A DNA stretch of 64,000 bases from Candidatus Poribacteria bacterium (GTDB taxonomy: Bacteria; Poribacteria; WGA-4E; WGA-3G), in NCBI GenBank assembly GCA_022822085.1, contig JAJECK010000130.1, forward strand, positions 1 to 64,000. Direction: 5' to 3'. Shown here one piece after another: positions 1 through 64,000 of the stretch; position 1 is the first letter of the stretch; the number at the start of each line of letters is the position of its first letter. Below the pieces are notes generated by a model. That model searched no databases. It was given only the letters and a program-made list of their open reading frames with translations, and was not told where the DNA came from. Position numbers and translations under genes: made by a program.

Positions 1-2073
1 CCAGTTTAAAACTGCTTCAGCTTCCTCTGCCTTTCCAGTATATTTTTTGGGTTCTGGGACAGTTATCAAGCTATTGTTAACGCCTTTTCCTAATTTCTCA
101 GACTTCAACTTATTTGAGATTTGATTCCAATCCCATAGTAAAACTGTACCATCTTGACTACAACTCGCAAGTGTTTTCCCATCGTGTGAAAAAACAAGAG
201 ATTCAACATTTTCTGTATGACCAGACAGGTCACCTAAAAATGTACCTGTATCCACATGCCATAGCTTAATTGGAGTGCTCCACATATTCATTCCGGTCCT
301 TCCGGTCCCTAAAAGGACCATGCCATCTGGTGAAAAGTTTAATTCGATGTTAAATATCCCCAAATTTGCAGGAATTAGTGTATGTTTTTTCTTTGATTCT
401 TTACCTATTTGCCACATATAAACACCTTCGTTGCTTACTGCAGCAAGCGTTGAACTGTCCGGTGAGAATGCTATTGCTCTTGAACCTTTTATATAAGGTG
501 GTGTGATGTCACGTTGTGTAGTAATTTCCCATACTTGTGGATAGCCTTCCTCACTCGTTATAGCAAGTTTTTGTCCGTCAGGTGAAAACAACAACATTTC
601 ATCATGTAAAGATTGCTTCATATCTAAATTGAAAAGTTCTATCCCAGACTTGAAGTGTAACCCAAGTATCTCTGTGTTTCTAAGTATTGCAATGATGTTG
701 TTGTCAGGTGAGAAAGTAACCACTGAACCTCTAAGTAGACTTTCATTCCATTGAGGATTGATCTTCTCATAAGTGTTTAAATTCCATAGCTGAATATTAG
801 AATGACTCCTTGTTGAACTACGAAATTCGAATCCATCAGGTTTAAACCTAATCATACCTGCTTTACCCTGAAATATATAATACTTAGCATCGTTGGATAG
901 GACAACTGTTTCCGATGTGTCGCTCTGGACTTCTCTGAACGTAGAAATTTTCTGATTGGTCATTAAGTCCCAGGTATCAACGGTTCCGTTAAAGGCAGCA
1001 CTTGTGAGAGTAGAATCATCTTCAGAAAAGGCAACTGCTTTAACGTATTCTGTGTGTCCTGTTGTAAATAAAACAAGCTCCTCTCCATTGTTAGGATTCC
1101 AAAAACGAATTGTCCCATCTATACTTCCACTTGCAAGACAATTACCGTAAAGTGGTGTTCCAATTGGTGCAAAGGTTAACGCGTTGATTGTATTTTTATG
1201 TCCTATAATAGTTACCCGTTCTTTTTGTGTATCTAAATCCCAAAGTATTATAACATTTCCTGCATCTCCACTTGCAAATGAGTTTCCATCTTCTGAGAAT
1301 GCGAGCGCGGTAATCCATCCAGTATGTCCTGATAGTGTCCCAAGTTCAGTGTAGTTTTGGTTATCCCATAACCTCACAGTTTTGCTTTCTCCACCACTTG
1401 CGAGTAAATTCTTATCTGGTGAGAATGCTAACGCCTGAAAACCGCCACCATCATGTAAATTTCCTTCCATAGTACCTTCTTTGCTCATCGTTGTGGTATC
1501 CCACAAGTGAAGTGCACCATCCCTTCCGGCGACTGCCACTATGCTTCCATCATCAGAAAAAGTAGATAAATCACAAGGTTGATCAAATCTTGTATCCGAC
1601 AATCTGGTACCAGCGTCAATATTCCAATATGTGAATCCTCCTGATCCGTTTATGCTGATAAGTGTCCTTCCATTGAACGCTAATGCGGAAAATATAATGG
1701 GATCTTGTGCTAAAGTTATTGTTGTGTGTTTTCTTTTGGTTTCTATATCCCAGATTTGAATGATTGGGTTGGTAAATCCACCGCTTGCGAGGTATTTTCC
1801 ATCATGTGAGAATGCTAAAGCATTGACATGCCCAGTCCGTCCTGTGAACAAAGCAGTCTCTTTGGCATGAGGAACTTCGTATAACCATACCCCTACATCA
1901 GTTCCTACGGCAAGATATGATCCATCAGGTGAAAACCGCATGATGTTAATCCCACCTTTACCGAGTCGTGCGATAGCACCTTCAGGTAGACCGACTTGTG
2001 TGTTGTCTTGTGCGTAACAGGTTGAAAGTATCGCGAAAATCAACAGCAATCCTAAGAAAAATTGTTTTTTCAT
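1..2073 (-). CDS. Secreted WD40-repeat protein, C-terminus cut by window edge
   Basis: Reading from an ATG at 2071-2073, the frame stays open for 691 codons to base 1, so the C-terminus is missing. Residues 1-22 form a signal peptide (Lys-Lys, hydrophobic core, ending CYAQ). The mature protein opens with the signature LPEGAIARLGKGGI, also found at the start of the next gene and, in variants, of two other WD40 genes in this window. The rest is serial WD40 blades with repeated FSPDG, LAxGxxD and hydrophobic-x-L/I-W-D/N motifs, so it should fold as one or two beta-propellers outside the cytoplasm. The upstream gene stops only 7 bases before this ATG and carries the AAGGAG ribosome site in its last codons, so the two are co-translated. 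Ligand or partner is unknown. Confidence 0.88.
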   Translation of the reverse strand, partial: MKKQFFLGLLLIFAILSTCYAQDNTQVGLPEGAIARLGKGGINIMRFSPDGSYLAVGTDVGVWLYEVPHAKETALFTGRTGHVNALAFSHDGKYLASGGFTNPIIQIWDIETKRKHTTITLAQDPIIFSALAFNGRTLISINGSGGFTYWNIDAGTRLSDTRFDQPCDLSTFSDDGSIVAVAGRDGALHLWDTTTMSKEGTMEGNLHDGGGFQALAFSPDKNLLASGGESKTVRLWDNQNYTELGTLSGHTGWITALAFSEDGNSFASGDAGNVIILWDLDTQKERVTIIGHKNTINALTFAPIGTPLYGNCLASGSIDGTIRFWNPNNGEELVLFTTGHTEYVKAVAFSEDDSTLTSAAFNGTVDTWDLMTNQKISTFREVQSDTSETVVLSNDAKYYIFQGKAGMIRFKPDGFEFRSSTRSHSNIQLWNLNTYEKINPQWNESLLRGSVVTFSPDNNIIAILRNTEILGLHFKSGIELFNLDMKQSLHDEMLLFSPDGQKLAITSEEGYPQVWEITTQRDITPPYIKGSRAIAFSPDSSTLAAVSNEGVYMWQIGKESKKKHTLIPANLGIFNIELNFSPDGMVLLGTGRTGMNMWSTPIKLWHVDTGTFLGDLSGHTENVESLVFSHDGKTLASCSQDGTVLLWDWNQISNKLKSEKLGKGVNNSLITVPEPKKYTGKAEEAEAVLNW

Positions 2074-2080
2074 TGATTAG

Positions 2081-4198
2081 TCAATCTCCTTTGTTTTCTC
2101 TTGCTTTGGAAATAATTTTTTCCCAGTCCCAGAGGAGGACTGTACCATCAGCATCACCACTCGCGAGAATTTTTCCATCATGCGAAAAAGCCAAGGTTAG
2201 TATCCCCAATGTATGTCCTGTCAGGATTGGCGTTAATTGATGCCCAGTTTGCACATCCCACAATTGAATCTCTTTCGGTATCTTGAAGTCCGTTGTTATG
2301 ATTAAAAGTGTTTTCCCATCAGGCGAGAAATCCAATTTTTCAATCCATATTTTTCTTTGCGCAGTAAGCGGGGTATTGACTTCTCTATTTGTTTTAAGAT
2401 CCCACAAACGGATGTGGTTATTTACATACCCAACAGCAAGAAGAGAGTTGTCAGGCGAAAATGCTATAGTTTTTGTATAGTCGCGTATTGCTGCCTTAAG
2501 TGTAACGAGTTTCTGTCCGGTATTTACATTCCATAAATGGGTTTCACCATTCATCCCACCTGTTGCCAGGATGGTGCCATCCGAAGAGAATGTGACAACC
2601 ACATCAGTAAAAAATTGTCTCGCGTTCAAACGGAACAGTTCAGTCCCAGTATTGATGTTCCACAAGCGCGTCTCTTCTGTGTCGCTGGCTGCGAGAATTT
2701 TGTTATCAGGTGAAAATGCCAAAGCTTTGCTACTTTGTGGAAAAGAATGGAGCTCTTCACCTGCCAGAAGTGCCCATAAACGGGTCTCTGTATGTGGTTT
2801 CCTACTTGCTCGTGTGTTACCACTCCGCGAACGTACGGTAGTGTCTGCCCCATTACTGGCAAAAAGTGCAGCATCTTGTGAAAAAGCTAAAGCCGTAATA
2901 GTATCGTGATGAACAACTGATGGTGAAGGTAGTTGTTGTCCGGTTTCTACATTCCAAATCTGAACCGTTCTATTAGACGCTGCAGTGGCAAGTATTGTGT
3001 TATCCGTGGAAAATGCCATACTTCCAATCCATCCTGTATGTCCAGTGGCAAAGATAGACATTTCACGTCCTGTGTTAGCATTCCAAAACCGAATAGTGCC
3101 GTCCATGCTCGCGCTGGTAAGGGTTTTTCCATCGAGTGAGAACGTTAGTTCTCTCACACCGGCACGGTGTCCAGTGAGAGTTGCTTGCTTGCGTTTTTTA
3201 TCCACATTCCATAATAGTATCGTTTTATCAGCACTACTGCAACTGGCAAGCATTGTGTTATCAGGTGAAAATATAACGGTGTTAATCCGTCCAGAATGTC
3301 CCTTAAGCGTGGCAATTTCGGTGCTGGAATCGGTATTCCATAATCGCACCGTGTTATCATCATGACCACTTGCAACTGTCTTCCCATCCGATGAGAATGC
3401 AAGCGCATTAACCCCTTTCTGAGGCTCCGGTTCTTGTCGCCAGATTCCCGAAAACCTAGATTTTGCCTTGAAAATAGAAAGTTGTCGTCCGGTGTCTGCC
3501 TCCCATAAACGGATTTTTCCGTCCTTCGGATCACCACTGACAAAGGTTGTACTGTTTTGTGCAAATGCCAAAGCATCGAAAGAATGCATGCTGTATTTTC
3601 CATCTTCTTCCAAAAATGCCAGGTTGGGACGATAACTATTAATGTAGGTCTGCATGTTACCAGAAGGAACATCCCAATGGATAATTTCACCGGATTCATT
3701 CGGTGTAATAAGTGTCTTGCCATCTTCAGAAAATGTGATCGCTGAAACCGACTCGCTTTCAGCGGTTAAAGGGAGTGTTAAAAGTTCTTTGCCAGATACC
3801 ACATCCCACAGTTGAACAACACCATTTTTTGATTCTCCCACTGCAAGAATGCTGTTGTCGGGTGAGAATGCTAAATGGTTCACATAAGCAACTGCGTCAG
3901 GCTGCCATTCTTCTGGGTCAGATGGCTTGAAAGCTTTGTTATCAGCATGCCTTGGTTTAGCAGGGAACAGTGCCTTTGCGTTCCCGGTTTTGACATCGTA
4001 TAGCCAAACACCGATGGTTGTTCCTACAGCGAGATGCGCACCGTCGAATGAGAATCGCATCACAGTTATTCTGCCTTTTCCGAGACGTGTGATTGCACCT
4101 TCAGGTAGTCCCACTTGTGTGTTATCTTGTGCAGTAATGTATGTATTTGATATGAAAATCAGTGAAATTATGAAGATATATGCTTTTATCTGTTTCAT
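2081..4198 (-). CDS. Secreted WD40-repeat protein (tandem paralogue)
   Basis: This is a 705-residue protein with a signal peptide (residues 1-24, ending ITAQ), the signature LPEGAITRLGKGRI, and about 14 WD40 blades recognisable by motifs such as VRLWNTD, IRFWNAN and VLLWDWE. Fourteen blades would make two seven-bladed propellers. I chose the ATG at 4196-4198, because GGAGAA lies about 6 bases upstream and the signal peptide follows directly; an in-frame upstream start at 4258 would add 20 residues and hide the signal. It is the first gene of a two-gene unit with its paralogue at 1-2073. WD40 propellers are protein-interaction platforms, and no catalytic domain is visible here. Confidence 0.9.
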   Translation of the reverse strand: MKQIKAYIFIISLIFISNTYITAQDNTQVGLPEGAITRLGKGRITVMRFSFDGAHLAVGTTIGVWLYDVKTGNAKALFPAKPRHADNKAFKPSDPEEWQPDAVAYVNHLAFSPDNSILAVGESKNGVVQLWDVVSGKELLTLPLTAESESVSAITFSEDGKTLITPNESGEIIHWDVPSGNMQTYINSYRPNLAFLEEDGKYSMHSFDALAFAQNSTTFVSGDPKDGKIRLWEADTGRQLSIFKAKSRFSGIWRQEPEPQKGVNALAFSSDGKTVASGHDDNTVRLWNTDSSTEIATLKGHSGRINTVIFSPDNTMLASCSSADKTILLWNVDKKRKQATLTGHRAGVRELTFSLDGKTLTSASMDGTIRFWNANTGREMSIFATGHTGWIGSMAFSTDNTILATAASNRTVQIWNVETGQQLPSPSVVHHDTITALAFSQDAALFASNGADTTVRSRSGNTRASRKPHTETRLWALLAGEELHSFPQSSKALAFSPDNKILAASDTEETRLWNINTGTELFRLNARQFFTDVVVTFSSDGTILATGGMNGETHLWNVNTGQKLVTLKAAIRDYTKTIAFSPDNSLLAVGYVNNHIRLWDLKTNREVNTPLTAQRKIWIEKLDFSPDGKTLLIITTDFKIPKEIQLWDVQTGHQLTPILTGHTLGILTLAFSHDGKILASGDADGTVLLWDWEKIISKARENKGD

Positions 4199-4267
4199 TT
4201 GTTTCTCCAAATTGATGCATGGAATCTTTAGGTACATATAGGTAAGTGAGATAGTCAAAGAAAAATC

Positions 4268-4295
4268 TTGAGAAAAAACAAAACTTGTGTAATAC
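4268..4295 (+). promoter_or_regulatory. Possible sigma70-type promoter for the 4369 gene
   Basis: TTGAGA at 4268-4273 and TAATAC at 4290-4295 are separated by 16 bases, in the AT-rich gap between the divergent WD40 gene and the Dabb gene. The match is partial and no other evidence supports it. Confidence 0.25.
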
Positions 4296-4368
4296 TAATA
4301 GTATATATCATCTCACGATTTTTATACCACCCAAAATCTAAACTAACACCAAATTGGAGACACTATCT

Positions 4369-4668
4369 ATGGTTGAACATATCGTCCTACTAAAGTTAAA
4401 ATCGGATGTAACTTCAGAACAAGTAGATGCTTTACCTGATGCCTTGATGCAGATGAAGGATGAAATACCCGGAATTGAATCCATTACTGCTGGCACGAAC
4501 AACAGTCCCGAAGGAAAAAGCCAAGATTATTCTTACGGATTCATCGTCAGATTTACAGATGAAGCAGCACGAGATGCATATCTACCGCACCCCTTTCACC
4601 AAAAAGTGGCAGGAGAGCAGATTCGCCCACTTGTTGAGGATGTTCTCGTTTTTGATTATACAGTATAA
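4369..4668 (+). CDS. Dabb-family (stress-responsive alpha/beta barrel) protein
   Basis: This small 99-residue protein opens MVEHIVLLKLK and ends in a VFDYTV strand, with a central motif HPFHQKVAGEQIRPLVED. This is the typical layout of the dimeric ferredoxin-like Dabb family. Members are small homodimers, some binding hydrophobic ligands or acting in polyketide cyclisation, most uncharacterised. The ATG at 4369 is preceded by GGAG 9-12 bases upstream; an in-frame TTG at 4354 would lie over that site. It precedes the sulfatase-fold gene by 56 bases on the same strand and may be co-transcribed with it. The fold is well supported, the substrate unknown. Confidence 0.85.
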   Translation: MVEHIVLLKLKSDVTSEQVDALPDALMQMKDEIPGIESITAGTNNSPEGKSQDYSYGFIVRFTDEAARDAYLPHPFHQKVAGEQIRPLVEDVLVFDYTV

Positions 4669-4724
4669 TTCATAGAGAAATTATTAACACAAACAGTTTA
4701 CATTTATCCTTTTGGAGGTATTAC

Positions 4725-6113
4725 ATGAGTTGGAACATTGTAGTCGTTGTTTCAGATACACTTCGTACAGCATATTTAAGTCCTTACGGTAACGATTGGG
4801 TGCAAACACCGAATTTAGCAAAATTTGCTGAAGAGGGTGTAACATTTACCAATGCCCATCCCGAAATCTTGCCAACAATCCCTACGCGCCGTACGCTACA
4901 TACAGGTAGACGTGTCTATCCAATTAGTTCATACAACCCCGTCCCCTGGGACAACGTTTATACTCCCGGATGGCAGCCAATGTCATCGGATGAACCGGCA
5001 ATCGCTGAGTCGCTTGTCCGAAATGGGTATCACACAGGTTTCTTTGCAGATGTACCACACTATTTTGTGCCGGGTATGAACTTTACACGTGGGTTTCAAC
5101 AGTGGCAATTTGTCCGTGGACAAGCCGAAGACAGATACAGAGGTGGTGCTCACGCGGATCCTACCCAAGTTGCCAGATATCGCGGAAATCCGAACCGTGT
5201 CCGTTCACACATTGTCAATGTGCAACCTGAACGTGAAGAGGAAAACTGGCCAACTGCAAGATTGTTCCGTGCTGGCATTGAATTTGTAGAACATAATCAC
5301 GAAAATACTCCGTTCTATCTATATATTGATGGGTTCACACCGCATGAAACTTGGGAAGCACCAATACACTATTACGATCTATACGGGAGCAGAGAGGATC
5401 GCGAACCGATATGCCTCAACTTGCCTTACGGTTCACTCAAAGATGAAGAACTTGAAGAACGGTTGCCAAGTGTAAGAGCGAATTACGCGGGTTTGGTAAC
5501 GCTTGTAGATACTTGGTTTGGAAGATTGGTAGACACCATAGATAATCTCGGATTGCGTGATAACACTTTGATAATGTTCTTGAGTGATCACGGCACAAAC
5601 TTCGCAGAAAATCCAGATAAAGCAACTGGCAAACCCGCTAACTTTATGTATCCGGGGACTATGGATATCCCGCTCTTAGTCCGACACCCATCTGGTGTGA
5701 ATGCTGGCACAACTTGCGATGAATTCGTGTATACACTTGATGTTCCAGCAACGGTCATGGCAGCAAGCCAAGTTGAACCTGCAGGAGAAATTCAGGGGCA
5801 GAGTCTACTTCCTCTAATTGAAGGTAAAAGTGGTTTTACCTCACGTGAATATCTTACCTGCCGTTATGTCAACTCTGTCTGGTATAAAGACGCTAAAAGT
5901 TGGTATTTCTCAAGTGTTGATCTCAATAGTGGTACACGTCTGTTTGATCTTGAAGCGGATCCGACTTGTCAGAACGATATAACAGATAAAGGGGCAGACC
6001 GAATTGCACTTGCACACGAGCGACTCTTAGCAGACGCAGGTGGACATCTGCCACACTATAAACGTCAAGGTAGAACAGATGCTCTCGGCAGACCGCAATT
6101 TGCTGAAGAATAA
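4725..6113 (+). CDS. Sulfatase/alkaline-phosphatase superfamily hydrolase with Thr at the nucleophile position
   Basis: A 462-residue sulfatase-fold protein without a signal peptide, so probably cytoplasmic. The N-terminus has the metal-binding strand VVVVSDTLR (Asp11) and TPNLAKFAEEGVTFTNAH. The residues corresponding to the sulfatase signature C/S-x-P-x-R-x3-TG read TIPTRRTLHTG, with Thr51 in place of the Cys or Ser that is converted to formylglycine. The second metal pair is Asp288-His289 in FLSDHGTNF. Thr is the nucleophile in phosphatase and phosphotransferase members of this superfamily, so the enzyme may be a phosphodiesterase or phosphonate hydrolase rather than a sulfatase. GGAGG lies about 7 bases before the ATG. 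Confidence 0.88.
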   Translation: MSWNIVVVVSDTLRTAYLSPYGNDWVQTPNLAKFAEEGVTFTNAHPEILPTIPTRRTLHTGRRVYPISSYNPVPWDNVYTPGWQPMSSDEPAIAESLVRNGYHTGFFADVPHYFVPGMNFTRGFQQWQFVRGQAEDRYRGGAHADPTQVARYRGNPNRVRSHIVNVQPEREEENWPTARLFRAGIEFVEHNHENTPFYLYIDGFTPHETWEAPIHYYDLYGSREDREPICLNLPYGSLKDEELEERLPSVRANYAGLVTLVDTWFGRLVDTIDNLGLRDNTLIMFLSDHGTNFAENPDKATGKPANFMYPGTMDIPLLVRHPSGVNAGTTCDEFVYTLDVPATVMAASQVEPAGEIQGQSLLPLIEGKSGFTSREYLTCRYVNSVWYKDAKSWYFSSVDLNSGTRLFDLEADPTCQNDITDKGADRIALAHERLLADAGGHLPHYKRQGRTDALGRPQFAEE

Positions 6114-6173
6114 TCAAAGTTTGAGTGGATGCATAGTGCTCCGTCAAGCGTTAATTGATGGGTTTTGAAAGTA

Positions 6174-6239
6174 GTCGGGATTCGGAGTTCCCTCGGACCA
6201 TAAGCAACTCATCGGTAGGAGCGATCTCCGAATCGCGAC
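6174..6239. repeat. Dispersed palindromic repeat (intergenic copy)
   Basis: Two imperfect inverted arms (6174-6194 and 6215-6239) flank a loop of about 20 bases. The right arm, 25 bases long and containing GGAGCGATCTCCGAATCGCG, is found exactly, reverse-complemented, at 59113-59137 inside a coding sequence. Its first 14 bases recur at 62946-62959 across a stop codon. The layout resembles REP or small MITE elements. It sits 36 bases before the antitoxin gene, so it could act as a hairpin in that leader or as a terminator for the hydrolase gene. Confidence 0.7.
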
Positions 6240-6275
6240 GGGCAATAATATGTTGGCAAAGCAATAGGAGAAATT

Positions 6276-6671
6276 ATGGCTTCTTTCAATAATGATATAG
6301 ACACACAAGATACTGTGCATCCACCTATCTCAATTCGTAATGAAACTGAATATGATAATGCTGTGCAAACACTAAATACATTGATAGATGAAGTAGGAAC
6401 AAATGAAGACCATCCATTATATGAACTCCTTGATATACTTGGAACACTCATTCATGCCTATGAAGAAAAACATCATCCTATTCCTGATTGTAGCGGTATT
6501 GAAATGTTGAAATACTTGATGGAAGAACATCAATGCACACCATCTGACTTACCTGAGGTGGGTTCACATGATACCGTTTTGAAAATCTTAAAGGAAGAAA
6601 GGGAATTAACGATCACACAAATCCGAGCTTTAGCGAATCGTTTTCAAGTTACCCCTTCGGTATTTATATGA
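6276..6671 (+). CDS. higA: HigA-type HTH antitoxin/regulator, no toxin beside it
   Basis: A 131-residue protein with the layout of the long HigA family (COG5499): an N-terminal helical segment (residues 18-60, IRNETEYDNAVQTLNTLID), a linker AYEEKHHPIPD, then a Cro/C1-type helix-turn-helix from residue 76 (MLKYLMEEHQCTPSDLPEV) ending ALANRFQVTPSVFI. In this family the protein neutralises a HigB or RelE-type nuclease toxin and represses the operon. No small toxin ORF lies on either side, since the neighbours are the hydrolase and a lectin-like gene. It may be a solitary transcription factor, an antitoxin whose toxin was lost, or a trans-acting antitoxin. AGGAG precedes the ATG by 6 bases. Confidence 0.8.
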   Translation: MASFNNDIDTQDTVHPPISIRNETEYDNAVQTLNTLIDEVGTNEDHPLYELLDILGTLIHAYEEKHHPIPDCSGIEMLKYLMEEHQCTPSDLPEVGSHDTVLKILKEERELTITQIRALANRFQVTPSVFI

Positions 6672-6747
6672 AATCTCACTTCTTTGCACAATAATTATCT
6701 GTTTACAGAATAACAAGATAACAACATCAATAATTTGAGGTTTAGAT

Positions 6748-7974
6748 ATGAATCGCTTAAATAACAAAATAATCCTTTTTTCTGTGATTGTAGTATTAGT
6801 GGTATCTGTCCTCTATTACACATCAGATATTACCGCAGAGGATAACACCACGAGTCTTTCTGGACGCGTAATAAACGAATATAAGGAGCCCGTCCCTGAT
6901 ATTCATATTGCTATAAAACCTGTCAAATTCGGTCGGGATATAGATTTAAAACAACGCACGCATTTCCTAATATGGCCAAGAGTAGTGACTGACAAGGATG
7001 GCAAATTCACTTTTACAAATATTGATCCTGTTTCATCGCAACTCGTTCTGTTCCCTGAACACGGTTCGGATTGGGAACTCCATTCCATAGAAATAGGTGA
7101 CCTATCATTTTATTCAATTGCCTTTAGACGAGCGATGCCGACATGGTTTGGCAAACCAACATTTGCTGTTGAACCTGGGAAACAACTTCAAAATGTAATT
7201 GTCCACGTCAAAGAACCACGGATGCGAATTCGAGGGCGTGTTCTATATGAAGATGGAACCCCGCTCATAAACGAAGAGATTAGTATAAATATAAATTCAG
7301 CGCGGGTTCAAAGATTCAATGGTGGAGAAAGTAGAAGTGAGGGTAGTATGACACGGAATTTTGAGACAGATAACGAAGGTTACTTTGTAGTGTATTATGG
7401 GAATAGAGCAGCGACCTATAATGTATCAATGACATATCAAGGGTTTACAGTCCATTCTGAACCTATAATCCTTGAAGAAGGTGAAAGGTCCGACGATCTT
7501 GTCTTTAAACTTAAAAACACTCCAAAAACTATAGCTCGAGATTCTGTATGGATTGTTAATCCAGCTACCGGTCATGCATATAAGAAAGTCCAGTGCGTTA
7601 ACCTACAAGATGCAAAAAATCAAGCAGCAAAGGAAAACGCATACCTTGTGGCAATTAATGACGAAGCAGAACAGAAATGGTTAGAAGGTCTTTTCAAGCA
7701 TAAAGCATTTTTTTGGATCGGTCTAAGTGTGCCAAAGAAAGATGCACAATGGATGTGGGACAATGGTCAACCGTTGACGTATACAAATTGGAGAAAGGGG
7801 CAGCAGCCAAATATCAAAGAAGAAAACGAAAGAAGGACAGGAATTGCATTAGACTTCTACGCCAAAAAATGGATTGCAATCCAACGTAACAGTCCATTCC
7901 TATCAGCAGTAAAAATGGCAATCATTGAGAAGGACAAGAAAAACATAGACAACTCAGAAGAAACTAATAAGTAA
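6748..7974 (+). CDS. Membrane-anchored or secreted protein with carboxypeptidase-regulatory-like and C-type-lectin-like domains
   Basis: This 408-residue protein starts with a hydrophobic segment (residues 8-26) that is a signal peptide or anchor. Two CarboxypepD-regulatory-like beta-sandwich motifs follow (SLSGRVINEYKEPVPD near residue 36 and RIRGRVLYEDGTPLIN near 155). Residues about 265-400 match a C-type lectin-like domain: SVWIVNPATGHAYK, FFWIGLS, WMWDNGQPLTYTNW, and WIAIQ near the end. The lectin domain has only one cysteine, so it lacks the usual disulfides. The gene directly downstream has the same architecture. A role in surface carbohydrate or matrix binding is an inference. Confidence 0.82.
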   Translation: MNRLNNKIILFSVIVVLVVSVLYYTSDITAEDNTTSLSGRVINEYKEPVPDIHIAIKPVKFGRDIDLKQRTHFLIWPRVVTDKDGKFTFTNIDPVSSQLVLFPEHGSDWELHSIEIGDLSFYSIAFRRAMPTWFGKPTFAVEPGKQLQNVIVHVKEPRMRIRGRVLYEDGTPLINEEISININSARVQRFNGGESRSEGSMTRNFETDNEGYFVVYYGNRAATYNVSMTYQGFTVHSEPIILEEGERSDDLVFKLKNTPKTIARDSVWIVNPATGHAYKKVQCVNLQDAKNQAAKENAYLVAINDEAEQKWLEGLFKHKAFFWIGLSVPKKDAQWMWDNGQPLTYTNWRKGQQPNIKEENERRTGIALDFYAKKWIAIQRNSPFLSAVKMAIIEKDKKNIDNSEETNK

Positions 7975-8006
7975 AACCAGATTTATCCTGCAAGGAGATA
8001 CTCATT

Positions 8007-9410
8007 ATGACATATTCAAATAAAACACAAAAGACCGTATCAATCCTTATATTTCTAAGTATATTACTTATTACGATCCCATTCGATAGTTTAGCAGACG
8101 AAAGACCACCTACATTAACCGGACGCCTCATCAACGAAAATGGTGAACCCATTGTAGATTCAACTGTGATCCTTCTCTATGTAAAACTACGTAATTATGG
8201 TGGTTTGGACCCTCTATACGACAGGTCTTTATACCCCTTTTTAAGACAGCATTTTGCAAGACATAGAAACGATATGGAAAATCCACTCCCAGATGAGCAA
8301 GTGTTACGTGAACATCCGCCATATCAAACATCAGTAAAGGATGAAGATGGTAACTTTGTAATTACAGGAATTGTACCAGGAATCGTCCAATTATTGGTTA
8401 TCCCAGATGAACGTCTTGAACAAGAAACTCCTCCTGAAAATCCTGAACAACAAAGACATATCCCGTTACCAGAAATTTATGCAATTAAGTTTGGAAAGGT
8501 GCAGTTTTATCCGCATCCATTCCCATTTTCTCCTGAAACGGGTGCAGTCACATTTACCATAAAGCCTGGTGCAAACATCTCAGATGTTGAAGTAATCATG
8601 AAATCAGAGGGTGGAAAACATCAGAAAATACACGGTAGAATAGAATTCAAGAACGGACAACCACTCATAAATAAATCGGTTAAACTCAACATACATCAAC
8701 TTGATATGGATGGTGCAAACGGATCAGCTGCTGATTTATCTCTTCAAACAGATACTAACGGAGATTTTGAGCTCTCTGTACACAATTACGGAATACATGC
8801 ATTGGAACTTGACTATATGGGACTGTCAGCTATTTCGGATCTGTTCATCGTAAATGACAGAGAACTTTATAAGGGGCTGGTCTTGACTCTAAATGGTGAT
8901 CCATCTGACATTTCAGTTTCAAAAAAGAAGTATATCAATGATTACTATGTGAATTATGCAAACATAGTCAACTTCCCAAACGTATGGGTAATCAATCCAG
9001 AAAATGGACATGCCTACAAAGCAATAAGGTGTGATGGCTCAAGAAACGATGCTGCAGCGAAAGCAGAGGCAGAAGATGCACATCTTGTTGCCATCACAAG
9101 TGAGGATGAACAGGTATGGCTTGACGTTGTATATGAAGGTATGGAGTATTGGATTGGACTAAAATATGATATGGATGAAAGTAGATGGGAATGGGACACA
9201 GGTGAACCATTCTCATACATGAACTGGGATATGAGCGACATTTCCACACCCGGCTTTGCAGTACCTCCCGGTATTCCTATCGATACGAATAATTTTGTCA
9301 TCAAGCAAAGAAAAGGAAAGTGGGAAAGAGTCCCTGCCAGATCAACAACACAAATGGCTGTCATAGAAAAAGATAAGTTCCAAACAAAATCTGTTACAAA
9401 TGGAAAGTAA
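8007..9410 (+). CDS. Secreted carboxypeptidase-regulatory-like / C-type-lectin-like protein (tandem paralogue)
   Basis: The 467 residues begin with a signal peptide ending near DSLADE. A first regulatory-like sandwich (LTGRLINENGEPIVDS, continuing to GNFVITGIVPG) and a second one (IHGRIEFKNGQPLINKSV) follow. The C-terminal lectin-like domain from about residue 315 carries VWVINPENGHAYK, YWIGLKYD, WEWDTGEPFSYMNW and a terminal AVIEKD. As in the upstream paralogue, the cysteines of classical C-type lectins are largely absent. AAGGAG precedes the ATG. The two genes are 32 bases apart, clearly a tandem duplication with strong divergence outside the lectin domain. Confidence 0.82.
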   Translation: MTYSNKTQKTVSILIFLSILLITIPFDSLADERPPTLTGRLINENGEPIVDSTVILLYVKLRNYGGLDPLYDRSLYPFLRQHFARHRNDMENPLPDEQVLREHPPYQTSVKDEDGNFVITGIVPGIVQLLVIPDERLEQETPPENPEQQRHIPLPEIYAIKFGKVQFYPHPFPFSPETGAVTFTIKPGANISDVEVIMKSEGGKHQKIHGRIEFKNGQPLINKSVKLNIHQLDMDGANGSAADLSLQTDTNGDFELSVHNYGIHALELDYMGLSAISDLFIVNDRELYKGLVLTLNGDPSDISVSKKKYINDYYVNYANIVNFPNVWVINPENGHAYKAIRCDGSRNDAAAKAEAEDAHLVAITSEDEQVWLDVVYEGMEYWIGLKYDMDESRWEWDTGEPFSYMNWDMSDISTPGFAVPPGIPIDTNNFVIKQRKGKWERVPARSTTQMAVIEKDKFQTKSVTNGK

Positions 9411-9432
9411 GATTTACAAGTTAATTTGATTT

Positions 9433-11262
9433 ATGATGTCTAAATATACTCAACTAAGTCAACATCTATACATCCATCACGGACATATCAACACAGGTGT
9501 CCTCTGTGATGAAAACCGCGCGCTACTCATCGATCCGAGTGGAATTTCTCTCCAATCTACTCTTAACGAATTAGGTATTACCGAGATAGATCATATATTA
9601 TTTACCCATCACCATCGAGATAGTACATCCGGATTTCCTCTACCAAAGAATGTACGAGTAGGTGTTCCAACCGCTGAAGAACAGTGGTTCACAGATGTCG
9701 AAACCTTTTGGAATGACCCAAAATACAGATGGCATCTCTATAACTGTCATCCCCATAATCTCATGCTTGCAGAATCTATTCTTGTATCAGACACATACTC
9801 TGAAGGATCACAGATTAACTGGGGGGCAGCCACAATATCAGTTCTTGAAACGCCTGGACATACCGATGGCAGTATTACCTATCTTGTTGACGTTGATGAC
9901 AAACGATTTGCTTTCACAGGCGATCTCATTTATGATGAAGGAAAAATATGGGAGCTTTATAGTCTTCAAAAAGGACAACAAACAACCGATTATCACGGAT
10001 TTCTTGGGGCACGAGATGAACTCCGAGAGAGTTTAGAAAAAGTGCGTCAATCGTCTTCAGACGCACTTATCCCGACACACGGTGTGGTCATGAATAATCC
10101 TGATACTGCAATTGACAAACTCTTTGACAAAATAGATTATTGCTACGATAAATACGTGTCAATATCCGCACTACGCCATTATTTTCCAAATCTCTTTACC
10201 GAATTTGAGGGACGGTCTGATCACATGCCTATCCGACAAGGCAAACCACCACCCGATTTTTTACGTCACTTCGGCACTACATGGATAATCATATCTGAAA
10301 GCAAAGAAGCATTTGTCATGGACTGTGGCTCACCGAACATAATAATACAGATACAGCAGTTACAGGAAGATGAGGAAATTTCCAATGTTACCCAGTTTTG
10401 GGTAACCCACTACCATGACGATCATGTCAATGCTATCCCAGAATTTCAGGAAACCTTCCCTTGTGAAACTATCACTGACACAGTTGTTGCTGACGTAATT
10501 ACAAATCCGAAAGCATATAGACTACCATGTATTTCTCCTGCAGTTACACGCATAGATCGTGCCACGACTGATGGAGATGTATGGACTTGGAATGAATTTA
10601 CTATGACTGCGTCCCATTTCCCAGGACAAACCTATTATCATGGCGGTCTACTCGTTGAGGGACGTGGAGTGCGGATGTTCTTTGCAGGAGATTCATTCAC
10701 GATGGCAGGAATTGATGACTACTGTGCTGGTAATCGCAACTTATTGGGGGATGGTGTGGGTTACAATCAGTGTCTTACACTTATTCAAGAATTAAATCCC
10801 ACTCACATTTTCAATTGCCATGTGGATCCTGCGTTTGATTTTTCTGACGAAGAGATTACTTTTATGTTAGGGACACTGGAAGAACGAGAGAAATGTTATA
10901 CTGACCTAATTCCTTGGGACCATGCTAATTACGGTATGGATGAACAGTGGATTAGGTGTCATCCGTATGAACAGGAAGTAACATGTGGCAATACAGTTCA
11001 TATAAGTGTTGAGATAACAAACCATTCTGATCAACCGAGCAAAGCGATGGCAAGACCGATTCTTCCTACATCATGGAAAGAAGATATTGACACAATTGAA
11101 ACAACTATTCCTTCGAAATCTAATGGAAATATCCAATTTTCTATTCAAATTCCTCAACAATGTGATAAAATAGGTAGAATAGTAGTACCTTTTGACATAA
11201 TATATAACGACATACCGTTAGGGCAATTTCGTGAAGCGATCTTTGTTATCAATGAAGGATAG
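9433..11262 (+). CDS. Protein with two metallo-beta-lactamase-fold domains and a C-terminal beta-sandwich
   Basis: This 609-residue cytoplasmic-looking protein contains two metallo-beta-lactamase units. The first has THHHRDS at residues 58-64, where the final His of the canonical HxHxDH is Ser64, together with ETPGHTDGS and FTGDL. The second has a full canonical site THYHDDH (residues 325-331) and FFAGDS. The last roughly 100 residues look like an Ig-like or NEW3-type beta-sandwich (VHISVEITNHSDQPSKA). MBL-fold enzymes hydrolyse esters, thioesters, lactones or phosphodiesters using two metals; the substrate here is unknown. The VOC gene begins 4 bases after the stop, so the two are translationally linked. 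Confidence 0.85.
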   Translation: MMSKYTQLSQHLYIHHGHINTGVLCDENRALLIDPSGISLQSTLNELGITEIDHILFTHHHRDSTSGFPLPKNVRVGVPTAEEQWFTDVETFWNDPKYRWHLYNCHPHNLMLAESILVSDTYSEGSQINWGAATISVLETPGHTDGSITYLVDVDDKRFAFTGDLIYDEGKIWELYSLQKGQQTTDYHGFLGARDELRESLEKVRQSSSDALIPTHGVVMNNPDTAIDKLFDKIDYCYDKYVSISALRHYFPNLFTEFEGRSDHMPIRQGKPPPDFLRHFGTTWIIISESKEAFVMDCGSPNIIIQIQQLQEDEEISNVTQFWVTHYHDDHVNAIPEFQETFPCETITDTVVADVITNPKAYRLPCISPAVTRIDRATTDGDVWTWNEFTMTASHFPGQTYYHGGLLVEGRGVRMFFAGDSFTMAGIDDYCAGNRNLLGDGVGYNQCLTLIQELNPTHIFNCHVDPAFDFSDEEITFMLGTLEEREKCYTDLIPWDHANYGMDEQWIRCHPYEQEVTCGNTVHISVEITNHSDQPSKAMARPILPTSWKEDIDTIETTIPSKSNGNIQFSIQIPQQCDKIGRIVVPFDIIYNDIPLGQFREAIFVINEG

Positions 11263-11266
11263 ATCA

Positions 11267-11686
11267 ATGCTAAAGTTATCACACCCGATAGTAGATGTAG
11301 CAATAACATGTAGTAATTTTGAGAAGTCATTAGACTTCTATCATAACAAGCTCGGTTTTGAGATTGTGTTGGATTTGGATATTCCTGCTGATCTTGCACA
11401 GGATGTAGGTCTTGCACCAACAGGATTTCGGCAAGTGCGTCTAAAAGCAGGTAACACCCTGATCAAACTCATGGATATTGAAGACGCTCCGCCAACACCA
11501 TCCGACCAGTTTTCAGCAGGTGTCCGATGGCTGACATTCATTGTTGATGACATTCAAGGAACTGTGGAAAACTTAAAACAGAACGGTGTTGAATTTCTCT
11601 CAGAACCAATTAGTGCACCAGATGCAGCGGGTGTAGTCTGTGCGAAAGACCCTGATGGTATACTGATTGAACTTGTGCAGATTTGA
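11267..11686 (+). CDS. VOC/glyoxalase-family protein
   Basis: A 139-residue protein with two beta-alpha-beta-beta-beta modules of the vicinal oxygen chelate fold: HPIVDVAITCSNFEKSLDFY at the N-terminus and GVRWLTFIVDDIQGTVENL in the second half, closing AKDPDGILIELVQI. The terminal Glu is a standard metal ligand in this family. Members include glyoxalase I, extradiol dioxygenases and epimerases, and the exact reaction cannot be read here. The ATG at 11267 follows an AAGGA that overlaps the end of the upstream gene; starts further upstream would overlap the MBL frame and lack such a site. The dioxygenase gene follows within 8 bases. Confidence 0.85.
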   Translation: MLKLSHPIVDVAITCSNFEKSLDFYHNKLGFEIVLDLDIPADLAQDVGLAPTGFRQVRLKAGNTLIKLMDIEDAPPTPSDQFSAGVRWLTFIVDDIQGTVENLKQNGVEFLSEPISAPDAAGVVCAKDPDGILIELVQI

Positions 11687-11694
11687 AAGGAATT

Positions 11695-12567
11695 ATGAAT
11701 AAATTAACTGACTCTCAGAAACATGATTTTAACGAGCAAGGTTATCTGTTAATTGAAGATGCACTAACATCTGATGACTTAAACCCACTAATAATGGAGT
11801 TTGAAGAAATTGTAGGGACAGGTGCATCACAACTCTATAAAGATGGAGACATAGATTCTGAATACAAATCAGAAGGTTTTGACACACGTTTAGCAAAAAT
11901 TACTGAACAATCACCACTTGTATTCCAAAAGGTGTTCAGTGGTGCGCACACAGGTCCCGCGCTTTTTCATCTACTTATCAATTCAAAACTACTTGACATT
12001 GCAGAGTCACTCGTCGGACCTGAGATAATGTGCCATCCAGCATACCGTGTTCGACCAAAACTACCAGAACACGACAGAACTTTAGTTCCGTGGCACCAAG
12101 ACGCTGGTTATATGGAACCAAAATGTGATTCCGTTTTACAACTCACAATCTGGATTCCTCTGATAGACGCTACCATTGAAAACGGTTGCCTCGAAGTAAT
12201 TCCACATGCACATCGCGACGGTGTATTCAGACACCGCCACTCTGAAAAGTTCTATCTTGAAATCCCTGATGATGCTTTGCCAGATGTTGAACCAGTAGTT
12301 GTCCCTGTTAAGTTTGGCAGTGTCCTTCTATTTACAAATCTCACGCCGCACCGATCCATTCCAAATGTAAGCAATCAGGTGCGGTGGAGTGTTGATTCAC
12401 GCTATCAGGACGCTGCTAAACCGACTGGATATCAACCCGAAGCAGGATTCCTTGCCAGAAGTAAAAAACAACCCAATGATGTTGTCAAGACTCCAGAAGA
12501 TTTTAAGCGAATTCGTGAAGAACATCAACCCGGTCCAGGACCAAATCGGTGGGGAAAGAAGGAGTAG
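11695..12567 (+). CDS. Phytanoyl-CoA dioxygenase (PhyH) family Fe(II)/2-oxoglutarate oxygenase
   Basis: This 290-residue enzyme starts with the family opening FNEQGYLLIEDALTSDDL. The iron-binding triad is His134-x-Asp136 (WHQD) and His219 (TPHRS), and Arg230 (VRWSVDSRYQ) is placed to bind 2-oxoglutarate. Segments such as LQLTIWIPLIDATIENGCL are standard for PhyH. The substrate may be a lipid, an osmolyte or a natural product; the family is greatly expanded in poribacterial genomes. The ATG at 11695 has AAAGGA upstream; a TTG at 11683 overlaps the VOC stop codon and is less likely. It forms a tight MBL-VOC-PhyH unit with the two preceding genes. Confidence 0.92.
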   Translation: MNKLTDSQKHDFNEQGYLLIEDALTSDDLNPLIMEFEEIVGTGASQLYKDGDIDSEYKSEGFDTRLAKITEQSPLVFQKVFSGAHTGPALFHLLINSKLLDIAESLVGPEIMCHPAYRVRPKLPEHDRTLVPWHQDAGYMEPKCDSVLQLTIWIPLIDATIENGCLEVIPHAHRDGVFRHRHSEKFYLEIPDDALPDVEPVVVPVKFGSVLLFTNLTPHRSIPNVSNQVRWSVDSRYQDAAKPTGYQPEAGFLARSKKQPNDVVKTPEDFKRIREEHQPGPGPNRWGKKE

Positions 12568-12591
12568 ACTATCACCTTAAAGGATTTAACT

Positions 12592-13785
12592 ATGGATAAA
12601 CGTCCAAAAATTGCAGCGATAGCAACCATATACCATAAATATTCACACGCACAACATATTGTTGATAGGTTTTTAGAAGGATATGGCTGGAATAGCAGAC
12701 ATCACTATCCACCAATGGATCTTGTCTCGCTATATGTTGAGCAAGTCAGGGACAACGACCTAAGTAAAGACAGATTGGAACGGTTTCCAACCATGAAGGG
12801 ATATCCGACAATTGCGGAAGCACTCACTCTCGGTGGCGAAGAATTAGCTGTTGATGGTGTGGTACTTATCGGAGAACACGGTGAATATCCGAGCAACGAG
12901 AAAGGACAACGCCTCTATCCACGATATGAACATTTCATGCAAATGGTGGAGGTATTTGAAAAAAGTGGACGTGGCGTGCCTATATTTAACGACAAACACC
13001 TATCCTGGAACTGGGGGTGGGCACGGGAGATGTATGACATCTCTCAGTCAATGGATTTTGCTTTCATGGCAGGTTCTTCACTACCCGTTACATGGCGAAC
13101 GCCATCTATAGACATGCCTCTTGGAACTTCTGTATCAGAAGCAGTGTGTGTTGCTTATGGTGGCGTAGACAGTTATGACTTCCACGCATTAGAAACTTTA
13201 CAATGTATGGTAGAACGGCGGAAAGGTGGTGAGTGTGGTGTCCAATGGTTGCAAGCATACCGTGGTGATGAATTTTGGAATGCACATCACGAAAAACTAT
13301 GGTCACGCGAACTTTTTGAATCCGCATTGTGTCGGAGTCATACACTTACACCCTCACGACCAGGTTTTAACAATCCATTTCCAACTATAGACGAAATGAA
13401 AGAGATTGTCCAGGATCCGATAGCATACCAATATGAACATCTTGATGGACTCAAATCAACAATGATTTTGATGAACGGATTAGTGCAGGATTTCAACTTC
13501 GCTGCCTATATCGGATCAGACAACGAAGTCCTGTCAACGCAAATGTATCTCCCAATGCCTCCTGCACGGACAAGTTTAGCAAACTTCTTCTCTCCACTTG
13601 TGAACAATATAGAAAAGATGTTTCTGACAGGAGAACCGACATACCCAGTTGAACGCACTCTACTAACTACAGGACTTGTTGCCGTTGGTGTTGATAGTCT
13701 CCATGATGGTAGCACAAAACAGGAGACACCACATCTGGACATCACCTATCAACCCGCCAAAGAATCAACTTTCTGGAGGACATAG
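12592..13785 (+). CDS. Conserved protein of unknown function (paralogue of the 15942 gene)
   Basis: The 397 residues have no signal peptide and match no family I can name with confidence. Conserved blocks shared with the paralogue at 15942-17117 are VLIGEHGEY, IFNDKHLSW, AGSSLPVTWR, DFHALETLQCMVERRKGGE and, near the end, YPVERTLLTTG and ETPHLDITY. The beginning (KIAAIATIYHKYSHAQHIVDRFL) looks like a first strand followed by a helix of a Rossmann-type domain, so a Gfo/Idh/MocA-like oxidoreductase or a periplasmic-binding-like fold is possible but unproven. It follows the PhyH gene by 24 bases and may belong to the same catabolic unit. Confidence 0.75.
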   Translation: MDKRPKIAAIATIYHKYSHAQHIVDRFLEGYGWNSRHHYPPMDLVSLYVEQVRDNDLSKDRLERFPTMKGYPTIAEALTLGGEELAVDGVVLIGEHGEYPSNEKGQRLYPRYEHFMQMVEVFEKSGRGVPIFNDKHLSWNWGWAREMYDISQSMDFAFMAGSSLPVTWRTPSIDMPLGTSVSEAVCVAYGGVDSYDFHALETLQCMVERRKGGECGVQWLQAYRGDEFWNAHHEKLWSRELFESALCRSHTLTPSRPGFNNPFPTIDEMKEIVQDPIAYQYEHLDGLKSTMILMNGLVQDFNFAAYIGSDNEVLSTQMYLPMPPARTSLANFFSPLVNNIEKMFLTGEPTYPVERTLLTTGLVAVGVDSLHDGSTKQETPHLDITYQPAKESTFWRT

Positions 13786-13806
13786 AATTCCAACATTGAG
13801 ATATTT

Positions 13807-15894
13807 ATGAAAAAACGATCTGTTCTTTGTTTTTTATTATTGCTATGCATTCTGTCAAATACTCAGTCAATACTTTGGGCTGACCAAGATCCATCCCAAT
13901 GGCATTTACCTGAAGGCGCGATTGCCCGCCTCGGAAAAAGTCCTATAAATGATTTTGCGTTTTCACCGGATGGAAGCCATTTAGCCGTATTAAGCGACGT
14001 AGGCGTTTGGATTTATGACGCATTAACCGGAACCGAAAAAGCACTTCTTATAGAACATTCCGGCAAAGCATTTTATAATATTGTTTTTAGTCCGGATGGA
14101 CACAATCTCATCGTATTCGGGGGTGGACAGAAAGCTCAACTATGGGATATTGGAACACAAATGCTTAAAGGCACACTGGATGGATATAGTCAATGGCCAT
14201 CAGATGTGGCTTTTAGTCCAGATGGACATACCTTAGCTATAGCTGATACGAATCAGACAACACAGCTATGGGATGTGTCAACGATGACTCTCAAATCCAC
14301 ACTTGAAGATAGCACTGATGCTCCCGGTCATGAAGGGATGGAGTACTTCAGTATCGCTTACAGTCCTAACGGGGACACATTTGCTATTGGTGCTGAAGAC
14401 GGAACCATACGACTCTGGGATACTTCAACAGCTACACTTAAGCATACACTCATTGGCAACATTACATCGGCAAGAAATTTTTCGTTCAGTCCAGATGGAA
14501 ACACAATTGCTACATGGGGTTTCTCTGAAACGGTATGGCTTTGGGATACCGAAACAGGCACGCACAAATACACAATTGAACATACCTACGCTCTTAGAGA
14601 TATAAATAAAAGCATAGCATTCAGTCCAGACGGAAGGACAATCGCTATATTGGGGATGAGCGGTTTATTATTATTTGATACCGTAACAGGTGAACGTAGA
14701 TATGAATTTAAACACAGGACTGCCCTGAAAAACTTCGCGTTCAGTCCTGATGGAAAGACACTTGCGACTGTGTATGCTCCGGAAAATAAAGTCTCAAAAG
14801 TCTTGCTATGGGATACATCATCATATCAACACAAACATACGCTTGAACACACTGACTTGGTTGATAGTATAACATTTAGTTCAGATGGAAAGACACTCAC
14901 TACAGCAAGTGCAAATAATACGGTTCAGACATGGAATGCCAGAACAGGGGCACACATATATACAATTGAACACACCGGACCAGTTGTAGGTGTAATGTAT
15001 AGTCCTCATAAACGCAATATTCTCACTACAGTGCATAGCGATAAGACTGTACGAGTGTGGAATACCGAAACACGAACATCCGAATCCAGTTTTAGACTTA
15101 CAGAACACACCAAAGATATTAGTAGCGCAGCATTTAGTCCTGATGGACAGAAACTCGCTACAGCAAGTCAAGATAATGTGCTGCTCTGGGATATCTCTGC
15201 GTGGATATTCAAAAAGAAATTAATGAAGTCCAATTACAGAGAGGGGCCCTCAATCGGCGGCTTTAGTCCTGATGGAGAGTCACTTGCTGTGATCAAGGCA
15301 AGTAGTGATGTTTATTTGTTCTGGATGTCACCCGAGAGAGTCAATAAAAGGTTCAAAGAAGTCAACGCACTCACCGGAGGGAATACAGAATGGTTCAAAA
15401 ATGTTGCGTATAGTCCCGATGGAAGGACAATCGCTATTCAAATGGATACAGGAATAGTAATGTGTGATGCTGAAACAGCAAAGATAAAGTATACGTTCCA
15501 ACCGATTGGAGGCAATAACCGATTAGAAGGTGTATTATATAGTCCTGATGGAAATACAATCGCTACAACATCGGATGGAAAAGTACAGCTCTGGGATATC
15601 CAATCACAGTCACTCATGTGCACACTTTCTGAAAAATGGGTAGGTGTTCCGTCCGCATTTAGTCCAGATGGGGACACAATCGCAACAAAAACAAAGAGTG
15701 ATTGGGAACCGACAGTCCGACTTTGGGATTCCACAACAGGAATACTTGAGAATACACTTACCGGACACTCTAATAAAATAAATAGTGTTACTTATAGTCA
15801 GGATGGAAACACGCTTGTTACAGCAAGTCAAGATGGCACAGTGCTTTTATGGTACCTTACTTCACAACAGCAAAACTCAAACAAGGAGGATTGA
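13807..15894 (+). CDS. Secreted WD40-repeat protein
   Basis: A 695-residue protein with a signal peptide (residues 1-26, ending ILWADQ), the family signature LPEGAIARLGKSPI, then 14-15 WD40 blades marked by FSPDGxT and LWDT motifs (IRLWDTS, VWLWDTE, VQLWDIQ, VRLWDST). The layout matches the two WD40 proteins at the left end. It starts 21 bases after one unknown-function gene and ends 47 bases before that gene's paralogue, so it lies between the two members of a duplicated pair. There is no enzymatic domain. It is likely exported to the periplasm or cell surface. Confidence 0.88.
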   Translation: MKKRSVLCFLLLLCILSNTQSILWADQDPSQWHLPEGAIARLGKSPINDFAFSPDGSHLAVLSDVGVWIYDALTGTEKALLIEHSGKAFYNIVFSPDGHNLIVFGGGQKAQLWDIGTQMLKGTLDGYSQWPSDVAFSPDGHTLAIADTNQTTQLWDVSTMTLKSTLEDSTDAPGHEGMEYFSIAYSPNGDTFAIGAEDGTIRLWDTSTATLKHTLIGNITSARNFSFSPDGNTIATWGFSETVWLWDTETGTHKYTIEHTYALRDINKSIAFSPDGRTIAILGMSGLLLFDTVTGERRYEFKHRTALKNFAFSPDGKTLATVYAPENKVSKVLLWDTSSYQHKHTLEHTDLVDSITFSSDGKTLTTASANNTVQTWNARTGAHIYTIEHTGPVVGVMYSPHKRNILTTVHSDKTVRVWNTETRTSESSFRLTEHTKDISSAAFSPDGQKLATASQDNVLLWDISAWIFKKKLMKSNYREGPSIGGFSPDGESLAVIKASSDVYLFWMSPERVNKRFKEVNALTGGNTEWFKNVAYSPDGRTIAIQMDTGIVMCDAETAKIKYTFQPIGGNNRLEGVLYSPDGNTIATTSDGKVQLWDIQSQSLMCTLSEKWVGVPSAFSPDGDTIATKTKSDWEPTVRLWDSTTGILENTLTGHSNKINSVTYSQDGNTLVTASQDGTVLLWYLTSQQQNSNKED

Positions 15895-15941
15895 GTCGTT
15901 CTTCTATAGAAACTCCTTTACCACTCAATACATAACAAATT

Positions 15942-17117
15942 ATGAAACGAATTGCAGTTATAACAACAATCTATCGTTACCTAACGCATGCACAACACTT
16001 TGCCGATAGATTCTTAGTCGGATATCCAAAGGAAGGAAAATGGCACCGTCCAGACATGAAAGTCGTATCCCTATATGTTGACCAGAAGCCTGAAGGTGAA
16101 CAAAGCGAAGACCGCGCAAGAGAATTCGGTTTTTCTGTTTATCCAACCATAGCAGAAGCACTCCGATGTGGAGGTGATAAAATTGATGTGGATGCTGTGC
16201 TGCTAATTGGAGAACATGGACAATACCTTACTAATGAAATGAGACAAGTTTTATATCCTCGATATGAGTTTTTCAAAGAATGTGTGAAGGTTTTTGAAGA
16301 GGATGGTCATGCAGTTCCAATATTCAACGACAAACACCTATCCTATAGTTTTGAAAAGGCTAAGGAGATGGTAGATGATGGACACCGGCTCGGATTCGGA
16401 TTACTTGCTGGTTCTTCACTACCTGTCACATGGCGATTGCCTGATGTGGAATTACCTTTGGAAAGTGACCTTGAAGAAGCACTCATGGTGGGTGTTGGCG
16501 GCTCAGATCCAATGGATTATCATGCTTTGGAAGCCATGCAATGTATGGTTGAACGGCGAAAAGGTGGAGAGACTGGAGTTACTGCTGTGCAGTTAATTGA
16601 TGGTGATGAAGTTTGGGATGCAGGAGAGAATGGTCGTTGGTCGCTGGAGCTGCTTGAGGCGGCTCTCTCCCGTAGTGATACGCCTTGTGGATTAACAGAT
16701 GAAGATGGAAGAACACAAAATCTCATCGGAACAGGAGAATTGCAACGACTGGTCGATAATCCATCTGCATATTTTATTGAATACAAGAATGGTTTAAAAG
16801 CCACGCTATTGATGCTTAACGGAGCAGTTCGCGATTACTGTTTTGCAGGAAAACTCAAGGACGAACCTACACCCATATCAACACAATTCTTCTTAACACC
16901 TGTTCCGAATGTCACCTATTCTGCATGTCTTGTATCCAAAATTGAGGAGCTTTTTGAAAGTGGTGTTGCACCATATCCTGCTGAACGCACATTATTGGTC
17001 AGTGGCACATTAGAGAGTTGTTTAACCTCACGACATCAGGGTAATGTCCGTTTAGAAACACCACATCTAAATGTCGAATATCAAGCCCCCGCAGAACCAC
17101 AGCACGCACATCAATGA
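15942..17117 (+). CDS. Conserved protein of unknown function (paralogue of the 12592 gene)
   Basis: The 391 residues align along their whole length with the product of 12592-13785: RIAVITTIYRYLTHAQHFADR, LLIGEHGQY, IFNDKHLSY, LAGSSLPVTWR, DYHALEAMQCMVERRKGGE, YPAERTLLVSG and ETPHLNVEY are all kept. The strongly conserved, charged blocks suggest an enzyme active site shared by both copies, with HGxY, NDKHLS and the ERRKGGE loop the most likely functional positions. No signal peptide is present. There is no clear ribosome site before the ATG. Function unknown. Confidence 0.75.
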   Translation: MKRIAVITTIYRYLTHAQHFADRFLVGYPKEGKWHRPDMKVVSLYVDQKPEGEQSEDRAREFGFSVYPTIAEALRCGGDKIDVDAVLLIGEHGQYLTNEMRQVLYPRYEFFKECVKVFEEDGHAVPIFNDKHLSYSFEKAKEMVDDGHRLGFGLLAGSSLPVTWRLPDVELPLESDLEEALMVGVGGSDPMDYHALEAMQCMVERRKGGETGVTAVQLIDGDEVWDAGENGRWSLELLEAALSRSDTPCGLTDEDGRTQNLIGTGELQRLVDNPSAYFIEYKNGLKATLLMLNGAVRDYCFAGKLKDEPTPISTQFFLTPVPNVTYSACLVSKIEELFESGVAPYPAERTLLVSGTLESCLTSRHQGNVRLETPHLNVEYQAPAEPQHAHQ

Positions 17118-17212
17118 ACTTATACATTAGACAGTAGAATCACCAAATCAGTTTTTTGTTCTATGAAAGTTAATTTAACATCTAATCTAACTATTTCATC
17201 AATAGAATCAAA

Positions 17213-18832
17213 TTAGATTGACATTGATGATGGTTGTTGTTGAATCACAGGGATTACGTAGCTTCGTATTGAGACACCGTCAATTCTCTCTTTTTCATTT
17301 AGTTGGACTGGTTCTTTCCGATGATCAAATACAATATAATACCCTTCCAAAGCGTTTTCAGTATTTATATATGCAGCAAGTTGCCTTTTGCCTGCCTGAT
17401 ATCGAACGTCACCACGCCATATCTTAATTTCAATTACATATCTTTTCTGGTTATGTGAAATCAACAAGTCCATCTTTCCACGGCCAGTTTGCACTTCAAT
17501 GTACATCCCTGCCCCGATTATATGCACAAACGGTTCAAGATATGTAAGAAGAAGATGTTGTCCTATATACTCTTGTGGAGTATCAGAGACCTGCAATATT
17601 CTATAGCCTGCTCGCGCTATGAAATCTCTGAAATTATCAAGAACTCCTTCCAAGTCAACTTCTCCCGAAGCATTCAGATACGCACGGAAACCATCAATGT
17701 TGTCTTCAGCGAAATAATCCAACTCCAATCCATTCACTGCCGGTTTAAAAGCTTGTATGATGCAATACAGATAGATAGGATTCACAATTTCACACATGCC
17801 ATCTTCATCTTTCTTAATTACTCCAAAAGTTGTAAGTTCATTAATCAATTCATTGCGGAGGTTGAATCGCACCCCCTCATCAGACGATAAGATATTCATC
17901 AATAAGTGTTCATATCGTCGATCTTTTCTGATATTTGTAATAAGATGAGATAGATTCGTATTATCTTCTTCAAGTAGCAATGTATATGCTTTTGCAAAAT
18001 GCTGCATGTTGAGTTGTTGTGATTTAGGGATTTTCAACTCTTCTGTGAGTATCTGTCCGAGTCTATTGATTAAGAAAGGTTGACCAGCAGTCTGTTTGTG
18101 TATATTTTGTATCACTTCGTAATCAATGTCTTGACCTACCTCGTGCATATATTGTGAATACAGTTCTTCCACTTGTTGAAGCGTAAAGTTTAGTAATTTA
18201 AATTCAGCCTGGATATTGAATGGAGAAATTGACCTGTCATATTGCAGCTGGGCAATACTTTTTACGCCTACGATTCCAACACTATGAGGACACTTCATTT
18301 CATCAGATAAGTAAATCTGTCTTAATGAATATAGAAAATCACTGACGACAGACTGCGGTATACCATCAAATTCGTCAATGAGTAGGACGACTCGGACTAT
18401 ATTTGGTCTATGAGATTCGTTATCCAGTAGGTTTTGAAGTTGTTGAAAAAACCGGACCATTGAAAGATGATCTGTAATTTTTGTGTTTTCAAGAAATAGG
18501 TTTATATTATCAAATGATATGTAATCCACTTGTTGAATTCCGTTTGTTATTTGCGTCCGTATCAAGTAGTGAAGTTCATCGTAAAATGTCGTTGGCGTTA
18601 CCTGACGCAATGTTTGGAAATCAAGTTGAATAGGTATGTAATTAGTATCTTCCTTAGTAAGTGATTGAAGTGCTAATCTGAAGAACGTTGTTTTACCTGT
18701 CTGGCGCGGAGCAAAAAGTACGATGTATTTCCCCTCTTTGATCCGATTAATAAAATCCGTAGTTTCCTCGGTGCGAAGGACAACGTAATTTTTTTCAGGA
18801 TATACACGACCTGAAGTGCCAAAACTCTTCAT
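17213..18832 (-). CDS. AAA-like ATPase fused to a PD-(D/E)xK nuclease-like domain
   Basis: This 539-residue protein has a Walker A motif APRQTGKTT (Gly46, Lys47), a Walker B motif VVLLIDEFDG (Asp153-Glu154) and a helical region up to about residue 330. The C-terminal 95 residues contain GKMDLLI (Asp455) and YVIEIKIW (Glu468, Lys470), the D...ExK core of PD-(D/E)xK nucleases. The same ATPase plus DUF1703/PDDEXK_9-like arrangement is widespread in Bacteroidetes and related bacteria, often in many copies, with unknown function; defence or mobile-element roles have been proposed for relatives. It stands alone between plus-strand genes. Confidence 0.85.
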   Translation of the reverse strand: MKSFGTSGRVYPEKNYVVLRTEETTDFINRIKEGKYIVLFAPRQTGKTTFFRLALQSLTKEDTNYIPIQLDFQTLRQVTPTTFYDELHYLIRTQITNGIQQVDYISFDNINLFLENTKITDHLSMVRFFQQLQNLLDNESHRPNIVRVVLLIDEFDGIPQSVVSDFLYSLRQIYLSDEMKCPHSVGIVGVKSIAQLQYDRSISPFNIQAEFKLLNFTLQQVEELYSQYMHEVGQDIDYEVIQNIHKQTAGQPFLINRLGQILTEELKIPKSQQLNMQHFAKAYTLLLEEDNTNLSHLITNIRKDRRYEHLLMNILSSDEGVRFNLRNELINELTTFGVIKKDEDGMCEIVNPIYLYCIIQAFKPAVNGLELDYFAEDNIDGFRAYLNASGEVDLEGVLDNFRDFIARAGYRILQVSDTPQEYIGQHLLLTYLEPFVHIIGAGMYIEVQTGRGKMDLLISHNQKRYVIEIKIWRGDVRYQAGKRQLAAYINTENALEGYYIVFDHRKEPVQLNEKERIDGVSIRSYVIPVIQQQPSSMSI

Positions 18833-18970
18833 TTTTTACCTCAAAGTTATTTGCTTACAATCATTGTAGCATAACATAGAGGGTATTTCCAGACCTTCTT
18901 AAAATAGGAATGTGTAAACTTATGTAATCGGACTTAGGAGTTATTTTACATACACTCACATTTAATTTTA

Positions 18971-18999
18971 TTCATCACACATACAAAATATGATATACT
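18971..18999 (+). promoter_or_regulatory. Possible promoter of the SMP-30 gene
   Basis: A good -10 box TATACT (18994-18999) has a weak -35 TTCATC (18971-18976) 17 bases upstream. The predicted start would give a leader of about 30 bases containing GGGAGGA before the ATG at 19036. Confidence 0.35.
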
Positions 19000-19035
19000 T
19001 ATTGGTAAAGTAAGTGAAGTTGGGAGGAACAATAA

Positions 19036-20007
19036 ATGAATGAATCTGAAAGAAAATGGGATGGTTCAATAACACGGTATCCTGACCCTGCTATAGAAGT
19101 CCTTGACAGTCGTTTTGCACGATACAAAATTGGTAATTCCGTTGTTGAAAGGCTATGGACAGGAGCACGATGGTCAGAAGGACCCGTTTGGTTTGGCGAT
19201 GGCGGCTATCTCTTATGGAGTGATATACCAAATAACCGAATACTTAAATGGGAAGAAGCAAACGGGAAAGTCAGTGTATATCGTAAACCGTCTAATTATA
19301 GTAATGGACATACACGCGATCGTCAAGGTAGGCTTATTAGTTGTGAACATGGCACAAGACGTGTTACCCGAACCGAATATGATGGGACGGTAACCGTGCT
19401 CATGGATAAATTTAACAACAGTAGGTTAAACGCACCAAACGATGTTGCTGTTCATCCTGATGGACATATATGGTTCACCGATCCAGGTTATGGGATTATG
19501 CTAAATTACGAAGGTCATATCGCAGAATTTGAGCTACCTACCTCTGTCTACCGTCTTGATCCAGATACAGGGGATGCCAAAGTTGTTACAGATGAACTTG
19601 AAAAACCGAACGGTATCTGCTTCTCACCAGATTACGACAAACTCTATGTCGTTGACACAGGTGTTACACACAAAGAAGGTACACCCAGAAACATATATGT
19701 CTTTGATGTCCAAAACGATGATAGTCTAATCAACAAACGCGCTTTCTGTGATATGTCACCCGGTATTGCAGATGGCATACGATGTGACATAGATGGAAAT
19801 CTATGGGCAAGTGCAGGTTGGGTTGGTGATGGATACGATGGTGTTCATATATTTGCTCCAGATGGAACTCTAATCGGAAAGATATATCTACCAGAAATAT
19901 GTGCTAACCTCTGTTTTGGTGGTGTGAAACGAAATAGACTCTTTATGACTGGAAGTCAATCTTTGTACTCCGTATATGTAGAAGCACAAGGACTTCCACT
20001 CTTTTAG
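19036..20007 (+). CDS. SMP-30/gluconolactonase-family protein
   Basis: A 323-residue six-bladed beta-propeller lactonase. Family landmarks are WTGARWSEGPVWFGDGGYLL at the N-terminus (the Glu is a metal ligand), RLNAPNDVAVHPDGHIWFTD (Asn and Asp metal or active-site positions), LEKPNGICFSPDYDKLYVVD and IADGIRCDIDGNLWASAG. These enzymes hydrolyse sugar lactones such as gluconolactone using one divalent metal. No signal peptide is visible, so the protein is probably cytoplasmic. A strong GGGAGGA site lies 8 bases before the ATG. The methyltransferase gene follows at 25 bases. Confidence 0.9.
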   Translation: MNESERKWDGSITRYPDPAIEVLDSRFARYKIGNSVVERLWTGARWSEGPVWFGDGGYLLWSDIPNNRILKWEEANGKVSVYRKPSNYSNGHTRDRQGRLISCEHGTRRVTRTEYDGTVTVLMDKFNNSRLNAPNDVAVHPDGHIWFTDPGYGIMLNYEGHIAEFELPTSVYRLDPDTGDAKVVTDELEKPNGICFSPDYDKLYVVDTGVTHKEGTPRNIYVFDVQNDDSLINKRAFCDMSPGIADGIRCDIDGNLWASAGWVGDGYDGVHIFAPDGTLIGKIYLPEICANLCFGGVKRNRLFMTGSQSLYSVYVEAQGLPLF

Positions 20008-20032
20008 TCTACGGGATAGAACGGTAGAATTT

Positions 20033-20860
20033 ATGAGGACGTTAGAACATATTGATTGCCCTATATGTGAACGCGATAAGACAAAACTACTCTTTGAAAA
20101 AGACTCTCTATCAGTAGTTGCTTGCAAACAGTGCAGATTGAGATATGTCAATCCACGGGTAGATCGTCAGTCACTTGAGGAAAGTTATACTGAAACATAC
20201 TATCCTAAAGAAAAAGTAGAACGTATTCACACAAATGATATGGAATGGCTACAGATGTCGGAACGTCTCACAGAATTGGAGCAACAGCACAAGGGAAAAG
20301 GACGACTACTTGATGTTGGATGCGGTATTGGAACGTTCTTGCACCTTGCACGAGAACAGGGATGGGAAACAACAGGTATAGATCCTTCAAAGAGTGGATG
20401 TGATTTTGCACAGAAGGAACATAATTTGGATGTGTATTGTGGAGACATTTTTGAGGCGGCTTATCCATCTGCCCATTATGATGTCATTACACTCTTCCAT
20501 GTCCTGGAACATATCTCTGAACTGAATTCGTTTATCAACGAGTTACGCCGAATTCTTAAACCAAAATCCGACACACAAAAAGCAGGTACATTAGTCATAG
20601 AAGTTCCAAATGGTGAAGGATTACAGAGTCGGCTAAAAAAGGCAGAATGGCCTTATGTTCATCCGTCAGATCATCTCTATTATTTTTCAGCAGATTCAAT
20701 ACGAAAATTGCTCCAGAAACACGGATTTCGTAACTTCAGATTTGGTAAACCAAAGCGCGTTGGAACATCGAATAACATGTTATTTTCAATCCGAAAAATG
20801 GCAACTGCAACGCTTGTTAGGATGCACTTAGGCACAGTGATTCGGGTATATGCACAATAG
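20033..20860 (+). CDS. SAM-dependent methyltransferase with N-terminal zinc ribbon
   Basis: The 275 residues begin with a four-cysteine ribbon (CPICERDK and CKQCRLRYVNPR, residues 9-45). A class I methyltransferase domain follows, with motif I LLDVGCGIGTF and acidic residue TGIDPS, then VITLFHVLEHI (motif post I) and LVIEVPNGEG. This arrangement is the Methyltransf_23 type, found mostly in surface-polysaccharide and small-molecule loci where it methylates sugars or other metabolites. The substrate is not deducible. The last 35 residues are basic and may contact a membrane or nucleic acid. Confidence 0.85.
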   Translation: MRTLEHIDCPICERDKTKLLFEKDSLSVVACKQCRLRYVNPRVDRQSLEESYTETYYPKEKVERIHTNDMEWLQMSERLTELEQQHKGKGRLLDVGCGIGTFLHLAREQGWETTGIDPSKSGCDFAQKEHNLDVYCGDIFEAAYPSAHYDVITLFHVLEHISELNSFINELRRILKPKSDTQKAGTLVIEVPNGEGLQSRLKKAEWPYVHPSDHLYYFSADSIRKLLQKHGFRNFRFGKPKRVGTSNNMLFSIRKMATATLVRMHLGTVIRVYAQ

Positions 20861-20871
20861 ACAATGAATAA

Positions 20872-21339
20872 TTATGATGATGGTTCTTGGTAAGATGATA
20901 TCTGTATGACATCATTCATGAGCAATTGCTGTGTGATGATCTCAACAACATCAGGATTCAACTTACCTGATAACCAATATTTTTTGCCTGTTCTAACTGT
21001 TGTGACACCCGTTATACCAATATCATGAATACCTTTGACTGTGCTATCACCTACAGCGTCGGTGACACCAGGTTTGAATTGAACTTCAATCGTCCAATCT
21101 TTATTAGGTTTACTTTCACTATCATAAGTATAGTTTTGTGTAATCGGATCAGCAAGGAGTTCAGTTGCAATACGATCAATAGATTGAGAATCAAGTTTTC
21201 CTTCAATCCAATAAACATTAGCAGTTCTAACAGAGTCAACACCACTGATACCCAGATCAGATATATCTTCAAGTATATCTTTCCCTATTGTATCAGGAAC
21301 TTCAGGTTTATAGAAAACTTCAACTTTCCAGAGTTTCAT
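20872..21339 (-). CDS. purS: Tandem PurS-like domain protein
   Basis: This 155-residue protein is two copies of one small ferredoxin-like domain: WKVEVFYKPEVPDTIGKDIL with GISGVDSVRTANVYWIEG, then WTIEVQFKPGVTDAVGDSTV with GITGVTTVRTGKKYWLSG. Both match PurS, the small subunit that bridges PurL and PurQ in formylglycinamide ribonucleotide amidotransferase (fourth step of purine synthesis). Bacterial PurS is usually a single 80-residue domain that dimerises; here the dimer appears fused, as in some PurL N-termini. No purL or purQ lies nearby, so the purine role is inferred. AAGGATAAG precedes the ATG. Confidence 0.68.
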   Translation of the reverse strand: MKLWKVEVFYKPEVPDTIGKDILEDISDLGISGVDSVRTANVYWIEGKLDSQSIDRIATELLADPITQNYTYDSESKPNKDWTIEVQFKPGVTDAVGDSTVKGIHDIGITGVTTVRTGKKYWLSGKLNPDVVEIITQQLLMNDVIQISSYQEPSS

Positions 21340-21401
21340 TAATTCTTATCCTTGTAGGAACAATTCAAGGATTGATGAACGCCTTATAATGAATATATAA
21401 A

Positions 21402-22226
21402 ATGTCATCAAAACAAATTCGCGTATTAGTCTTCGGTGCACATCCAGATGATTGTGATATTAAAGCAGGGGGTGTTGCTGTCCTCTATTCTCAACACGGT
21501 CATTCGGTGAAATTTGTCTCAGTTACAAACGGAGATGCAGGTCACCATGAAATTGGGGGTGGACCTTTGGCAAAACGACGTGAGACAGAAGCACAAGCTG
21601 CAGCAGAGATCATTGGTATTGACTATGAACTTCTTGATAATCATGATGGGGAACTGATGCCATCATTAGAAAATCGGTATCAAATAATACGCTCCATACG
21701 CGAATTTCAACCTAATCTGATAATGACTCACCGACCTAATGATTACCACCCCGATCACAGATATACCTCCATGCTTGTTCAGGATGCAGCTTATATGGTG
21801 ACTGTGCCAAATATTTGTCCGCTTACACCTCATTTAGACAAAAATCCTGTTATTGTCTATCTCAGCGATAACTTCAAAAAGCCCTACCCTTTTTCACCCG
21901 ATGTTGTAGTCGGTATTGACGCTGTCGTTGAAAAGAAAATAGATATGTTACATTGCCACACATCTCAGTTTTATGAATGGCTCCCTTACAACAACGGAAC
22001 GTTAAATTCTGTTCCAGATGGTGGAGTTAATCGCAGAGAATGGCTTGCTGGACGTTTACGAAATCGTTTTAGCAATATAGCAGATCAGTATCGTCATCGG
22101 TTAATTGAACTGTATGGTGAACAAATTGGAAACAATATTCAATATGCTGAAGCATTCGAATCCTGTGAATACGGTTCTTCATTGACACCAGAAAATATAC
22201 CAACCCTATTTCCATTTTTTCATTGA
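21402..22226 (+). CDS. PIG-L/LmbE-family N-acetylglucosaminyl deacetylase
   Basis: A 274-residue zinc deacetylase-like protein. The metal-binding opening motif is VFGAHPDDCDIKAGGVA (His and Asp-Asp), followed by VSVTNGDAGHHE and the second site HRPNDYHPDHRYT. The family removes acetyl groups from N-acetylglucosamine-linked substrates (GlcNAc-PI, mycothiol and bacillithiol precursors, antibiotics). The exact substrate cannot be decided. There is no signal peptide. The upstream gap (21340-21401) is the divergent region shared with the PurS-like gene. Similar PIG-L genes occur in many copies in Planctomycetes and Poribacteria. Confidence 0.9.
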   Translation: MSSKQIRVLVFGAHPDDCDIKAGGVAVLYSQHGHSVKFVSVTNGDAGHHEIGGGPLAKRRETEAQAAAEIIGIDYELLDNHDGELMPSLENRYQIIRSIREFQPNLIMTHRPNDYHPDHRYTSMLVQDAAYMVTVPNICPLTPHLDKNPVIVYLSDNFKKPYPFSPDVVVGIDAVVEKKIDMLHCHTSQFYEWLPYNNGTLNSVPDGGVNRREWLAGRLRNRFSNIADQYRHRLIELYGEQIGNNIQYAEAFESCEYGSSLTPENIPTLFPFFH

Positions 22227-22314
22227 TACGCAAATGGATTTGCAGAATAGGTGATTATAAGTTATCCTATTATTGCATCTTAAGTGTTTTAGATAAGGAG
22301 AAACTTATTCTTAT

Positions 22315-22575
22315 ATGCCAACCGAACAAGCAAACCCAAAAGTGTTGTTCTATATTGTAAGCGTTATTGGTCTGATTTTTGCGATTGTAATGGTTATTCT
22401 CTTTTTTAACGCTGCCCCTGCTCGGTCAAATATAGACGTACATTTAGATCCAACTGATAATCCTACATGTCTAAAATGCCATTTGAAAGGAGATGAAAAA
22501 ACTCCTACGATGCCACACCTAAACCTTGGGAGATGCACTTTATGTCATGGATTAGCAAAGGAAAAGCCTGATTAG
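22315..22575 (+). CDS. Small membrane-anchored diheme c-type cytochrome
   Basis: An 86-residue protein with an uncleaved transmembrane helix (residues 10-32) and two heme c attachment sites in the remaining 50 residues: CLKCH (52-56) and CTLCH (74-78). His64-region histidines (PHLN) and other residues could serve as distal ligands. The heme-bearing tail should be periplasmic. It looks like an electron-transfer subunit stripped to the minimum, similar in style to NapB, NrfB or NapC/NirT fragments, but it has no oxidoreductase partner here. GGAG lies 14 bases upstream. Its TAG stop overlaps the stop of the convergent prmA gene by 4 bases. Confidence 0.82.
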   Translation: MPTEQANPKVLFYIVSVIGLIFAIVMVILFFNAAPARSNIDVHLDPTDNPTCLKCHLKGDEKTPTMPHLNLGRCTLCHGLAKEKPD

Positions 22576-23465
22576 ATACCTGGGTTAATAAGTTTCGCCT
22601 TAATGGCAACCCACACAAGGTCGTCCTCAGATTCATCCATAACCTGAACACATTGCATCCCGTTTTCCTCCAATACCGCCTTCACCAATTCCAATTCGGA
22701 TTCCAATATGCCAGAAAATATAACATGTCCATTAGGATTCATTCTTGATGGACAGTTCGGTATGATTGGAAGAATTGCCTTTGTTAATATATTACCGATA
22801 ATTAGATCGTATTTTTTATTGACAACACTAATCCCATCACCTTGATACAAAGTAATCTGTTTATTGGCTCCATTTTTCTTGAAGTTAGCATCTGCAACTG
22901 GTATTGCTGTGGGGTCAAGTTCAATCGCATCAACCTGTATTGCTCCTATCTTCACCGCTGCGATTGCCAGAATTCCGGATCCCGTACCAATATCAACAAC
23001 ATGCATGTTGGGTTTTAATGAATCTTCCAACATTCTCAACGACAGTCTGGTTGTTGGGTGATAACCAGTACCAAATGCCATACCAGGATCTAATCGAATA
23101 AGAATTGTGGTGTCATCAGGGTGGATGTTGGACCAAGTTGGCGCAATCAAAATCTGTTTACCAATTCGCTGTGGGGGGTAATCAGATTTCCACGCTTCTG
23201 TCCACTCTTCAGTTGCAATCTTTTTTATGTCAATCGTTGCGGGATCTGGTTGAATCCCACAATTTGGAAGTTGGGTTAGGAATGAGCTGATTTTCTTAAC
23301 CCTCGCATCAATACGGTCGTCAAAGGGAAAATATGCGATATGAGATGTTGTTGAATTCGCTGCCTCTTTCAGTTCTACCCCGTGGGCATCTATATCAAAA
23401 AGATAATTAGCTATTGCCTCAGACGCTTCGTTTGAAGTCGTAATTGTAATCTGTGTCCAATTCAT
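22572..23465 (-). CDS. prmA: Ribosomal protein L11 methyltransferase
   Basis: A 297-residue PrmA: an N-terminal substrate-recognition domain starting MNWTQITITT and containing EEWTEAWKSDYPPQRIG, then a class I methyltransferase domain with LDPGMAFGTGYHPTTRL, motif I VDIGTGSGILAIAAV and NILTKAILPI (the family NPxx-like loop reads GNIL). PrmA trimethylates lysines and the N-terminus of ribosomal protein L11. It is the last gene of the long minus-strand run, 47 bases after dnaJ; the dnaJ-prmA order is common in bacteria. Its length is typical. Confidence 0.93.
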   Translation of the reverse strand: MNWTQITITTSNEASEAIANYLFDIDAHGVELKEAANSTTSHIAYFPFDDRIDARVKKISSFLTQLPNCGIQPDPATIDIKKIATEEWTEAWKSDYPPQRIGKQILIAPTWSNIHPDDTTILIRLDPGMAFGTGYHPTTRLSLRMLEDSLKPNMHVVDIGTGSGILAIAAVKIGAIQVDAIELDPTAIPVADANFKKNGANKQITLYQGDGISVVNKKYDLIIGNILTKAILPIIPNCPSRMNPNGHVIFSGILESELELVKAVLEENGMQCVQVMDESEDDLVWVAIKAKLINPGI

Positions 23466-23512
23466 AACATAGACGCATGTTTTGTGATAAATATATGTTG
23501 TAAACTACACGT

Positions 23513-24634
23513 TTAGTTTTTGTCTTTATCATCAATAAGACGAAATAACTTTTCCCAAAATCCGCCGTGTTCAGTATCAGTTGTCCCATCATGTAGTTCA
23601 TCAAAATTTTCCAATAATTTACGCTGCTCATCGTTGAGTTTTCGGGGTGTTTCAATGCCAACATGGACAACGAGATCTCCGAAACTGGTACTTCTATATT
23701 TTGGCATACCTTTGCCCTGGATACGTAATTGATCTCCATATTGCGTTCCTGCTGGAATCACTAATTGGTGCGAACCGTCAAGACTATTTACCGCTATAGT
23801 ACATCCGAGTGCTGCCTGAACAAACGATATTTTTGTGGAAGTAATTAGATCGTTCCCATCGCGTTTAAATCTATCATGTGGTGTAATGTGTAGTCCAACG
23901 AGTAAGTCACCGGGTGCTCCTCCCGATGCTCCTGCTTCTCCTTGCCCCTGTAAACGATACTCAAATCCGTTTTGTACACCTTTGTCAATTTTTAGTTTGA
24001 TTTCACGTTTTACTCTTATTCGTCCTTGTCCGTTACAATTTCTACACGGTTTTTGTATTACTTCACCTTGTCCATGACAACGTGGACAAGTTCGTTGAAG
24101 TGTAAAAAAACCTTGGGACTGTGTTACTTGTCCACGACCATAACATTGCGGACAAGTCTCAACTGATGAACCTTTTTCTGCACCTCCGCCATCACATTCC
24201 GGACAAGTTTCAATACGCGGAACATCAATTGACACTTCTTTTCCATTATATGCGTCCTCAAGGGTAATCTCAAGGTGCGTCTGTAGGCTACGTCCTTGTT
24301 TTGGCCTACGTTGTCGTGTCCTGCTGAATCCACCAAAGACATCACCGAAGACATCGTTGAGTATATCATCTATGTTTATCCCGAATCCATATTCAGAAGA
24401 AACACCTTCAAGTCCTGCATGTCCATATTGATCGTAACGTTGCCGTTTCTCTGGAGTGCGTAGGACATCATAAGCTTCGGCAGCTTCTTTAAACTTTTCT
24501 TCTGCCTCTTTATCATCTGGATTTTTGTCAGGATGATATTTTATTGCTAACTTTCGGTATGCTTTTTTTATTTCATCCTCGTCAGCATCTCTACTTACAT
24601 CTAATATGTCGTAATAATCCCGTTTTTGAACCAT
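23513..24634 (-). CDS. dnaJ: Chaperone DnaJ (Hsp40)
   Basis: A 373-residue type I DnaJ. The J domain (residues 1-70) has the HPD motif in [10 protein letters not shown] Gly/Phe-rich linker ([20 protein letters not shown]) follows, then four CxxCxGxG zinc-binding repeats ([32 protein letters not shown]) and a C-terminal substrate-binding region. It stimulates DnaK ATPase and delivers unfolded clients. It lies 23 bases downstream of grpE in one operon; dnaK itself is not in the window. No CIRCE operator was found upstream of grpE, so HrcA control is not indicated. Confidence 0.97.
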
Positions 24635-24657
24635 TTATTTTCCTACCTAAATTGAGA

Positions 24658-25380
24658 TTATGTCTCACTTTTTTCTATTTCGTTTTCATCTTGTGTGTCA
24701 GTATCTTCAGTTTTAACTTCTTCCTTAGGTTTGCCTTTAGATACGGTTACTTGTGCTGCCCGTAGGATCTGATCATGTAATTGATAACCACATCTAAACT
24801 CTTCAATCACATTGCCCTCTGGGATATCCTCGGATTCAGTTGCAAAAACGGCTTCATGTTGATTTGGATTGAAGGGGCCCCCAACTGCTTGAATTGTTGT
24901 AAGTCCATGAATTTTTAACAGGTCTAACAGTTGTTTTTGAACCAATTGAACACCTTCACTGAAGTGTTCTATATCTGCAATAGTTTCACTTTCATCATTT
25001 TTTTCTGAGATGCTCTTTATTGCTGCATTAAGACTATCTAATACTGGTATTATTCCTTCAATTATGTTTTTATTTGCATACTTAAGTTGCTTCTGTGCAT
25101 CAATTTCTAAACGCTTTTTTGAATTTTCTGCTTCAGCAGCAGTCCTGAGTAAGCGTTCACGTTCAGCTTGATACTGTTCTCGTTCAGACTCAGCAACTGC
25201 TTCAAGTTGTATTTTAAAGTCTTCCTTTAATGCCTCGAGTTCCGCTTCAACTGTTTCTATTGTTCGTTCATCTGTTTCATCAGATGCTTCCACATCTTCT
25301 TCAGATTCATCAATAAGAAAATCAGGTTTTTTGCTTTCTTCTGTTACTATTTCAATAATTTCCTCATTATTCTCAGGCAT
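24658..25380 (-). CDS. grpE: Nucleotide exchange factor GrpE
   Basis: A 240-residue GrpE with a long acidic N-terminal tail (residues 1-50), a heptad-rich coiled coil (EALKEDFKIQLEAVAESERE to about residue 100) and the C-terminal beta-domain with TTIQAVGGPFNPNQHEAV and GYQLHDQILRAAQVTVSKG, the family signature. GrpE dimers release ADP from DnaK. GAGAGGAAA precedes the ATG. The extended acidic N-terminus and a charged C-terminal tail make it longer than the roughly 200-residue E. coli protein. Directly upstream of dnaJ. Confidence 0.95.
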   Translation of the reverse strand: MPENNEEIIEIVTEESKKPDFLIDESEEDVEASDETDERTIETVEAELEALKEDFKIQLEAVAESEREQYQAERERLLRTAAEAENSKKRLEIDAQKQLKYANKNIIEGIIPVLDSLNAAIKSISEKNDESETIADIEHFSEGVQLVQKQLLDLLKIHGLTTIQAVGGPFNPNQHEAVFATESEDIPEGNVIEEFRCGYQLHDQILRAAQVTVSKGKPKEEVKTEDTDTQDENEIEKSET

Positions 25381-25448
25381 GATGAATTTCCTCTCTTATT
25401 TAAGTTAAAATCCGCAGTTTATCCAAAATTGAAAAACTATTGTTCAAT

Positions 25449-26195
25449 CTATCCATGCACAGCATCGGCAAACTGTTTCATAAGTTCATAGGAACAATTC
25501 TCTTCAAGAACGTTCCCCGTAACGATGAAATCTGCACCAGCATTTACTTTTTGAGCAGCTATTTCAGGGGAACGTATACCACCACCTACAATCAGAGGGA
25601 TTTCAATTTGTGAATTAACCTTTGATATCATATCATCAGGAACAGGAAGTTCTGCTCCACTCCCAGCTTCTAAATACACCATCTTCATCCCAAGGTACTG
25701 TGCAGCCAGAGCGTGTGTACCTGCAATATCAGGTTTATTTCGTGGGATAGGAACTGTGCCACTCATAAATTCAACTGTTGTTCTATTGCCTCCCTCAATT
25801 AACATATAACCCGTAGGGATCGGTTCCAGATTATACTGTTGAATCAAAGGGGCAGCTTTAACCTGTTCACCGATAAGATAATTTGGATTTCGTCCACTAA
25901 TTAAGGACATATATAGAACAGCATCTGCATGTGGCGTAAGATGCATTGAATCTCCTGGAAACAAGATGATGGGTAAAGATGTAGAGGCTTTCAAGTCTAT
26001 TGCAATGGGTTGTAGGTCTTTTGTCAAGAGACTCCCACCAAGCAAGATCGCATCAGCACCAGATCGCTCAATTTCACATGCAAGTTTAGCGCATTTCTCT
26101 ATCTCACATACATCGGGATCAATCAGAACAAGATAACCTGCCTTATGTTTTTCAATTATCTCATGTAGATATTTTATAACACTACTCAATGTCAA
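25449..26195 (-). CDS. Geranylgeranylglyceryl/heptaprenylglyceryl phosphate synthase (GGGPS/PcrB family)
   Basis: A 248-residue TIM-barrel prenyltransferase. Family landmarks: LVLIDPDVCE (Mg-binding Asp), AILLGGSLLTKD, GYMLIEGGNRTTVEFMSGT, MVYLEAGSGAELPVP and PLIVGGGIRSPEIA with GADFIVTGNVLEEN (phosphate binding). The enzyme forms the first ether bond between glycerol-1-phosphate and a polyprenyl diphosphate, the committed step of archaeal membrane lipids; in Bacillus the homologue PcrB makes heptaprenylglyceryl phosphate. The start is TTG (26193-26195) with AAGGGA 9 bases upstream. The UbiA-family gene at 28143 could catalyse the next step. Chain-length specificity cannot be judged. Confidence 0.9.
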   Translation of the reverse strand: MTLSSVIKYLHEIIEKHKAGYLVLIDPDVCEIEKCAKLACEIERSGADAILLGGSLLTKDLQPIAIDLKASTSLPIILFPGDSMHLTPHADAVLYMSLISGRNPNYLIGEQVKAAPLIQQYNLEPIPTGYMLIEGGNRTTVEFMSGTVPIPRNKPDIAGTHALAAQYLGMKMVYLEAGSGAELPVPDDMISKVNSQIEIPLIVGGGIRSPEIAAQKVNAGADFIVTGNVLEENCSYELMKQFADAVHG

Positions 26196-26454
26196 ATGTA
26201 CGTGTCCCTTATAATACTTATAACTACTTTCTTTAGAAACTTATAATCTGACGATGTAGACACAAAACAGAACAATTTTACCACCTTGTTACCAATTTGT
26301 CAAATTGAAGTTATTCTTGGGCAGGGGTGCGATGTTTGTGTCGCCCCGCTGAGGCTTGTTGACAATCCGAACATCTTTTCTATACACTTTTCGCATCTCT
26401 GGTGCTTGTAAAGATGCACAAACTTTATGAAGAATTAAAAAAATATGTCGGTCC
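26196..26454. other. Intergenic region before the nested palindrome
   Basis: These 259 bases between the GGGPS start and the palindrome island hold no ORF. Only an AT-rich stretch followed by a GC-rich patch near 26320-26355 is visible; together with the repeats to 26888 this makes the longest non-coding gap in the window. A promoter for the ggpps-grpE-dnaJ-prmA run is expected here, but no convincing boxes were recognised. Confidence 0.5.
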
Positions 26455-26755
26455 TTTCTTTAGTCCTGTCCGGACGCAATGTTTATAGGAAAACGTGTCT
26501 CGCCCCTGTTTAGTCCCGTTCAGACGATATGGGTCTGCCCCTCAACAAACTATAAACATATCGTCCCTAATGAAGATTAAGAATTTAATCGGGTAATGTG
26601 GCGAGGTTAGGAAACCTCGCCAGCAGTAGTACAACTGTCCTCCCCAGAAGAAAAATCACCCAATTAATAAGTTAATCTTCATACGGGACTAAAGAGGCAG
26701 TAGACAAACGTTTTTCTATAAACATTGCGTCACTACGGGACTGAAGAACTAAACT
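26455..26755. repeat. Nested imperfect inverted-repeat island
   Basis: The two halves are imperfect reverse complements. Perfectly matching segments are 26473-26488 with 26716-26731 (16 bases) and 26571-26580 with 26672-26681 (10 bases). At the centre is a perfect 9-base-pair stem with a 4-base loop (26600-26608 and 26613-26621). The left half contains another hairpin, GACGATATG (26523-26531) with CATATCGTC (26558-26566). No coding potential. It could be a decayed mobile element, a structured RNA or a double terminator. Confidence 0.7.
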
Positions 26756-26781
26756 CAAAATCCTTAAGTTGACACCTATGG

Positions 26782-26886
26782 GTAGAAGCACGAGCCCCGA
26801 AAGGATAACCACAATCAATACAAGGCGGGGTTCGTGCCTATACCAGACAGACGAAAAAGGGTTCATTATAAAGTAGAAATGGTATT
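26782..26886. repeat. Dispersed 'ATACCATTTCTAC' element, copy 1 (inverted)
   Basis: The segment 26832-26886, read on the minus strand, matches 63139-63193 at about 50 of 55 positions. An internal imperfect palindrome (26782-26799 with 26826-26843) has the same layout as in the copy at 63 kb. The element abuts the stop codon of the methyltransferase gene, so it may double as its terminator. No protein is encoded. Confidence 0.7.
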
Positions 26887-26888
26887 AT

Positions 26889-28106
26889 TTATTCATACTT
26901 AATCGTATTTCTCACAATTTCATAAAGTAAAATACCTGATGCAACACCGACATTTAGAGAAGATTGTCCAGAAGCCATTGGAATACGGATCAATTGAGAA
27001 CACCGTTCACGAGTTTCCACAGATAATCCACTATTTTCGTTTCCAACGATAATTGCTGTATTGTTTGATAAATTCACATTATGGATATCAATGTCCCCAC
27101 TTGCTGTTGCACCAATTACATCCCATCCTGACCTTTTGAGTTGATCAATTGCCATATTCGTATCTGAAGTATAGAACATAGGTAAACGACCAACTGCCCC
27201 GCGCGATGCCCTTATAGTGTTCTTATGAAATGGACTCGCACCATCACCGCATATTAAAACGCCAGATATTCCTAATGCATCAGCAGTGCGAAATATCATA
27301 CCAAGGTTATCAGGATTACTTACATTTTCTGTGATAAGGACGTTGCAGGTTTTGTTATAATGAAAATTGAGTTCTCCAGATTCAGTTAGAAAATTAGGAT
27401 AGTTTAAATGTATCGTTGTGATTATTGTAGGTACTGGTCTTGTTGTAGTAACAGAACCCATTAAACCATCGTTGACGAGATAGCAGGATATATTTTCCTG
27501 AACGGCTTCATCTAAAAACGTTCGGCTTTCAGAATTTGATAAAAAGTTTGCTGTATATAGAATCGCATCAATAGGGTGACCATCAGTAACTGCTCTTTTC
27601 ACCAACATTTCATTTTCTACAACAAATTCTGAATGTTCAATTTTTCCCTTTATAGATGCTATCTGACGGATATGGGCTGCGATTTCATCTTTTCTTTTTG
27701 TTATGGTTCGTTGTTCAGCATCTGTATCACTACCCCGTTTAACACCACGAAAATAATTTATTGATTCAGTCTGTATCGATTCACCTACAAACATATCTTG
27801 TATTCGATTTTCTATCCACTTTTCAAAGATATGAAACATTCCAACCTTTTGTCTTGGAAATGCCAGGAGTAGTTCCCTCACACTGCGTTCTGTAGTTGCG
27901 ATGAGATAAACGAAATAGTCAGAATTGTATGAAGGGTCCGGTTGCATCAGCATTACACCATCAAAATTATGCCATCCTGAAGAATATAACACACATTCTG
28001 GTCGCAATTCTCTCGTGTTAGTAAATGCCTGTTTATATTGGTCTATCACCTTGCTTTCAACGTTTACATATTCCAAAAAGGACATCAGTTTATCGTAGTT
28101 AATCAC
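26889..28106 (-). CDS. SpoU/TrmH-family RNA 2'-O-methyltransferase with an extra N-terminal domain
   Basis: The C-terminal half of this 405-residue protein is a SpoU methyltransferase with the trefoil knot: VLITENVSNPDNLGMIFRTA (motif 1), IIVGNENSGLS (motif 2) and IPMASGQSSLNVGVASGIL (motif 3). Residues about 150-235 look like the L30e-like RNA-binding domain that often precedes it. The first roughly 130 residues are not part of the usual enzyme; FPRQKVGMFHIFEKWIENRI faintly recalls an acetyltransferase-like fold, but this is uncertain. The target may be the ribose of a tRNA or rRNA nucleotide. It lies between two putative ether-lipid genes, though it has no obvious link to them. Confidence 0.88.
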   Translation of the reverse strand: MINYDKLMSFLEYVNVESKVIDQYKQAFTNTRELRPECVLYSSGWHNFDGVMLMQPDPSYNSDYFVYLIATTERSVRELLLAFPRQKVGMFHIFEKWIENRIQDMFVGESIQTESINYFRGVKRGSDTDAEQRTITKRKDEIAAHIRQIASIKGKIEHSEFVVENEMLVKRAVTDGHPIDAILYTANFLSNSESRTFLDEAVQENISCYLVNDGLMGSVTTTRPVPTIITTIHLNYPNFLTESGELNFHYNKTCNVLITENVSNPDNLGMIFRTADALGISGVLICGDGASPFHKNTIRASRGAVGRLPMFYTSDTNMAIDQLKRSGWDVIGATASGDIDIHNVNLSNNTAIIVGNENSGLSVETRERCSQLIRIPMASGQSSLNVGVASGILLYEIVRNTIKYE

Positions 28107-28142
28107 TGGTATATTTAGTATAGCAAAAATAAGATGCCAGAC

Positions 28143-28997
28143 TTACCTTTGAAATATTGTTCCCATGTATATTGCTGCTAATCCCACGAATATATCCCAT
28201 TTCATACAACGTTGAATGAATGCACAACTTGATTTGGACATATCTCTCCAAAGTTGAAATCCTAACAAGATGAGTATAATGTTGACACCACACATAATTG
28301 TAACTAAATAATGCCAAGTATACCAGCCGAATATATAGGGAACAGGACTGAATAATATAACTGCCAACATAAAACTTAAGGTTAAAAGAACTGCAAATTT
28401 TGGATTAAGAGTTGCGAGTGTATTGACTTGATTCTTGATGTCTCCTTCTGAATCTTCAAGATCTTTTACAATTTCCCTTGCGGTTGTGAAAAGAAAGGCA
28501 AAAATTCCAGGTATTAATGTCCCGTGGATTGAACCGATTGCTACGCCTCCTGAGATAAATGTTATAGCAGTTAAGCAACCGACAGTTAGATTACCGATAA
28601 AAGGTGTCCGCTTTAACCAGAAGGCATAGCAGATAAGTAATCCAGAAACAAGAACAGCAATACACAACGCATATATATTAATTAGTATTCCCAGAACAAT
28701 AGAGAATCCAATTAAGACATAAGCATAGACCAACGCATTTCGACGCAGTATCTGTCCGGATGGAATGGGACGATTTGGTTTATTGATTAGATCAATATTA
28801 TAATCACAATAATCGTTAATTGCATTTCCAGCAGACAACATCAGAAGTGCAGCGGTTGAGACATAGATTAATTTCACATCTGAGATTATTTCAATTTCCC
28901 CACCTGATGCAAACAAACCTCCCATCATTGCTGAAATAAAGGCGATTATACCATTAAGTGGACGGGAAAGCTGCACATAAGCAGATAACGATTTCAT
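28143..28997 (-). CDS. UbiA-family prenyltransferase, likely digeranylgeranylglyceryl phosphate synthase type
   Basis: A 284-residue integral membrane protein with eight or nine hydrophobic helices and both prenyl-diphosphate sites: NDYCDYNIDLINKPNRPIPS (NDxxDxxxD, residues about 61-80) and REIVKDLEDSEGD. The KPNRPIPSG extension is characteristic of the archaeal (S)-2,3-di-O-geranylgeranylglyceryl phosphate synthase and the related chlorophyll-synthase branch. That enzyme adds the second prenyl chain to the product of GGGPS, whose gene is about 2 kb downstream on the same strand. A role in quinone or other prenyl-lipid synthesis remains an alternative, since UbiA specificity is hard to read from sequence. 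Confidence 0.85.
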   Translation of the reverse strand: MKSLSAYVQLSRPLNGIIAFISAMMGGLFASGGEIEIISDVKLIYVSTAALLMLSAGNAINDYCDYNIDLINKPNRPIPSGQILRRNALVYAYVLIGFSIVLGILINIYALCIAVLVSGLLICYAFWLKRTPFIGNLTVGCLTAITFISGGVAIGSIHGTLIPGIFAFLFTTAREIVKDLEDSEGDIKNQVNTLATLNPKFAVLLTLSFMLAVILFSPVPYIFGWYTWHYLVTIMCGVNIILILLGFQLWRDMSKSSCAFIQRCMKWDIFVGLAAIYMGTIFQR

Positions 28998-29088
28998 TAT
29001 TTATTCCGAATATAGCATTAAAAATATTTTAGGTAGAGAAAACTGATGTGTTTTCAAAAAATTGGAGGGTTGTAAAAACTCTTGAGAT

Positions 29089-30147
29089 TTACGATTTTTT
29101 TTCTGGTTCTTGTAGTTTTGCTTCAAGTTCATTCACACGTTTCTGTAGTTCTGTAAACTTCTGTAGTATATCGGGTATTTTTCTGATATATGCTTGAGAC
29201 CGCAATTCCTGTTTATGGGGTCTTGCAGGAATACCCGAGAGTTGACTTCCCGGTGGCATATCCTTTGTAACTGCTGACTTTGAATATATCACACTGTTTT
29301 CACCGAGTGTGAGATGTCCTACCACACCAGATTGTCCTGCAATATTTACACGATCTCCGAGTGTGGTGCTACCAGCAATACCTGATTGTGCAGCTAAGCA
29401 GCAATCTTTCCCAATCACTACATTGTGGGCAATTTGAACCAGGTTGTCAAGTTTAGTTCCACTTTTGATAAGTGTTTCGGATAATGTGGCTCTATCAATT
29501 GTCGTATTGGCACCAATTTCAACATCGTCTTCAATCACAACTGTACCGATTTGTGGTATTTTATAAGGGCGATGGTTCTTAGGATCAGGAGTGAAACCGA
29601 ACCCATCACTACCAATGACCGCTCCACAATGTATAATTACACGATCTCCAATCGCCACATTTTCACGTATATTCACATTTGAATAGATCAAACCGTCTTT
29701 ACCGATTTTTGATCCATCACCTATATATACAAGTGGCATGATTACCGTATCATTACCGATTTCAACATTATCACCAATTACGCTATGTGCTTGAATTGTA
29801 ACTCTCTCACCAATTGAGACATTGTTACCAATAATTGCAGTTTCATGAATTCCTGATTCTGTCTGTTCACCGATACCCCAAGAAAACAACTCCAATGCTT
29901 GAACAAAACCCCAATATGGGTTATCAACACTTATTGTAGCTTTTCCGTTTCCGGATACACCCCTTCCAATGATTATTGCAGATGCTTGTGTTGTTGCTAT
30001 AGCTGCAAGATATTTTGTATTGGCAACGAAAGTTATTTGATTTGGTACCGCCTCATTAATACCAGAAACACCTGTGATTTCTATGTCGCCATCCCCGGAA
30101 AGTTCTCCACCCAGATGTTCACAAATATCTTTGAGTTTTATACTCAT
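29089..30147 (-). CDS. lpxD: UDP-3-O-acylglucosamine N-acyltransferase LpxD
   Basis: A 352-residue LpxD that adds the second acyl chain in lipid A synthesis. The N-terminal domain (SIKLKDICEHLGGELSGDGD, then INEAVPNQITFVANTKYL) is followed by left-handed beta-helix hexapeptide repeats from about residue 105 (IGNNVSIGERVTIQAHSVIG). The catalytic His lies in LVQIAHNVVIG, and a C-terminal helix (residues 325-350) is coiled-coil-like. I prefer the ATG at 30147, which has GAGGGA upstream; an ATG 12 bases earlier overlaps that site. It follows skp and bamA in the conserved bamA-skp-lpxD order. Confidence 0.95.
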   Translation of the reverse strand: MSIKLKDICEHLGGELSGDGDIEITGVSGINEAVPNQITFVANTKYLAAIATTQASAIIIGRGVSGNGKATISVDNPYWGFVQALELFSWGIGEQTESGIHETAIIGNNVSIGERVTIQAHSVIGDNVEIGNDTVIMPLVYIGDGSKIGKDGLIYSNVNIRENVAIGDRVIIHCGAVIGSDGFGFTPDPKNHRPYKIPQIGTVVIEDDVEIGANTTIDRATLSETLIKSGTKLDNLVQIAHNVVIGKDCCLAAQSGIAGSTTLGDRVNIAGQSGVVGHLTLGENSVIYSKSAVTKDMPPGSQLSGIPARPHKQELRSQAYIRKIPDILQKFTELQKRVNELEAKLQEPEKKS

Positions 30148-30255
30148 AAATTCCCTCATTTATGCGACTTCACGGGTTATCATACAATAGTATGCAGTTG
30201 AATACCAATGAACAAAGTGTGTTTCCAACTAAATGAAATGTAAATCACTATTCTG

Positions 30256-30837
30256 TTATTGAGGTGTTTTAGTATCATCTGACTTATTTGCAGCATCCTG
30301 ATTATTTGTCTTAGAATCATCCTTTTTTGCGCCATCATTGATAAGACCGATAAGTTTATCAGTTAAATCATATTTCTCATTCATATAGAATACTGCCTGT
30401 TTGTCAATAATGAGATCGTAATTTTCCTCTTTTCCAATCTTTTTAATCAGTTCTTCTAATTCCTTTATGATAGGGGTCATCAATTCTCTGTTCTTTTCCA
30501 AAAGCGCATCTCTACCTTGATTAAACTTCTGTTGATATTGCTGTTGTTTTAGTTGTATATCTCTTTCTATTGAAGCGGTTTGAGCTTCTTCAACAAAAAG
30601 CTCGGTTTTCTCCTTTTTCTCTTGCAAAGTTGTGATTTCACTACCGATAGCCGCCAGTTCTTCTTGCCATCGTTTCTCTGCAGTTTTGAGAAGATTGTCC
30701 ACTTTTACGGCTTCACTATAATTAATCAACACTCTTTGAGTGTCTACCACACCGAATTTGAATGCTTCCTGCCCCATACTCCCAGATAATAAACTTAATA
30801 ACATCAACGGTAATAAAACTAAAACAAACTTTTTCAT
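30256..30837 (-). CDS. skp: Periplasmic chaperone Skp/OmpH
   Basis: The 193 residues have a signal peptide (1-22), the start of the mature Skp domain FKFGVVDTQRVLINYSEAVK, a long coiled-coil arm (residues 50-120, rich in Glu, Lys and Gln) and the returning strand YDLIIDKQAVFYMNEKYDLT. Skp trimers hold unfolded outer-membrane proteins between the Sec translocon and BamA. The C-terminal 25 residues are a hydrophilic Asp/Lys/Asn tail beyond the usual end. AAGGAAAA lies before the ATG. Located between bamA and lpxD. Confidence 0.93.
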   Translation of the reverse strand: MKKFVLVLLPLMLLSLLSGSMGQEAFKFGVVDTQRVLINYSEAVKVDNLLKTAEKRWQEELAAIGSEITTLQEKKEKTELFVEEAQTASIERDIQLKQQQYQQKFNQGRDALLEKNRELMTPIIKELEELIKKIGKEENYDLIIDKQAVFYMNEKYDLTDKLIGLINDGAKKDDSKTNNQDAANKSDDTKTPQ

Positions 30838-30933
30838 AAGTTTTCCTTTTTAATAAATAGCAATATAAGATTAACGATGCGCAAATTCAATATGATGAAC
30901 TTATCGTATGTAATTAACTTCAACTCATCATAA

Positions 30934-33579
30934 TTAGAATCCAGGACCGATAGTAAAATAGAATCGTCCACTTGGATCTCTGTTCTGGCGATCAAATGCA
31001 TATCCCCAACCGAAACGAGCCAACATACCTAACATTTGTAAACGGGCTTCAACTCCAGCCCCTCGCTTTAATTTAATTTGGTTGAACGGGTTTTTGATAC
31101 TTTCATCCCATACCTGACCTATATCAAAGAAAACAGCGGTTGTGAGTTGTGGAGAAATAGGAACACGATATTCAAAATTAGAGAAAAAGACTTTGTCACC
31201 ACCAAATGGGTGCGGTACATCAGAGCCATCTGTTGGATCAGGATATATTTCCCAATTTTCGTAACCTCGGACAGTATCTACACCACCGAGATAAAACCTT
31301 TCGTAGAACAGCACTTCAATATCTCTACTATCGCTAATCATATACCCGGCGCGTCCATGGACAGCAAAAACATGATTCCACCACGGATTGAAAAACCAAC
31401 TCGTATCTGCTGTCCACTTCTGGAATTGATTGTCCGCCCCTAAAAAGCCTCCAGAGTATTCATAGGATATACTATGTGAACTGCCTCCCATTGGATCGTA
31501 TAGGGAAGTGCGATAATCACGTGTATCGCGTCCTAAAGCAAATAAAATACTGCGTGTTGATCTATTGGACAAATCTCTTGCTGTCACTTCGTTAAGAGTG
31601 TTGTTTTGAAGATGTTCAATAGTAACCTCTTTATATGGAAAAACTGATGTCCGCACTCGATCTTCTAATGCTTCTACAGGATTTTCCTGTTCTTCTACAG
31701 GATTTTCCTGTTTTGCTAAATCGGCTGCCTTTTGGACTGCTGATTGATATTCTTCTGGTAAAGAAAGTAACCAATCCATTTGGGTTCTATTGCTGACACT
31801 ATCATTTCGTAATCTCACTGTGAATTCAACATCAAATGCAATTGGTCGTCCAAGTGACACAGAACCTCCACGCCTATCCCAAACATATCTGTCTCCTAAA
31901 TGACCTTGTTGCTGTATTGCACTATATGTAGAAAAATAACGCCTAAAACGTCGGTTGTTGTATATGCGTGCATTTAGTCTCGTCGGTGTTCCTAATATCC
32001 ATGGTGTACCGAAACTCGCTTCCGCTGTGTGATGGTCACGTGTACCAAGTTCACCTTTCAGATGGACGCGATAGGCACGACCGAACAGATTATGTTGGCC
32101 TACCTCTGCGGTACCAAAGATACCGCCTTCACTACCGTATCCACCGCCGACACTCAGTGTTCCGGTTGTTGGGGATTCGGCTATATTGACAACAAGATTT
32201 TTTCGGCTATCATTTTCAGTATCACTTGGAACAAAATCTACAGCACGAATAAACGGTCCCATTTGAAAAAGTCTTTGTCGTGCTTTTCGTAACGTTTTGA
32301 CATCAAGCAATTCATCCGATTTTATATTGAGCCAATCCAACTCTCGTCGTACAACGTTTTCATCGGTCTTTGTTAATCCTCTGATAGGAACACCATCAAT
32401 AATTATAACATCACCTTGGTTTATTTTCAAGTTGATGTTGACTAATGCATTCTCTTCATCAAAATGGGGTATAGGATGAACTTCTGCAAGAAGAAAGCCT
32501 TTGTCATGATATACTTGCCGTAATTCGTCAATTGATTTTTCAAATATATCTCGGTTGAAAACTTCACCTTCTGCTGGGTCAATCATACGACGGACTTTTT
32601 CATCGGAGAAGACGACTTTTTCGCCAGTCTCAATTTCAATATCATAAGTTCCAACAACATACTTTGAGCCTTCGTCTACGGTGATATCAAGCATTAACCC
32701 CGTTTTATCCTCAGTAAAACGTTTCGTATATCCTTCAATCTTTATTTGAGAGAAACCGAGGTCTTCATAGTAATTTCTAAGATTGAGACCGATGTCTTCT
32801 TCTTCAAACAATAACTCATCAAAATGTTTTCCCACACGCGTCTTCATCTTTTTGCGTAATTTATTAGCAGTTACTTGATCATTTCCAATAAAATTGATCT
32901 CTGAAATCCTAACCCGTGGTCCCTCAGCAATTTCAAAGGTTACCTGTGTTGTGTTTTCTTTCTCATTATTGTCTAAATGAACCTGAATGCTGACAAGATA
33001 ATAGCCTTTTTCGTGGTATAATTTTCTGATTTCACGTTTACTTTCCCAAAGGAGACGTTCACTGAAGATTTCCGATCGACGCAATGTTACTTTACCTATC
33101 AGTTTTCCTGTATCCAATTCCTCATTTCCGATAACGTTGATACCTTGCACCTTTGGACTTTCATCAAGAAGAAATGTAACCGTGTACCCCCCCTCTTCAT
33201 AAGGTGATACATCAACTTCAATATATGAGAAAAATCCGGTATCCTTATATAGATTTTCAATATCCTTCGTTATCGTATCAGCAGCATCAGATAGTTCCAT
33301 ACCAATATGCGTTTGAATAAGTGTTTGCAGCATCTCTTTCCGGAGTGTTTGCACCCCTTTAAAGTCAATTTTGTTAATAATAAATGTATCATCTACAGGT
33401 TTTGATGCTTCATTCTTATCAGTAGATTCTTCGGTTGGAGTTTCCTCTGCAGGCTTGGGACCGAAAGGAATATCTGTAGTATCACCTGCAAAAACGGCTA
33501 CACTTGGTAGAACAGATAGAGTAGATATCAATATCATACAAAATAATATCGTTTGGTTTAAATTCCTAATGTCTTTCAA
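30934..33579 (-). CDS. bamA: Outer membrane protein assembly factor BamA
   Basis: An 881-residue Omp85 protein with a signal peptide, five POTRA domains (about residues 67-470, each of the form I.xI.F.G... with YxxxGYxxxxI) and a C-terminal beta-barrel ending in the aromatic-terminal strand FYFTIGPGF. BamA inserts beta-barrel proteins into the outer membrane. The initiation codon is TTG (33577-33579), supported by AAGGAG 9 bases upstream and a signal peptide starting right after. Barrel residues near 640 contain a short tandem duplication (QENPVEEQENPVE) encoded by repeats around 31670-31712. It is followed by skp and lpxD, the standard envelope-biogenesis order. Confidence 0.95.
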   Translation of the reverse strand: MKDIRNLNQTILFCMILISTLSVLPSVAVFAGDTTDIPFGPKPAEETPTEESTDKNEASKPVDDTFIINKIDFKGVQTLRKEMLQTLIQTHIGMELSDAADTITKDIENLYKDTGFFSYIEVDVSPYEEGGYTVTFLLDESPKVQGINVIGNEELDTGKLIGKVTLRRSEIFSERLLWESKREIRKLYHEKGYYLVSIQVHLDNNEKENTTQVTFEIAEGPRVRISEINFIGNDQVTANKLRKKMKTRVGKHFDELLFEEEDIGLNLRNYYEDLGFSQIKIEGYTKRFTEDKTGLMLDITVDEGSKYVVGTYDIEIETGEKVVFSDEKVRRMIDPAEGEVFNRDIFEKSIDELRQVYHDKGFLLAEVHPIPHFDEENALVNINLKINQGDVIIIDGVPIRGLTKTDENVVRRELDWLNIKSDELLDVKTLRKARQRLFQMGPFIRAVDFVPSDTENDSRKNLVVNIAESPTTGTLSVGGGYGSEGGIFGTAEVGQHNLFGRAYRVHLKGELGTRDHHTAEASFGTPWILGTPTRLNARIYNNRRFRRYFSTYSAIQQQGHLGDRYVWDRRGGSVSLGRPIAFDVEFTVRLRNDSVSNRTQMDWLLSLPEEYQSAVQKAADLAKQENPVEEQENPVEALEDRVRTSVFPYKEVTIEHLQNNTLNEVTARDLSNRSTRSILFALGRDTRDYRTSLYDPMGGSSHSISYEYSGGFLGADNQFQKWTADTSWFFNPWWNHVFAVHGRAGYMISDSRDIEVLFYERFYLGGVDTVRGYENWEIYPDPTDGSDVPHPFGGDKVFFSNFEYRVPISPQLTTAVFFDIGQVWDESIKNPFNQIKLKRGAGVEARLQMLGMLARFGWGYAFDRQNRDPSGRFYFTIGPGF

Positions 33580-33640
33580 GGTAGTTTTCTCCTTACTGGA
33601 TGTATTGCTGTTGTGTCTGTATTAATATCATTTTTATCAC

Positions 33641-34525
33641 CTATTTGACTTCCTCAGGATAGATAGGTGTTCCAAAGTTGTTAGCAAGATGTCTGAATGC
33701 TGCGATCAGTTTTTGTGTGACTTTACCCACTTCTCCTTTTCCAATAACCCGTTGATCAAGTTTGACGACTGGAATTACTTCTGCTGCTGTTCCAGTAAGA
33801 AAACATTCGTCTGAAATGTATATGTCGTGACGCGTAAATACACGTTCTTCTACTTCAAACCCAGTCTCACGGGCAAGCGTAATCACACAATTTCTGGTTA
33901 CCCCTTCCAATATACCTATATGTGTCGGTGGCGTTATAATTAATTCATTCTTTACTAAGAAAATATTATCACCACTACATTCAACTACATATCCATCATT
34001 ATTCAACATCAGTGCCTCAACAGCACCTGATTGTTTTGCTTCAATTTTTGCAAGTATATTGTTAAGATAATTTAGCGATTTTATCTTTGGATTGATTGCT
34101 TCTGGATAATTTCGTCGTATCGATACAGTCACGATTTCCAATCCATTTTCATAGTAATTCTGTGGATATAAGGCAATTTTATCTGCAATAATTATGATTG
34201 ATGGATTTGGGCATTTGTCAGGATCAAGTCCTAAATCACCAATTCCACGTGTGACGATCAATCTAATATAGCCCTCCCGCAGTTGATTTCGTCTGAGGGT
34301 TTCAAGTACTGCTTGCTCCATTTCTTCAATTGGAATCGGTATTCTTAACATTAGCGATTTGGCAGAATCGTAGAGTCTTTCTAAGTGTTCATCAAGTTTA
34401 AAGACATAGCCGTTATAACAACGTATTCCTTCAAATACGCCATCTCCATAGAGCAAACCGTGGTCAAAAACAGAAATTTTTGCTTCATCAGACGGTAGAA
34501 ACTCACCGTCTATATATATCAACAT
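33641..34525 (-). CDS. ilvE: Branched-chain amino acid aminotransferase IlvE
   Basis: A 294-residue class IV PLP aminotransferase. The family opening FDHGLLYGDGVFEGIRCYNG, the PLP-binding lysine in KIKSLNYLNNILAK and the C-terminal FLTGTAAEVIPVVKLDQR mark the branched-chain type, which interconverts Val, Leu and Ile with their keto acids. D-amino-acid transaminase and 4-amino-4-deoxychorismate lyase share this fold but usually differ at the opening motif. TAGGGA precedes the ATG. It sits between lolD and bamA without an evident functional link to them. Confidence 0.92.
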   Translation of the reverse strand: MLIYIDGEFLPSDEAKISVFDHGLLYGDGVFEGIRCYNGYVFKLDEHLERLYDSAKSLMLRIPIPIEEMEQAVLETLRRNQLREGYIRLIVTRGIGDLGLDPDKCPNPSIIIIADKIALYPQNYYENGLEIVTVSIRRNYPEAINPKIKSLNYLNNILAKIEAKQSGAVEALMLNNDGYVVECSGDNIFLVKNELIITPPTHIGILEGVTRNCVITLARETGFEVEERVFTRHDIYISDECFLTGTAAEVIPVVKLDQRVIGKGEVGKVTQKLIAAFRHLANNFGTPIYPEEVK

Positions 34526-34564
34526 TATTTATCCCTACCTATATCCAGAATAAATTTCTTCTTC

Positions 34565-35272
34565 CTATTCAGCTATTTTTCCATCAATTAGTTGGACTGT
34601 CCGTTTAGCCCGTTCAGAAATACGTGAATCGTGAGTAACGATAATAAAGGTCTGATTGAGGCGTTCATTTACATCCCATAGAACATCAAGAACCGCATCA
34701 CTTGTTTTGTCGTCAATGTTTCCTGTGGGTTCATCTGCAAGTACGACTTTAGGATTATTCATCAATGCCCGTGCAATTGCCACACGTTGACGTTCACCAC
34801 CGGAAAGTTGACTCGGATAATGATTTAGTCTATCTGAGAGACCGACACTATCCAGCAGTTTCTCAGCAGTTTCATAAAAATCATTGGAATCACTGCTCTT
34901 TGCATCAACAGAACTACCTCTTTTACTATTTTTAATTAATCTACTCATTACAACATTTTCCAATGCAGTAAATTCTGGTAACATCTGATGAAACTGAAAT
35001 ACAAAACCGATCGCATCATTTCTGAAATGCGTAAGTTCATTCTCTGAAAACTTAGTTATATCTTGATCTTCATAGAATATACTACCATCTGATGGTCTGT
35101 CAAGTGTGCCTATGATATGAAGTAACGTACTCTTCCCAACACCTGATGCCCCCATTATTGCCAATATTTCGGATTTATGTACATCAAGATTCACACCTTT
35201 CAGAACTTTTAGTTCCGATTCACCATCATAAAAGGATTTGTGTAAATTGTCAATTCTAATTAGTTTATCCAT
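34565..35272 (-). CDS. lolD: Lipoprotein-releasing ABC transporter ATPase LolD
   Basis: A 235-residue ABC ATPase of the MacB/LolD type: Walker A GASGVGKST, Q-loop FQFHQMLPEFTALENV, signature LSGGERQRVAIARAL, Walker B VVLADEPTGN and switch THDSR. The F-Q-F-H-x-L-x-P-E-F-T segment is typical of LolD. With LolC/E it extracts lipoproteins from the inner membrane for transfer to LolA. A serine-rich insertion of about 15 residues (KRGSSVDAKSSDSNDF) sits before the signature motif. It lies 51 bases downstream of the permease gene. Confidence 0.93.
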   Translation of the reverse strand: MDKLIRIDNLHKSFYDGESELKVLKGVNLDVHKSEILAIMGASGVGKSTLLHIIGTLDRPSDGSIFYEDQDITKFSENELTHFRNDAIGFVFQFHQMLPEFTALENVVMSRLIKNSKRGSSVDAKSSDSNDFYETAEKLLDSVGLSDRLNHYPSQLSGGERQRVAIARALMNNPKVVLADEPTGNIDDKTSDAVLDVLWDVNERLNQTFIIVTHDSRISERAKRTVQLIDGKIAE

Positions 35273-35323
35273 GGATGTACTCTAATAGTCAGTTTTCAGC
35301 AAAATGTCCGAAGGTATAGGTTA

Positions 35324-36793
35324 TTACTCGTATTGCAACGCCTCAATCGGTTTCAAATTTGATGCTTGCCATGCTGGATATATAGTCGCAAACCAACAGA
35401 TAACGAATGAGAGTAAATTTATGAAACATACAAAAAACCAATTAACTTTTATCGGTAGTTGATTCATCTGATATATCTCACTGAAACCCAATTCCTTAAG
35501 TGAAATTGGTGTAACAAAACAATACAGAGCAAAACATATACCTACTATCCATAATAATGACAATCCTATTTTCTTTACTTTCGGATTAGGAATCAACCTT
35601 TTGTACATAAGAACGATTTGACATAAGATTAGTAAAGCGACTGTGCCAAATCCAATCCAAAGGTGTGGGCGCGCGACATTTGTACTCAATAACCAGCACA
35701 ATCCAAGTCCCAATGCACTTCCTGCAAAGGTTCCTAACATACCAATTATACTACCTTGAATCATGAATATTCTCGTGATATTTCCTCTTGATGCGCCAAG
35801 AGTACGGAGTGTTCCAATATCCTTTGTCTTTTCCATTACAGTCATTATCAGAGTACTTGCAATGTTAAAGGCTGCGACCAAAATAATCAGTGCTTCAATG
35901 ATGACAGTAGCGATTTTCTCCATTTTCAATGCTGCAAATAAGGGCGCATGGGTTTCTAACCATGTGGTTGTAGTGGGATATTCAAATGTGGTCGTAAATT
36001 GGGCGGCATCTTTTATCTCATGCCTCAGTTCAGAAGCCATTTCAGAATCTTCTAATCGCACTAAGATGACATTAACTTTTCCTAAATTTCCATATAATTC
36101 TTGAGCCGTGTCTAAATCTATATATCCTATCCTGCTGTCATATATAGCAAGTTCAGATTCATATACTCCGATGACAACAAAGTTTGCGAAATCTACAAAA
36201 AGTGTTGGAGAACCCATACTCATAGTATTTTCTTCCAATTTTACAACAAGTCGTAGAACATCACCTTCCGTAAGACCTAACTGACTTGCTAATCGATATC
36301 CAAGAACAATGCCTCCTGATATAGTTTCACCTTCCCTAAGTTCTGCTTCTTCAATCAATGGTGAAGTTTTGAAATCTACTGATCCACTTACATATTGTGA
36401 AAAACTTGTAACCTTATCCTCTTGTTCCGGATCTATACCTTTGATATAAATGGCATCTGTGAGACTTTTTTGTCCAGTTTGGAACACCCCCATCTGTGAA
36501 TACACAACGGGTGATGCTGCAACTACTCCTTCAACCTGAGTAATTCGCTCTATTTTATCTTGATATTCACTAAAGAAACTATGGTCAACTAATCTTAGGA
36601 CAACATGTGCTTCATTTGCCAGAAACCGTTCTCTCAGTCCGTGTTCAACACCATCCAGCACCGCGATAACTAAGATTACAGTTGCCACACCGAGACCAAC
36701 GCCTGCAATTGAAATAACACTGATGATTGAGATAAAAGACTGTTTTCTTCGTGAAAGCAGATATCGCGAGGCTACAAACCACTCAAATTTCAT
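35324..36793 (-). CDS. lolC: Lipoprotein-releasing ABC transporter permease LolC/LolE
   Basis: A 489-residue permease. It opens with FEWFVASRYLLSRRKQSFIS and a first membrane helix (SVISIAGVGLGVATVILVI). A large periplasmic domain (about residues 45-275) follows, then helices with the FtsX/MacB core motif TKDIGTLRTLGASRGNITRIF, ending YPAWQASNLKPIEALQYE. Typical LolC is about 400 residues with four helices. This one has an insertion near residues 379-430 that appears to add two hydrophobic segments. It probably works as a homodimer with LolD, since only one permease gene is present. Confidence 0.93.
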   Translation of the reverse strand: MKFEWFVASRYLLSRRKQSFISIISVISIAGVGLGVATVILVIAVLDGVEHGLRERFLANEAHVVLRLVDHSFFSEYQDKIERITQVEGVVAASPVVYSQMGVFQTGQKSLTDAIYIKGIDPEQEDKVTSFSQYVSGSVDFKTSPLIEEAELREGETISGGIVLGYRLASQLGLTEGDVLRLVVKLEENTMSMGSPTLFVDFANFVVIGVYESELAIYDSRIGYIDLDTAQELYGNLGKVNVILVRLEDSEMASELRHEIKDAAQFTTTFEYPTTTTWLETHAPLFAALKMEKIATVIIEALIILVAAFNIASTLIMTVMEKTKDIGTLRTLGASRGNITRIFMIQGSIIGMLGTFAGSALGLGLCWLLSTNVARPHLWIGFGTVALLILCQIVLMYKRLIPNPKVKKIGLSLLWIVGICFALYCFVTPISLKELGFSEIYQMNQLPIKVNWFFVCFINLLSFVICWFATIYPAWQASNLKPIEALQYE

Positions 36794-36863
36794 ATATTTC
36801 TTTAATTGATAACAGATTTAAAAGGCATCTGTAGCCTATTTTGTTGTCCTGTTTGTTGCTTTT

Positions 36864-37424
36864 TTATGCAGTAAATGTGTTGTTATAAATGTTGTATTTT
36901 ACTAAATCTTCAAGCACACCCCACTTCTCGACGGCTTTGGGAAAGCATTCCTCAAAATGCATTCCAATTTTCTGCAATACTCTACCAGAAGCAGTGTTAC
37001 GCTTTAGATAGAACGCGTGGATGCTCTTTAATTTTAAAACGTCAAAAGCATAAGTCAAGATTACTTTAGCTGCCTCAGTACAATAACCACAACTCCAAAA
37101 CGGTTTTCCGATCCAATATCCGAGTTCACCAATTTTATCAATAGTATCTATTTCTATGCTGATAGACCCAATCAGTTCTGATTTACATGCTTCATCAGTG
37201 TCCTTAAGTGCGATAGCTAAATTGATGCCTTTGCCATTTTCAAAAACTTCTGCATGACTACTAATCCATTCCTCTGCCATTCCATCTTCATAAGGATGCG
37301 GTATTGCACTGGTTGTTGACGCAATGTCTTTATCCCCTGCAAGTCTTTGAACGTCAGCGGCATCGTCAAGATTAAAGGGACGTAATGTCAATCTTTCTGT
37401 ATGGAGTGTTGGAATTGCTTTCAT
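36864..37424 (-). CDS. GNAT acetyltransferase, RimJ/RimL type
   Basis: A 186-residue GCN5-related acetyltransferase. It opens with TLHTERLTLRPFNLDDAADV and has the acetyl-CoA region ELGYWIGKPFWSCGYCTEAAKVI with FYLKRNTASGRVLQKIGMHFE, the RimJ/RimL pattern for transfer onto N-terminal or other amines. The substrate is unknown. It is a paralogue of the next gene and its ATG overlaps that gene's stop by 4 bases, so the two are translated together, in an insertion between lysS and lolC. Confidence 0.9.
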   Translation of the reverse strand: MKAIPTLHTERLTLRPFNLDDAADVQRLAGDKDIASTTSAIPHPYEDGMAEEWISSHAEVFENGKGINLAIALKDTDEACKSELIGSISIEIDTIDKIGELGYWIGKPFWSCGYCTEAAKVILTYAFDVLKLKSIHAFYLKRNTASGRVLQKIGMHFEECFPKAVEKWGVLEDLVKYNIYNNTFTA

Positions 37425-37975
37425 AATTCTTCATACTCTTTCTTTGATAGTGTATATCCGATTTGGTCTTCCCACTCACCCCAATGTTTAGTATCATTCG
37501 GAAAGTAATCCCAATAAAGCATTCCTATTTTCTGTAGCACTCGTCCGGATGCCGGATTTCGTTTGAAATGGTAAGCAAGTATTTGATCCAAATTGCATTC
37601 ACGAAAGGCATATCTGATGACAACTTTAGCTGCTTCTGTACAATATCCACAGTTCCAAAATTGTTCTCCAATCCAATATCCAATAAACGCATCATTGTAT
37701 GGAAGGTGTCGACGTATTTGCAATTCAACATTGCCGATCAAAGTACCATCATATCTAAGTGTAACAGCGAAACTCGGTCCATTACCTTTTTTATATTCCT
37801 TTCCACGTATCTCAATCCATTCTTGTGCCATCCCATCAATATATGGATATTCTATTCCTGATGTAGTTGATGCGACATTTGGGTTCCATGCCAATTGTTT
37901 AACATCAGATGCATCTTCAAGACAAAATGAACGCAAGATTAACCTTTCTGTGTGAAGTGTAGGAGCAGTTCTCAT
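37421..37975 (-). CDS. GNAT acetyltransferase, RimJ/RimL type (paralogue)
   Basis: The 184 residues share landmarks with the downstream copy: TLHTERLILRSFCLEDASDV, FIGYWIGEQFWNCGYCTEAA and HFKRNPASGRVLQKIGMLY. I chose the ATG at 37973-37975, one base after the lysS stop; it begins MRTAPTLHTERL, matching the paralogue's start. A longer reading to 38017 would run through the end of lysS. Translation is probably coupled to lysS termination. The substrate is unknown. Confidence 0.88.
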   Translation of the reverse strand: MRTAPTLHTERLILRSFCLEDASDVKQLAWNPNVASTTSGIEYPYIDGMAQEWIEIRGKEYKKGNGPSFAVTLRYDGTLIGNVELQIRRHLPYNDAFIGYWIGEQFWNCGYCTEAAKVVIRYAFRECNLDQILAYHFKRNPASGRVLQKIGMLYWDYFPNDTKHWGEWEDQIGYTLSKKEYEEL

Positions 37976-37976
37976 T

Positions 37977-39449
37977 TTAATTTTCCGGACGCATTTGGGG
38001 AAACAGGATGACATCACGAATAGAATATTGATCAGTCAACAACATTGTCAACCTATCAATACCAATACCGAGACCGCCTGTCGGTGGCATACCGTATTCT
38101 AATGCCCGCAGGTAATCTTCATCCACCATAAATGCTTCTTCATCACCCTTTGCCAAATTGCTTGCCTGCTCCATAAAACGTTGTCTTTGGTCAATAGGAT
38201 CATTCAGTTCACTAAACGCATTACCGAGTTCCATCCCAGCTATAAAGAATTCAAATCGTTCAACAAACTCAGGATTTTCAGGTTTCTTCTTTGCAAACGG
38301 AGAAACTTCAATAGGATAGTCATAAATAAACGTTGGTTGAATGAGTTTAGACTCAACAAATACATCAAACAGTTCAGCGATAATTTCTCCCCTCGGTTCG
38401 TCCCCCTCTAATTCTATACCTGAATCAGATGCAGTTGAATGTAGTTCATGTGCCGAAAGCGATTCAGGATCAAATGAACTGTATTTTTGAATTGATTGTA
38501 TCATGGTCATTCTTTCCCAAGGTGGCGTAAAATCTATTTCTTGTTCTTGATATATGATTTTTGTTGTACCGTGAAGTTTTTCTACTGTTTGTGCAACTAA
38601 GTTTTCGGTAAGTTCCATTATTTCTTTGTAATCCGCATAAGCCTGATAGAGTTCCAACATCGTGAATTCGGGGTTATGGTCCCGATCCATCCCCTCATTC
38701 CGAAAATCTTTAGAAAATTCATACACACGGTCAAAGCCGCCTACAATAAGGCGTTTTAAGTACAATTCATTTGCAATTCGTAGATATAGTGATTGGTCTA
38801 ATGTATTATGATATGTTGTGAATGGGCGAGCACTGGCACCGCCGTAGATAGGTTGAAGAACTGGTGTTTCAACTTCAATAAATTCGCGTTCATTTAACAT
38901 ATCCCGAATGGTTTGCACAATTTGTGTTCTTTGGACAAACACCTCTTTTACTTCAGGATTCATAATGAGGTCAGCATATCGTTGTCTGTAGCGAGTCTGC
39001 TTATCTTGTAATCCGTGCCATTTTTCTGGGAGAGGACGAATAGATTTTGAGAGGAGTTTCACCGAATCCACGAGTATCGTTAGTTCACCCGTGCGTGTTC
39101 GAAAGACTACTCCTGAAGCCCCGATAATATCACCGACATCAAACCGGCGATAAATCAAATAAGCATCGGCACCGACTCCATCCCGTCGGACATAAATTTG
39201 AATTTGCCCTGTACTATCCTGCAAATTAACAAAACTACTTTTTCCATGATCGCGTTTGGTCATGATCCTACCAGCAACAGTGACTCGATGCGTTTCATCA
39301 GGGGTATCAGTAACATCATCATATTCTTCACGGATGTCTAATGTAGTGTGGGTCGGGGCATATTGATGTGGATAGGGGTCAATACCGGCTTTACGGATTT
39401 CATTCAATTTCTCTTTGCGTTGTCGCATTAACTCATTTGTTTCTTCCAT
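37977..39449 (-). CDS. lysS: Lysyl-tRNA synthetase (class II)
   Basis: A 490-residue class II enzyme. The N-terminal OB-fold anticodon-binding domain (HRVTVAGRIMTKRDHGKSSF to about residue 140) precedes the catalytic core with class II motif 2 (FRNEGMDRDHNPEFTMLELY) and motif 3 (GLGIGIDRLTMLLTD). The N-terminal RKAGIDPYPHQY motif is standard. It attaches lysine to its tRNA. AAAGGAGGG lies just upstream of the ATG. In many bacteria lysS is next to prfB and upstream of lolC; both neighbours are here but separated by inserted genes. Confidence 0.97.
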   Translation of the reverse strand: MEETNELMRQRKEKLNEIRKAGIDPYPHQYAPTHTTLDIREEYDDVTDTPDETHRVTVAGRIMTKRDHGKSSFVNLQDSTGQIQIYVRRDGVGADAYLIYRRFDVGDIIGASGVVFRTRTGELTILVDSVKLLSKSIRPLPEKWHGLQDKQTRYRQRYADLIMNPEVKEVFVQRTQIVQTIRDMLNEREFIEVETPVLQPIYGGASARPFTTYHNTLDQSLYLRIANELYLKRLIVGGFDRVYEFSKDFRNEGMDRDHNPEFTMLELYQAYADYKEIMELTENLVAQTVEKLHGTTKIIYQEQEIDFTPPWERMTMIQSIQKYSSFDPESLSAHELHSTASDSGIELEGDEPRGEIIAELFDVFVESKLIQPTFIYDYPIEVSPFAKKKPENPEFVERFEFFIAGMELGNAFSELNDPIDQRQRFMEQASNLAKGDEEAFMVDEDYLRALEYGMPPTGGLGIGIDRLTMLLTDQYSIRDVILFPQMRPEN

Positions 39450-39528
39450 ATCTCTACCCTCCTTTCTTTCTGATGACCATATTAATTATACTCTTATTTT
39501 GTGTCCAATGCAATATGAAAACGGATAA

Positions 39529-40920
39529 TCATTTACGTTTGAGTTCTGCCCATTGAACTAACCGTTTACCGACTGGAGCAACACTGAGAAAACCACCGAC
39601 TGTTGATTGTGGACCCATACCTGCAGCGGGACTATGTTCCTTTAGTCTATAATCGCCTCTTTCTGCATCAACAAAGAGTGGATCAACATCAATATTATCT
39701 ACATATATTAATCCTTGTCCATCAGCTTCTCTATCAAGTCCATTCAGTCCATCACCGATATTACTTGACTTGATATATACCTGATTACCGCCAGCAAGGA
39801 TTTCATCATATTTACCATCCGAATGATTACCCCATACAATTGAATTTGTAATTGTTAATCTGCGAGAAAAGGTTGGTAGACCATTAAAAAAGATTCCGCC
39901 ACCAGATTGAACAGATGTATTTTGTGTGATTGTTGTCCGAGAAATCGTTACGCTTCCCATCCAAGATTCAATATCGAGTCCACCACCCGATTTCATTGCT
40001 TCATTTTCAGCGATGATACACTCAGAGATGTTTAAAGTACAAGTTCGGCTACATGCAACACCAGCACCATATTTGGCGGTATTTTTTCTGATGGTAGTTT
40101 CTATAATATCTAAATTAGTATTGTCAGAAACATCAATACCACCGCCACTGTTCCGCTCAATCAGTGATTTTGAGATAAGATTAGTACCTTGAAAATAACT
40201 TCCAGTACATATAACACCGCGAAGACTGTTATCAGAAACTGTACATTCCCTTATTTCAACAGTAAGACGACCTTTACTATATATACCACAACCCGTATTA
40301 TCTGAAATTGTGGAATTTATGATAACTGGTTTCGCTCTTGCAATATTTGCTTCCCACACACCAAAGAAATGTACTCCACCGCTGAAATTTGAACCAACAA
40401 TGTTATCTGAAATAGTGCAGTCTTCTATTAACACATCAGAATTTCTACAATAGATTCCTCCGCCTGAACCACTATAGTCTGCAGGAGTACCTGCCCGGTT
40501 ATGTGTGATGATACAATTTCTTATTGTAGGAGAGGCATTATCAATGAAGATACCAGCACCAAACTGATGTCTACCTTTTTCAATCGTGAACCCCTCTAAC
40601 ACTGATGCTCGTGTTTCTTTGTTGTTAATAGTGACTCCTCTTGTATTTGCCCTGCTTTCAGAGTCTATGATGGTAACCTTCGGTCCATTTTGGGACTTTA
40701 CTAAAATTTGTTTACCCCCAAAATTAATGTTTACATTTCCTTCACCTCTATAGATTCCATCAGCAACCAAAACCGTGTCACCAGCCTTTGCTGCATCAAT
40801 ACCTGCTTGTATTGTCGGTTGATCCGCAGGAACACGAATTACTGCGGCGAATGATGCGATATTAACAAAAAGCAAGATTAATATTACTGGAACATATACA
40901 AAATCCTTATAGTTTTTCAT
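39529..40920 (-). CDS. Secreted right-handed parallel beta-helix protein (1 of 3)
   Basis: A 463-residue protein with a signal peptide and then the opening VIRVPADQPTIQAGIDAAKAGDTVLVADGIYRGEG, the start of a pectate-lyase-like beta-helix. Regular coils (NCIITHN, DCTISDN, ECTVSDN, ECIIAENEAM with SGGGLDI) continue to a conserved tail: SPAAGMG, VGKRLVQWAELKRK. No catalytic residues of pectate lyases are evident. The ATG at 40920 has GGAGGAG upstream; a start at 40965 would overlap the previous gene. The function is probably surface or periplasmic glycan binding. It is the third and last of a tandem array. Confidence 0.85.
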   Translation of the reverse strand: MKNYKDFVYVPVILILLFVNIASFAAVIRVPADQPTIQAGIDAAKAGDTVLVADGIYRGEGNVNINFGGKQILVKSQNGPKVTIIDSESRANTRGVTINNKETRASVLEGFTIEKGRHQFGAGIFIDNASPTIRNCIITHNRAGTPADYSGSGGGIYCRNSDVLIEDCTISDNIVGSNFSGGVHFFGVWEANIARAKPVIINSTISDNTGCGIYSKGRLTVEIRECTVSDNSLRGVICTGSYFQGTNLISKSLIERNSGGGIDVSDNTNLDIIETTIRKNTAKYGAGVACSRTCTLNISECIIAENEAMKSGGGLDIESWMGSVTISRTTITQNTSVQSGGGIFFNGLPTFSRRLTITNSIVWGNHSDGKYDEILAGGNQVYIKSSNIGDGLNGLDREADGQGLIYVDNIDVDPLFVDAERGDYRLKEHSPAAGMGPQSTVGGFLSVAPVGKRLVQWAELKRK

Positions 40921-40940
40921 GTTCTCCTCCCATTTATAGT

Positions 40941-42341
40941 TTATTTTCGTTTTATATCTGCCCACATTAGCAATTTTTTCCCAACTGAAGTTACGCTGTA
41001 TAGCCTATTGAGAAATGCTTGTGCCCCCATCGCCGCAGCGGGACTGTTGTGTTTGAGTCTATAATCCCCTTTATGTGGGTTAAGGAAAAGTGGATTGGCA
41101 TTAATGTTGTCTTCATAGATAAACTGCTCCCCATCTGCTACAAGTCCAATGCCTTTTAGTCCTCCCTTGATATCACAGGACCTGAAGGTTATCGTTCCAC
41201 CCCAATTTATCTTCACAAAGACTTCCGCGTGAGTGCCACCTGAATTATTATCCCAAAGAATTGAATCGGTTAATGTAAAACTGGTCTCACTCTCAACAAA
41301 AATTCCACCCCCTTTTTCGCTTGCTGAATTCTGTGTAATTGTACAATAGGATATTTTTGCATCACCTCTGGTTGAAACGACATCAATTCCACCACCAGTC
41401 TGTGTTGCTATATTGTCTGAAATAACGCATTCATATACCTCAATGCTCGCTGTAGGACTACAAGAAATTCCGCCTCCGAATTCAGCAGTATTCTGTGTAA
41501 TGATAGAATCTGTAATTTTTAAAACGGAATACTCACTGCATTCAACCCCGCCACCGGTATTTTGTTTAATACGACAATTGGTAATCGGATTATTAGTACG
41601 TGCATGAGAATTATAGACAATACCTCTTCCACTATTTCTCAGCACAAGGCAATCCCTTATGACTGGATTGACAAACTCAAAACAGAAAACACCACTACCA
41701 CTATTCTCCGTAATTGAACAATCGATTAGACTCGGTTGACTTTGCGTTTCTCTCAAAACAACATTATCCTTTATCCAAGCTCCATCTAAGAAGACACCGG
41801 CTCCAAAAGTGGATTCCGCTTGATTATTTGTAACTTTGCATGCGATTATGATCGTATCAGAGTTAAAACAGTAAATTCCACCACCACCTTGAGCGTGGAA
41901 TTGATTTGCAACTGCCCGGTTCTCAGTAATCACACAATTTTTAATAATAGGTGAAGCATCATTACAGTAGATGCCGCCACCTAACCCATGAACACCATTC
42001 CTAATCGTGAATCCATCTAACACCGCATCATTCGTCTCATTATTTTGAAATATAAAACCACGGGTGTCTGGTTTTCTTTCGCAATCAACGGTTGTCGATT
42101 CTGCACCGTTCTGTGATTTTATAGTAATTCGTTTTCCCTCAAAGTCAATGTTGACATTGCCTTCACCTTTGTAGGTGCCATCAGCAACTAAAACCGTATC
42201 TCCATCCTCTGTAGCGTCAATTCCTGCTTGAATTGTAGGATGATCAGCAGGAACATGAATCGTCGCAGCAAATAAAGACAAATTAATACAAAGCAAAATT
42301 AGACAGATAAATATGTAAACACTACCTTTATAAGTCTTCAT
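40941..42341 (-). CDS. Secreted right-handed parallel beta-helix protein (2 of 3)
   Basis: A 466-residue paralogue: signal peptide (residues 1-25), TIHVPADHPTIQAGIDATED, then coils with NCVITENRA, DCSITENSGSGVFCF and TDSIITQNTAEFGGGISC, and the tail SPAAAMG followed by VGKKLLMWADIKRK. The repetitive GGGI/SGGGI coils match chondroitinase- or polygalacturonase-like beta-helices and DUF1565-type repeats. AGGAGG lies upstream of the ATG. No enzymatic signature was recognised. It is spaced 25 and 20 bases from the flanking paralogues, so the three are one operon. Confidence 0.85.
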   Translation of the reverse strand: MKTYKGSVYIFICLILLCINLSLFAATIHVPADHPTIQAGIDATEDGDTVLVADGTYKGEGNVNIDFEGKRITIKSQNGAESTTVDCERKPDTRGFIFQNNETNDAVLDGFTIRNGVHGLGGGIYCNDASPIIKNCVITENRAVANQFHAQGGGGIYCFNSDTIIIACKVTNNQAESTFGAGVFLDGAWIKDNVVLRETQSQPSLIDCSITENSGSGVFCFEFVNPVIRDCLVLRNSGRGIVYNSHARTNNPITNCRIKQNTGGGVECSEYSVLKITDSIITQNTAEFGGGISCSPTASIEVYECVISDNIATQTGGGIDVVSTRGDAKISYCTITQNSASEKGGGIFVESETSFTLTDSILWDNNSGGTHAEVFVKINWGGTITFRSCDIKGGLKGIGLVADGEQFIYEDNINANPLFLNPHKGDYRLKHNSPAAAMGAQAFLNRLYSVTSVGKKLLMWADIKRK

Positions 42342-42366
42342 GCAATCCTCCTATGTAAATAACTAT

Positions 42367-43755
42367 TTATCTACGCTTCAAGTCTGCCCATTGTACAATG
42401 CGTTTTCCTGCTGAGTTCACGCTGAGAGATTTCTCTATAAAATCCTCTTTTTCTTCAAGATCTTCTATTTCTTCATCTACCTGTTCTTCACGAATTGCGG
42501 TTGCCCCCATTGTTTTGGCTGGACTCTTAGGTCTGAGCCTATAGTCGCCACTATCAGCATTGACGAAGAGCGGGTCTTCATCAATGTTGTCTTTGTAGTT
42601 AATAAACTTCGCCCAGTTCTCTCCAAATCCTTCAAGTCCACCTCGTAAATCACATGAGCTAATACGAATGGTTGGACCCGAGCCGAAAAATTCTGGGTGA
42701 GTGCCATCAGATTTATTCCCCCAAATAATTGAATTACTACACTTAAATGGTGAACCCCGTAGCTCAACATTTAATCCGCCACCCCTAACTTTTGCGGTAT
42801 TTCTTGTAATTGTGCAGTAAGCTATAGACGCAGATCCAAAGGAAGAATAAATATCAATACCACCACCATTTTCCGAGGCAATATTTTCTGCGATAACACA
42901 ACCAATAACTCTAAGCCTTGATGTTGGGCTACAAGAGATGCCGCCTCCATTTTCCGCAGTATTGTATTTAATAATAGAATCAAAGATATTTAAACCGGAA
43001 TACTCAGTACCTTTTATGCCACCACCAGTATTGTGCAGAATTTGACAATATCTGATATAAACACCGGAGAAAAAATCACTAACAATACCACGGTTCTTGT
43101 TTTTGGAGACGATGCAGTCAATGATCTCAACAGAAGCACCATCAAAACTAAATATGCCAGTGCCATCATTCTCAGATACAATACAGTTGATTAGACGCGG
43201 TCTATTGATTTGGCCATCGTCAAAATCCGTTTCAGGATGACGATTAAACGAAACACCAGCACCAGAATGGTTGTTAGAGATATTAGAGTCTATAATCTTT
43301 GGATTAGAATCAACACAGTAGATTCCTCCTTTATTTGACTGAATATAACAGTTCTTAATTGTCGGTGCAGAATAGGAGCAATAAATTCCTCCCCTATCCT
43401 CATGGTTTCCATGCGTAACTGTGAAGCCTTCTAACACTACGTCATTTGTTTCTTGATTTTGGAAGATAAAACCACGGGTATTGAATTTTGACTGACAGTC
43501 TACAATTGTCGTCTTTGGACCATTCTCAGATTTAACAATAATCTGTTTTCCCTTAAAATCAATATTGACATTTCCTTCACCTCTATAGATTCCATCTGCC
43601 ACAAAAACCGTATCACCATCCTTTGCAGCATCAATACCTGCTTGGATTGAAGGTTGATCTGCGGGAACTTCAATTACCGCAGCATACGAAAAAATATTAA
43701 TACAAACCAAACATAAAGAAATCAACATATATACATAAAACTTATTAGACGTCAT
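42367..43755 (-). CDS. Secreted right-handed parallel beta-helix protein (3 of 3)
   Basis: The 462 residues have a signal peptide (1-25), AVIEVPADQPSIQAGIDAAK and coils including NCYIQSNKGGIYCVDSNPK, NCIVSENDGTGIFSF and RGGGLNVELRGS. The tail has an acidic insert (EEQVDEEIEDLEEKEDF) before the shared ending VNSAGKRIVQWADLKRR. It is the first gene of the trio, directly after prfB (26 bases). The common C-terminal motif GKRxxxWAxLKR in all three may be a sorting or anchoring signal, which is an inference. Confidence 0.85.
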   Translation of the reverse strand: MTSNKFYVYMLISLCLVCINIFSYAAVIEVPADQPSIQAGIDAAKDGDTVFVADGIYRGEGNVNIDFKGKQIIVKSENGPKTTIVDCQSKFNTRGFIFQNQETNDVVLEGFTVTHGNHEDRGGIYCSYSAPTIKNCYIQSNKGGIYCVDSNPKIIDSNISNNHSGAGVSFNRHPETDFDDGQINRPRLINCIVSENDGTGIFSFDGASVEIIDCIVSKNKNRGIVSDFFSGVYIRYCQILHNTGGGIKGTEYSGLNIFDSIIKYNTAENGGGISCSPTSRLRVIGCVIAENIASENGGGIDIYSSFGSASIAYCTITRNTAKVRGGGLNVELRGSPFKCSNSIIWGNKSDGTHPEFFGSGPTIRISSCDLRGGLEGFGENWAKFINYKDNIDEDPLFVNADSGDYRLRPKSPAKTMGATAIREEQVDEEIEDLEEKEDFIEKSLSVNSAGKRIVQWADLKRR

Positions 43756-43781
43756 GATATGCTCCTAATATGCAGTAGAAA

Positions 43782-44886
43782 CTATTTTTCATCTGGTTTA
43801 ACTTTTAAATAACTTTCAATAAACACATCAATTTCACCGTTAAGTACCGCATCAACATTACCTGTCTCTATATTCGTTCTGGTATCTTTTACACGCTGAT
43901 ATGGGTGAAGCACATAAGATCGTATCTGACTCCCGAAGTCTATATTCCGTCTTTCGGGTTGTAGTTTTGCAATTTCTTCGTCACGTTGTGCACGCAAATG
44001 GTCATACAACCGAGATCGCAATACCTTCATCGCGATTTCACGGTTCTTATGTTGTGAACGTTCATTCTGACACTGTACCATTATATTTGTCGGTTTATGT
44101 GTAATACGAACTGCTGAGTCTGTAACGTTTACATGCTGTCCTCCTGCACCACTTGCACGGTAAGTATCTATACGAAGGTCCTCAGCATTTATTTCTACAT
44201 CAATACTATCATCAATTTCAGGGGTAACATGCACTGCAGCAAATGAGGTATGTCTACGATTGTTAAAATCATAAGGAGACAAACGAACAAGACGATGTAC
44301 TCCAGATTCTGCCTTCAAGTAACCATATACATAAGTGCCTTTAACCAATATAGTCGCACCCTTAATCCCTGCCTCATCTCCTGCAGTTAGATCAACAATT
44401 TCTGTAATATAACTATGCTGATCACACCACCGCAGATACATCCGCATGAGCATTCCTGCCCAATCTTGTGCGTCAACGCCTCCTGCACCAGGATGTATGC
44501 TCAGAATAGCATTGTTCTCATCAAACTCACCATCCAACATCAAACGGAGTTCAATTTTGTCAAACTGTGTTTTCACAACTGACAGACCATTCTGAATCTC
44601 CGATTCCATACTTGAATCGTCTTCTTCAATAGCCAATTCGAGAAGAACTTTTAGGTCATCAACAGTATTATGAAGTTTATCAAATTCACCTATTTCATCT
44701 TTGAGTGTGGAAATTCGTTGATTGACAGTTTGAACCCTTTGAGAATTATTCCAGAAATTGCTATCCATCGCCTCCTTTTCAAGTTCTTCTAACTCTTTCT
44801 GTTTGGTAGGTAGGTCAAAGATACCCCCGAAGTTCATCAAGTCGGTTAATGACAAATTCTACTTCTGTAACTAAATCTGTTAACAT
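43782..44886 (-). CDS. prfB: Peptide chain release factor 2, expressed by programmed +1 frameshift
   Basis: The complete protein is about 367 residues, but it is split over two frames. Frame 0 starts at the ATG 44884-44886 (AAGGGA upstream) and runs 23 codons, MLTDLVTEVEF to RGYL, to an in-frame TGA at 44815-44817. Shifting +1 at CTT TGA C gives GAC and the remaining 344 residues. The GGQ loop (ASGAGGQHVNVTD) is present. The stop-codon recognition tripeptide, SPF in most RF2, reads SPY in RLSPYDFNNRRHTSF. RF2 ends translation at UAA and UGA, and the shift makes its level self-regulating. Downstream the beta-helix genes precede lysS. Confidence 0.96.
44814..44828 (-). promoter_or_regulatory. 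prfB: Programmed +1 ribosomal frameshift site of prfB
   Basis: On the minus strand the sequence is GGGGGTATCTTTGAC, identical to the E. coli prfB site: a Shine-Dalgarno-like GGGGG (44824-44828), three bases of spacing, the slippery codon CTT (44818-44820) and the TGA stop (44815-44817) followed by C. When RF2 is scarce the ribosome pauses at TGA, slips forward one base and continues in the downstream frame. Confidence 0.95.
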
Positions 44887-44906
44887 AGGTTCCCTTCAAT
44901 TATATA

Positions 44907-46478
44907 TTAGGTCGACTTTGTGTGTAGTAATCGTTTGAGTACAAGATATAATACAAATGATAGACTAATTAATGCACAAAGGATTGGCAACCAATCCCCA
45001 TATCTTGTGTAAAATGTAGTTTTCCCCTCTGAGAGTGCAACATCAGCAATAATGTATTCTTTAGAAGTCTGTGGTGTTACAAAAGGAGTATCGATCCGTC
45101 CGTATTTATCAACAGCACAAGTAAAACCACCATTAGCACAGCGAAAAACGCTAATTCTGTTTTCTACCGCACGCAATGGAGCCATTGCTAAATGAAGTTC
45201 AGGTAGTGCAGTTCCAGCAAACCATGCATCATTTGTAAGAATTCCCATGACATCAGCCCCTTTTTTTACGAACTTTCGAAAATGATTTGGAAAAGATGAT
45301 TCAAAACATATTGATGTACCTACCTGAACTATTTCATTTTTCGTAGCCTCATCTACAATACCTATTATTGGTAAAAGATTATGTGTTTTCCCATGCTCAA
45401 AAGGATAAAATTGAATAAAATTTGGCAGAAAATCAGCCAACGGCACATACTCTCCAAATGGGACAAGGTGCATTTTCGCATATTTACCTTGTATTTCTCC
45501 ATCACCAGATACCGATATAACCCTGTTATAAATACTACCTAAGGCATCGGGATCCGTTGCCCCAATTAGCATCGGAGTCCTACCTATACGATCTAACATC
45601 TGTTTGAAATGGTTATTGTAATTGCTCCATTTTCCAGACAACACTTGTCCTCTAACCGTTGTTTCTGGCCATACAATGACATCAGGTTGTTCTTTTGCTG
45701 CGCTTTCTGTCAAATTAAGATATTTCATAAATATCGTTGGGAATTTCTTTGCGTTCCATTTATCAAGTTGTGGAATATTACCAGGTACCAGAGCAAACTT
45801 TATACTTTGTGTTTCAATGTTCTCACTTTTTCCAGTTACAGCATATCCATAGATAAGTGTAACTACTGCAAGTAGACAAGGTGTGATTATTGCCACCAAT
45901 TCCTTCTGAAATTCTTGCCTACGACGGATTAGCGTGGCAATTCCAGCATTAAAAAACACTATAACAAAACTAACACCATATACACCTGTTATTGATGCTA
46001 TTTGAATTCCCGCAGGATAGTTCCATTGGGAATACCCAATATTACCCCATGGAAAACCTGTGAGAAACCACCCACGCAACCACTCTAAACTGACCCAGAT
46101 AATAGCGGTACTTAATGGAAACAAAACCCCTGACTGCCACGGCAGTTGATATACAAAAACCGAGAATATAGCAAAATATACTGCACAATACCCAACGAGT
46201 AAAATATAACCCAAAAGTGTTGTCCAGATATTCGCATAAGGGTATAAGAGCGCGATGGCTATGAGTAATCCTGCGAAAAATAGAAAGCCTGCCACATAGC
46301 CGATACGGAAAGCAGTTTTCCAATCCTCTACTTCTTCAAGGGCTACCAATAATGGAACTAAAGCTATCCATGCAATTGGAAAGAAATTGACACTCGGAAA
46401 ACTACAAAATAATAGTACTCCCGAACTTGCAGCAAGCAAATAACGGTCCCGTTTTACCTTACTCAAAATGGCTTCCAT
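44907..46478 (-). CDS. lnt: Apolipoprotein N-acyltransferase
   Basis: A 523-residue inner-membrane enzyme that adds the third acyl chain to lipoproteins. An N-terminal multi-helix region (about residues 15-225) is followed by a periplasmic nitrilase-like domain. Its catalytic triad is Glu in VIVWPETTVRG, Lys in YAKMHLVPFGEY and Cys in GTSICFESSFP. A final membrane helix (LPILCALISLSFVLYLVL) precedes a basic tail. The ATG at 46478 is favoured over a TTG 9 bases upstream. Lipoproteins finished here can be handled by the LolCD system encoded downstream. Confidence 0.95.
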   Translation of the reverse strand: MEAILSKVKRDRYLLAASSGVLLFCSFPSVNFFPIAWIALVPLLVALEEVEDWKTAFRIGYVAGFLFFAGLLIAIALLYPYANIWTTLLGYILLVGYCAVYFAIFSVFVYQLPWQSGVLFPLSTAIIWVSLEWLRGWFLTGFPWGNIGYSQWNYPAGIQIASITGVYGVSFVIVFFNAGIATLIRRRQEFQKELVAIITPCLLAVVTLIYGYAVTGKSENIETQSIKFALVPGNIPQLDKWNAKKFPTIFMKYLNLTESAAKEQPDVIVWPETTVRGQVLSGKWSNYNNHFKQMLDRIGRTPMLIGATDPDALGSIYNRVISVSGDGEIQGKYAKMHLVPFGEYVPLADFLPNFIQFYPFEHGKTHNLLPIIGIVDEATKNEIVQVGTSICFESSFPNHFRKFVKKGADVMGILTNDAWFAGTALPELHLAMAPLRAVENRISVFRCANGGFTCAVDKYGRIDTPFVTPQTSKEYIIADVALSEGKTTFYTRYGDWLPILCALISLSFVLYLVLKRLLHTKST

Positions 46479-47130
46479 AAATGGCAAATGATTTTAAATG
46501 TACAGTATCATATCTGATTGTCTGTGTCAATAATTTTGTAAGCTGTACAGAGGATTCTGGACGGTTAACGTGAGTTTGATAATAGGAGAGGACAGCCGTA
46601 TTCCTCTTAAAGTCCTCCTTGATAAGTGGGTAGGGGTTAAAGTGCTATTTGAGTCTTCTAACCCCATTGGTGCTGAGTGCCCTATTGTGCCCTATTTTGC
46701 CATGTTTTTCGGCTTTTTGAAAACACCCGATCCTTGTACCGACTATGTTTAGAGGGTTTTTTCGGTTACTTGTGACTCAGATTCGGGCACTGGTCTGGTG
46801 CTTCCCACTGAAGATCGTTCAACCAATATGGGACACTTGCAAAACGTTCTGTTTATGTGAAAAAAATGATGGACAACAAGTTATTCAGCACAACTCATTA
46901 TTATTAGTTGAATGAAATTGCATAAATCTTCATTTAAGATATTCAACGATTATTTTATTGTTCAAAACCATTTTATGGTGGTATAATTTACAACATTAAT
47001 TCATGTAAACCCATTAATTCATTTTTCGTTTTAAGTAAGTAAATATCAATTGACTTTCAGATAATATAGTTTTTGAGGAGATACTAATTTGTAGGACTAA
47101 ATTTTAGTGCTGCAATTTTATATGTAATTT
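46479..47130. other. Long intergenic region between divergent lnt and the PorV-like gene
   Basis: About 650 bases without a supported gene. The left part (46560-46800) has mixed composition with only short unsupported ORFs. The right part (46860-47130) is very AT-rich and holds a good promoter (46958-46987). Leader sequence for both divergent genes probably lies here. GGAG at about 47077 is not followed by an open frame, so it is not a start site for the downstream gene. Confidence 0.5.
46958..46987 (+). promoter_or_regulatory. Candidate sigma70-type promoter of the PorV-like gene
   Basis: TTGTTC (46958-46963) and a perfect TATAAT (46982-46987) are 18 bases apart. The annotated start at 47131 is about 135 bases downstream of the predicted transcription start, implying a long leader, and no Shine-Dalgarno precedes that ATG. 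Confidence 0.5.
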
Positions 47131-48249
47131 ATGTTTAGATATATCTCGCTGTTAATATGGATCGTTTTCTTTATTCCAAATGTACTTTTTGCTGGACCTG
47201 GACGTACAGGTGCACAGATACTTAACTTAGGTGGAGGAGCACGTGCAAGAGCGTTGGGAGATGCATTTTCCGCTATGTCCGGAGATGTTACTACATCCTT
47301 ATGGAATCCCAGTGGGTTGGCTATGATGCCAGAAAGTAAATTACGTTCAGGGAAACAAGGCACACAAGCATCTATGTTTTATACAGATTATAGCGCACCT
47401 TTTGGTGAAGCAGGTGAGGGATTATACTATACTTTCATCTCAGGTGCATTACCGCTCGGTGATTTTGGGACTGTCGGTGCCACATTACAATTGCAAGGAC
47501 AAGGCACTATTGCAGTAACTGCTGATTCGCCAGATGTCATTCGCGAGGAAAATTTAGGAACAAACATGGTATTAACCTTATCCTATGCAGACAAAATTAC
47601 GCAAAATTTATCAGCAGGAATTAATGGTAAAATGATACGCATGGTACTTGGTCGAGAAACTGGCAGTTCTTATGCATTGGATTTTGGTCTACAATATCAT
47701 ATCCCCTTCAATCTAATTCCTACGACACTTGGTTTCACTATTCAAAACATAGGACCTGGTATCTCATTCATTGACGAAAACCAAGCCGACCCTTTACCCA
47801 GAATGTTGAGAATTGGAACGTCTATGAGTCTATATCGTGATAGATTTAATCATCTACGAATCGTCAGCGGAATAACAGCATATATTGATAAGTTAGCAGA
47901 AGATAATGCTGAATTAGAAGCAGATTTGGAACGACTTAATGCTGAACGCGATGACGACGAACAACTTACAAAAGCACAACTCCTTTCAGATAGAGGTGTT
48001 GGTATCCGCGCATTTGAATGGCGGCACTTACAAAAGAACCTTGGTTTAGAATATTGGCTTGGAAATATTTTGGCATTAAGAGTAGGATACAAAAATGAAC
48101 CGGGAATTAGTTTACCAAATTTTATTGATTACGTTACTTACGGTATCGGTGTGAAAGTGTACCTGTTTAATTTAGACTTGACCTATGGACCAAGATTCGG
48201 TCCTAACCAACAAAGATTGATTGAAGCAACAGGTATCGTCGTCTTTTAA
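47131..48249 (+). CDS. PorV/PorQ-like outer-membrane beta-barrel protein
   Basis: A 372-residue protein with a signal peptide (1-21, ending LFAGPGR) and the family opening QILNLGGGARARALGDAFSA, followed by VTTSLWNPSGLAMM. Amphipathic strands then run to a closing VKVYLFNLDLTYGPRF. A charged insertion (residues 255-300, ELEADLERLNAERDDDEQLT) looks like a coiled coil. The PorV/UPF0164 family includes the type IX secretion shuttle protein PorV and many relatives of unknown role. Here it is suggestive because several exported proteins carry FlgD-like tails similar to type IX sorting domains; the link is an inference. The ATG lacks a clear ribosome site. Confidence 0.8.
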   Translation: MFRYISLLIWIVFFIPNVLFAGPGRTGAQILNLGGGARARALGDAFSAMSGDVTTSLWNPSGLAMMPESKLRSGKQGTQASMFYTDYSAPFGEAGEGLYYTFISGALPLGDFGTVGATLQLQGQGTIAVTADSPDVIREENLGTNMVLTLSYADKITQNLSAGINGKMIRMVLGRETGSSYALDFGLQYHIPFNLIPTTLGFTIQNIGPGISFIDENQADPLPRMLRIGTSMSLYRDRFNHLRIVSGITAYIDKLAEDNAELEADLERLNAERDDDEQLTKAQLLSDRGVGIRAFEWRHLQKNLGLEYWLGNILALRVGYKNEPGISLPNFIDYVTYGIGVKVYLFNLDLTYGPRFGPNQQRLIEATGIVVF

Positions 48250-48274
48250 TTAATTGATAGGAATACAATAATAA

Positions 48275-49078
48275 GTGAAAACATACTATAGATTAACGAA
48301 ATATCTCATCATACTTATATTATCCACTACACTTTGTTCCGCCAACCAACCAAATACTAATGTCTTGAACAAATTCTATTTAGATTCTAACCTCGGAACC
48401 CGCACGCTAATTAATTATTCATCAAGTGCAATCGCAGCAGAAAACAATCTCGTTCCTCAAAAATCCGCAAATGAGGCATTTCTCTATTCTCTTGCTATTC
48501 CAGGAATGGGACAAATTTACACTGGTGCGAAACACGGTTATATCTATACAGCAGCAGAGGTGGCATTACTCACAACTTATTTTATACTCCGAAATAATGC
48601 TACAAATACACATGACGATTACGAGGATGTTGTCAGACAACATATTATTTTCATAGGAGTCGGTTCCTTCATCGATTGGAACAATGAAGATTATGAGCAT
48701 GCATCAGATTATGAGAATTGGAACCATAAGTATGATTCAGAAGGAACACATGAGCGTACAGGCAAATGGTACTGGAAAGACCTTGACCCATCATTAAAAA
48801 ACGATTCTGAGGTAAACAAGCCAGAGAGTCCTATCGACTCAAAATACCGATTGCAAGCTAACGAATTGAGAGATAAAGCGAACAACACATTTCAAACCGC
48901 GCGTAATATCTTAGGTATAGTAATTTTAAACCATGTTATAAGTGCCGTAGAGGCACGGATTTCAACCAAACGTTGGAACAAAAAACAAACAGAGTCTGAG
49001 GGGTTTCAGATTGATGTGCAGACTGATGTATCAAATGGAAATTTTTCAGGTACATTAGTTCTGAGGAGAAGATTTTAA
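48275..49078 (+). CDS. Secreted or membrane protein of unknown function (DUF5683-like)
   Basis: The 267 residues begin at a GTG codon with a signal peptide (1-22, ending CSANQ). A central motif AFLYSLAIPGMGQIYTGAKHGYIYTAAEVALL resembles DUF5683, small predicted membrane proteins found next to outer-membrane genes. A hydrophilic, charged region (NNEDYEHASDYENWNHKYD) and a second hydrophobic helix (ILGIVILNHVISAVEARIS) follow. It ends GTLVLRRRF, which looks like a beta-strand at an outer-membrane terminus. The gene lies 25 bases after the PorV-like gene. Function unknown. Confidence 0.68.
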   Translation: MKTYYRLTKYLIILILSTTLCSANQPNTNVLNKFYLDSNLGTRTLINYSSSAIAAENNLVPQKSANEAFLYSLAIPGMGQIYTGAKHGYIYTAAEVALLTTYFILRNNATNTHDDYEDVVRQHIIFIGVGSFIDWNNEDYEHASDYENWNHKYDSEGTHERTGKWYWKDLDPSLKNDSEVNKPESPIDSKYRLQANELRDKANNTFQTARNILGIVILNHVISAVEARISTKRWNKKQTESEGFQIDVQTDVSNGNFSGTLVLRRRF

Positions 49079-49096
49079 AACGAAGGATAAATTTCA

Positions 49097-50029
49097 ATGG
49101 ATTTACCACATCTCTTAGACTCACTCTATTCTGTTACTGCGATTCCGATCATTCCGTTCAATGGAGACAAGATTGACTATGAAGGACATGCAAAAAACAT
49201 TGACTATCTAATGGCGAACAACTACCTTGATGAAGGAAGGAAACGTGTCATTGCAATCGCGGGAACAAGTCTAATCCACCATATACCTGAGACCGAACAA
49301 TTACGCCTAATTGATGCAACAGGAAATCAAATGGGTTCAGACGGTATCCTAATTTCTGGTATAGTACCGAATCCCATCAAACAAGCAGGTCAGTTGATTG
49401 AAGCACAATCTGAACTAAAAAGACCACCCGATGTCTATCTTTTGATGCCACTTACAGGAATTAGTAGTCCAGAAGGTATCTATGAACAGTATATGGAATT
49501 CGCGGATCAGCATGGTAATAGTTGTGATGCGCGTTTAATATACTATTTTAGGCAAAAACGTGATATAGATGCAGTCATTAGTTTGTTGAACGATTCACCA
49601 CATTTTATCGGTGTAAAAATCGGCACTGATGAGGATGATGTTCAACCAATCGTTAATGGTGTCGGTGATAGTGGAATTGTCATGTGGGGAATCGGAGATA
49701 GATGTACCAGACCTGCACAGCTTGGAACAAAAGGACATACTTCCGGTATAGCGGTTGCTTATGCCCGTGCTTCTGATGAAATAAACAACGCACAACGACG
49801 TGGTGATTATCAAACTGCCTCACAGATTGAAGCGGACATTGCCCCACTTGAAGAGATCCGATTTTGGAACGGGAGAGTCTACAATTATTCTGCTGTCGTT
49901 GAAACAATGATATTAAGTGGTTTTGAAAGCATTGAGGCGGGTACAGGTGCTCCATTCAATCCGCGTGTCCCACAAGAAATACAAGAACAACTACGCGCAA
50001 TAACAAACGAATTGAAACGTTACCATTGA
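49097..50029 (+). CDS. Dihydrodipicolinate synthase/N-acetylneuraminate lyase family aldolase
   Basis: A 310-residue TIM-barrel class I aldolase. Features are AIPIIPFNGDKIDYEG at the start, the Schiff-base lysine Lys174 in HFIGVKIGTD, and tyrosines at LIYYFRQ (149-150) as general acid/base. The usual GTTGE phosphate loop is altered to AGTSLIHHIPETE, so it is probably not the lysine-pathway DapA but a relative for sugar-acid or other 2-keto acid cleavage. It follows the DUF5683-like gene by 18 bases with AAGGA upstream. Confidence 0.85.
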   Translation: MDLPHLLDSLYSVTAIPIIPFNGDKIDYEGHAKNIDYLMANNYLDEGRKRVIAIAGTSLIHHIPETEQLRLIDATGNQMGSDGILISGIVPNPIKQAGQLIEAQSELKRPPDVYLLMPLTGISSPEGIYEQYMEFADQHGNSCDARLIYYFRQKRDIDAVISLLNDSPHFIGVKIGTDEDDVQPIVNGVGDSGIVMWGIGDRCTRPAQLGTKGHTSGIAVAYARASDEINNAQRRGDYQTASQIEADIAPLEEIRFWNGRVYNYSAVVETMILSGFESIEAGTGAPFNPRVPQEIQEQLRAITNELKRYH

Positions 50030-50106
50030 TCTAATATGGCAAACATTTTATCTTACATTTTCTACGATGCATTGGCTAACTTTTACTTCCAACAAGAGAT
50101 AACCAC

Positions 50107-51810
50107 ATGTCTTTTGATTCTTTAACCCTCCATCATATAACGCACGAATTGTGTCAAACACTTATTGGTGGGACAATACGACACATTGAACAAGCAAACC
50201 CAACAACATTTAACTTCAAAATTTCAGATAACACACAAACTCACTGGCTCACTATATCAGCACATTCTGTTCTCGCCCGAGCACACCTAATTCAGAAACC
50301 ACCCACAGGACAAAAGCAATCCTATTTTGCCGATTTTATGTCTACCCATCTAAAACAGGGCACTATCGTTAATATAGAACAACTCGGTTGGGATCGAATA
50401 TTAAAAATAACAGTACAACCTATATCGGATGAACACATTCAACCACCATATAAATCAATCATAGCAGAATTTATGGGAAAACATAGCAATATCATTCTGA
50501 TAGATGCGACTGATGATAGAATTCTGGAATGTTTGAAACATATTGATGAATCTATGAGTAGATATCGGGAAGTGCTACCGGGTGAGAATTATGTATTGCC
50601 ACCTCAACAGAATAAACAAGATCCACTAACCATCGACAAAGACAAGTTCACAGAGCATTTCTTATCCATAGAAGCAACATGGAAAACCTTATTTAATCAA
50701 ATAGACGGACTCAGTCCTACACTTGCAAAAGAAATAATTACACGTTCAGAAAAAACAGGTCTTTGGGATGCATTCCAGCAGGTAACTGCATATTTTAATC
50801 CAAAACATATCGTTCCCCAATTGCTTGTTAATGATGATAATCCTTTAGCGGCTTCCCCTCTCCCTTTACACCAGTTTCCAAATACTTCTTCTCAAAATTA
50901 CGAATCTATGAGTGAAGCACTGTCTGCTTATTATCAGGCGATCATGCAGAAAGAAAGCATAACTTCATTAAAACACATGCTCACTCAGACATTAGAAAAG
51001 CAAAATACTTTATTGAAGCGAAAAGAAATAGTTTTACAAAAGGATTTAGCACGCGCAGAAAAATCCGATGAATACCGAATTTGTGGAGAACTATTACTCG
51101 CTAATCTACATAAAATCAATCGTGGACAGAAACAGGTTGAAATCCAAAACTATTATAGTCAGGAGATGGAGACACTTACAATCTCACTCAATCCTGAACT
51201 GACACCATCTGACAATGCACAAGCCTATTTCAAGAAATATAGTAAAGCCAAACGTGGATATTCGCAAATACAACAACGTCTCGCTGAACTTGATGCAGAA
51301 CAGAATGTACTAAAAAGTTTCGAAGGAAAGTTAAATTCTGCAAATACTCTGGATTCTTTGGAAAAATTACGTACTGATTTTGTTAAGAACGGTTATCTTA
51401 AAATACAAGAACGAAAGAGTAAGCAAGAAACAAGTGAAGGTCCCTATCGTAAATATATTTCATCAAACGGTTTTCATATCTATGTAGGTAAAAATAGTCA
51501 ATCTAACGATCTACTCTTACGAGAAATAGCCAAACCGCGTGATATGTGGTTGCATGCAAAACAGATCCATGGGTCACATGTCATCATCCGAAACCCAGAA
51601 AATCGTCCTGACATCCCTATGCCAACTCTCCTACAAGCAGCGCAGCTTGCCGCATTCTTCAGCAAAGCACATCATTCAAGTTATGTCCCCGTAGACTATA
51701 CATGGGCAAGATATGTTGTTAAGCGTAAGGGGAATGTTGCGGGTTATGTTCACTACACACACGAGAAGACACTTTATGTTGAACCTGCTGTCCCTTCTAC
51801 AAAGAAATAA
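50107..51810 (+). CDS. rqcH: Ribosome quality-control factor RqcH (NFACT family)
   Basis: A 567-residue NFACT protein. The NFACT-N domain (residues 1-190) has LIGGTIRHIEQANPTTFNFK and IAEFMGKHSNIILIDATDD. HhH and coiled-coil segments (residues 280-400) follow. The C-terminal NFACT-R domain contains KYISSNGFHIYVGKNSQSND and the MWLHAKQIHGSHVIIR signature. RqcH binds stalled 50S subunits with peptidyl-tRNA and adds alanine tails to tag nascent chains for degradation; such proteins were formerly annotated as fibronectin-binding. It is monocistronic or the last gene of the aldolase unit. Confidence 0.93.
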   Translation: MSFDSLTLHHITHELCQTLIGGTIRHIEQANPTTFNFKISDNTQTHWLTISAHSVLARAHLIQKPPTGQKQSYFADFMSTHLKQGTIVNIEQLGWDRILKITVQPISDEHIQPPYKSIIAEFMGKHSNIILIDATDDRILECLKHIDESMSRYREVLPGENYVLPPQQNKQDPLTIDKDKFTEHFLSIEATWKTLFNQIDGLSPTLAKEIITRSEKTGLWDAFQQVTAYFNPKHIVPQLLVNDDNPLAASPLPLHQFPNTSSQNYESMSEALSAYYQAIMQKESITSLKHMLTQTLEKQNTLLKRKEIVLQKDLARAEKSDEYRICGELLLANLHKINRGQKQVEIQNYYSQEMETLTISLNPELTPSDNAQAYFKKYSKAKRGYSQIQQRLAELDAEQNVLKSFEGKLNSANTLDSLEKLRTDFVKNGYLKIQERKSKQETSEGPYRKYISSNGFHIYVGKNSQSNDLLLREIAKPRDMWLHAKQIHGSHVIIRNPENRPDIPMPTLLQAAQLAAFFSKAHHSSYVPVDYTWARYVVKRKGNVAGYVHYTHEKTLYVEPAVPSTKK

Positions 51811-52050
51811 TGCACCCTCATTATTGTATTGCAATAACCTAAGTTGCTCCCTATGTAGCACAATCTGTCCGAAGATTAATTTATCTGACATTTATCAAAA
51901 TGGTAGAGAATCCCCTAAACATAACTACAAAGAGGGTTTTGAACGATTAAAATGCGTTTATTTTGAAGATTTGACTTGATTTTAAATGCATGAGTTGCCA
52001 TCCTACTTATAAAAAATATCGTCTTTTGATTATATTTAGGAGGACATCTC

Positions 52051-52600
52051 ATGCATCATCAGATTATCAAATCTTTGAAGTTTTTTCAACATCTTCTTTG
52101 TTCCGGTTTTCGCCGCATTAGATTGCAGATCATTGACACTGGACTTTTATTATCGGTTTGTCATCTCTTTGGTCTGGACAAACTGAACCAAGTTGGGGAT
52201 GCGTTGAAACTTACAAAAGCGGGACTTTATCGGGATCTTCAGGCAGTAAGCCAGTATCATTAGGGTGTGTAAAGTTTTTGGTATGTGTAGTCAGAATCGC
52301 GGAGGACACCAAACTCGCAAGCGTTTTGTAACATAACGTGAGTTGTGCTATCCCCCAATGTGCAATCTGGAAGTGGACGGTACAAAGACAGGCAATCGCC
52401 CAGACGCAAAACAACTTGGCATCTCCAGGCATATAATCCGCGCAATCGGTAAAATCCGGGGAATGCTTAAAGCAGCATGCGCCATGATGCATACCGTTGA
52501 TTTAGCAATAATCCGTGTTCAGACAGATAAGTGACAATAACTTTACACACCCGTATCATTGGAAATGCTTGAATATGCGGCTCGGATGTGTTAATGTTTC
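52051..52600 (+). pseudogene. Transposase-like N-terminal fragment interrupted by a small mobile element
   Basis: From the ATG at 52051 (GGAGGA upstream) a frame of 70 codons reads MHHQIIKSLKFFQHLLCSGF, and later LTKAGLYRDLQAVSQYH, then hits TAG. The stop is formed exactly where an insertion begins (52262). Removing the insertion and one copy of the target duplication restores the frame: QYHWKCLNMRLGCVN. The sequence resembles the N-terminus of a DDE transposase (a helix-turn-helix of the KxALYRDL type), but I cannot name the family. Beyond about 52590 it runs into a different element on the opposite strand. Confidence 0.5.
52262..52552. mobile_element. 291 bp MITE-like element with terminal inverted repeats
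   Basis: The ends carry perfect 14-base inverted repeats, GGGTGTGTAAAGTT (52263-52276) and AACTTTACACACCC (52539-52552). On both sides lies the same 8-base sequence GTATCATT (52254-52261 and 52553-52560), a target duplication. Eight-base duplications and ends of this style recall the IS256 family, but no transposase remains inside, so it is a non-autonomous derivative. The interior holds a degenerate copy (52435-52461) of the AATCCGCG repeat found at 63 kb. Confidence 0.75.
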
Positions 52601-52832
52601 CATTTATTTCAGTAGAGATAAGGTGTTTCGTGTCAATCTGTCGTGGGTTGAACCGTTCTCCGTAGATCCGCGGGCGTCCTGGTTCCTCTTGAGGTGTTGT
52701 CGGTTCCAAATGCAGTGCGGCATCCGTGTGAAGTTTTGAAACGAGGTGGAGCCCACTTTGTTTCGTCATTTGAAGTGCGCTATTGTGTCCAAAATATCCA
52801 TCAAGCACAAGGTAACGGAGTTGGATGAGGGC
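52590..52832 (-). pseudogene. Decayed DDE transposase fragment
   Basis: Read on the minus strand from 52832, the segment encodes ALIQLRYLVLDGYFGHNSAL, then GLHLVSKLHTDAALHLE, GRPRIYGERFNP and ISTEINGNINT. This series is characteristic of the catalytic core of IS4/IS701-type transposases (DSYFGN, LHLISKLRSDAAL, GRPRKYG). A stop codon precedes it, and after NINT the homology ends at a breakpoint with the opposite-strand fragment. The N-terminus and the final catalytic Glu region are absent, so it cannot be active. Confidence 0.7.
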
Positions 52833-52964
52833 TTTTATCTAAGGAATTTGCTGATGGGAAGCATACAGCGACGCTAAAAGAGGTTTAACGCATCATCAGG
52901 AAATCGTAATCGTACCATATTTTATGCTGGTGCGCAGCTTCTGAAGATTTTGGTATTAAATACT

Positions 52965-55900
52965 TCATTCTTTAGGCAGCGAGTACACTCCCCGCCGCAC
53001 TCTCTCAATTTCACCTTTCGTTACAAGGCTTCTAAGTTCATTGTCTATTGATTTTGGATGTCCATCAATAGCTGCCAAAAGTTCAGATGTTCTTTTTTCA
53101 CCTTTAGCAAGGAGAGAGAATATCTGTTCTCGGTAGGGAACACGTAGCGGTTTACCGCCTCTTAGTTTCTGTAGCATCCGGTTCGCTTGCCGTGCTGAAC
53201 ATCCTAAGACCTGCTCAACTTTTTCTCTACTGGAGTCCGCTGTTAAGTTGGAAGCTTCGGTTTCAAAGCGTTCGCGCGTAGCGATGACTTCAGGCAGTTT
53301 GTCCAACCCACCAGCAATCTCAAAATCTGTCCAGTCGAAAAGAAGCGTTTCTGGTCTGTCGGTGATGTTAGGCAGTGCCAAACTCGTCATTAAAACGATC
53401 TTCTTGTCAGACAAACGGTTCAACCCTATCTGTCCTATAATCCGTGTGAGTAAACTGACAATATTCTGTTGGTAGACCTCTTGGACGCGTTCATCTTTAT
53501 AGTGAACGGACTTTGAAGTTCTCTCATAAGAAAGTGGTTTTTTGTCGTTTCCAAATAACATCTGTGCTTGTCGCCAAATAGTGCTTTGTGGCCAGAACGG
53601 TGTACCGACCATCCACACCACTTGTGCCGTTTCAAATTCAGTATCCTCTTCGTGCAGCATTTTGAAATCTTTCACGAAACAGACATTCTCCTTTTCGGTG
53701 AGGTCAGCCAAAAATTTTGGAATCGGTGTATTGACAACAATTGCATGCTGAACACTTAGGTCTCGTTCAATTTCTGCGCAGATTCCCGTAAAGAAACGTT
53801 CTCCTGTCTTAGACAGGCTCAGCACGTCCCAATTGTTATCATCGTTTAAGATTGTCCGGTCGGTGCGCAGTTGGAAGACACGGTTTCCTGTAACCCACGG
53901 TGTCGGTTGGGTGCGAACAAATTCAATTTGCTCACTTGGGAATACCTTGCGGAGATAGTGTTCGGAGAGAGTAGGTGATATTAACAGCAGGCGTTTAACA
54001 CTCGGATGTAGCACAGGCGGGACACGGAACGACAGTTTTTCACCGTTCCATTGCATCGGCGCATCAATACCTCGCTTGTAATGCGAAAAGAAACGTTTTA
54101 ACTGATGCCAAAACGTCCAGTTCGGGTGTCTACAAACAGTAGGAAATTTCAGAATCTTTTCTACAGTGCTTGTATCCAATACACCTAACGCAACTGCTGT
54201 CGCCATCGGCATCGGGATTTGGATATTCTCGTTTAGGGCAAACGGCTTGAATGAAAAGCATGGTACTCCGTTTGCTCTGAGTCTGTCTTCTGCCTCAGCG
54301 TCCACAGGAATGTCAGCAGAAGCACCGCCTTCAAACGTTATGCGGAGCCGTGCTAATTCGCTTCCTGTTTCGGGATCAACAGTCGTGTGTTCTATAACCT
54401 TCCCTTGCACATTTATCTGGCACATCTGCCGGACAATATCTTGTTCATGCTGTTGAAATGCTTCAACTGCTTCGCGAATCCGGGCGGTTGGGTCTTCATT
54501 AGGGTAACCTTCAGGTTCAAGCACATTCAGCAGGGCATCGGTAAAGTTGCCTAATGCCATACCTCGCCAGTTCGCTGTCCACTGCTCTAATGTGTTTTTT
54601 GAGAATTCACATCTGAGGAATAGGTCTCCTATATCTATTTTCCTGTGATCAATAATACAAATGCGTTCAGGTTCATCTGTGGGGTCAAGGATCTCTTCTA
54701 ATGCTTTTGCGTGTTGCGGGTCGAGGAACAGTTGATGCGTCGGCGATATTTGTGCTTTGGCATCTTGTAATAATCGGATTTGCGATAGATACCCGCGCTG
54801 CTGGCATTCTGTGTAGACGGGACACTGCGGGCAGATACTTTCCTGCGGCTCCCCACCTTTTAGCCCGTAGGTCCGGCACCGATCAGCGTCCTCGCACGGA
54901 TTACCGCGTTCAAACGGGGTTGCCATACGCTCGTCAATCGGTATATCCTTCACCTCTTCCCATCGATACATCCGCGCTTTCCATCGGGCAAAAGATGGGA
55001 GTTTGAGTGCTTCATACCGTCGTTCTACTGCTGCTGCTAAACGTCGGTTCGGTATGTTTAAGCATATTGCGCCACCACTGCGGAGATAGGATTCTACTTC
55101 GTTATTTGTATCTGGATTTGTATCCGTATTGATCCCGATAACGCGTGCGTCCATATCGAGTACCCGTCGTATCCAGTCCGTATTCTCCTTTTGTGCCGCA
55201 TCAACCTCTTTAGCGGGTACCTCGGCTGGAAGCTCAGGTTTGGGGCGTTTTATTGCTAATGGGCTTAGTTTTCCTTCCCGCACGGCGAGTTTTTTATCAG
55301 TTATCGGCATACCAGCTATTGCGGGTGCGGCGATGCCGGTGTCGTCCCAGATACTCGTTATCGGCATGCCTCTCATCATCAACCCGTTGATAGGTGTTGA
55401 TGCGCGAACCCATATAGTGCCTTGGTCTTCCCATAGCCACGCGTATACGGTTCCACCTTCGTTCCCGTGAAAAACCCAGTGGTGAAAATCGGCATCTTGT
55501 TTGATATAGGTAAAACCGCGCTTTAAAAACGCTTCTTTGGCGAGATCAAGGTCGTCTGAACCGAGGGTAGATGGCGCGGTAATCGTAGGTTCATCGGGTG
55601 TTTCTCCCGACGGTTCTGGTGCGTGAAGCACATCACGGAGCGTATTTATAGGTACAAAAAGAAGTTCCTTAGCAATAACAGGCGGGTCTAATAAATCACC
55701 ACATAGAATCTCGTAGCGGGTATCCCAACGACTGTAACCATTTTTCCCACGGATTTCAAGGTAGACATCTCGGTAATGTGGATTTTCGGGTGTCGGTGTA
55801 TGCTTGTAGATGTATAACTTTGCTGCTGTAGTGTCTGAATGGAGATAATCTGGTACCCTACAAGAGAAGCGGAGGCTGCCTGATTTTGTCAATACTAATA

Positions 55901-56423
55901 ACGGGTTCGCAGTTATCTTGACGAGTGCCTCAATACACGTTATCACTGCGTCTGGTGCAGCACAGAGTGCCTGATATGTGAATTCAAAGTCGTGCCAACA
56001 TGCGCCATCGTGTTCTGAGGGTATCCCAGTGTATATCTGAATCCCCCATGATGTGAACCAACTATTCTCCCGCCAGCTTCGCGTACGTTGGCGTTCTAAA
56101 AAACGATCACCGCCTAAGTCCTTCGGACCGCTGTCATTCTCTGGAGCGTGCCCAATCGGCATAAAGGAGATGTTCGCGCGCTCAAGGTCATCAAGCATCA
56201 CAAAGTTTTGGCGAGAGCAGTGTACCTTAAAATGATAAAAATTGCGCTTATACAATGCAGGTGTTACAACTGTTTTTCGTTGTCTGCGTGTTTTTTTGTG
56301 TCGTTGGTGGCAACGTTCTATTATGTCTTTCCATGAGTTCATAGCATGCTGTCTCTGATCGTGTTTGTAGGTGGTTTCACATTGATCAACAGTGTAGCGT
56401 AAAACCTGCCTTTTATCAAGCAT
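52965..56423 (-). CDS. Very large orphan protein with a cysteine cluster and C-terminal winged-helix-like domain
   Basis: I do not recognise the family of this 1152-residue protein. The N-terminal 250 residues contain WGIQIYTGIPSEHDGACWHD and NPLLVLTKSGSLRFSCRVP, faintly primase/polymerase-like. Cys510, 516, 531, 534 and 540 (CEDADRC, then CPQCPVYTEC) could hold an iron-sulfur cluster or zinc, and the following region (ERICIIDHRKIDIG, then VVWMVGTPFWPQSTIW and KKIVLMTSLALPN) is reminiscent of a helicase lacking a clear Walker A. The C-terminus (ADSSREKVEQVLGCSARQAN, then SELLAAIDGHPKSIDNELRS) looks like winged-helix DNA binding. It seems richer in GC than its surroundings and adjoins transposase debris, suggesting acquisition. 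An alternative start is Met28 (56342). Confidence 0.7.
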   Translation of the reverse strand: MLDKRQVLRYTVDQCETTYKHDQRQHAMNSWKDIIERCHQRHKKTRRQRKTVVTPALYKRNFYHFKVHCSRQNFVMLDDLERANISFMPIGHAPENDSGPKDLGGDRFLERQRTRSWRENSWFTSWGIQIYTGIPSEHDGACWHDFEFTYQALCAAPDAVITCIEALVKITANPLLVLTKSGSLRFSCRVPDYLHSDTTAAKLYIYKHTPTPENPHYRDVYLEIRGKNGYSRWDTRYEILCGDLLDPPVIAKELLFVPINTLRDVLHAPEPSGETPDEPTITAPSTLGSDDLDLAKEAFLKRGFTYIKQDADFHHWVFHGNEGGTVYAWLWEDQGTIWVRASTPINGLMMRGMPITSIWDDTGIAAPAIAGMPITDKKLAVREGKLSPLAIKRPKPELPAEVPAKEVDAAQKENTDWIRRVLDMDARVIGINTDTNPDTNNEVESYLRSGGAICLNIPNRRLAAAVERRYEALKLPSFARWKARMYRWEEVKDIPIDERMATPFERGNPCEDADRCRTYGLKGGEPQESICPQCPVYTECQQRGYLSQIRLLQDAKAQISPTHQLFLDPQHAKALEEILDPTDEPERICIIDHRKIDIGDLFLRCEFSKNTLEQWTANWRGMALGNFTDALLNVLEPEGYPNEDPTARIREAVEAFQQHEQDIVRQMCQINVQGKVIEHTTVDPETGSELARLRITFEGGASADIPVDAEAEDRLRANGVPCFSFKPFALNENIQIPMPMATAVALGVLDTSTVEKILKFPTVCRHPNWTFWHQLKRFFSHYKRGIDAPMQWNGEKLSFRVPPVLHPSVKRLLLISPTLSEHYLRKVFPSEQIEFVRTQPTPWVTGNRVFQLRTDRTILNDDNNWDVLSLSKTGERFFTGICAEIERDLSVQHAIVVNTPIPKFLADLTEKENVCFVKDFKMLHEEDTEFETAQVVWMVGTPFWPQSTIWRQAQMLFGNDKKPLSYERTSKSVHYKDERVQEVYQQNIVSLLTRIIGQIGLNRLSDKKIVLMTSLALPNITDRPETLLFDWTDFEIAGGLDKLPEVIATRERFETEASNLTADSSREKVEQVLGCSARQANRMLQKLRGGKPLRVPYREQIFSLLAKGEKRTSELLAAIDGHPKSIDNELRSLVTKGEIERVRRGVYSLPKE

Positions 56424-56788
56424 TTATGAGTATTGTAGGTGTGTAATATTGGACAAACAAGAATCGAAGAAGCTTGAGTTTCAGAACAGTGTAAATCCAA
56501 GACGCGCCATAATATCCATATTAAGTCAAATTAATTTTAATTGAAATATATTTAATATAATATTATAATAGACTTATAATGGATTATGTTGTGTTGATCG
56601 ATCGCTCTTGTAGGTTGGGGAGAACCTGCGAAACCCACACATTTTGAATCTTAGATTACACGGATGCTGCAGATTTCATAATATCGGGCTTGAACATCTT
56701 CCCCACAAGAATCGGTGAAATTTACGCTTCAGAAAATATTATTACAAACATTTATTCAACGACAATAAATTCCAAAGGGAAGTATATT
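56424..56788. other. Divergent intergenic region with degenerate repeats
   Basis: About 365 bases between two divergent genes. It contains a very AT-rich stretch (56520-56580) with a strong promoter, a short hairpin-like segment around 56610-56640 (AGGTT...AACCT, plus a GGTTTC-type partner), and a degenerate piece of the AATCCGCG/GATTACACGG repeat (56646-56665). No gene is supported. Confidence 0.5.
56541..56569 (+). promoter_or_regulatory. Candidate promoter of the cadherin/dockerin protein gene
   Basis: TTGAAA (56541-56546), a 17-base spacer and a perfect TATAAT (56564-56569). The start codon at 56789 would have a leader of about 210 bases. The surrounding tract is so AT-rich that chance matches are possible. 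Confidence 0.45.
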
Positions 56789-59506
56789 ATGAAAAAACGA
56801 AATGTAAACCGAAAAATCATCTTATTAGTTTTGACGGTGATGTTATTAGGTTTTGGTGTAGCAGGTATGGTATCTGCAGATCATGTGACGGGTGTGCCGC
56901 ACTATCATAATGATAGCACGACCCGCTCCGTAGCGGAAAACACGCCTGCGGGCAAAAACATTGGCAATCAGGTATCAGCACATAGCACTGGGGCTTACTA
57001 CCGGTATGTGCTCGGCGGCACAGATGCCGGATCATTTGACATTAAATCCAATAACGGTCAGTTGAAAACGAAAGCCGCATTAGACTATGAAACGAAGTCC
57101 TCCTATACGGTAACAGTCACTGTCCAATCGGGTACTCTTAGTTCCGCATCAGATGCTGTTTCAGGTCCTATCATTTCAAGTTGGCGCGATAGAGACTCAA
57201 TCACGGTTACAATCAACATCACGGATGTGGTGTGGGGATTTCATGAAGGAGACAGCACAACGCGAGAAATCGCGGAAAACACTGCAGCAGGTGTAAACAT
57301 CGGTAGTCCAGTGACAGCTGAGCATGGCAACACTTACAAATATGCGGTTTTGGGTACGGATTCCAATTCATTTGACATTGACTCCAGTACCGGTCAGTTA
57401 AAGACAAAGGCGGCGTTGGACTATGAAACCAAATCCGTCTATACGGTAACAGTCGGTATCCAAAAGCAGATTCACGGACCCAGAAGAACTTATTGGATCA
57501 GTGAGGATACCATCGCGGTCACCATCAACGTCACGGATGTTGACGAACCTGTTGCACCCGTATTTAACGCGACAGGCGACGTTGTCGACCTCTATGTGGT
57601 AGAGAATACGGAGGCAGATGTCAATATAGGTGACCCTGTGGATGCTACAGATGCGAACGGGGATACGCTTACCTACTCTATCAGCGGTATCAACAAAGAT
57701 AAGGTTACTATTAATAGTAGTACCGGTCAGTTGAAAACAAAAGACCCATTAAACCATGAAAATGAAGCAGTCTTTGCGGTCCAGGTCACCGTTAGTGATG
57801 GCACGCATTCTGTGAATATGGCTGTTCGTATCAACGTCACAAATGTGAACGAAGCACCGATGTTCGCCAGTGAGACAACGACAAGGTCATTCCCTACAAA
57901 ATTGGCGCAAACCTCAAATTTCGACGATCCAGTGACGGCAATAGATCCGGACATTACCGATCGTAATCCTAATGATGCTAACCCTGAAACTGATGCGGAT
58001 GACAGCTTGACCTATAGCCTCATCGGCACCGATGCATCTTCGTTTAGCATTGATTCTGCAACCGGGCAGTTGTCAACTGCAGCACTCCTTGACGAAGACG
58101 GTAATTCATCATATCAAGTCACGGTAACAGCCTCTGATGGCACCCTCTCCGGTTCAATCGCGGTTACCATCAACCAGGTGCCGTGGGAGAGACCCACCAC
58201 CCCTATTCAAGTTCCATCAGCAGACTCTGAGACGACTGAAACACCCTCTGAGGCAGACACAGCACCGCCGATTAGCAGTATTGAAATATCGCAGCTTGTG
58301 TCCCTGCTAACGATGGATAAGGTTATCATCAATGAAATCTTTAACGGTTCTAACGATGTGAATGATTGGTTAGAGTTCCGTAATATCAGTGGTACTTTTA
58401 TTGATTTCACGGGTTGGCAACTCAGTATTCATTCTGAGTCTGGCATGAAATCGGTTATGTTCCCAGAAGGGACGATGCTGCCTGCAGGGGAAGTGATACT
58501 GCTTGTGAACATGGATCCGAGTGCGCCTGAAAGTCCATTAGCGGATGTGAGTGATGGGTCTGTTCATTATGTCGTAGATGATACCTTCAATTTACCGCAA
58601 ATGGATTTTGCTTTAATTCTGCAGAGTTCCGATGGCGGATACGAAGATAGTGTGGGCAATTATTTTCCGAACCGTGCAATGAAACCGGACACAGCTCCAC
58701 CATTGACAGCAGATATGGCGTGGTATCGTGCCAAGCCTGCTGTGATTGGGTATCAAATGGAGGCATGGGTTGCAAGTGGGTATCGATTTGGGCGCGGTTA
58801 TGACGATGGCACCCCCGAAGCCATAGCACTCGGTTCGCCCGGCTACCTGCACAGTATCCCCGGGGATTTGAATGACGATGGTGTCGTCAACATCCAGGAT
58901 TTAGTGTTGGTCGCATCCAAATTTGGACAGACCGGTGGGATAGCGGACCTCAATAACGATGGCACTGTCAATATACAAGATTTAGTAATGGTCGCAAGTA
59001 GATTCGGTAGTAGTGCTGCTGCGCCATCAGCCAAGACACTTCACGCCTCGCATGTGCAGCACTGGTTGAAACTCGCTGAACGAGAGGTAGGCGGGAACGC
59101 CGATTCCCGATTGTCGCGATTCGGAGATCGCTCCTACAAAGAGGGTATTGGAGATCACACCTACCAGAAAGGTATTGAGGTGCTGGAACAACTTTTAGCG
59201 ACTTTGATACCGAAATCGTCAGCCTTGTTACCAAACTTCCCCAATCCATTTAACCCTGAGACGTGGATACCTTATCGCTTAGCTAAGTCCGCGGATGTGC
59301 AGATAAGTATCTATGATACACAGGGTAATGTTGTGCGACGACTCGATATGGGACATCGTTCTGCTGGGATGTATCAAACGCGCACCCGGGCGGCGTATTG
59401 GAATGGCAAAAATGATGTCGGTGAGTCTGTTGCAAGTGGTGTCTATTTCTACACACTCACCGCAGGTGACTTTACTGCCACGCGTAAGATGTTGATTTTG
59501 AAATAG
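56789..59506 (+). CDS. Secreted modular protein: cadherin-like repeats, lamin-tail domain, dockerin, FlgD-like C-terminus
   Basis: A 905-residue protein. After a signal peptide (residues 1-32, ending MVSADH) come about four cadherin-like repeats (VAENTPAGKNIG...LDYETKSSYTVTVTV and copies). A lamin-tail domain follows (VIINEIFNGSNDVNDWLEF to LQSSDGGYEDSVGNYF), then two dockerin-like EF-hands (DLNDDGVVNIQDLVLVASKF and DLNNDGTVNIQDLVMVASRF). The last 90 residues are the FlgD-like beta-sandwich LLPNFPNPFNPETWIPYR...GVYFYTL...RKMLILK, resembling type IX sorting tails. The ATG at 56789 has AAAGGGA upstream. A dispersed DNA repeat is translated in frame between dockerin and tail. Likely a calcium-dependent surface adhesin. 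Confidence 0.88.
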   Translation: MKKRNVNRKIILLVLTVMLLGFGVAGMVSADHVTGVPHYHNDSTTRSVAENTPAGKNIGNQVSAHSTGAYYRYVLGGTDAGSFDIKSNNGQLKTKAALDYETKSSYTVTVTVQSGTLSSASDAVSGPIISSWRDRDSITVTINITDVVWGFHEGDSTTREIAENTAAGVNIGSPVTAEHGNTYKYAVLGTDSNSFDIDSSTGQLKTKAALDYETKSVYTVTVGIQKQIHGPRRTYWISEDTIAVTINVTDVDEPVAPVFNATGDVVDLYVVENTEADVNIGDPVDATDANGDTLTYSISGINKDKVTINSSTGQLKTKDPLNHENEAVFAVQVTVSDGTHSVNMAVRINVTNVNEAPMFASETTTRSFPTKLAQTSNFDDPVTAIDPDITDRNPNDANPETDADDSLTYSLIGTDASSFSIDSATGQLSTAALLDEDGNSSYQVTVTASDGTLSGSIAVTINQVPWERPTTPIQVPSADSETTETPSEADTAPPISSIEISQLVSLLTMDKVIINEIFNGSNDVNDWLEFRNISGTFIDFTGWQLSIHSESGMKSVMFPEGTMLPAGEVILLVNMDPSAPESPLADVSDGSVHYVVDDTFNLPQMDFALILQSSDGGYEDSVGNYFPNRAMKPDTAPPLTADMAWYRAKPAVIGYQMEAWVASGYRFGRGYDDGTPEAIALGSPGYLHSIPGDLNDDGVVNIQDLVLVASKFGQTGGIADLNNDGTVNIQDLVMVASRFGSSAAAPSAKTLHASHVQHWLKLAEREVGGNADSRLSRFGDRSYKEGIGDHTYQKGIEVLEQLLATLIPKSSALLPNFPNPFNPETWIPYRLAKSADVQISIYDTQGNVVRRLDMGHRSAGMYQTRTRAAYWNGKNDVGESVASGVYFYTLTAGDFTATRKMLILK
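59113..59137 (-). repeat. Dispersed palindromic repeat, copy inside a coding sequence
   Basis: These 25 bases are the exact reverse complement of 6215-6239. In frame they encode about nine residues (SRFGDRSYK-like stretch). A second, diverged half-copy (GGAGATCACACCTACCAGAA) follows at about 59150, giving the protein a tandem GDRSYKEGI / GDHTYQKGI. The homologous linker of the next gene lacks this segment. Confidence 0.75.
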
Positions 59507-59535
59507 AATCATCGGTTGACCTATCAAGAGAACAC

Positions 59536-62500
59536 ATGAGAAAAATCCTTCTTTTCGTATCAATCATATCTCTTATTTCAATAATCAACTCACTTATGTG
59601 TTTTGCACAAAACGTTTCACATTCGTACGTTCCTAAAGATGCAAAAGCGCGTTTAGGGAAGGGGAGAGTAAATGAAATTACTTTTTCGATAGACAGGACG
59701 CGACTTCTGGTAGCAACGACTATCGGAATTTGGAACTATAATATAGACACTGGTGAAGAGATGCCTTTACTTAGTGAATATACAGATTTTATAGCAAGTA
59801 CCGCGTTTTCTCCTGATGGAAACGTTCTTGCAAGTGCAAATGAAGATGGTACCGTCCGTTTATGGGATGCGGAAACAGGGGAACGGATTGAAATCCTCTC
59901 TGCACACACTGACAGAGTAAGTGCGGTGGCGTATTCACCGGTTGAAAGCACAATTGCAAGTGGTAGTTGGGATAATACAGTACGCTTGTGGGATCTTCGT
60001 ACGAACCAACTCAAAACAACCCTCGTAGGACACACACGTTGGGTGACTTCCATTGCTTATTCGCCTGATGGCAAAAGGCTTGTCAGTGGAAGTGAGGACA
60101 GTTCGGTGCGCGTATGGGACACTCATACTGGACAACCTATCTTTACGCTTACAGATCATACTGGATGGGTATCTTCTGTAGCATTTTCTCCAAATGGAAG
60201 ATGGTTAGCAAGTGGCAGTAGTGATAACACAGTACGTCTATGGGATGCTGAAACAGGGGGTCCAATTACGACGCTAATAGGACATACAGATTCAGTAACA
60301 TCTATTACATATTCACCTGATAGTAAATGGATAGTGAGTGGTAGTTCAGACAAGACGGTGCGTATGTGGAGTGCGGAAACGGGCGATCCTATCCATATCT
60401 TCACAGAACATACAAAAGGTATCACTTCCATCACGTTTTCTCATGATGGTACAATTTTTGCCAGTGGAAGTGAAGACGGTACGGTCCTTGTGTGGGATGT
60501 CAACACATGGGAACCCACTGTTACATTGGTGGGGTATACCAGCAGTAAGATTTCTGTTGCGTATTCAAAAGATGGAACTATCCTTGTGAATGGGAGTGAA
60601 GATGGAAAAATACACTTATGGAATGCGGAAACAGGACAGCTCTTAACTACATTTGCTGCACACCCTGAGCGGGTTGCATCTATTGTATTTTCACCGGACG
60701 GTCGTACTATTGTCAGTAGCGGTGGATATCGTGACAACGAAGTTCGGTTATGGGATACGAAAACACACCAACTCAAATCTACACTTATGGGAGATAGTTT
60801 TGCAGTTTATAGTGTTGCGTTTTCACCGAAAGGTAACACGTTTGCAAGTGGCGGAGAAGATAAAAACCTTCATTTATGGGATGCCAAAACAGGACAACAC
60901 ATAGCAGCGTTACCGGGACATACTTGGAGAATTCTGAGCGTCGCATTTTCAGAAGATGGTAACACAATCGTAACTGGGAGTCGGGATAATACAGTACGAT
61001 TGTGGGATGTCCAAACAAAAACACTCAAGCACACGCTTAAAGGACACACGGATAGGGTTTTTAGTGTTGCAATTTCCCCTGATGGCAGCACGATTGCGAG
61101 TGGGAGTAGAGACAGTACAGTGCGATTATGGGATGCGAAGACAGCGGAACCTAAAGCTGAGTTAATAGGACATACGCACAGTGTTCGTTCAGTTGCATTT
61201 TCACCGGACAGTCGCACAATTGCCAGTGGTGGAGAGGACGGAATTGTGCGACTGTGGGAAACCGAGACAGGATATTCCATTGGATATCTTATTGGACATG
61301 CACATATAGTTCGTTCAGTTGCGTTCTCACCGGATGGCAGTACGCTTGCGAGTGGAAGTCAAGATGGTACTGTGATTTTGTGGGATATCGCGAGATTGCG
61401 AACACAAGTTCAAGATCTACAAGAAACAATTTCACAACTACAACAAGACAATAGAGAACAGACTAAAATACGGATAATTTATTTCCATCCAAATGATCAT
61501 CTCCCCCAACAAGGTATTAATGCACAGATAGATAGGATAATGGAGAATGTCCAATTGTTCTACGCTCGTGAAATGAAAGACCACGGCTTTGGCATAAAAA
61601 CCTTTACTTATGAAACTGATGAAGCTGGCAATTTAGTCGTGCATCATGTAGTCGGAAAACACGACGAAGCATATTATCGTGATCAAGTTTATATAAAAGT
61701 AATTGAAGAGATTAATCCGCAATTTCGCATTTCACAGAACATCCTTGTTATTTTTCTGGAGATGAGTGGAAACATTTTTGGTCTCAACATTTGCGGTCTT
61801 GGTGGAGTTCATCCGTCCGGTGGCGGGGCTGCGATGTTTTCTGCCGTAGACGATTGTTTCAGTTTCCGTATTGTTGCTCACGAACTCGGACACGCTTTTG
61901 GTCTGTTTCACGATTTTCGGGAGCCGAATCTGATGTCTGCCAGTAGTGGGTTTTTAGCTAAACTTACTGCATGTGCTGCGGAATTTTTGAATGTACATCC
62001 TGCCTTCAATGTTTCTCAAAGCGACGATACAGTATCTACCAAGATTCAACGTTTTCCACCGCTTTTCACTTCATTAAATACTGCGCGTCTCCGTTTTGAG
62101 GTAACCGATCCAGATGGTTTGTATCAAGCACAGTTCCTTGCATCTTCAACCTTTGAAGATGCGCTCAAAGGAACAAAAGTGTTAGGTTGCAAACGATTAA
62201 ACGGCGAAACAGAGACGATTGAATTTATTATTTCAGATTCAGTCCTTACACCCGGTAGACATGTTGGACTTCAGGTAGTTGATATATTGGGAAATGTGGA
62301 GCGAGATTGGCTTAAAATAGAGGAAGAAACTAAAAACCCACTTGATATTAACGACGATAGTGTCGTAAACATCTTGGACTTGGTAGAAGTTGCCTCCAGT
62401 TTTGGGGAAACCGGAACATCAAATCGTGCAGATGTAAATGGGGATGGTGTTGTCAATATCCAAGACCTTGTCCTCGTTGCTGGTGCAATCGGCACAAGTG

Positions 62501-62949
62501 CTACCGCACCTACGATTAATCCGCAAGTGCTATCAAAATTTACGGCAGCAGATGTCAAAAAATGGTTCTCACAAGCAGAACAGCTGAACCTTACAGATGC
62601 AACATCACTACAAGGTATACTTTTCTTAGAACAACTCTTGGCAGCGTTTACCTCGGAAAAGACATCCCTCTTGCCGAATTATCCAAACCCTTTCAATCCA
62701 GAGACGTGGATACCTTATCAACTCTCTAAGTCTGCGGATGTATCACTCACTATCTACAATATGCGTGGCATTGTGGTGCGGGAGATAAGGTTAGAACATC
62801 AAGCTGCGGGTTTGTATAAAAGTCGTCCCCGTGCTATCCACTCGGATGGTAGAAACGATATAGGTGAACGCGTGGCGAGCGGTGTCTATTTCTATATGCT
62901 TAAGTCTGGGGATTACACTGCTACTCGGAAGCTGATGATACGGAAGTAG
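59536..62949 (+). CDS. Secreted WD40-metzincin-dockerin-FlgD-like fusion protein
   Basis: A 1137-residue multidomain protein. A signal peptide (1-25) is followed by the WD40-family opening DAKARLGKGRVNEITFS and 14 WD40 blades (VRLWDAETG and variants) to about residue 620. A short coiled coil (TQVQDLQETISQLQQDN) leads to a metzincin protease domain. Its zinc motif HExxHxxGxxH reads HELGHAFGLFH (His782, Glu783, His786, His792), with a Met-turn NLMSAS soon after. Two dockerin-like EF-hands (DINDDSVVNILDLVEVASSF, DVNGDGVVNIQDLVLVAGAI) and the FlgD-like tail LLPNYPNPFNPETWIPYQ follow. It is 29 bases downstream of the cadherin-dockerin gene. The last codons and stop overlap a dispersed repeat. Confidence 0.92.
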   Translation: MRKILLFVSIISLISIINSLMCFAQNVSHSYVPKDAKARLGKGRVNEITFSIDRTRLLVATTIGIWNYNIDTGEEMPLLSEYTDFIASTAFSPDGNVLASANEDGTVRLWDAETGERIEILSAHTDRVSAVAYSPVESTIASGSWDNTVRLWDLRTNQLKTTLVGHTRWVTSIAYSPDGKRLVSGSEDSSVRVWDTHTGQPIFTLTDHTGWVSSVAFSPNGRWLASGSSDNTVRLWDAETGGPITTLIGHTDSVTSITYSPDSKWIVSGSSDKTVRMWSAETGDPIHIFTEHTKGITSITFSHDGTIFASGSEDGTVLVWDVNTWEPTVTLVGYTSSKISVAYSKDGTILVNGSEDGKIHLWNAETGQLLTTFAAHPERVASIVFSPDGRTIVSSGGYRDNEVRLWDTKTHQLKSTLMGDSFAVYSVAFSPKGNTFASGGEDKNLHLWDAKTGQHIAALPGHTWRILSVAFSEDGNTIVTGSRDNTVRLWDVQTKTLKHTLKGHTDRVFSVAISPDGSTIASGSRDSTVRLWDAKTAEPKAELIGHTHSVRSVAFSPDSRTIASGGEDGIVRLWETETGYSIGYLIGHAHIVRSVAFSPDGSTLASGSQDGTVILWDIARLRTQVQDLQETISQLQQDNREQTKIRIIYFHPNDHLPQQGINAQIDRIMENVQLFYAREMKDHGFGIKTFTYETDEAGNLVVHHVVGKHDEAYYRDQVYIKVIEEINPQFRISQNILVIFLEMSGNIFGLNICGLGGVHPSGGGAAMFSAVDDCFSFRIVAHELGHAFGLFHDFREPNLMSASSGFLAKLTACAAEFLNVHPAFNVSQSDDTVSTKIQRFPPLFTSLNTARLRFEVTDPDGLYQAQFLASSTFEDALKGTKVLGCKRLNGETETIEFIISDSVLTPGRHVGLQVVDILGNVERDWLKIEEETKNPLDINDDSVVNILDLVEVASSFGETGTSNRADVNGDGVVNIQDLVLVAGAIGTSATAPTINPQVLSKFTAADVKKWFSQAEQLNLTDATSLQGILFLEQLLAAFTSEKTSLLPNYPNPFNPETWIPYQLSKSADVSLTIYNMRGIVVREIRLEHQAAGLYKSRPRAIHSDGRNDIGERVASGVYFYMLKSGDYTATRKLMIRK

Positions 62950-63130
62950 GAGCGATCTCTCACATTCTGAATCTCGGATTACACGGATTACGCGGATTAC
63001 GCGGATTTTAAGTCTCTCTTTCATCAGGTGTGTTTTCAAAGCAGATGGATAGATTAGTCCAAGAATGCATATAAAAAAAGAAAACTAATCCGCGCAATCC
63101 GTGAAATCCGAGATAATCCGAGATTCTCAC
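62946..63130. repeat. Composite repeat: GGAGCGATC half-element plus inverted GATTACGCGG repeats
   Basis: 62946-62959 repeats the first 14 bases of the palindromic element at 6215 and contains the stop codon of the preceding gene (62947-62949). Next, 62969-63007 has units of ATTACACGG and ATTACGCGG in tandem, and 63087-63130 is their imperfect reverse complement (AATCCGCGCAATCCGTGAAA). The 80 bases between the arms encode nothing recognised. Diverged pieces recur at 52435-52461 (23 of 26 bases matching 63087-63112) and near 56646. Confidence 0.7.
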
Positions 63131-63139
63131 AATGACCTA

Positions 63140-63286
63140 ATACCATTTCTACTTTATAATGGCCCCTTTTTCGTCCGTCGGGTATAGGGACGACCCCTGC
63201 CCTGATAAACACACTCAATACAGGGAGGGTTTCGTGCCTCTACCCGACGGACGGAAGAATGGTCCAAAAATAATTAGAATTGGTAT
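63140..63286. repeat. Dispersed 147 bp MITE-like element (ATACCATTTCTAC copy 2)
   Basis: The outer ends are near-perfect inverted repeats of 12 bases (63140-63151 and 63275-63286, one mismatch). A perfect 13-base inner pair, CGTCCGTCGGGTA, lies at 63172-63184 and 63241-63253. The left third matches copy 1 at 26832-26886 on the other strand. It encodes no protein and lies 33 bases before the next gene's start codon, so it may affect that gene's expression. Confidence 0.75.
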
Positions 63287-63319
63287 AAGATTCAACATTA
63301 TAAGGGGACAATTTATCTT

Positions 63320-64000
63320 ATGAAAAAAATAATAAAAATAACAATAATCTTAGCATTTTCACTAATGACCACCGCACACGCAGCGAATATCACAGGCGAT
63401 GTGAATGGCGATGGTGTCGTCAATATCCTTGACTTAACGTTTATAGCATCACACTTCGGTGAAAACGTTGACCCATCCGAAGAACCGAATCCGGATGTCA
63501 ACGGTGACGGCATTGTCAATATCCAAGACTTAGTGCTTGTTGCTGGCAGGTTCGGGCAAAGCATCCCAGATAACACCCTCATTTTCGGACGCGGTGGTGA
63601 CTCTATCACGCTCGACCCAGCCTACATAGAAGACGGTGAATCGGCAAAAGTTTGTGATATGGTTTACGACACGCTCGTCCAATATAGAGAGAACACGACC
63701 GACCTTGAACCCGCCTTAGCGGAATCGTGGACGCGTTCCGCAGACGGGTTGACATGGACATTCCAATTGCGACACGGTGTCGAATTCCACGACGGCACCC
63801 CGTTGAGTGCTGATGCTGTTGTCTTCTCACTCACCCGTCCACTCGCGCTGTTCCGCAATTTCCATGAACAATTTATCAGCCAGATCATCGTGCTTGATCC
63901 ATTAACGGTGCAGATTCAACTCAAGACACCTTATGCGCCTTTTATCAGCACATTGGCGGGGACATCATTCTCTATCGTCAGTCCGGTAGCTGCCCGAAAC
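63320..64000 (+). CDS. Dockerin domain fused to family 5 oligopeptide-binding protein, cut by window edge
   Basis: The frame from ATG 63320 (AAGGGG upstream) stays open for 227 codons to the right edge. A signal peptide (residues 1-22, ending AHAANITG) is followed by two dockerin-like EF-hands (DVNGDGVVNILDLTFIASHF and DVNGDGIVNIQDLVLVAGRF). From about residue 85 comes the N-terminal part of an ABC-transporter solute-binding protein of the oligopeptide/nickel type (SBP_bac_5): ITLDPAYIEDGESAKVCDMV, LEPALAESWTRSADGLTWTF and FHDGTPLSADAVVFSLTRP. There is no lipobox cysteine, so the protein is not a lipoprotein as usual. Later domains, including any FlgD-like tail, lie outside. Confidence 0.9.
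   Translation, partial: MKKIIKITIILAFSLMTTAHAANITGDVNGDGVVNILDLTFIASHFGENVDPSEEPNPDVNGDGIVNIQDLVLVAGRFGQSIPDNTLIFGRGGDSITLDPAYIEDGESAKVCDMVYDTLVQYRENTTDLEPALAESWTRSADGLTWTFQLRHGVEFHDGTPLSADAVVFSLTRPLALFRNFHEQFISQIIVLDPLTVQIQLKTPYAPFISTLAGTSFSIVSPVAARN

Follow-up and report, generated by a model that had tools for sequence, protein, structure and literature searches.

The combination of geranylgeranylglyceryl phosphate synthase (GGGPS) and DGGGP synthase (DGGGPS) is already known from bacteria of the FCB group (PMC7852524, PMC6431249), as an earlier note on the DNA studied here had pointed out. In E. coli, the GGGPS and DGGGPS of Cloacimonadota give an unsaturated archaeol-PG (Villanueva et al., PMC7852524). 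Metagenome-assembled genomes of Candidatus Cloacimonetes resemble Poribacteria in carrying GGGPS, DGGGPS and a euryarchaeal-like geranylgeranyl reductase (GGR), with no G1P dehydrogenase (G1PDH) or CarS found (Villanueva et al., PMC7852524). The Cloacimonetes and FCB proteins also fall in the same clades as the proteins described below in both the GGGPS and the UbiA tree (PMC7852524; Coleman et al., PMC6431249). Unlike these reports, in Poribacteria UbiA, ferredoxin, GGR and GGGPS genes occur in one cluster, one order has a UGA within the GGR gene, and GGR has been lost in the lineage studied here. The main text of PMC7852524 does not mention Poribacteria, and PMC6431249 was not among the matches of a literature search on Poribacteria jointly with geranylgeranylglyceryl.

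Two further systems are relevant. Methanosarcina has a pair of geranylgeranyl reductase and ferredoxin (Isobe et al., 2014, as summarized in PMC7852524), and in Poribacteria a ferredoxin gene likewise lies directly upstream of GGR. Compared with that summary, the poribacterial ferredoxin and GGR genes differ in being linked to UbiA and GGGPS, and in the predicted replacement of Cys by selenocysteine (Sec) in one order. The heptaprenylglyceryl phosphate synthase PcrB of Bacillus belongs to the same TIM-barrel family (PF01884) as GGGPS, but the PcrB pathway includes no UbiA for a second chain.

Here we analyze a stretch of 64,000 nucleotides from Candidatus Poribacteria (the window). We consider it probable, at roughly 0.78, that the window preserves what is left of an archaeal-type ether-lipid cluster occurring across the phylum and that this cluster encodes diether-lipid synthesis.

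Organization of the locus

The two putative lipid genes and their surroundings are as follows.

24658–25380, minus strand: GrpE, next gene downstream of GGGPS (profile and neighbourhood comparison)
25449–26195, minus strand: GGGPS, group II, TTG start, 248 amino acids (profiles, PDB matches, conserved columns, dN/dS)
26275–26303, minus strand: promoter-like element TTGACA-N17-TAAAAT (11/12) upstream of GGGPS (sequence comparison)
26320–26888, no strand: non-coding gap with dispersed palindromic repeats, at the site of ferredoxin and GGR in relatives
26889–28106, minus strand: SpoU-type rRNA methyltransferase, located between GGGPS and UbiA (profiles; position conserved in the family)
28143–28997, minus strand: UbiA-superfamily prenyltransferase, DGGGP-synthase type, 284 amino acids, motifs NDYCDYNID and KDLEDSEGD (profiles, PDB, tree, columns, dN/dS)
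29089–30159, minus strand: LpxD, a lipid A acyltransferase, encoded immediately upstream of UbiA (profiles and neighbourhood)

Both lipid ORFs lie on one strand, as the earlier note had described. They are not adjacent, being separated by the SpoU methyltransferase, which is probably a bystander, and by roughly 690 bp of non-coding DNA rich in repeats. The gene order GGGPS-grpE-dnaJ-prmA is conserved in the family, and the TTG start of GGGPS and the region upstream of it are conserved in relatives. Six further genomes of the genus keep the putative promoter element, although the sequence flanking it drifts. Upstream of UbiA, the LpxD, OmpH/Skp and BamA-type Omp85 genes account for the outer-membrane machinery that had been noticed in this segment. 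LpxD indicates that the cell also makes fatty-acyl outer-membrane lipid.

The GGGPS protein

The protein encoded at 25449–26195 scored 230.6 bits against TIGR01769, the GGGP equivalog model with a curated cut-off of 161.55, and 165.9 bits against PF01884, whereas the heptaprenylglyceryl model NF003197 gave only 31.7 bits. Its best PDB matches, 4jej and 4mm1, are both GGGPS (196 and 189 bits). All 43 columns conserved in 20 references, covering active-site and phosphate-binding positions such as D26, AGSGA, GGGI and G227, are retained, and dN/dS is 0.04–0.09, which indicates purifying selection. In a tree built without PcrB and MoeO5, both of which score far lower for the window protein, it groups in a bacterial clade (support 100/100) with Cloacimonadota, Zixibacteria, Marinimicrobia and Flavobacterium, a clade that connects to the group II GGGPS of archaea. 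With the clade fully supported and every conserved column kept, the proposed GGGPS homologue stands, and we assign the gene as a group II GGGPS.

Distribution in the phylum and missing steps

GGGPS is present in 73 and the UbiA orthologue in 74 of 85 Poribacteria genomes. The two genes occur together in 72 genomes, both are missing from 10 and only 3 genomes are discordant; these counts are not phylogenetically independent and correspond to about 3–4 separate joint losses. In relatives of the window's genome, the cluster is fuller, with the order UbiA-[SpoU]-ferredoxin-GGR-GGGPS, and the GGR is about 48% identical to proteins of Methanosarcinales.

The genome from which the window comes is 96.5% complete. 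The earlier note had proposed searching it for glycerol-1-phosphate dehydrogenase and geranylgeranyl reductase, and neither was found. For GGR, the best match in this genome reached 125.9 bits, below the cut-off of 158.8, and it is a halogenase-like FAD protein. A tblastn search of the gap at 26196–26888 with the GGRs of relatives gave nothing above noise, the gap containing dispersed palindromic repeats. By comparison with the relatives, which kept them, ferredoxin and GGR are lost from this genome. No G1PDH (EgsA/AraM) was recognized in it, with none at E ≤ 1e-12; to judge from their sequences, its PF13685 matches comprise three proteins of iron alcohol dehydrogenase type and one of dehydroquinate synthase type. 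Divergent G1PDH-like proteins do occur in genus g4 and family f5 of the phylum. CarS was not found in the genome either, the sole match being a CdsA-like protein adjoining Dxr. Of two polyprenyl diphosphate synthases, one is nearest to short-chain/GGPP models and the other is long-chain-like. With no G1PDH, GGR or CarS found, the ether-lipid pathway appears partial in this genome, which, also lacking the ferredoxin, would yield at most unsaturated ether lipids.

These missing steps could also mean that the two enzymes yield a minor prenylglycerol instead of a membrane phospholipid, either a one-chain compound or a side metabolite like the heptaprenylglyceryl derivatives of Bacillus. The long-chain-like polyprenyl synthase would suit such a role, and Bacillus PcrB indeed makes a one-chain C35 product (PMC9179154). 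We nevertheless regard this explanation as unlikely, since the UbiA for the second step occurs, and is lost, together with GGGPS, relatives keep ferredoxin and GGR in the cluster, and the GGGPS scores favour the archaeal-type model over the heptaprenylglyceryl one.

The UbiA protein

The protein encoded at 28143–28997 matched PF01040 with 141.6 bits. The best curated models were the archaeal prenyltransferase PRK12884 (215 bits, cut-off 269) and the GGGP geranylgeranyltransferase PRK12882 (213 bits, cut-off 296), and a further curated DGGGPS model gave 166 bits (cut-off 353), so that all scores stayed below the cut-offs. Sequences of Cloacimonadota, a group with proven activity, likewise score below 296 bits; the DGGGPS cut-offs thus exclude bacterial members, and we use the label DGGGPS-type, not that of a formal equivalog. 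The best PDB match was the DGGGP synthase of M. jannaschii (6m31, 131 bits), compared with 38 bits for chlorophyll synthase. Both Asp-rich motifs are present, 20 of 21 conserved columns are kept and dN/dS is 0.06–0.14, again a sign of purifying selection. In the tree, the protein falls in a DGGGPS clade (99/98) with archaeal and FCB DGGGP synthases, not with quinone prenyltransferases, and the genome's menaquinone UbiA lies far outside. The earlier note had read the KPNRPIPSG extension as a mark of archaeal DGGGP synthases. The DGGGPS-type assignment is borne out by these comparisons, but the motif alone is not diagnostic, as chlorophyll synthase has NEPYRPIPSG.

The low model scores leave some room for an enzyme that prenylates an aromatic compound, quinone-like or a secondary metabolite, and lies near GGGPS by chance. 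UbiA proteins are versatile, and one flavobacterial enzyme of UbiA-like type is known to prenylate quinolines (PMC9235831). The tree position, the structural matches and the co-loss with GGGPS make this very unlikely, and the other two UbiA proteins of the genome match MqnP/UbiA-like (menaquinone) and heme O synthase (CyoE) models. The separate MqnP-like gene also led us to reject a role as the menaquinone enzyme.

Archaea are common sponge symbionts, and this, together with the absence of a recognizable G1PDH from the window's genome, would fit enzymes that run backwards and degrade archaeal lipids from the surroundings. Such a role has been suggested generally for FCB bacteria (PMC6431249), but is hardly credible here, since ferredoxin and a chain-saturating GGR in the same chromosomal cluster fit synthesis, not breakdown.

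A candidate selenocysteine-containing GGR in relatives

In the order to which the window belongs, the GGR gene has one in-frame UGA exactly at the Cys that is essential in archaeal GGR. This UGA type was found in 15 genomes and in one contig-end fragment, whereas the homologues of 8 other Poribacteria and all 77 GGRs from outside the phylum have Cys in this column; the GGR tree points to a single Cys-to-Sec change. A SECIS-like hairpin with a stem of up to 7 bp begins 13 nt past the UGA. It is 96.9% paired in UGA types against 28.6% in Cys types, being absent from the Cys homologues, and pairing with covariation at the level of the UGA types was reached in 0 of 500 shuffles. Downstream of the UGA, dN/dS is 0.03 (three pairs compared). 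An assembly error or pseudogene was ruled out for 13 full-length copies, which come from different species and show purifying selection past the UGA. The GGRs of G069 (extra TAG) and G035 (frameshift) look broken or misassembled. With the exception of G024, which is 80% complete, every UGA-type genome has a tRNA-Sec scoring above the cut-off, and in the window's genome a SelB-like ORF adjoins the tRNA-Sec.

The GGR of the relatives is therefore a candidate for a new selenoprotein family, with Sec insertion predicted. It shares with known bacterial selenoprotein families (PMC13188914, 2026) a Cys-to-Sec change at a redox Cys, a SECIS-like hairpin just past the UGA, and a tRNA-Sec and SelB-like gene in the genome. 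We found no earlier report of a Sec-type GGR in the literature searched: the main text of the selenoprotein review PMC13188914 contains no geranylgeranyl or prenyl reductase, and the other selenoproteome papers searched do not mention geranylgeranyl. The role of the essential GGR Cys in electron transfer or flavin reactivity is still speculative (PMC10821996).

Proposed pathway and implications

In the pathway that we infer from these genes, GGGPS would join a C20 prenyl diphosphate to a hydroxyl of glycerol-1-phosphate, or less efficiently of glycerol-3-phosphate, and UbiA would add the second chain to give DGGGP. Ordinary CdsA and head-group enzymes could then turn DGGGP into phospholipids beside normal fatty-acyl lipids. 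In relatives with the whole cluster, saturation of the chains would fall to GGR, supplied by the ferredoxin encoded next to it; within the window's order, Sec is predicted in place of the essential Cys of this reductase. Since ferredoxin and reductase are lost from the window's genome, its product should be unsaturated. On balance, we lean slightly towards the complete proposal that Poribacteria make archaeal-type diether lipids with chains saturated by a Sec-dependent GGR of an undescribed selenoprotein family, the lipid of the window's lineage, which lacks the reductase, being unsaturated.

Membrane lipids of mixed type, which the earlier note considered possible, may occur in these bacteria, although the window's own genome yielded no G1PDH, GGR or CarS. 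The cluster would widen the potential for mixed archaeal/bacterial membranes to an entire phylum of uncultured bacteria, marine and sponge-associated. Functional evidence for this potential comes from the linkage of the genes and their joint loss. The candidate selenoenzyme, in which Sec would replace the essential Cys of a lipid-saturating flavoenzyme, may offer a direct handle on the role of this residue.

Identity of the two genes

Both open reading frames that the earlier note had read as an archaeal-type ether-lipid pair lie exactly at the coordinates it gave, on the minus strand:

25449-26195, minus strand: geranylgeranylglyceryl phosphate synthase (GGGPS), matching TIGR01769, with PDB entries 4jej and 4mm1 nearest
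28143-28997, minus strand: UbiA-family prenyltransferase, with 6m31 as nearest solved structure

The first product scored 230.6 bits against TIGR01769 (phosphoglycerol geranylgeranyltransferase equivalog; cut-off 161.55), its nearest PDB entries are themselves GGGPS, and it retains 43 of 43 columns conserved among GGGPS references. The UbiA protein retains 20 of 21 conserved columns and is closest to the DGGGP synthase (DGGGPS) of M. jannaschii (131 bits), followed by chlorophyll synthase (38). It scores under the curated cut-offs of archaeal DGGGPS models, as do its bacterial relatives from Cloacimonadota. The string KPNRPIPSG, proposed earlier as a mark of DGGGPS, is present but partly common to chlorophyll synthases, and so is not proof alone.

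The GGGPS tree places every bacterial sequence, whether from Poribacteria, Cloacimonadota, Zixibacteria, Marinimicrobia or Flavobacterium, in a single clade with full support, and this clade is joined to archaeal group II. In the tree of UbiA proteins, those of Poribacteria cluster with the FCB sequences within the DGGGPS clade; the MqnP-like UbiA of the window's genome lies outside it. Together with the PDB matches and conserved columns, this phylogeny, which the earlier note had proposed as a check, bears out its identification of the pair; the note was cautious on function and right on identity. Elsewhere in the window, 20872-21339 (minus strand) encodes a 155-residue protein that carries two tandem PurS-domain stretches.

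Distribution and gene cluster

The window comes from contig 25 of a Candidatus Poribacteria genome of 5.63 Mb that is 96.5% complete. Among the 85 genomes of the phylum set, GGGPS is present in 73 and the UbiA orthologue in 74, i.e., 72 have both, 10 neither and 3 a single gene (Fisher value 2e-10, ignoring kinship among genomes). Because the joint absences are clustered (G018-G022, one genus; G044; G070/G071; some less complete genomes), the joint losses are estimated at about three to four independent events. The functional case for the pair gains strength from the phylum-wide cluster and from these shared losses.

In many relatives a geranylgeranyl reductase (GGR) lies between UbiA and GGGPS with a ferredoxin directly upstream, and genome G023 (locus L105) has UbiA, ferredoxin, GGR and GGGPS in tandem within about 3.1 kb. 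Methanosarcinales and other archaea have the same ferredoxin-GGR pair. GGR exceeded the curated cut-off in 23 of the 85 genomes. The window retains the order UbiA-SpoU-GGGPS-grpE-dnaJ-prmA, with ferredoxin and GGR absent at the cluster site. Low dN/dS within the genus (GGGPS 0.04-0.09; UbiA 0.06-0.14) indicates that both genes are under selection, though the reductase is gone. Sequence comparison revealed a conserved TTGACA-N17-TAAAAT upstream of GGGPS. Dispersed palindromic repeats occur at 26320-26888 and 63138-63286, in another contig of the genome (L096) and in other Poribacteria (L074, L252, L253).

Other pathway steps

The genome search suggested in the earlier note, for glycerol-1-phosphate (G1P) dehydrogenase and GGR, found neither in the window's genome, GGR having been sought beyond the cluster as well; CarS was likewise looked for there and not found. 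Going by precedent, G1P dehydrogenase and CarS need not be present: CarS and egsA/araM are missing from the Cloacimonadota MAGs too, CdsA can stand in for CarS, and G1P is formed in E. coli by a route that is not known (PMC7852524). Divergent G1P dehydrogenase-like loci occur in genus g4 (L246, L247) and family f5 (L242, L243). Of the loci scanned, L242 (genome G004, 204 bits) and L247 (G054, 136 bits) have G1P dehydrogenase as best curated match, below its cut-off of 413; such proteins may supply some Poribacteria with G1P. Of 29 Poribacteria MAGs from a euxinic marine system, 10 were reported to carry homologues of tetraether synthase (Tes) (PMC11868695).

A candidate selenocysteine GGR in relatives

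Loci L060-L067, L078-L084 and L089, in relatives and outside the window: candidate selenocysteine (Sec) GGR genes, with UGA at the essential Cys column and a SECIS-like hairpin

In the window's order, GGR genes carry one in-frame TGA, at U in EKRQEIGxPVR[U]AE. This column is Cys in 8 other Poribacteria and in every one of the 77 GGRs read from outside the phylum, and aligns with Cys of the T. acidophilum and S. acidocaldarius enzymes; Cys47 of the latter is reported to be essential for catalysis and conserved among archaeal GGRs (PMC10821996). Each of the 15 UGA-type genes with enough sequence folds a short hairpin that begins 13 nt 3' of the UGA. In 12 of them the stem is 7 bp long and the loop 3 nt; in G023, G025 and G026 the loop is larger or the apical pairs do not close. 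Cys-type genes have no such hairpin. In an alignment of 14 UGA-type genes, 96.9% of cells pair, against 28.6% in Cys types, and none of 500 shuffles, nor any slid version, reached the same covariation. The covariation supports a SECIS element, short of proof because part of it is shared by descent.

One Cys/Sec change suffices in the GGR tree, and dN/dS is 0.03 over the 351 codons 3' of the UGA (three pairs). tRNA-Sec was found throughout the order, including the window's genome, where a SelB-like ORF adjoins it. Two GGRs, L084 (G069; extra in-frame TAG) and L089 (G035; frameshift), are either decaying genes or assembly errors; most members of their family have lost GGR. The full-text literature searched, whose coverage excludes many subscription papers, yielded no paper that links GGR with selenoproteins in this sense, and a 2026 review makes no mention of it.

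Taken alone, the pair is a known phenomenon in another phylum, Poribacteria: each of the 12 FCB phyla surveyed by Coleman et al. had both genes (PMC6431249). The new element is the Sec-GGR predicted from the sequences of the relatives.
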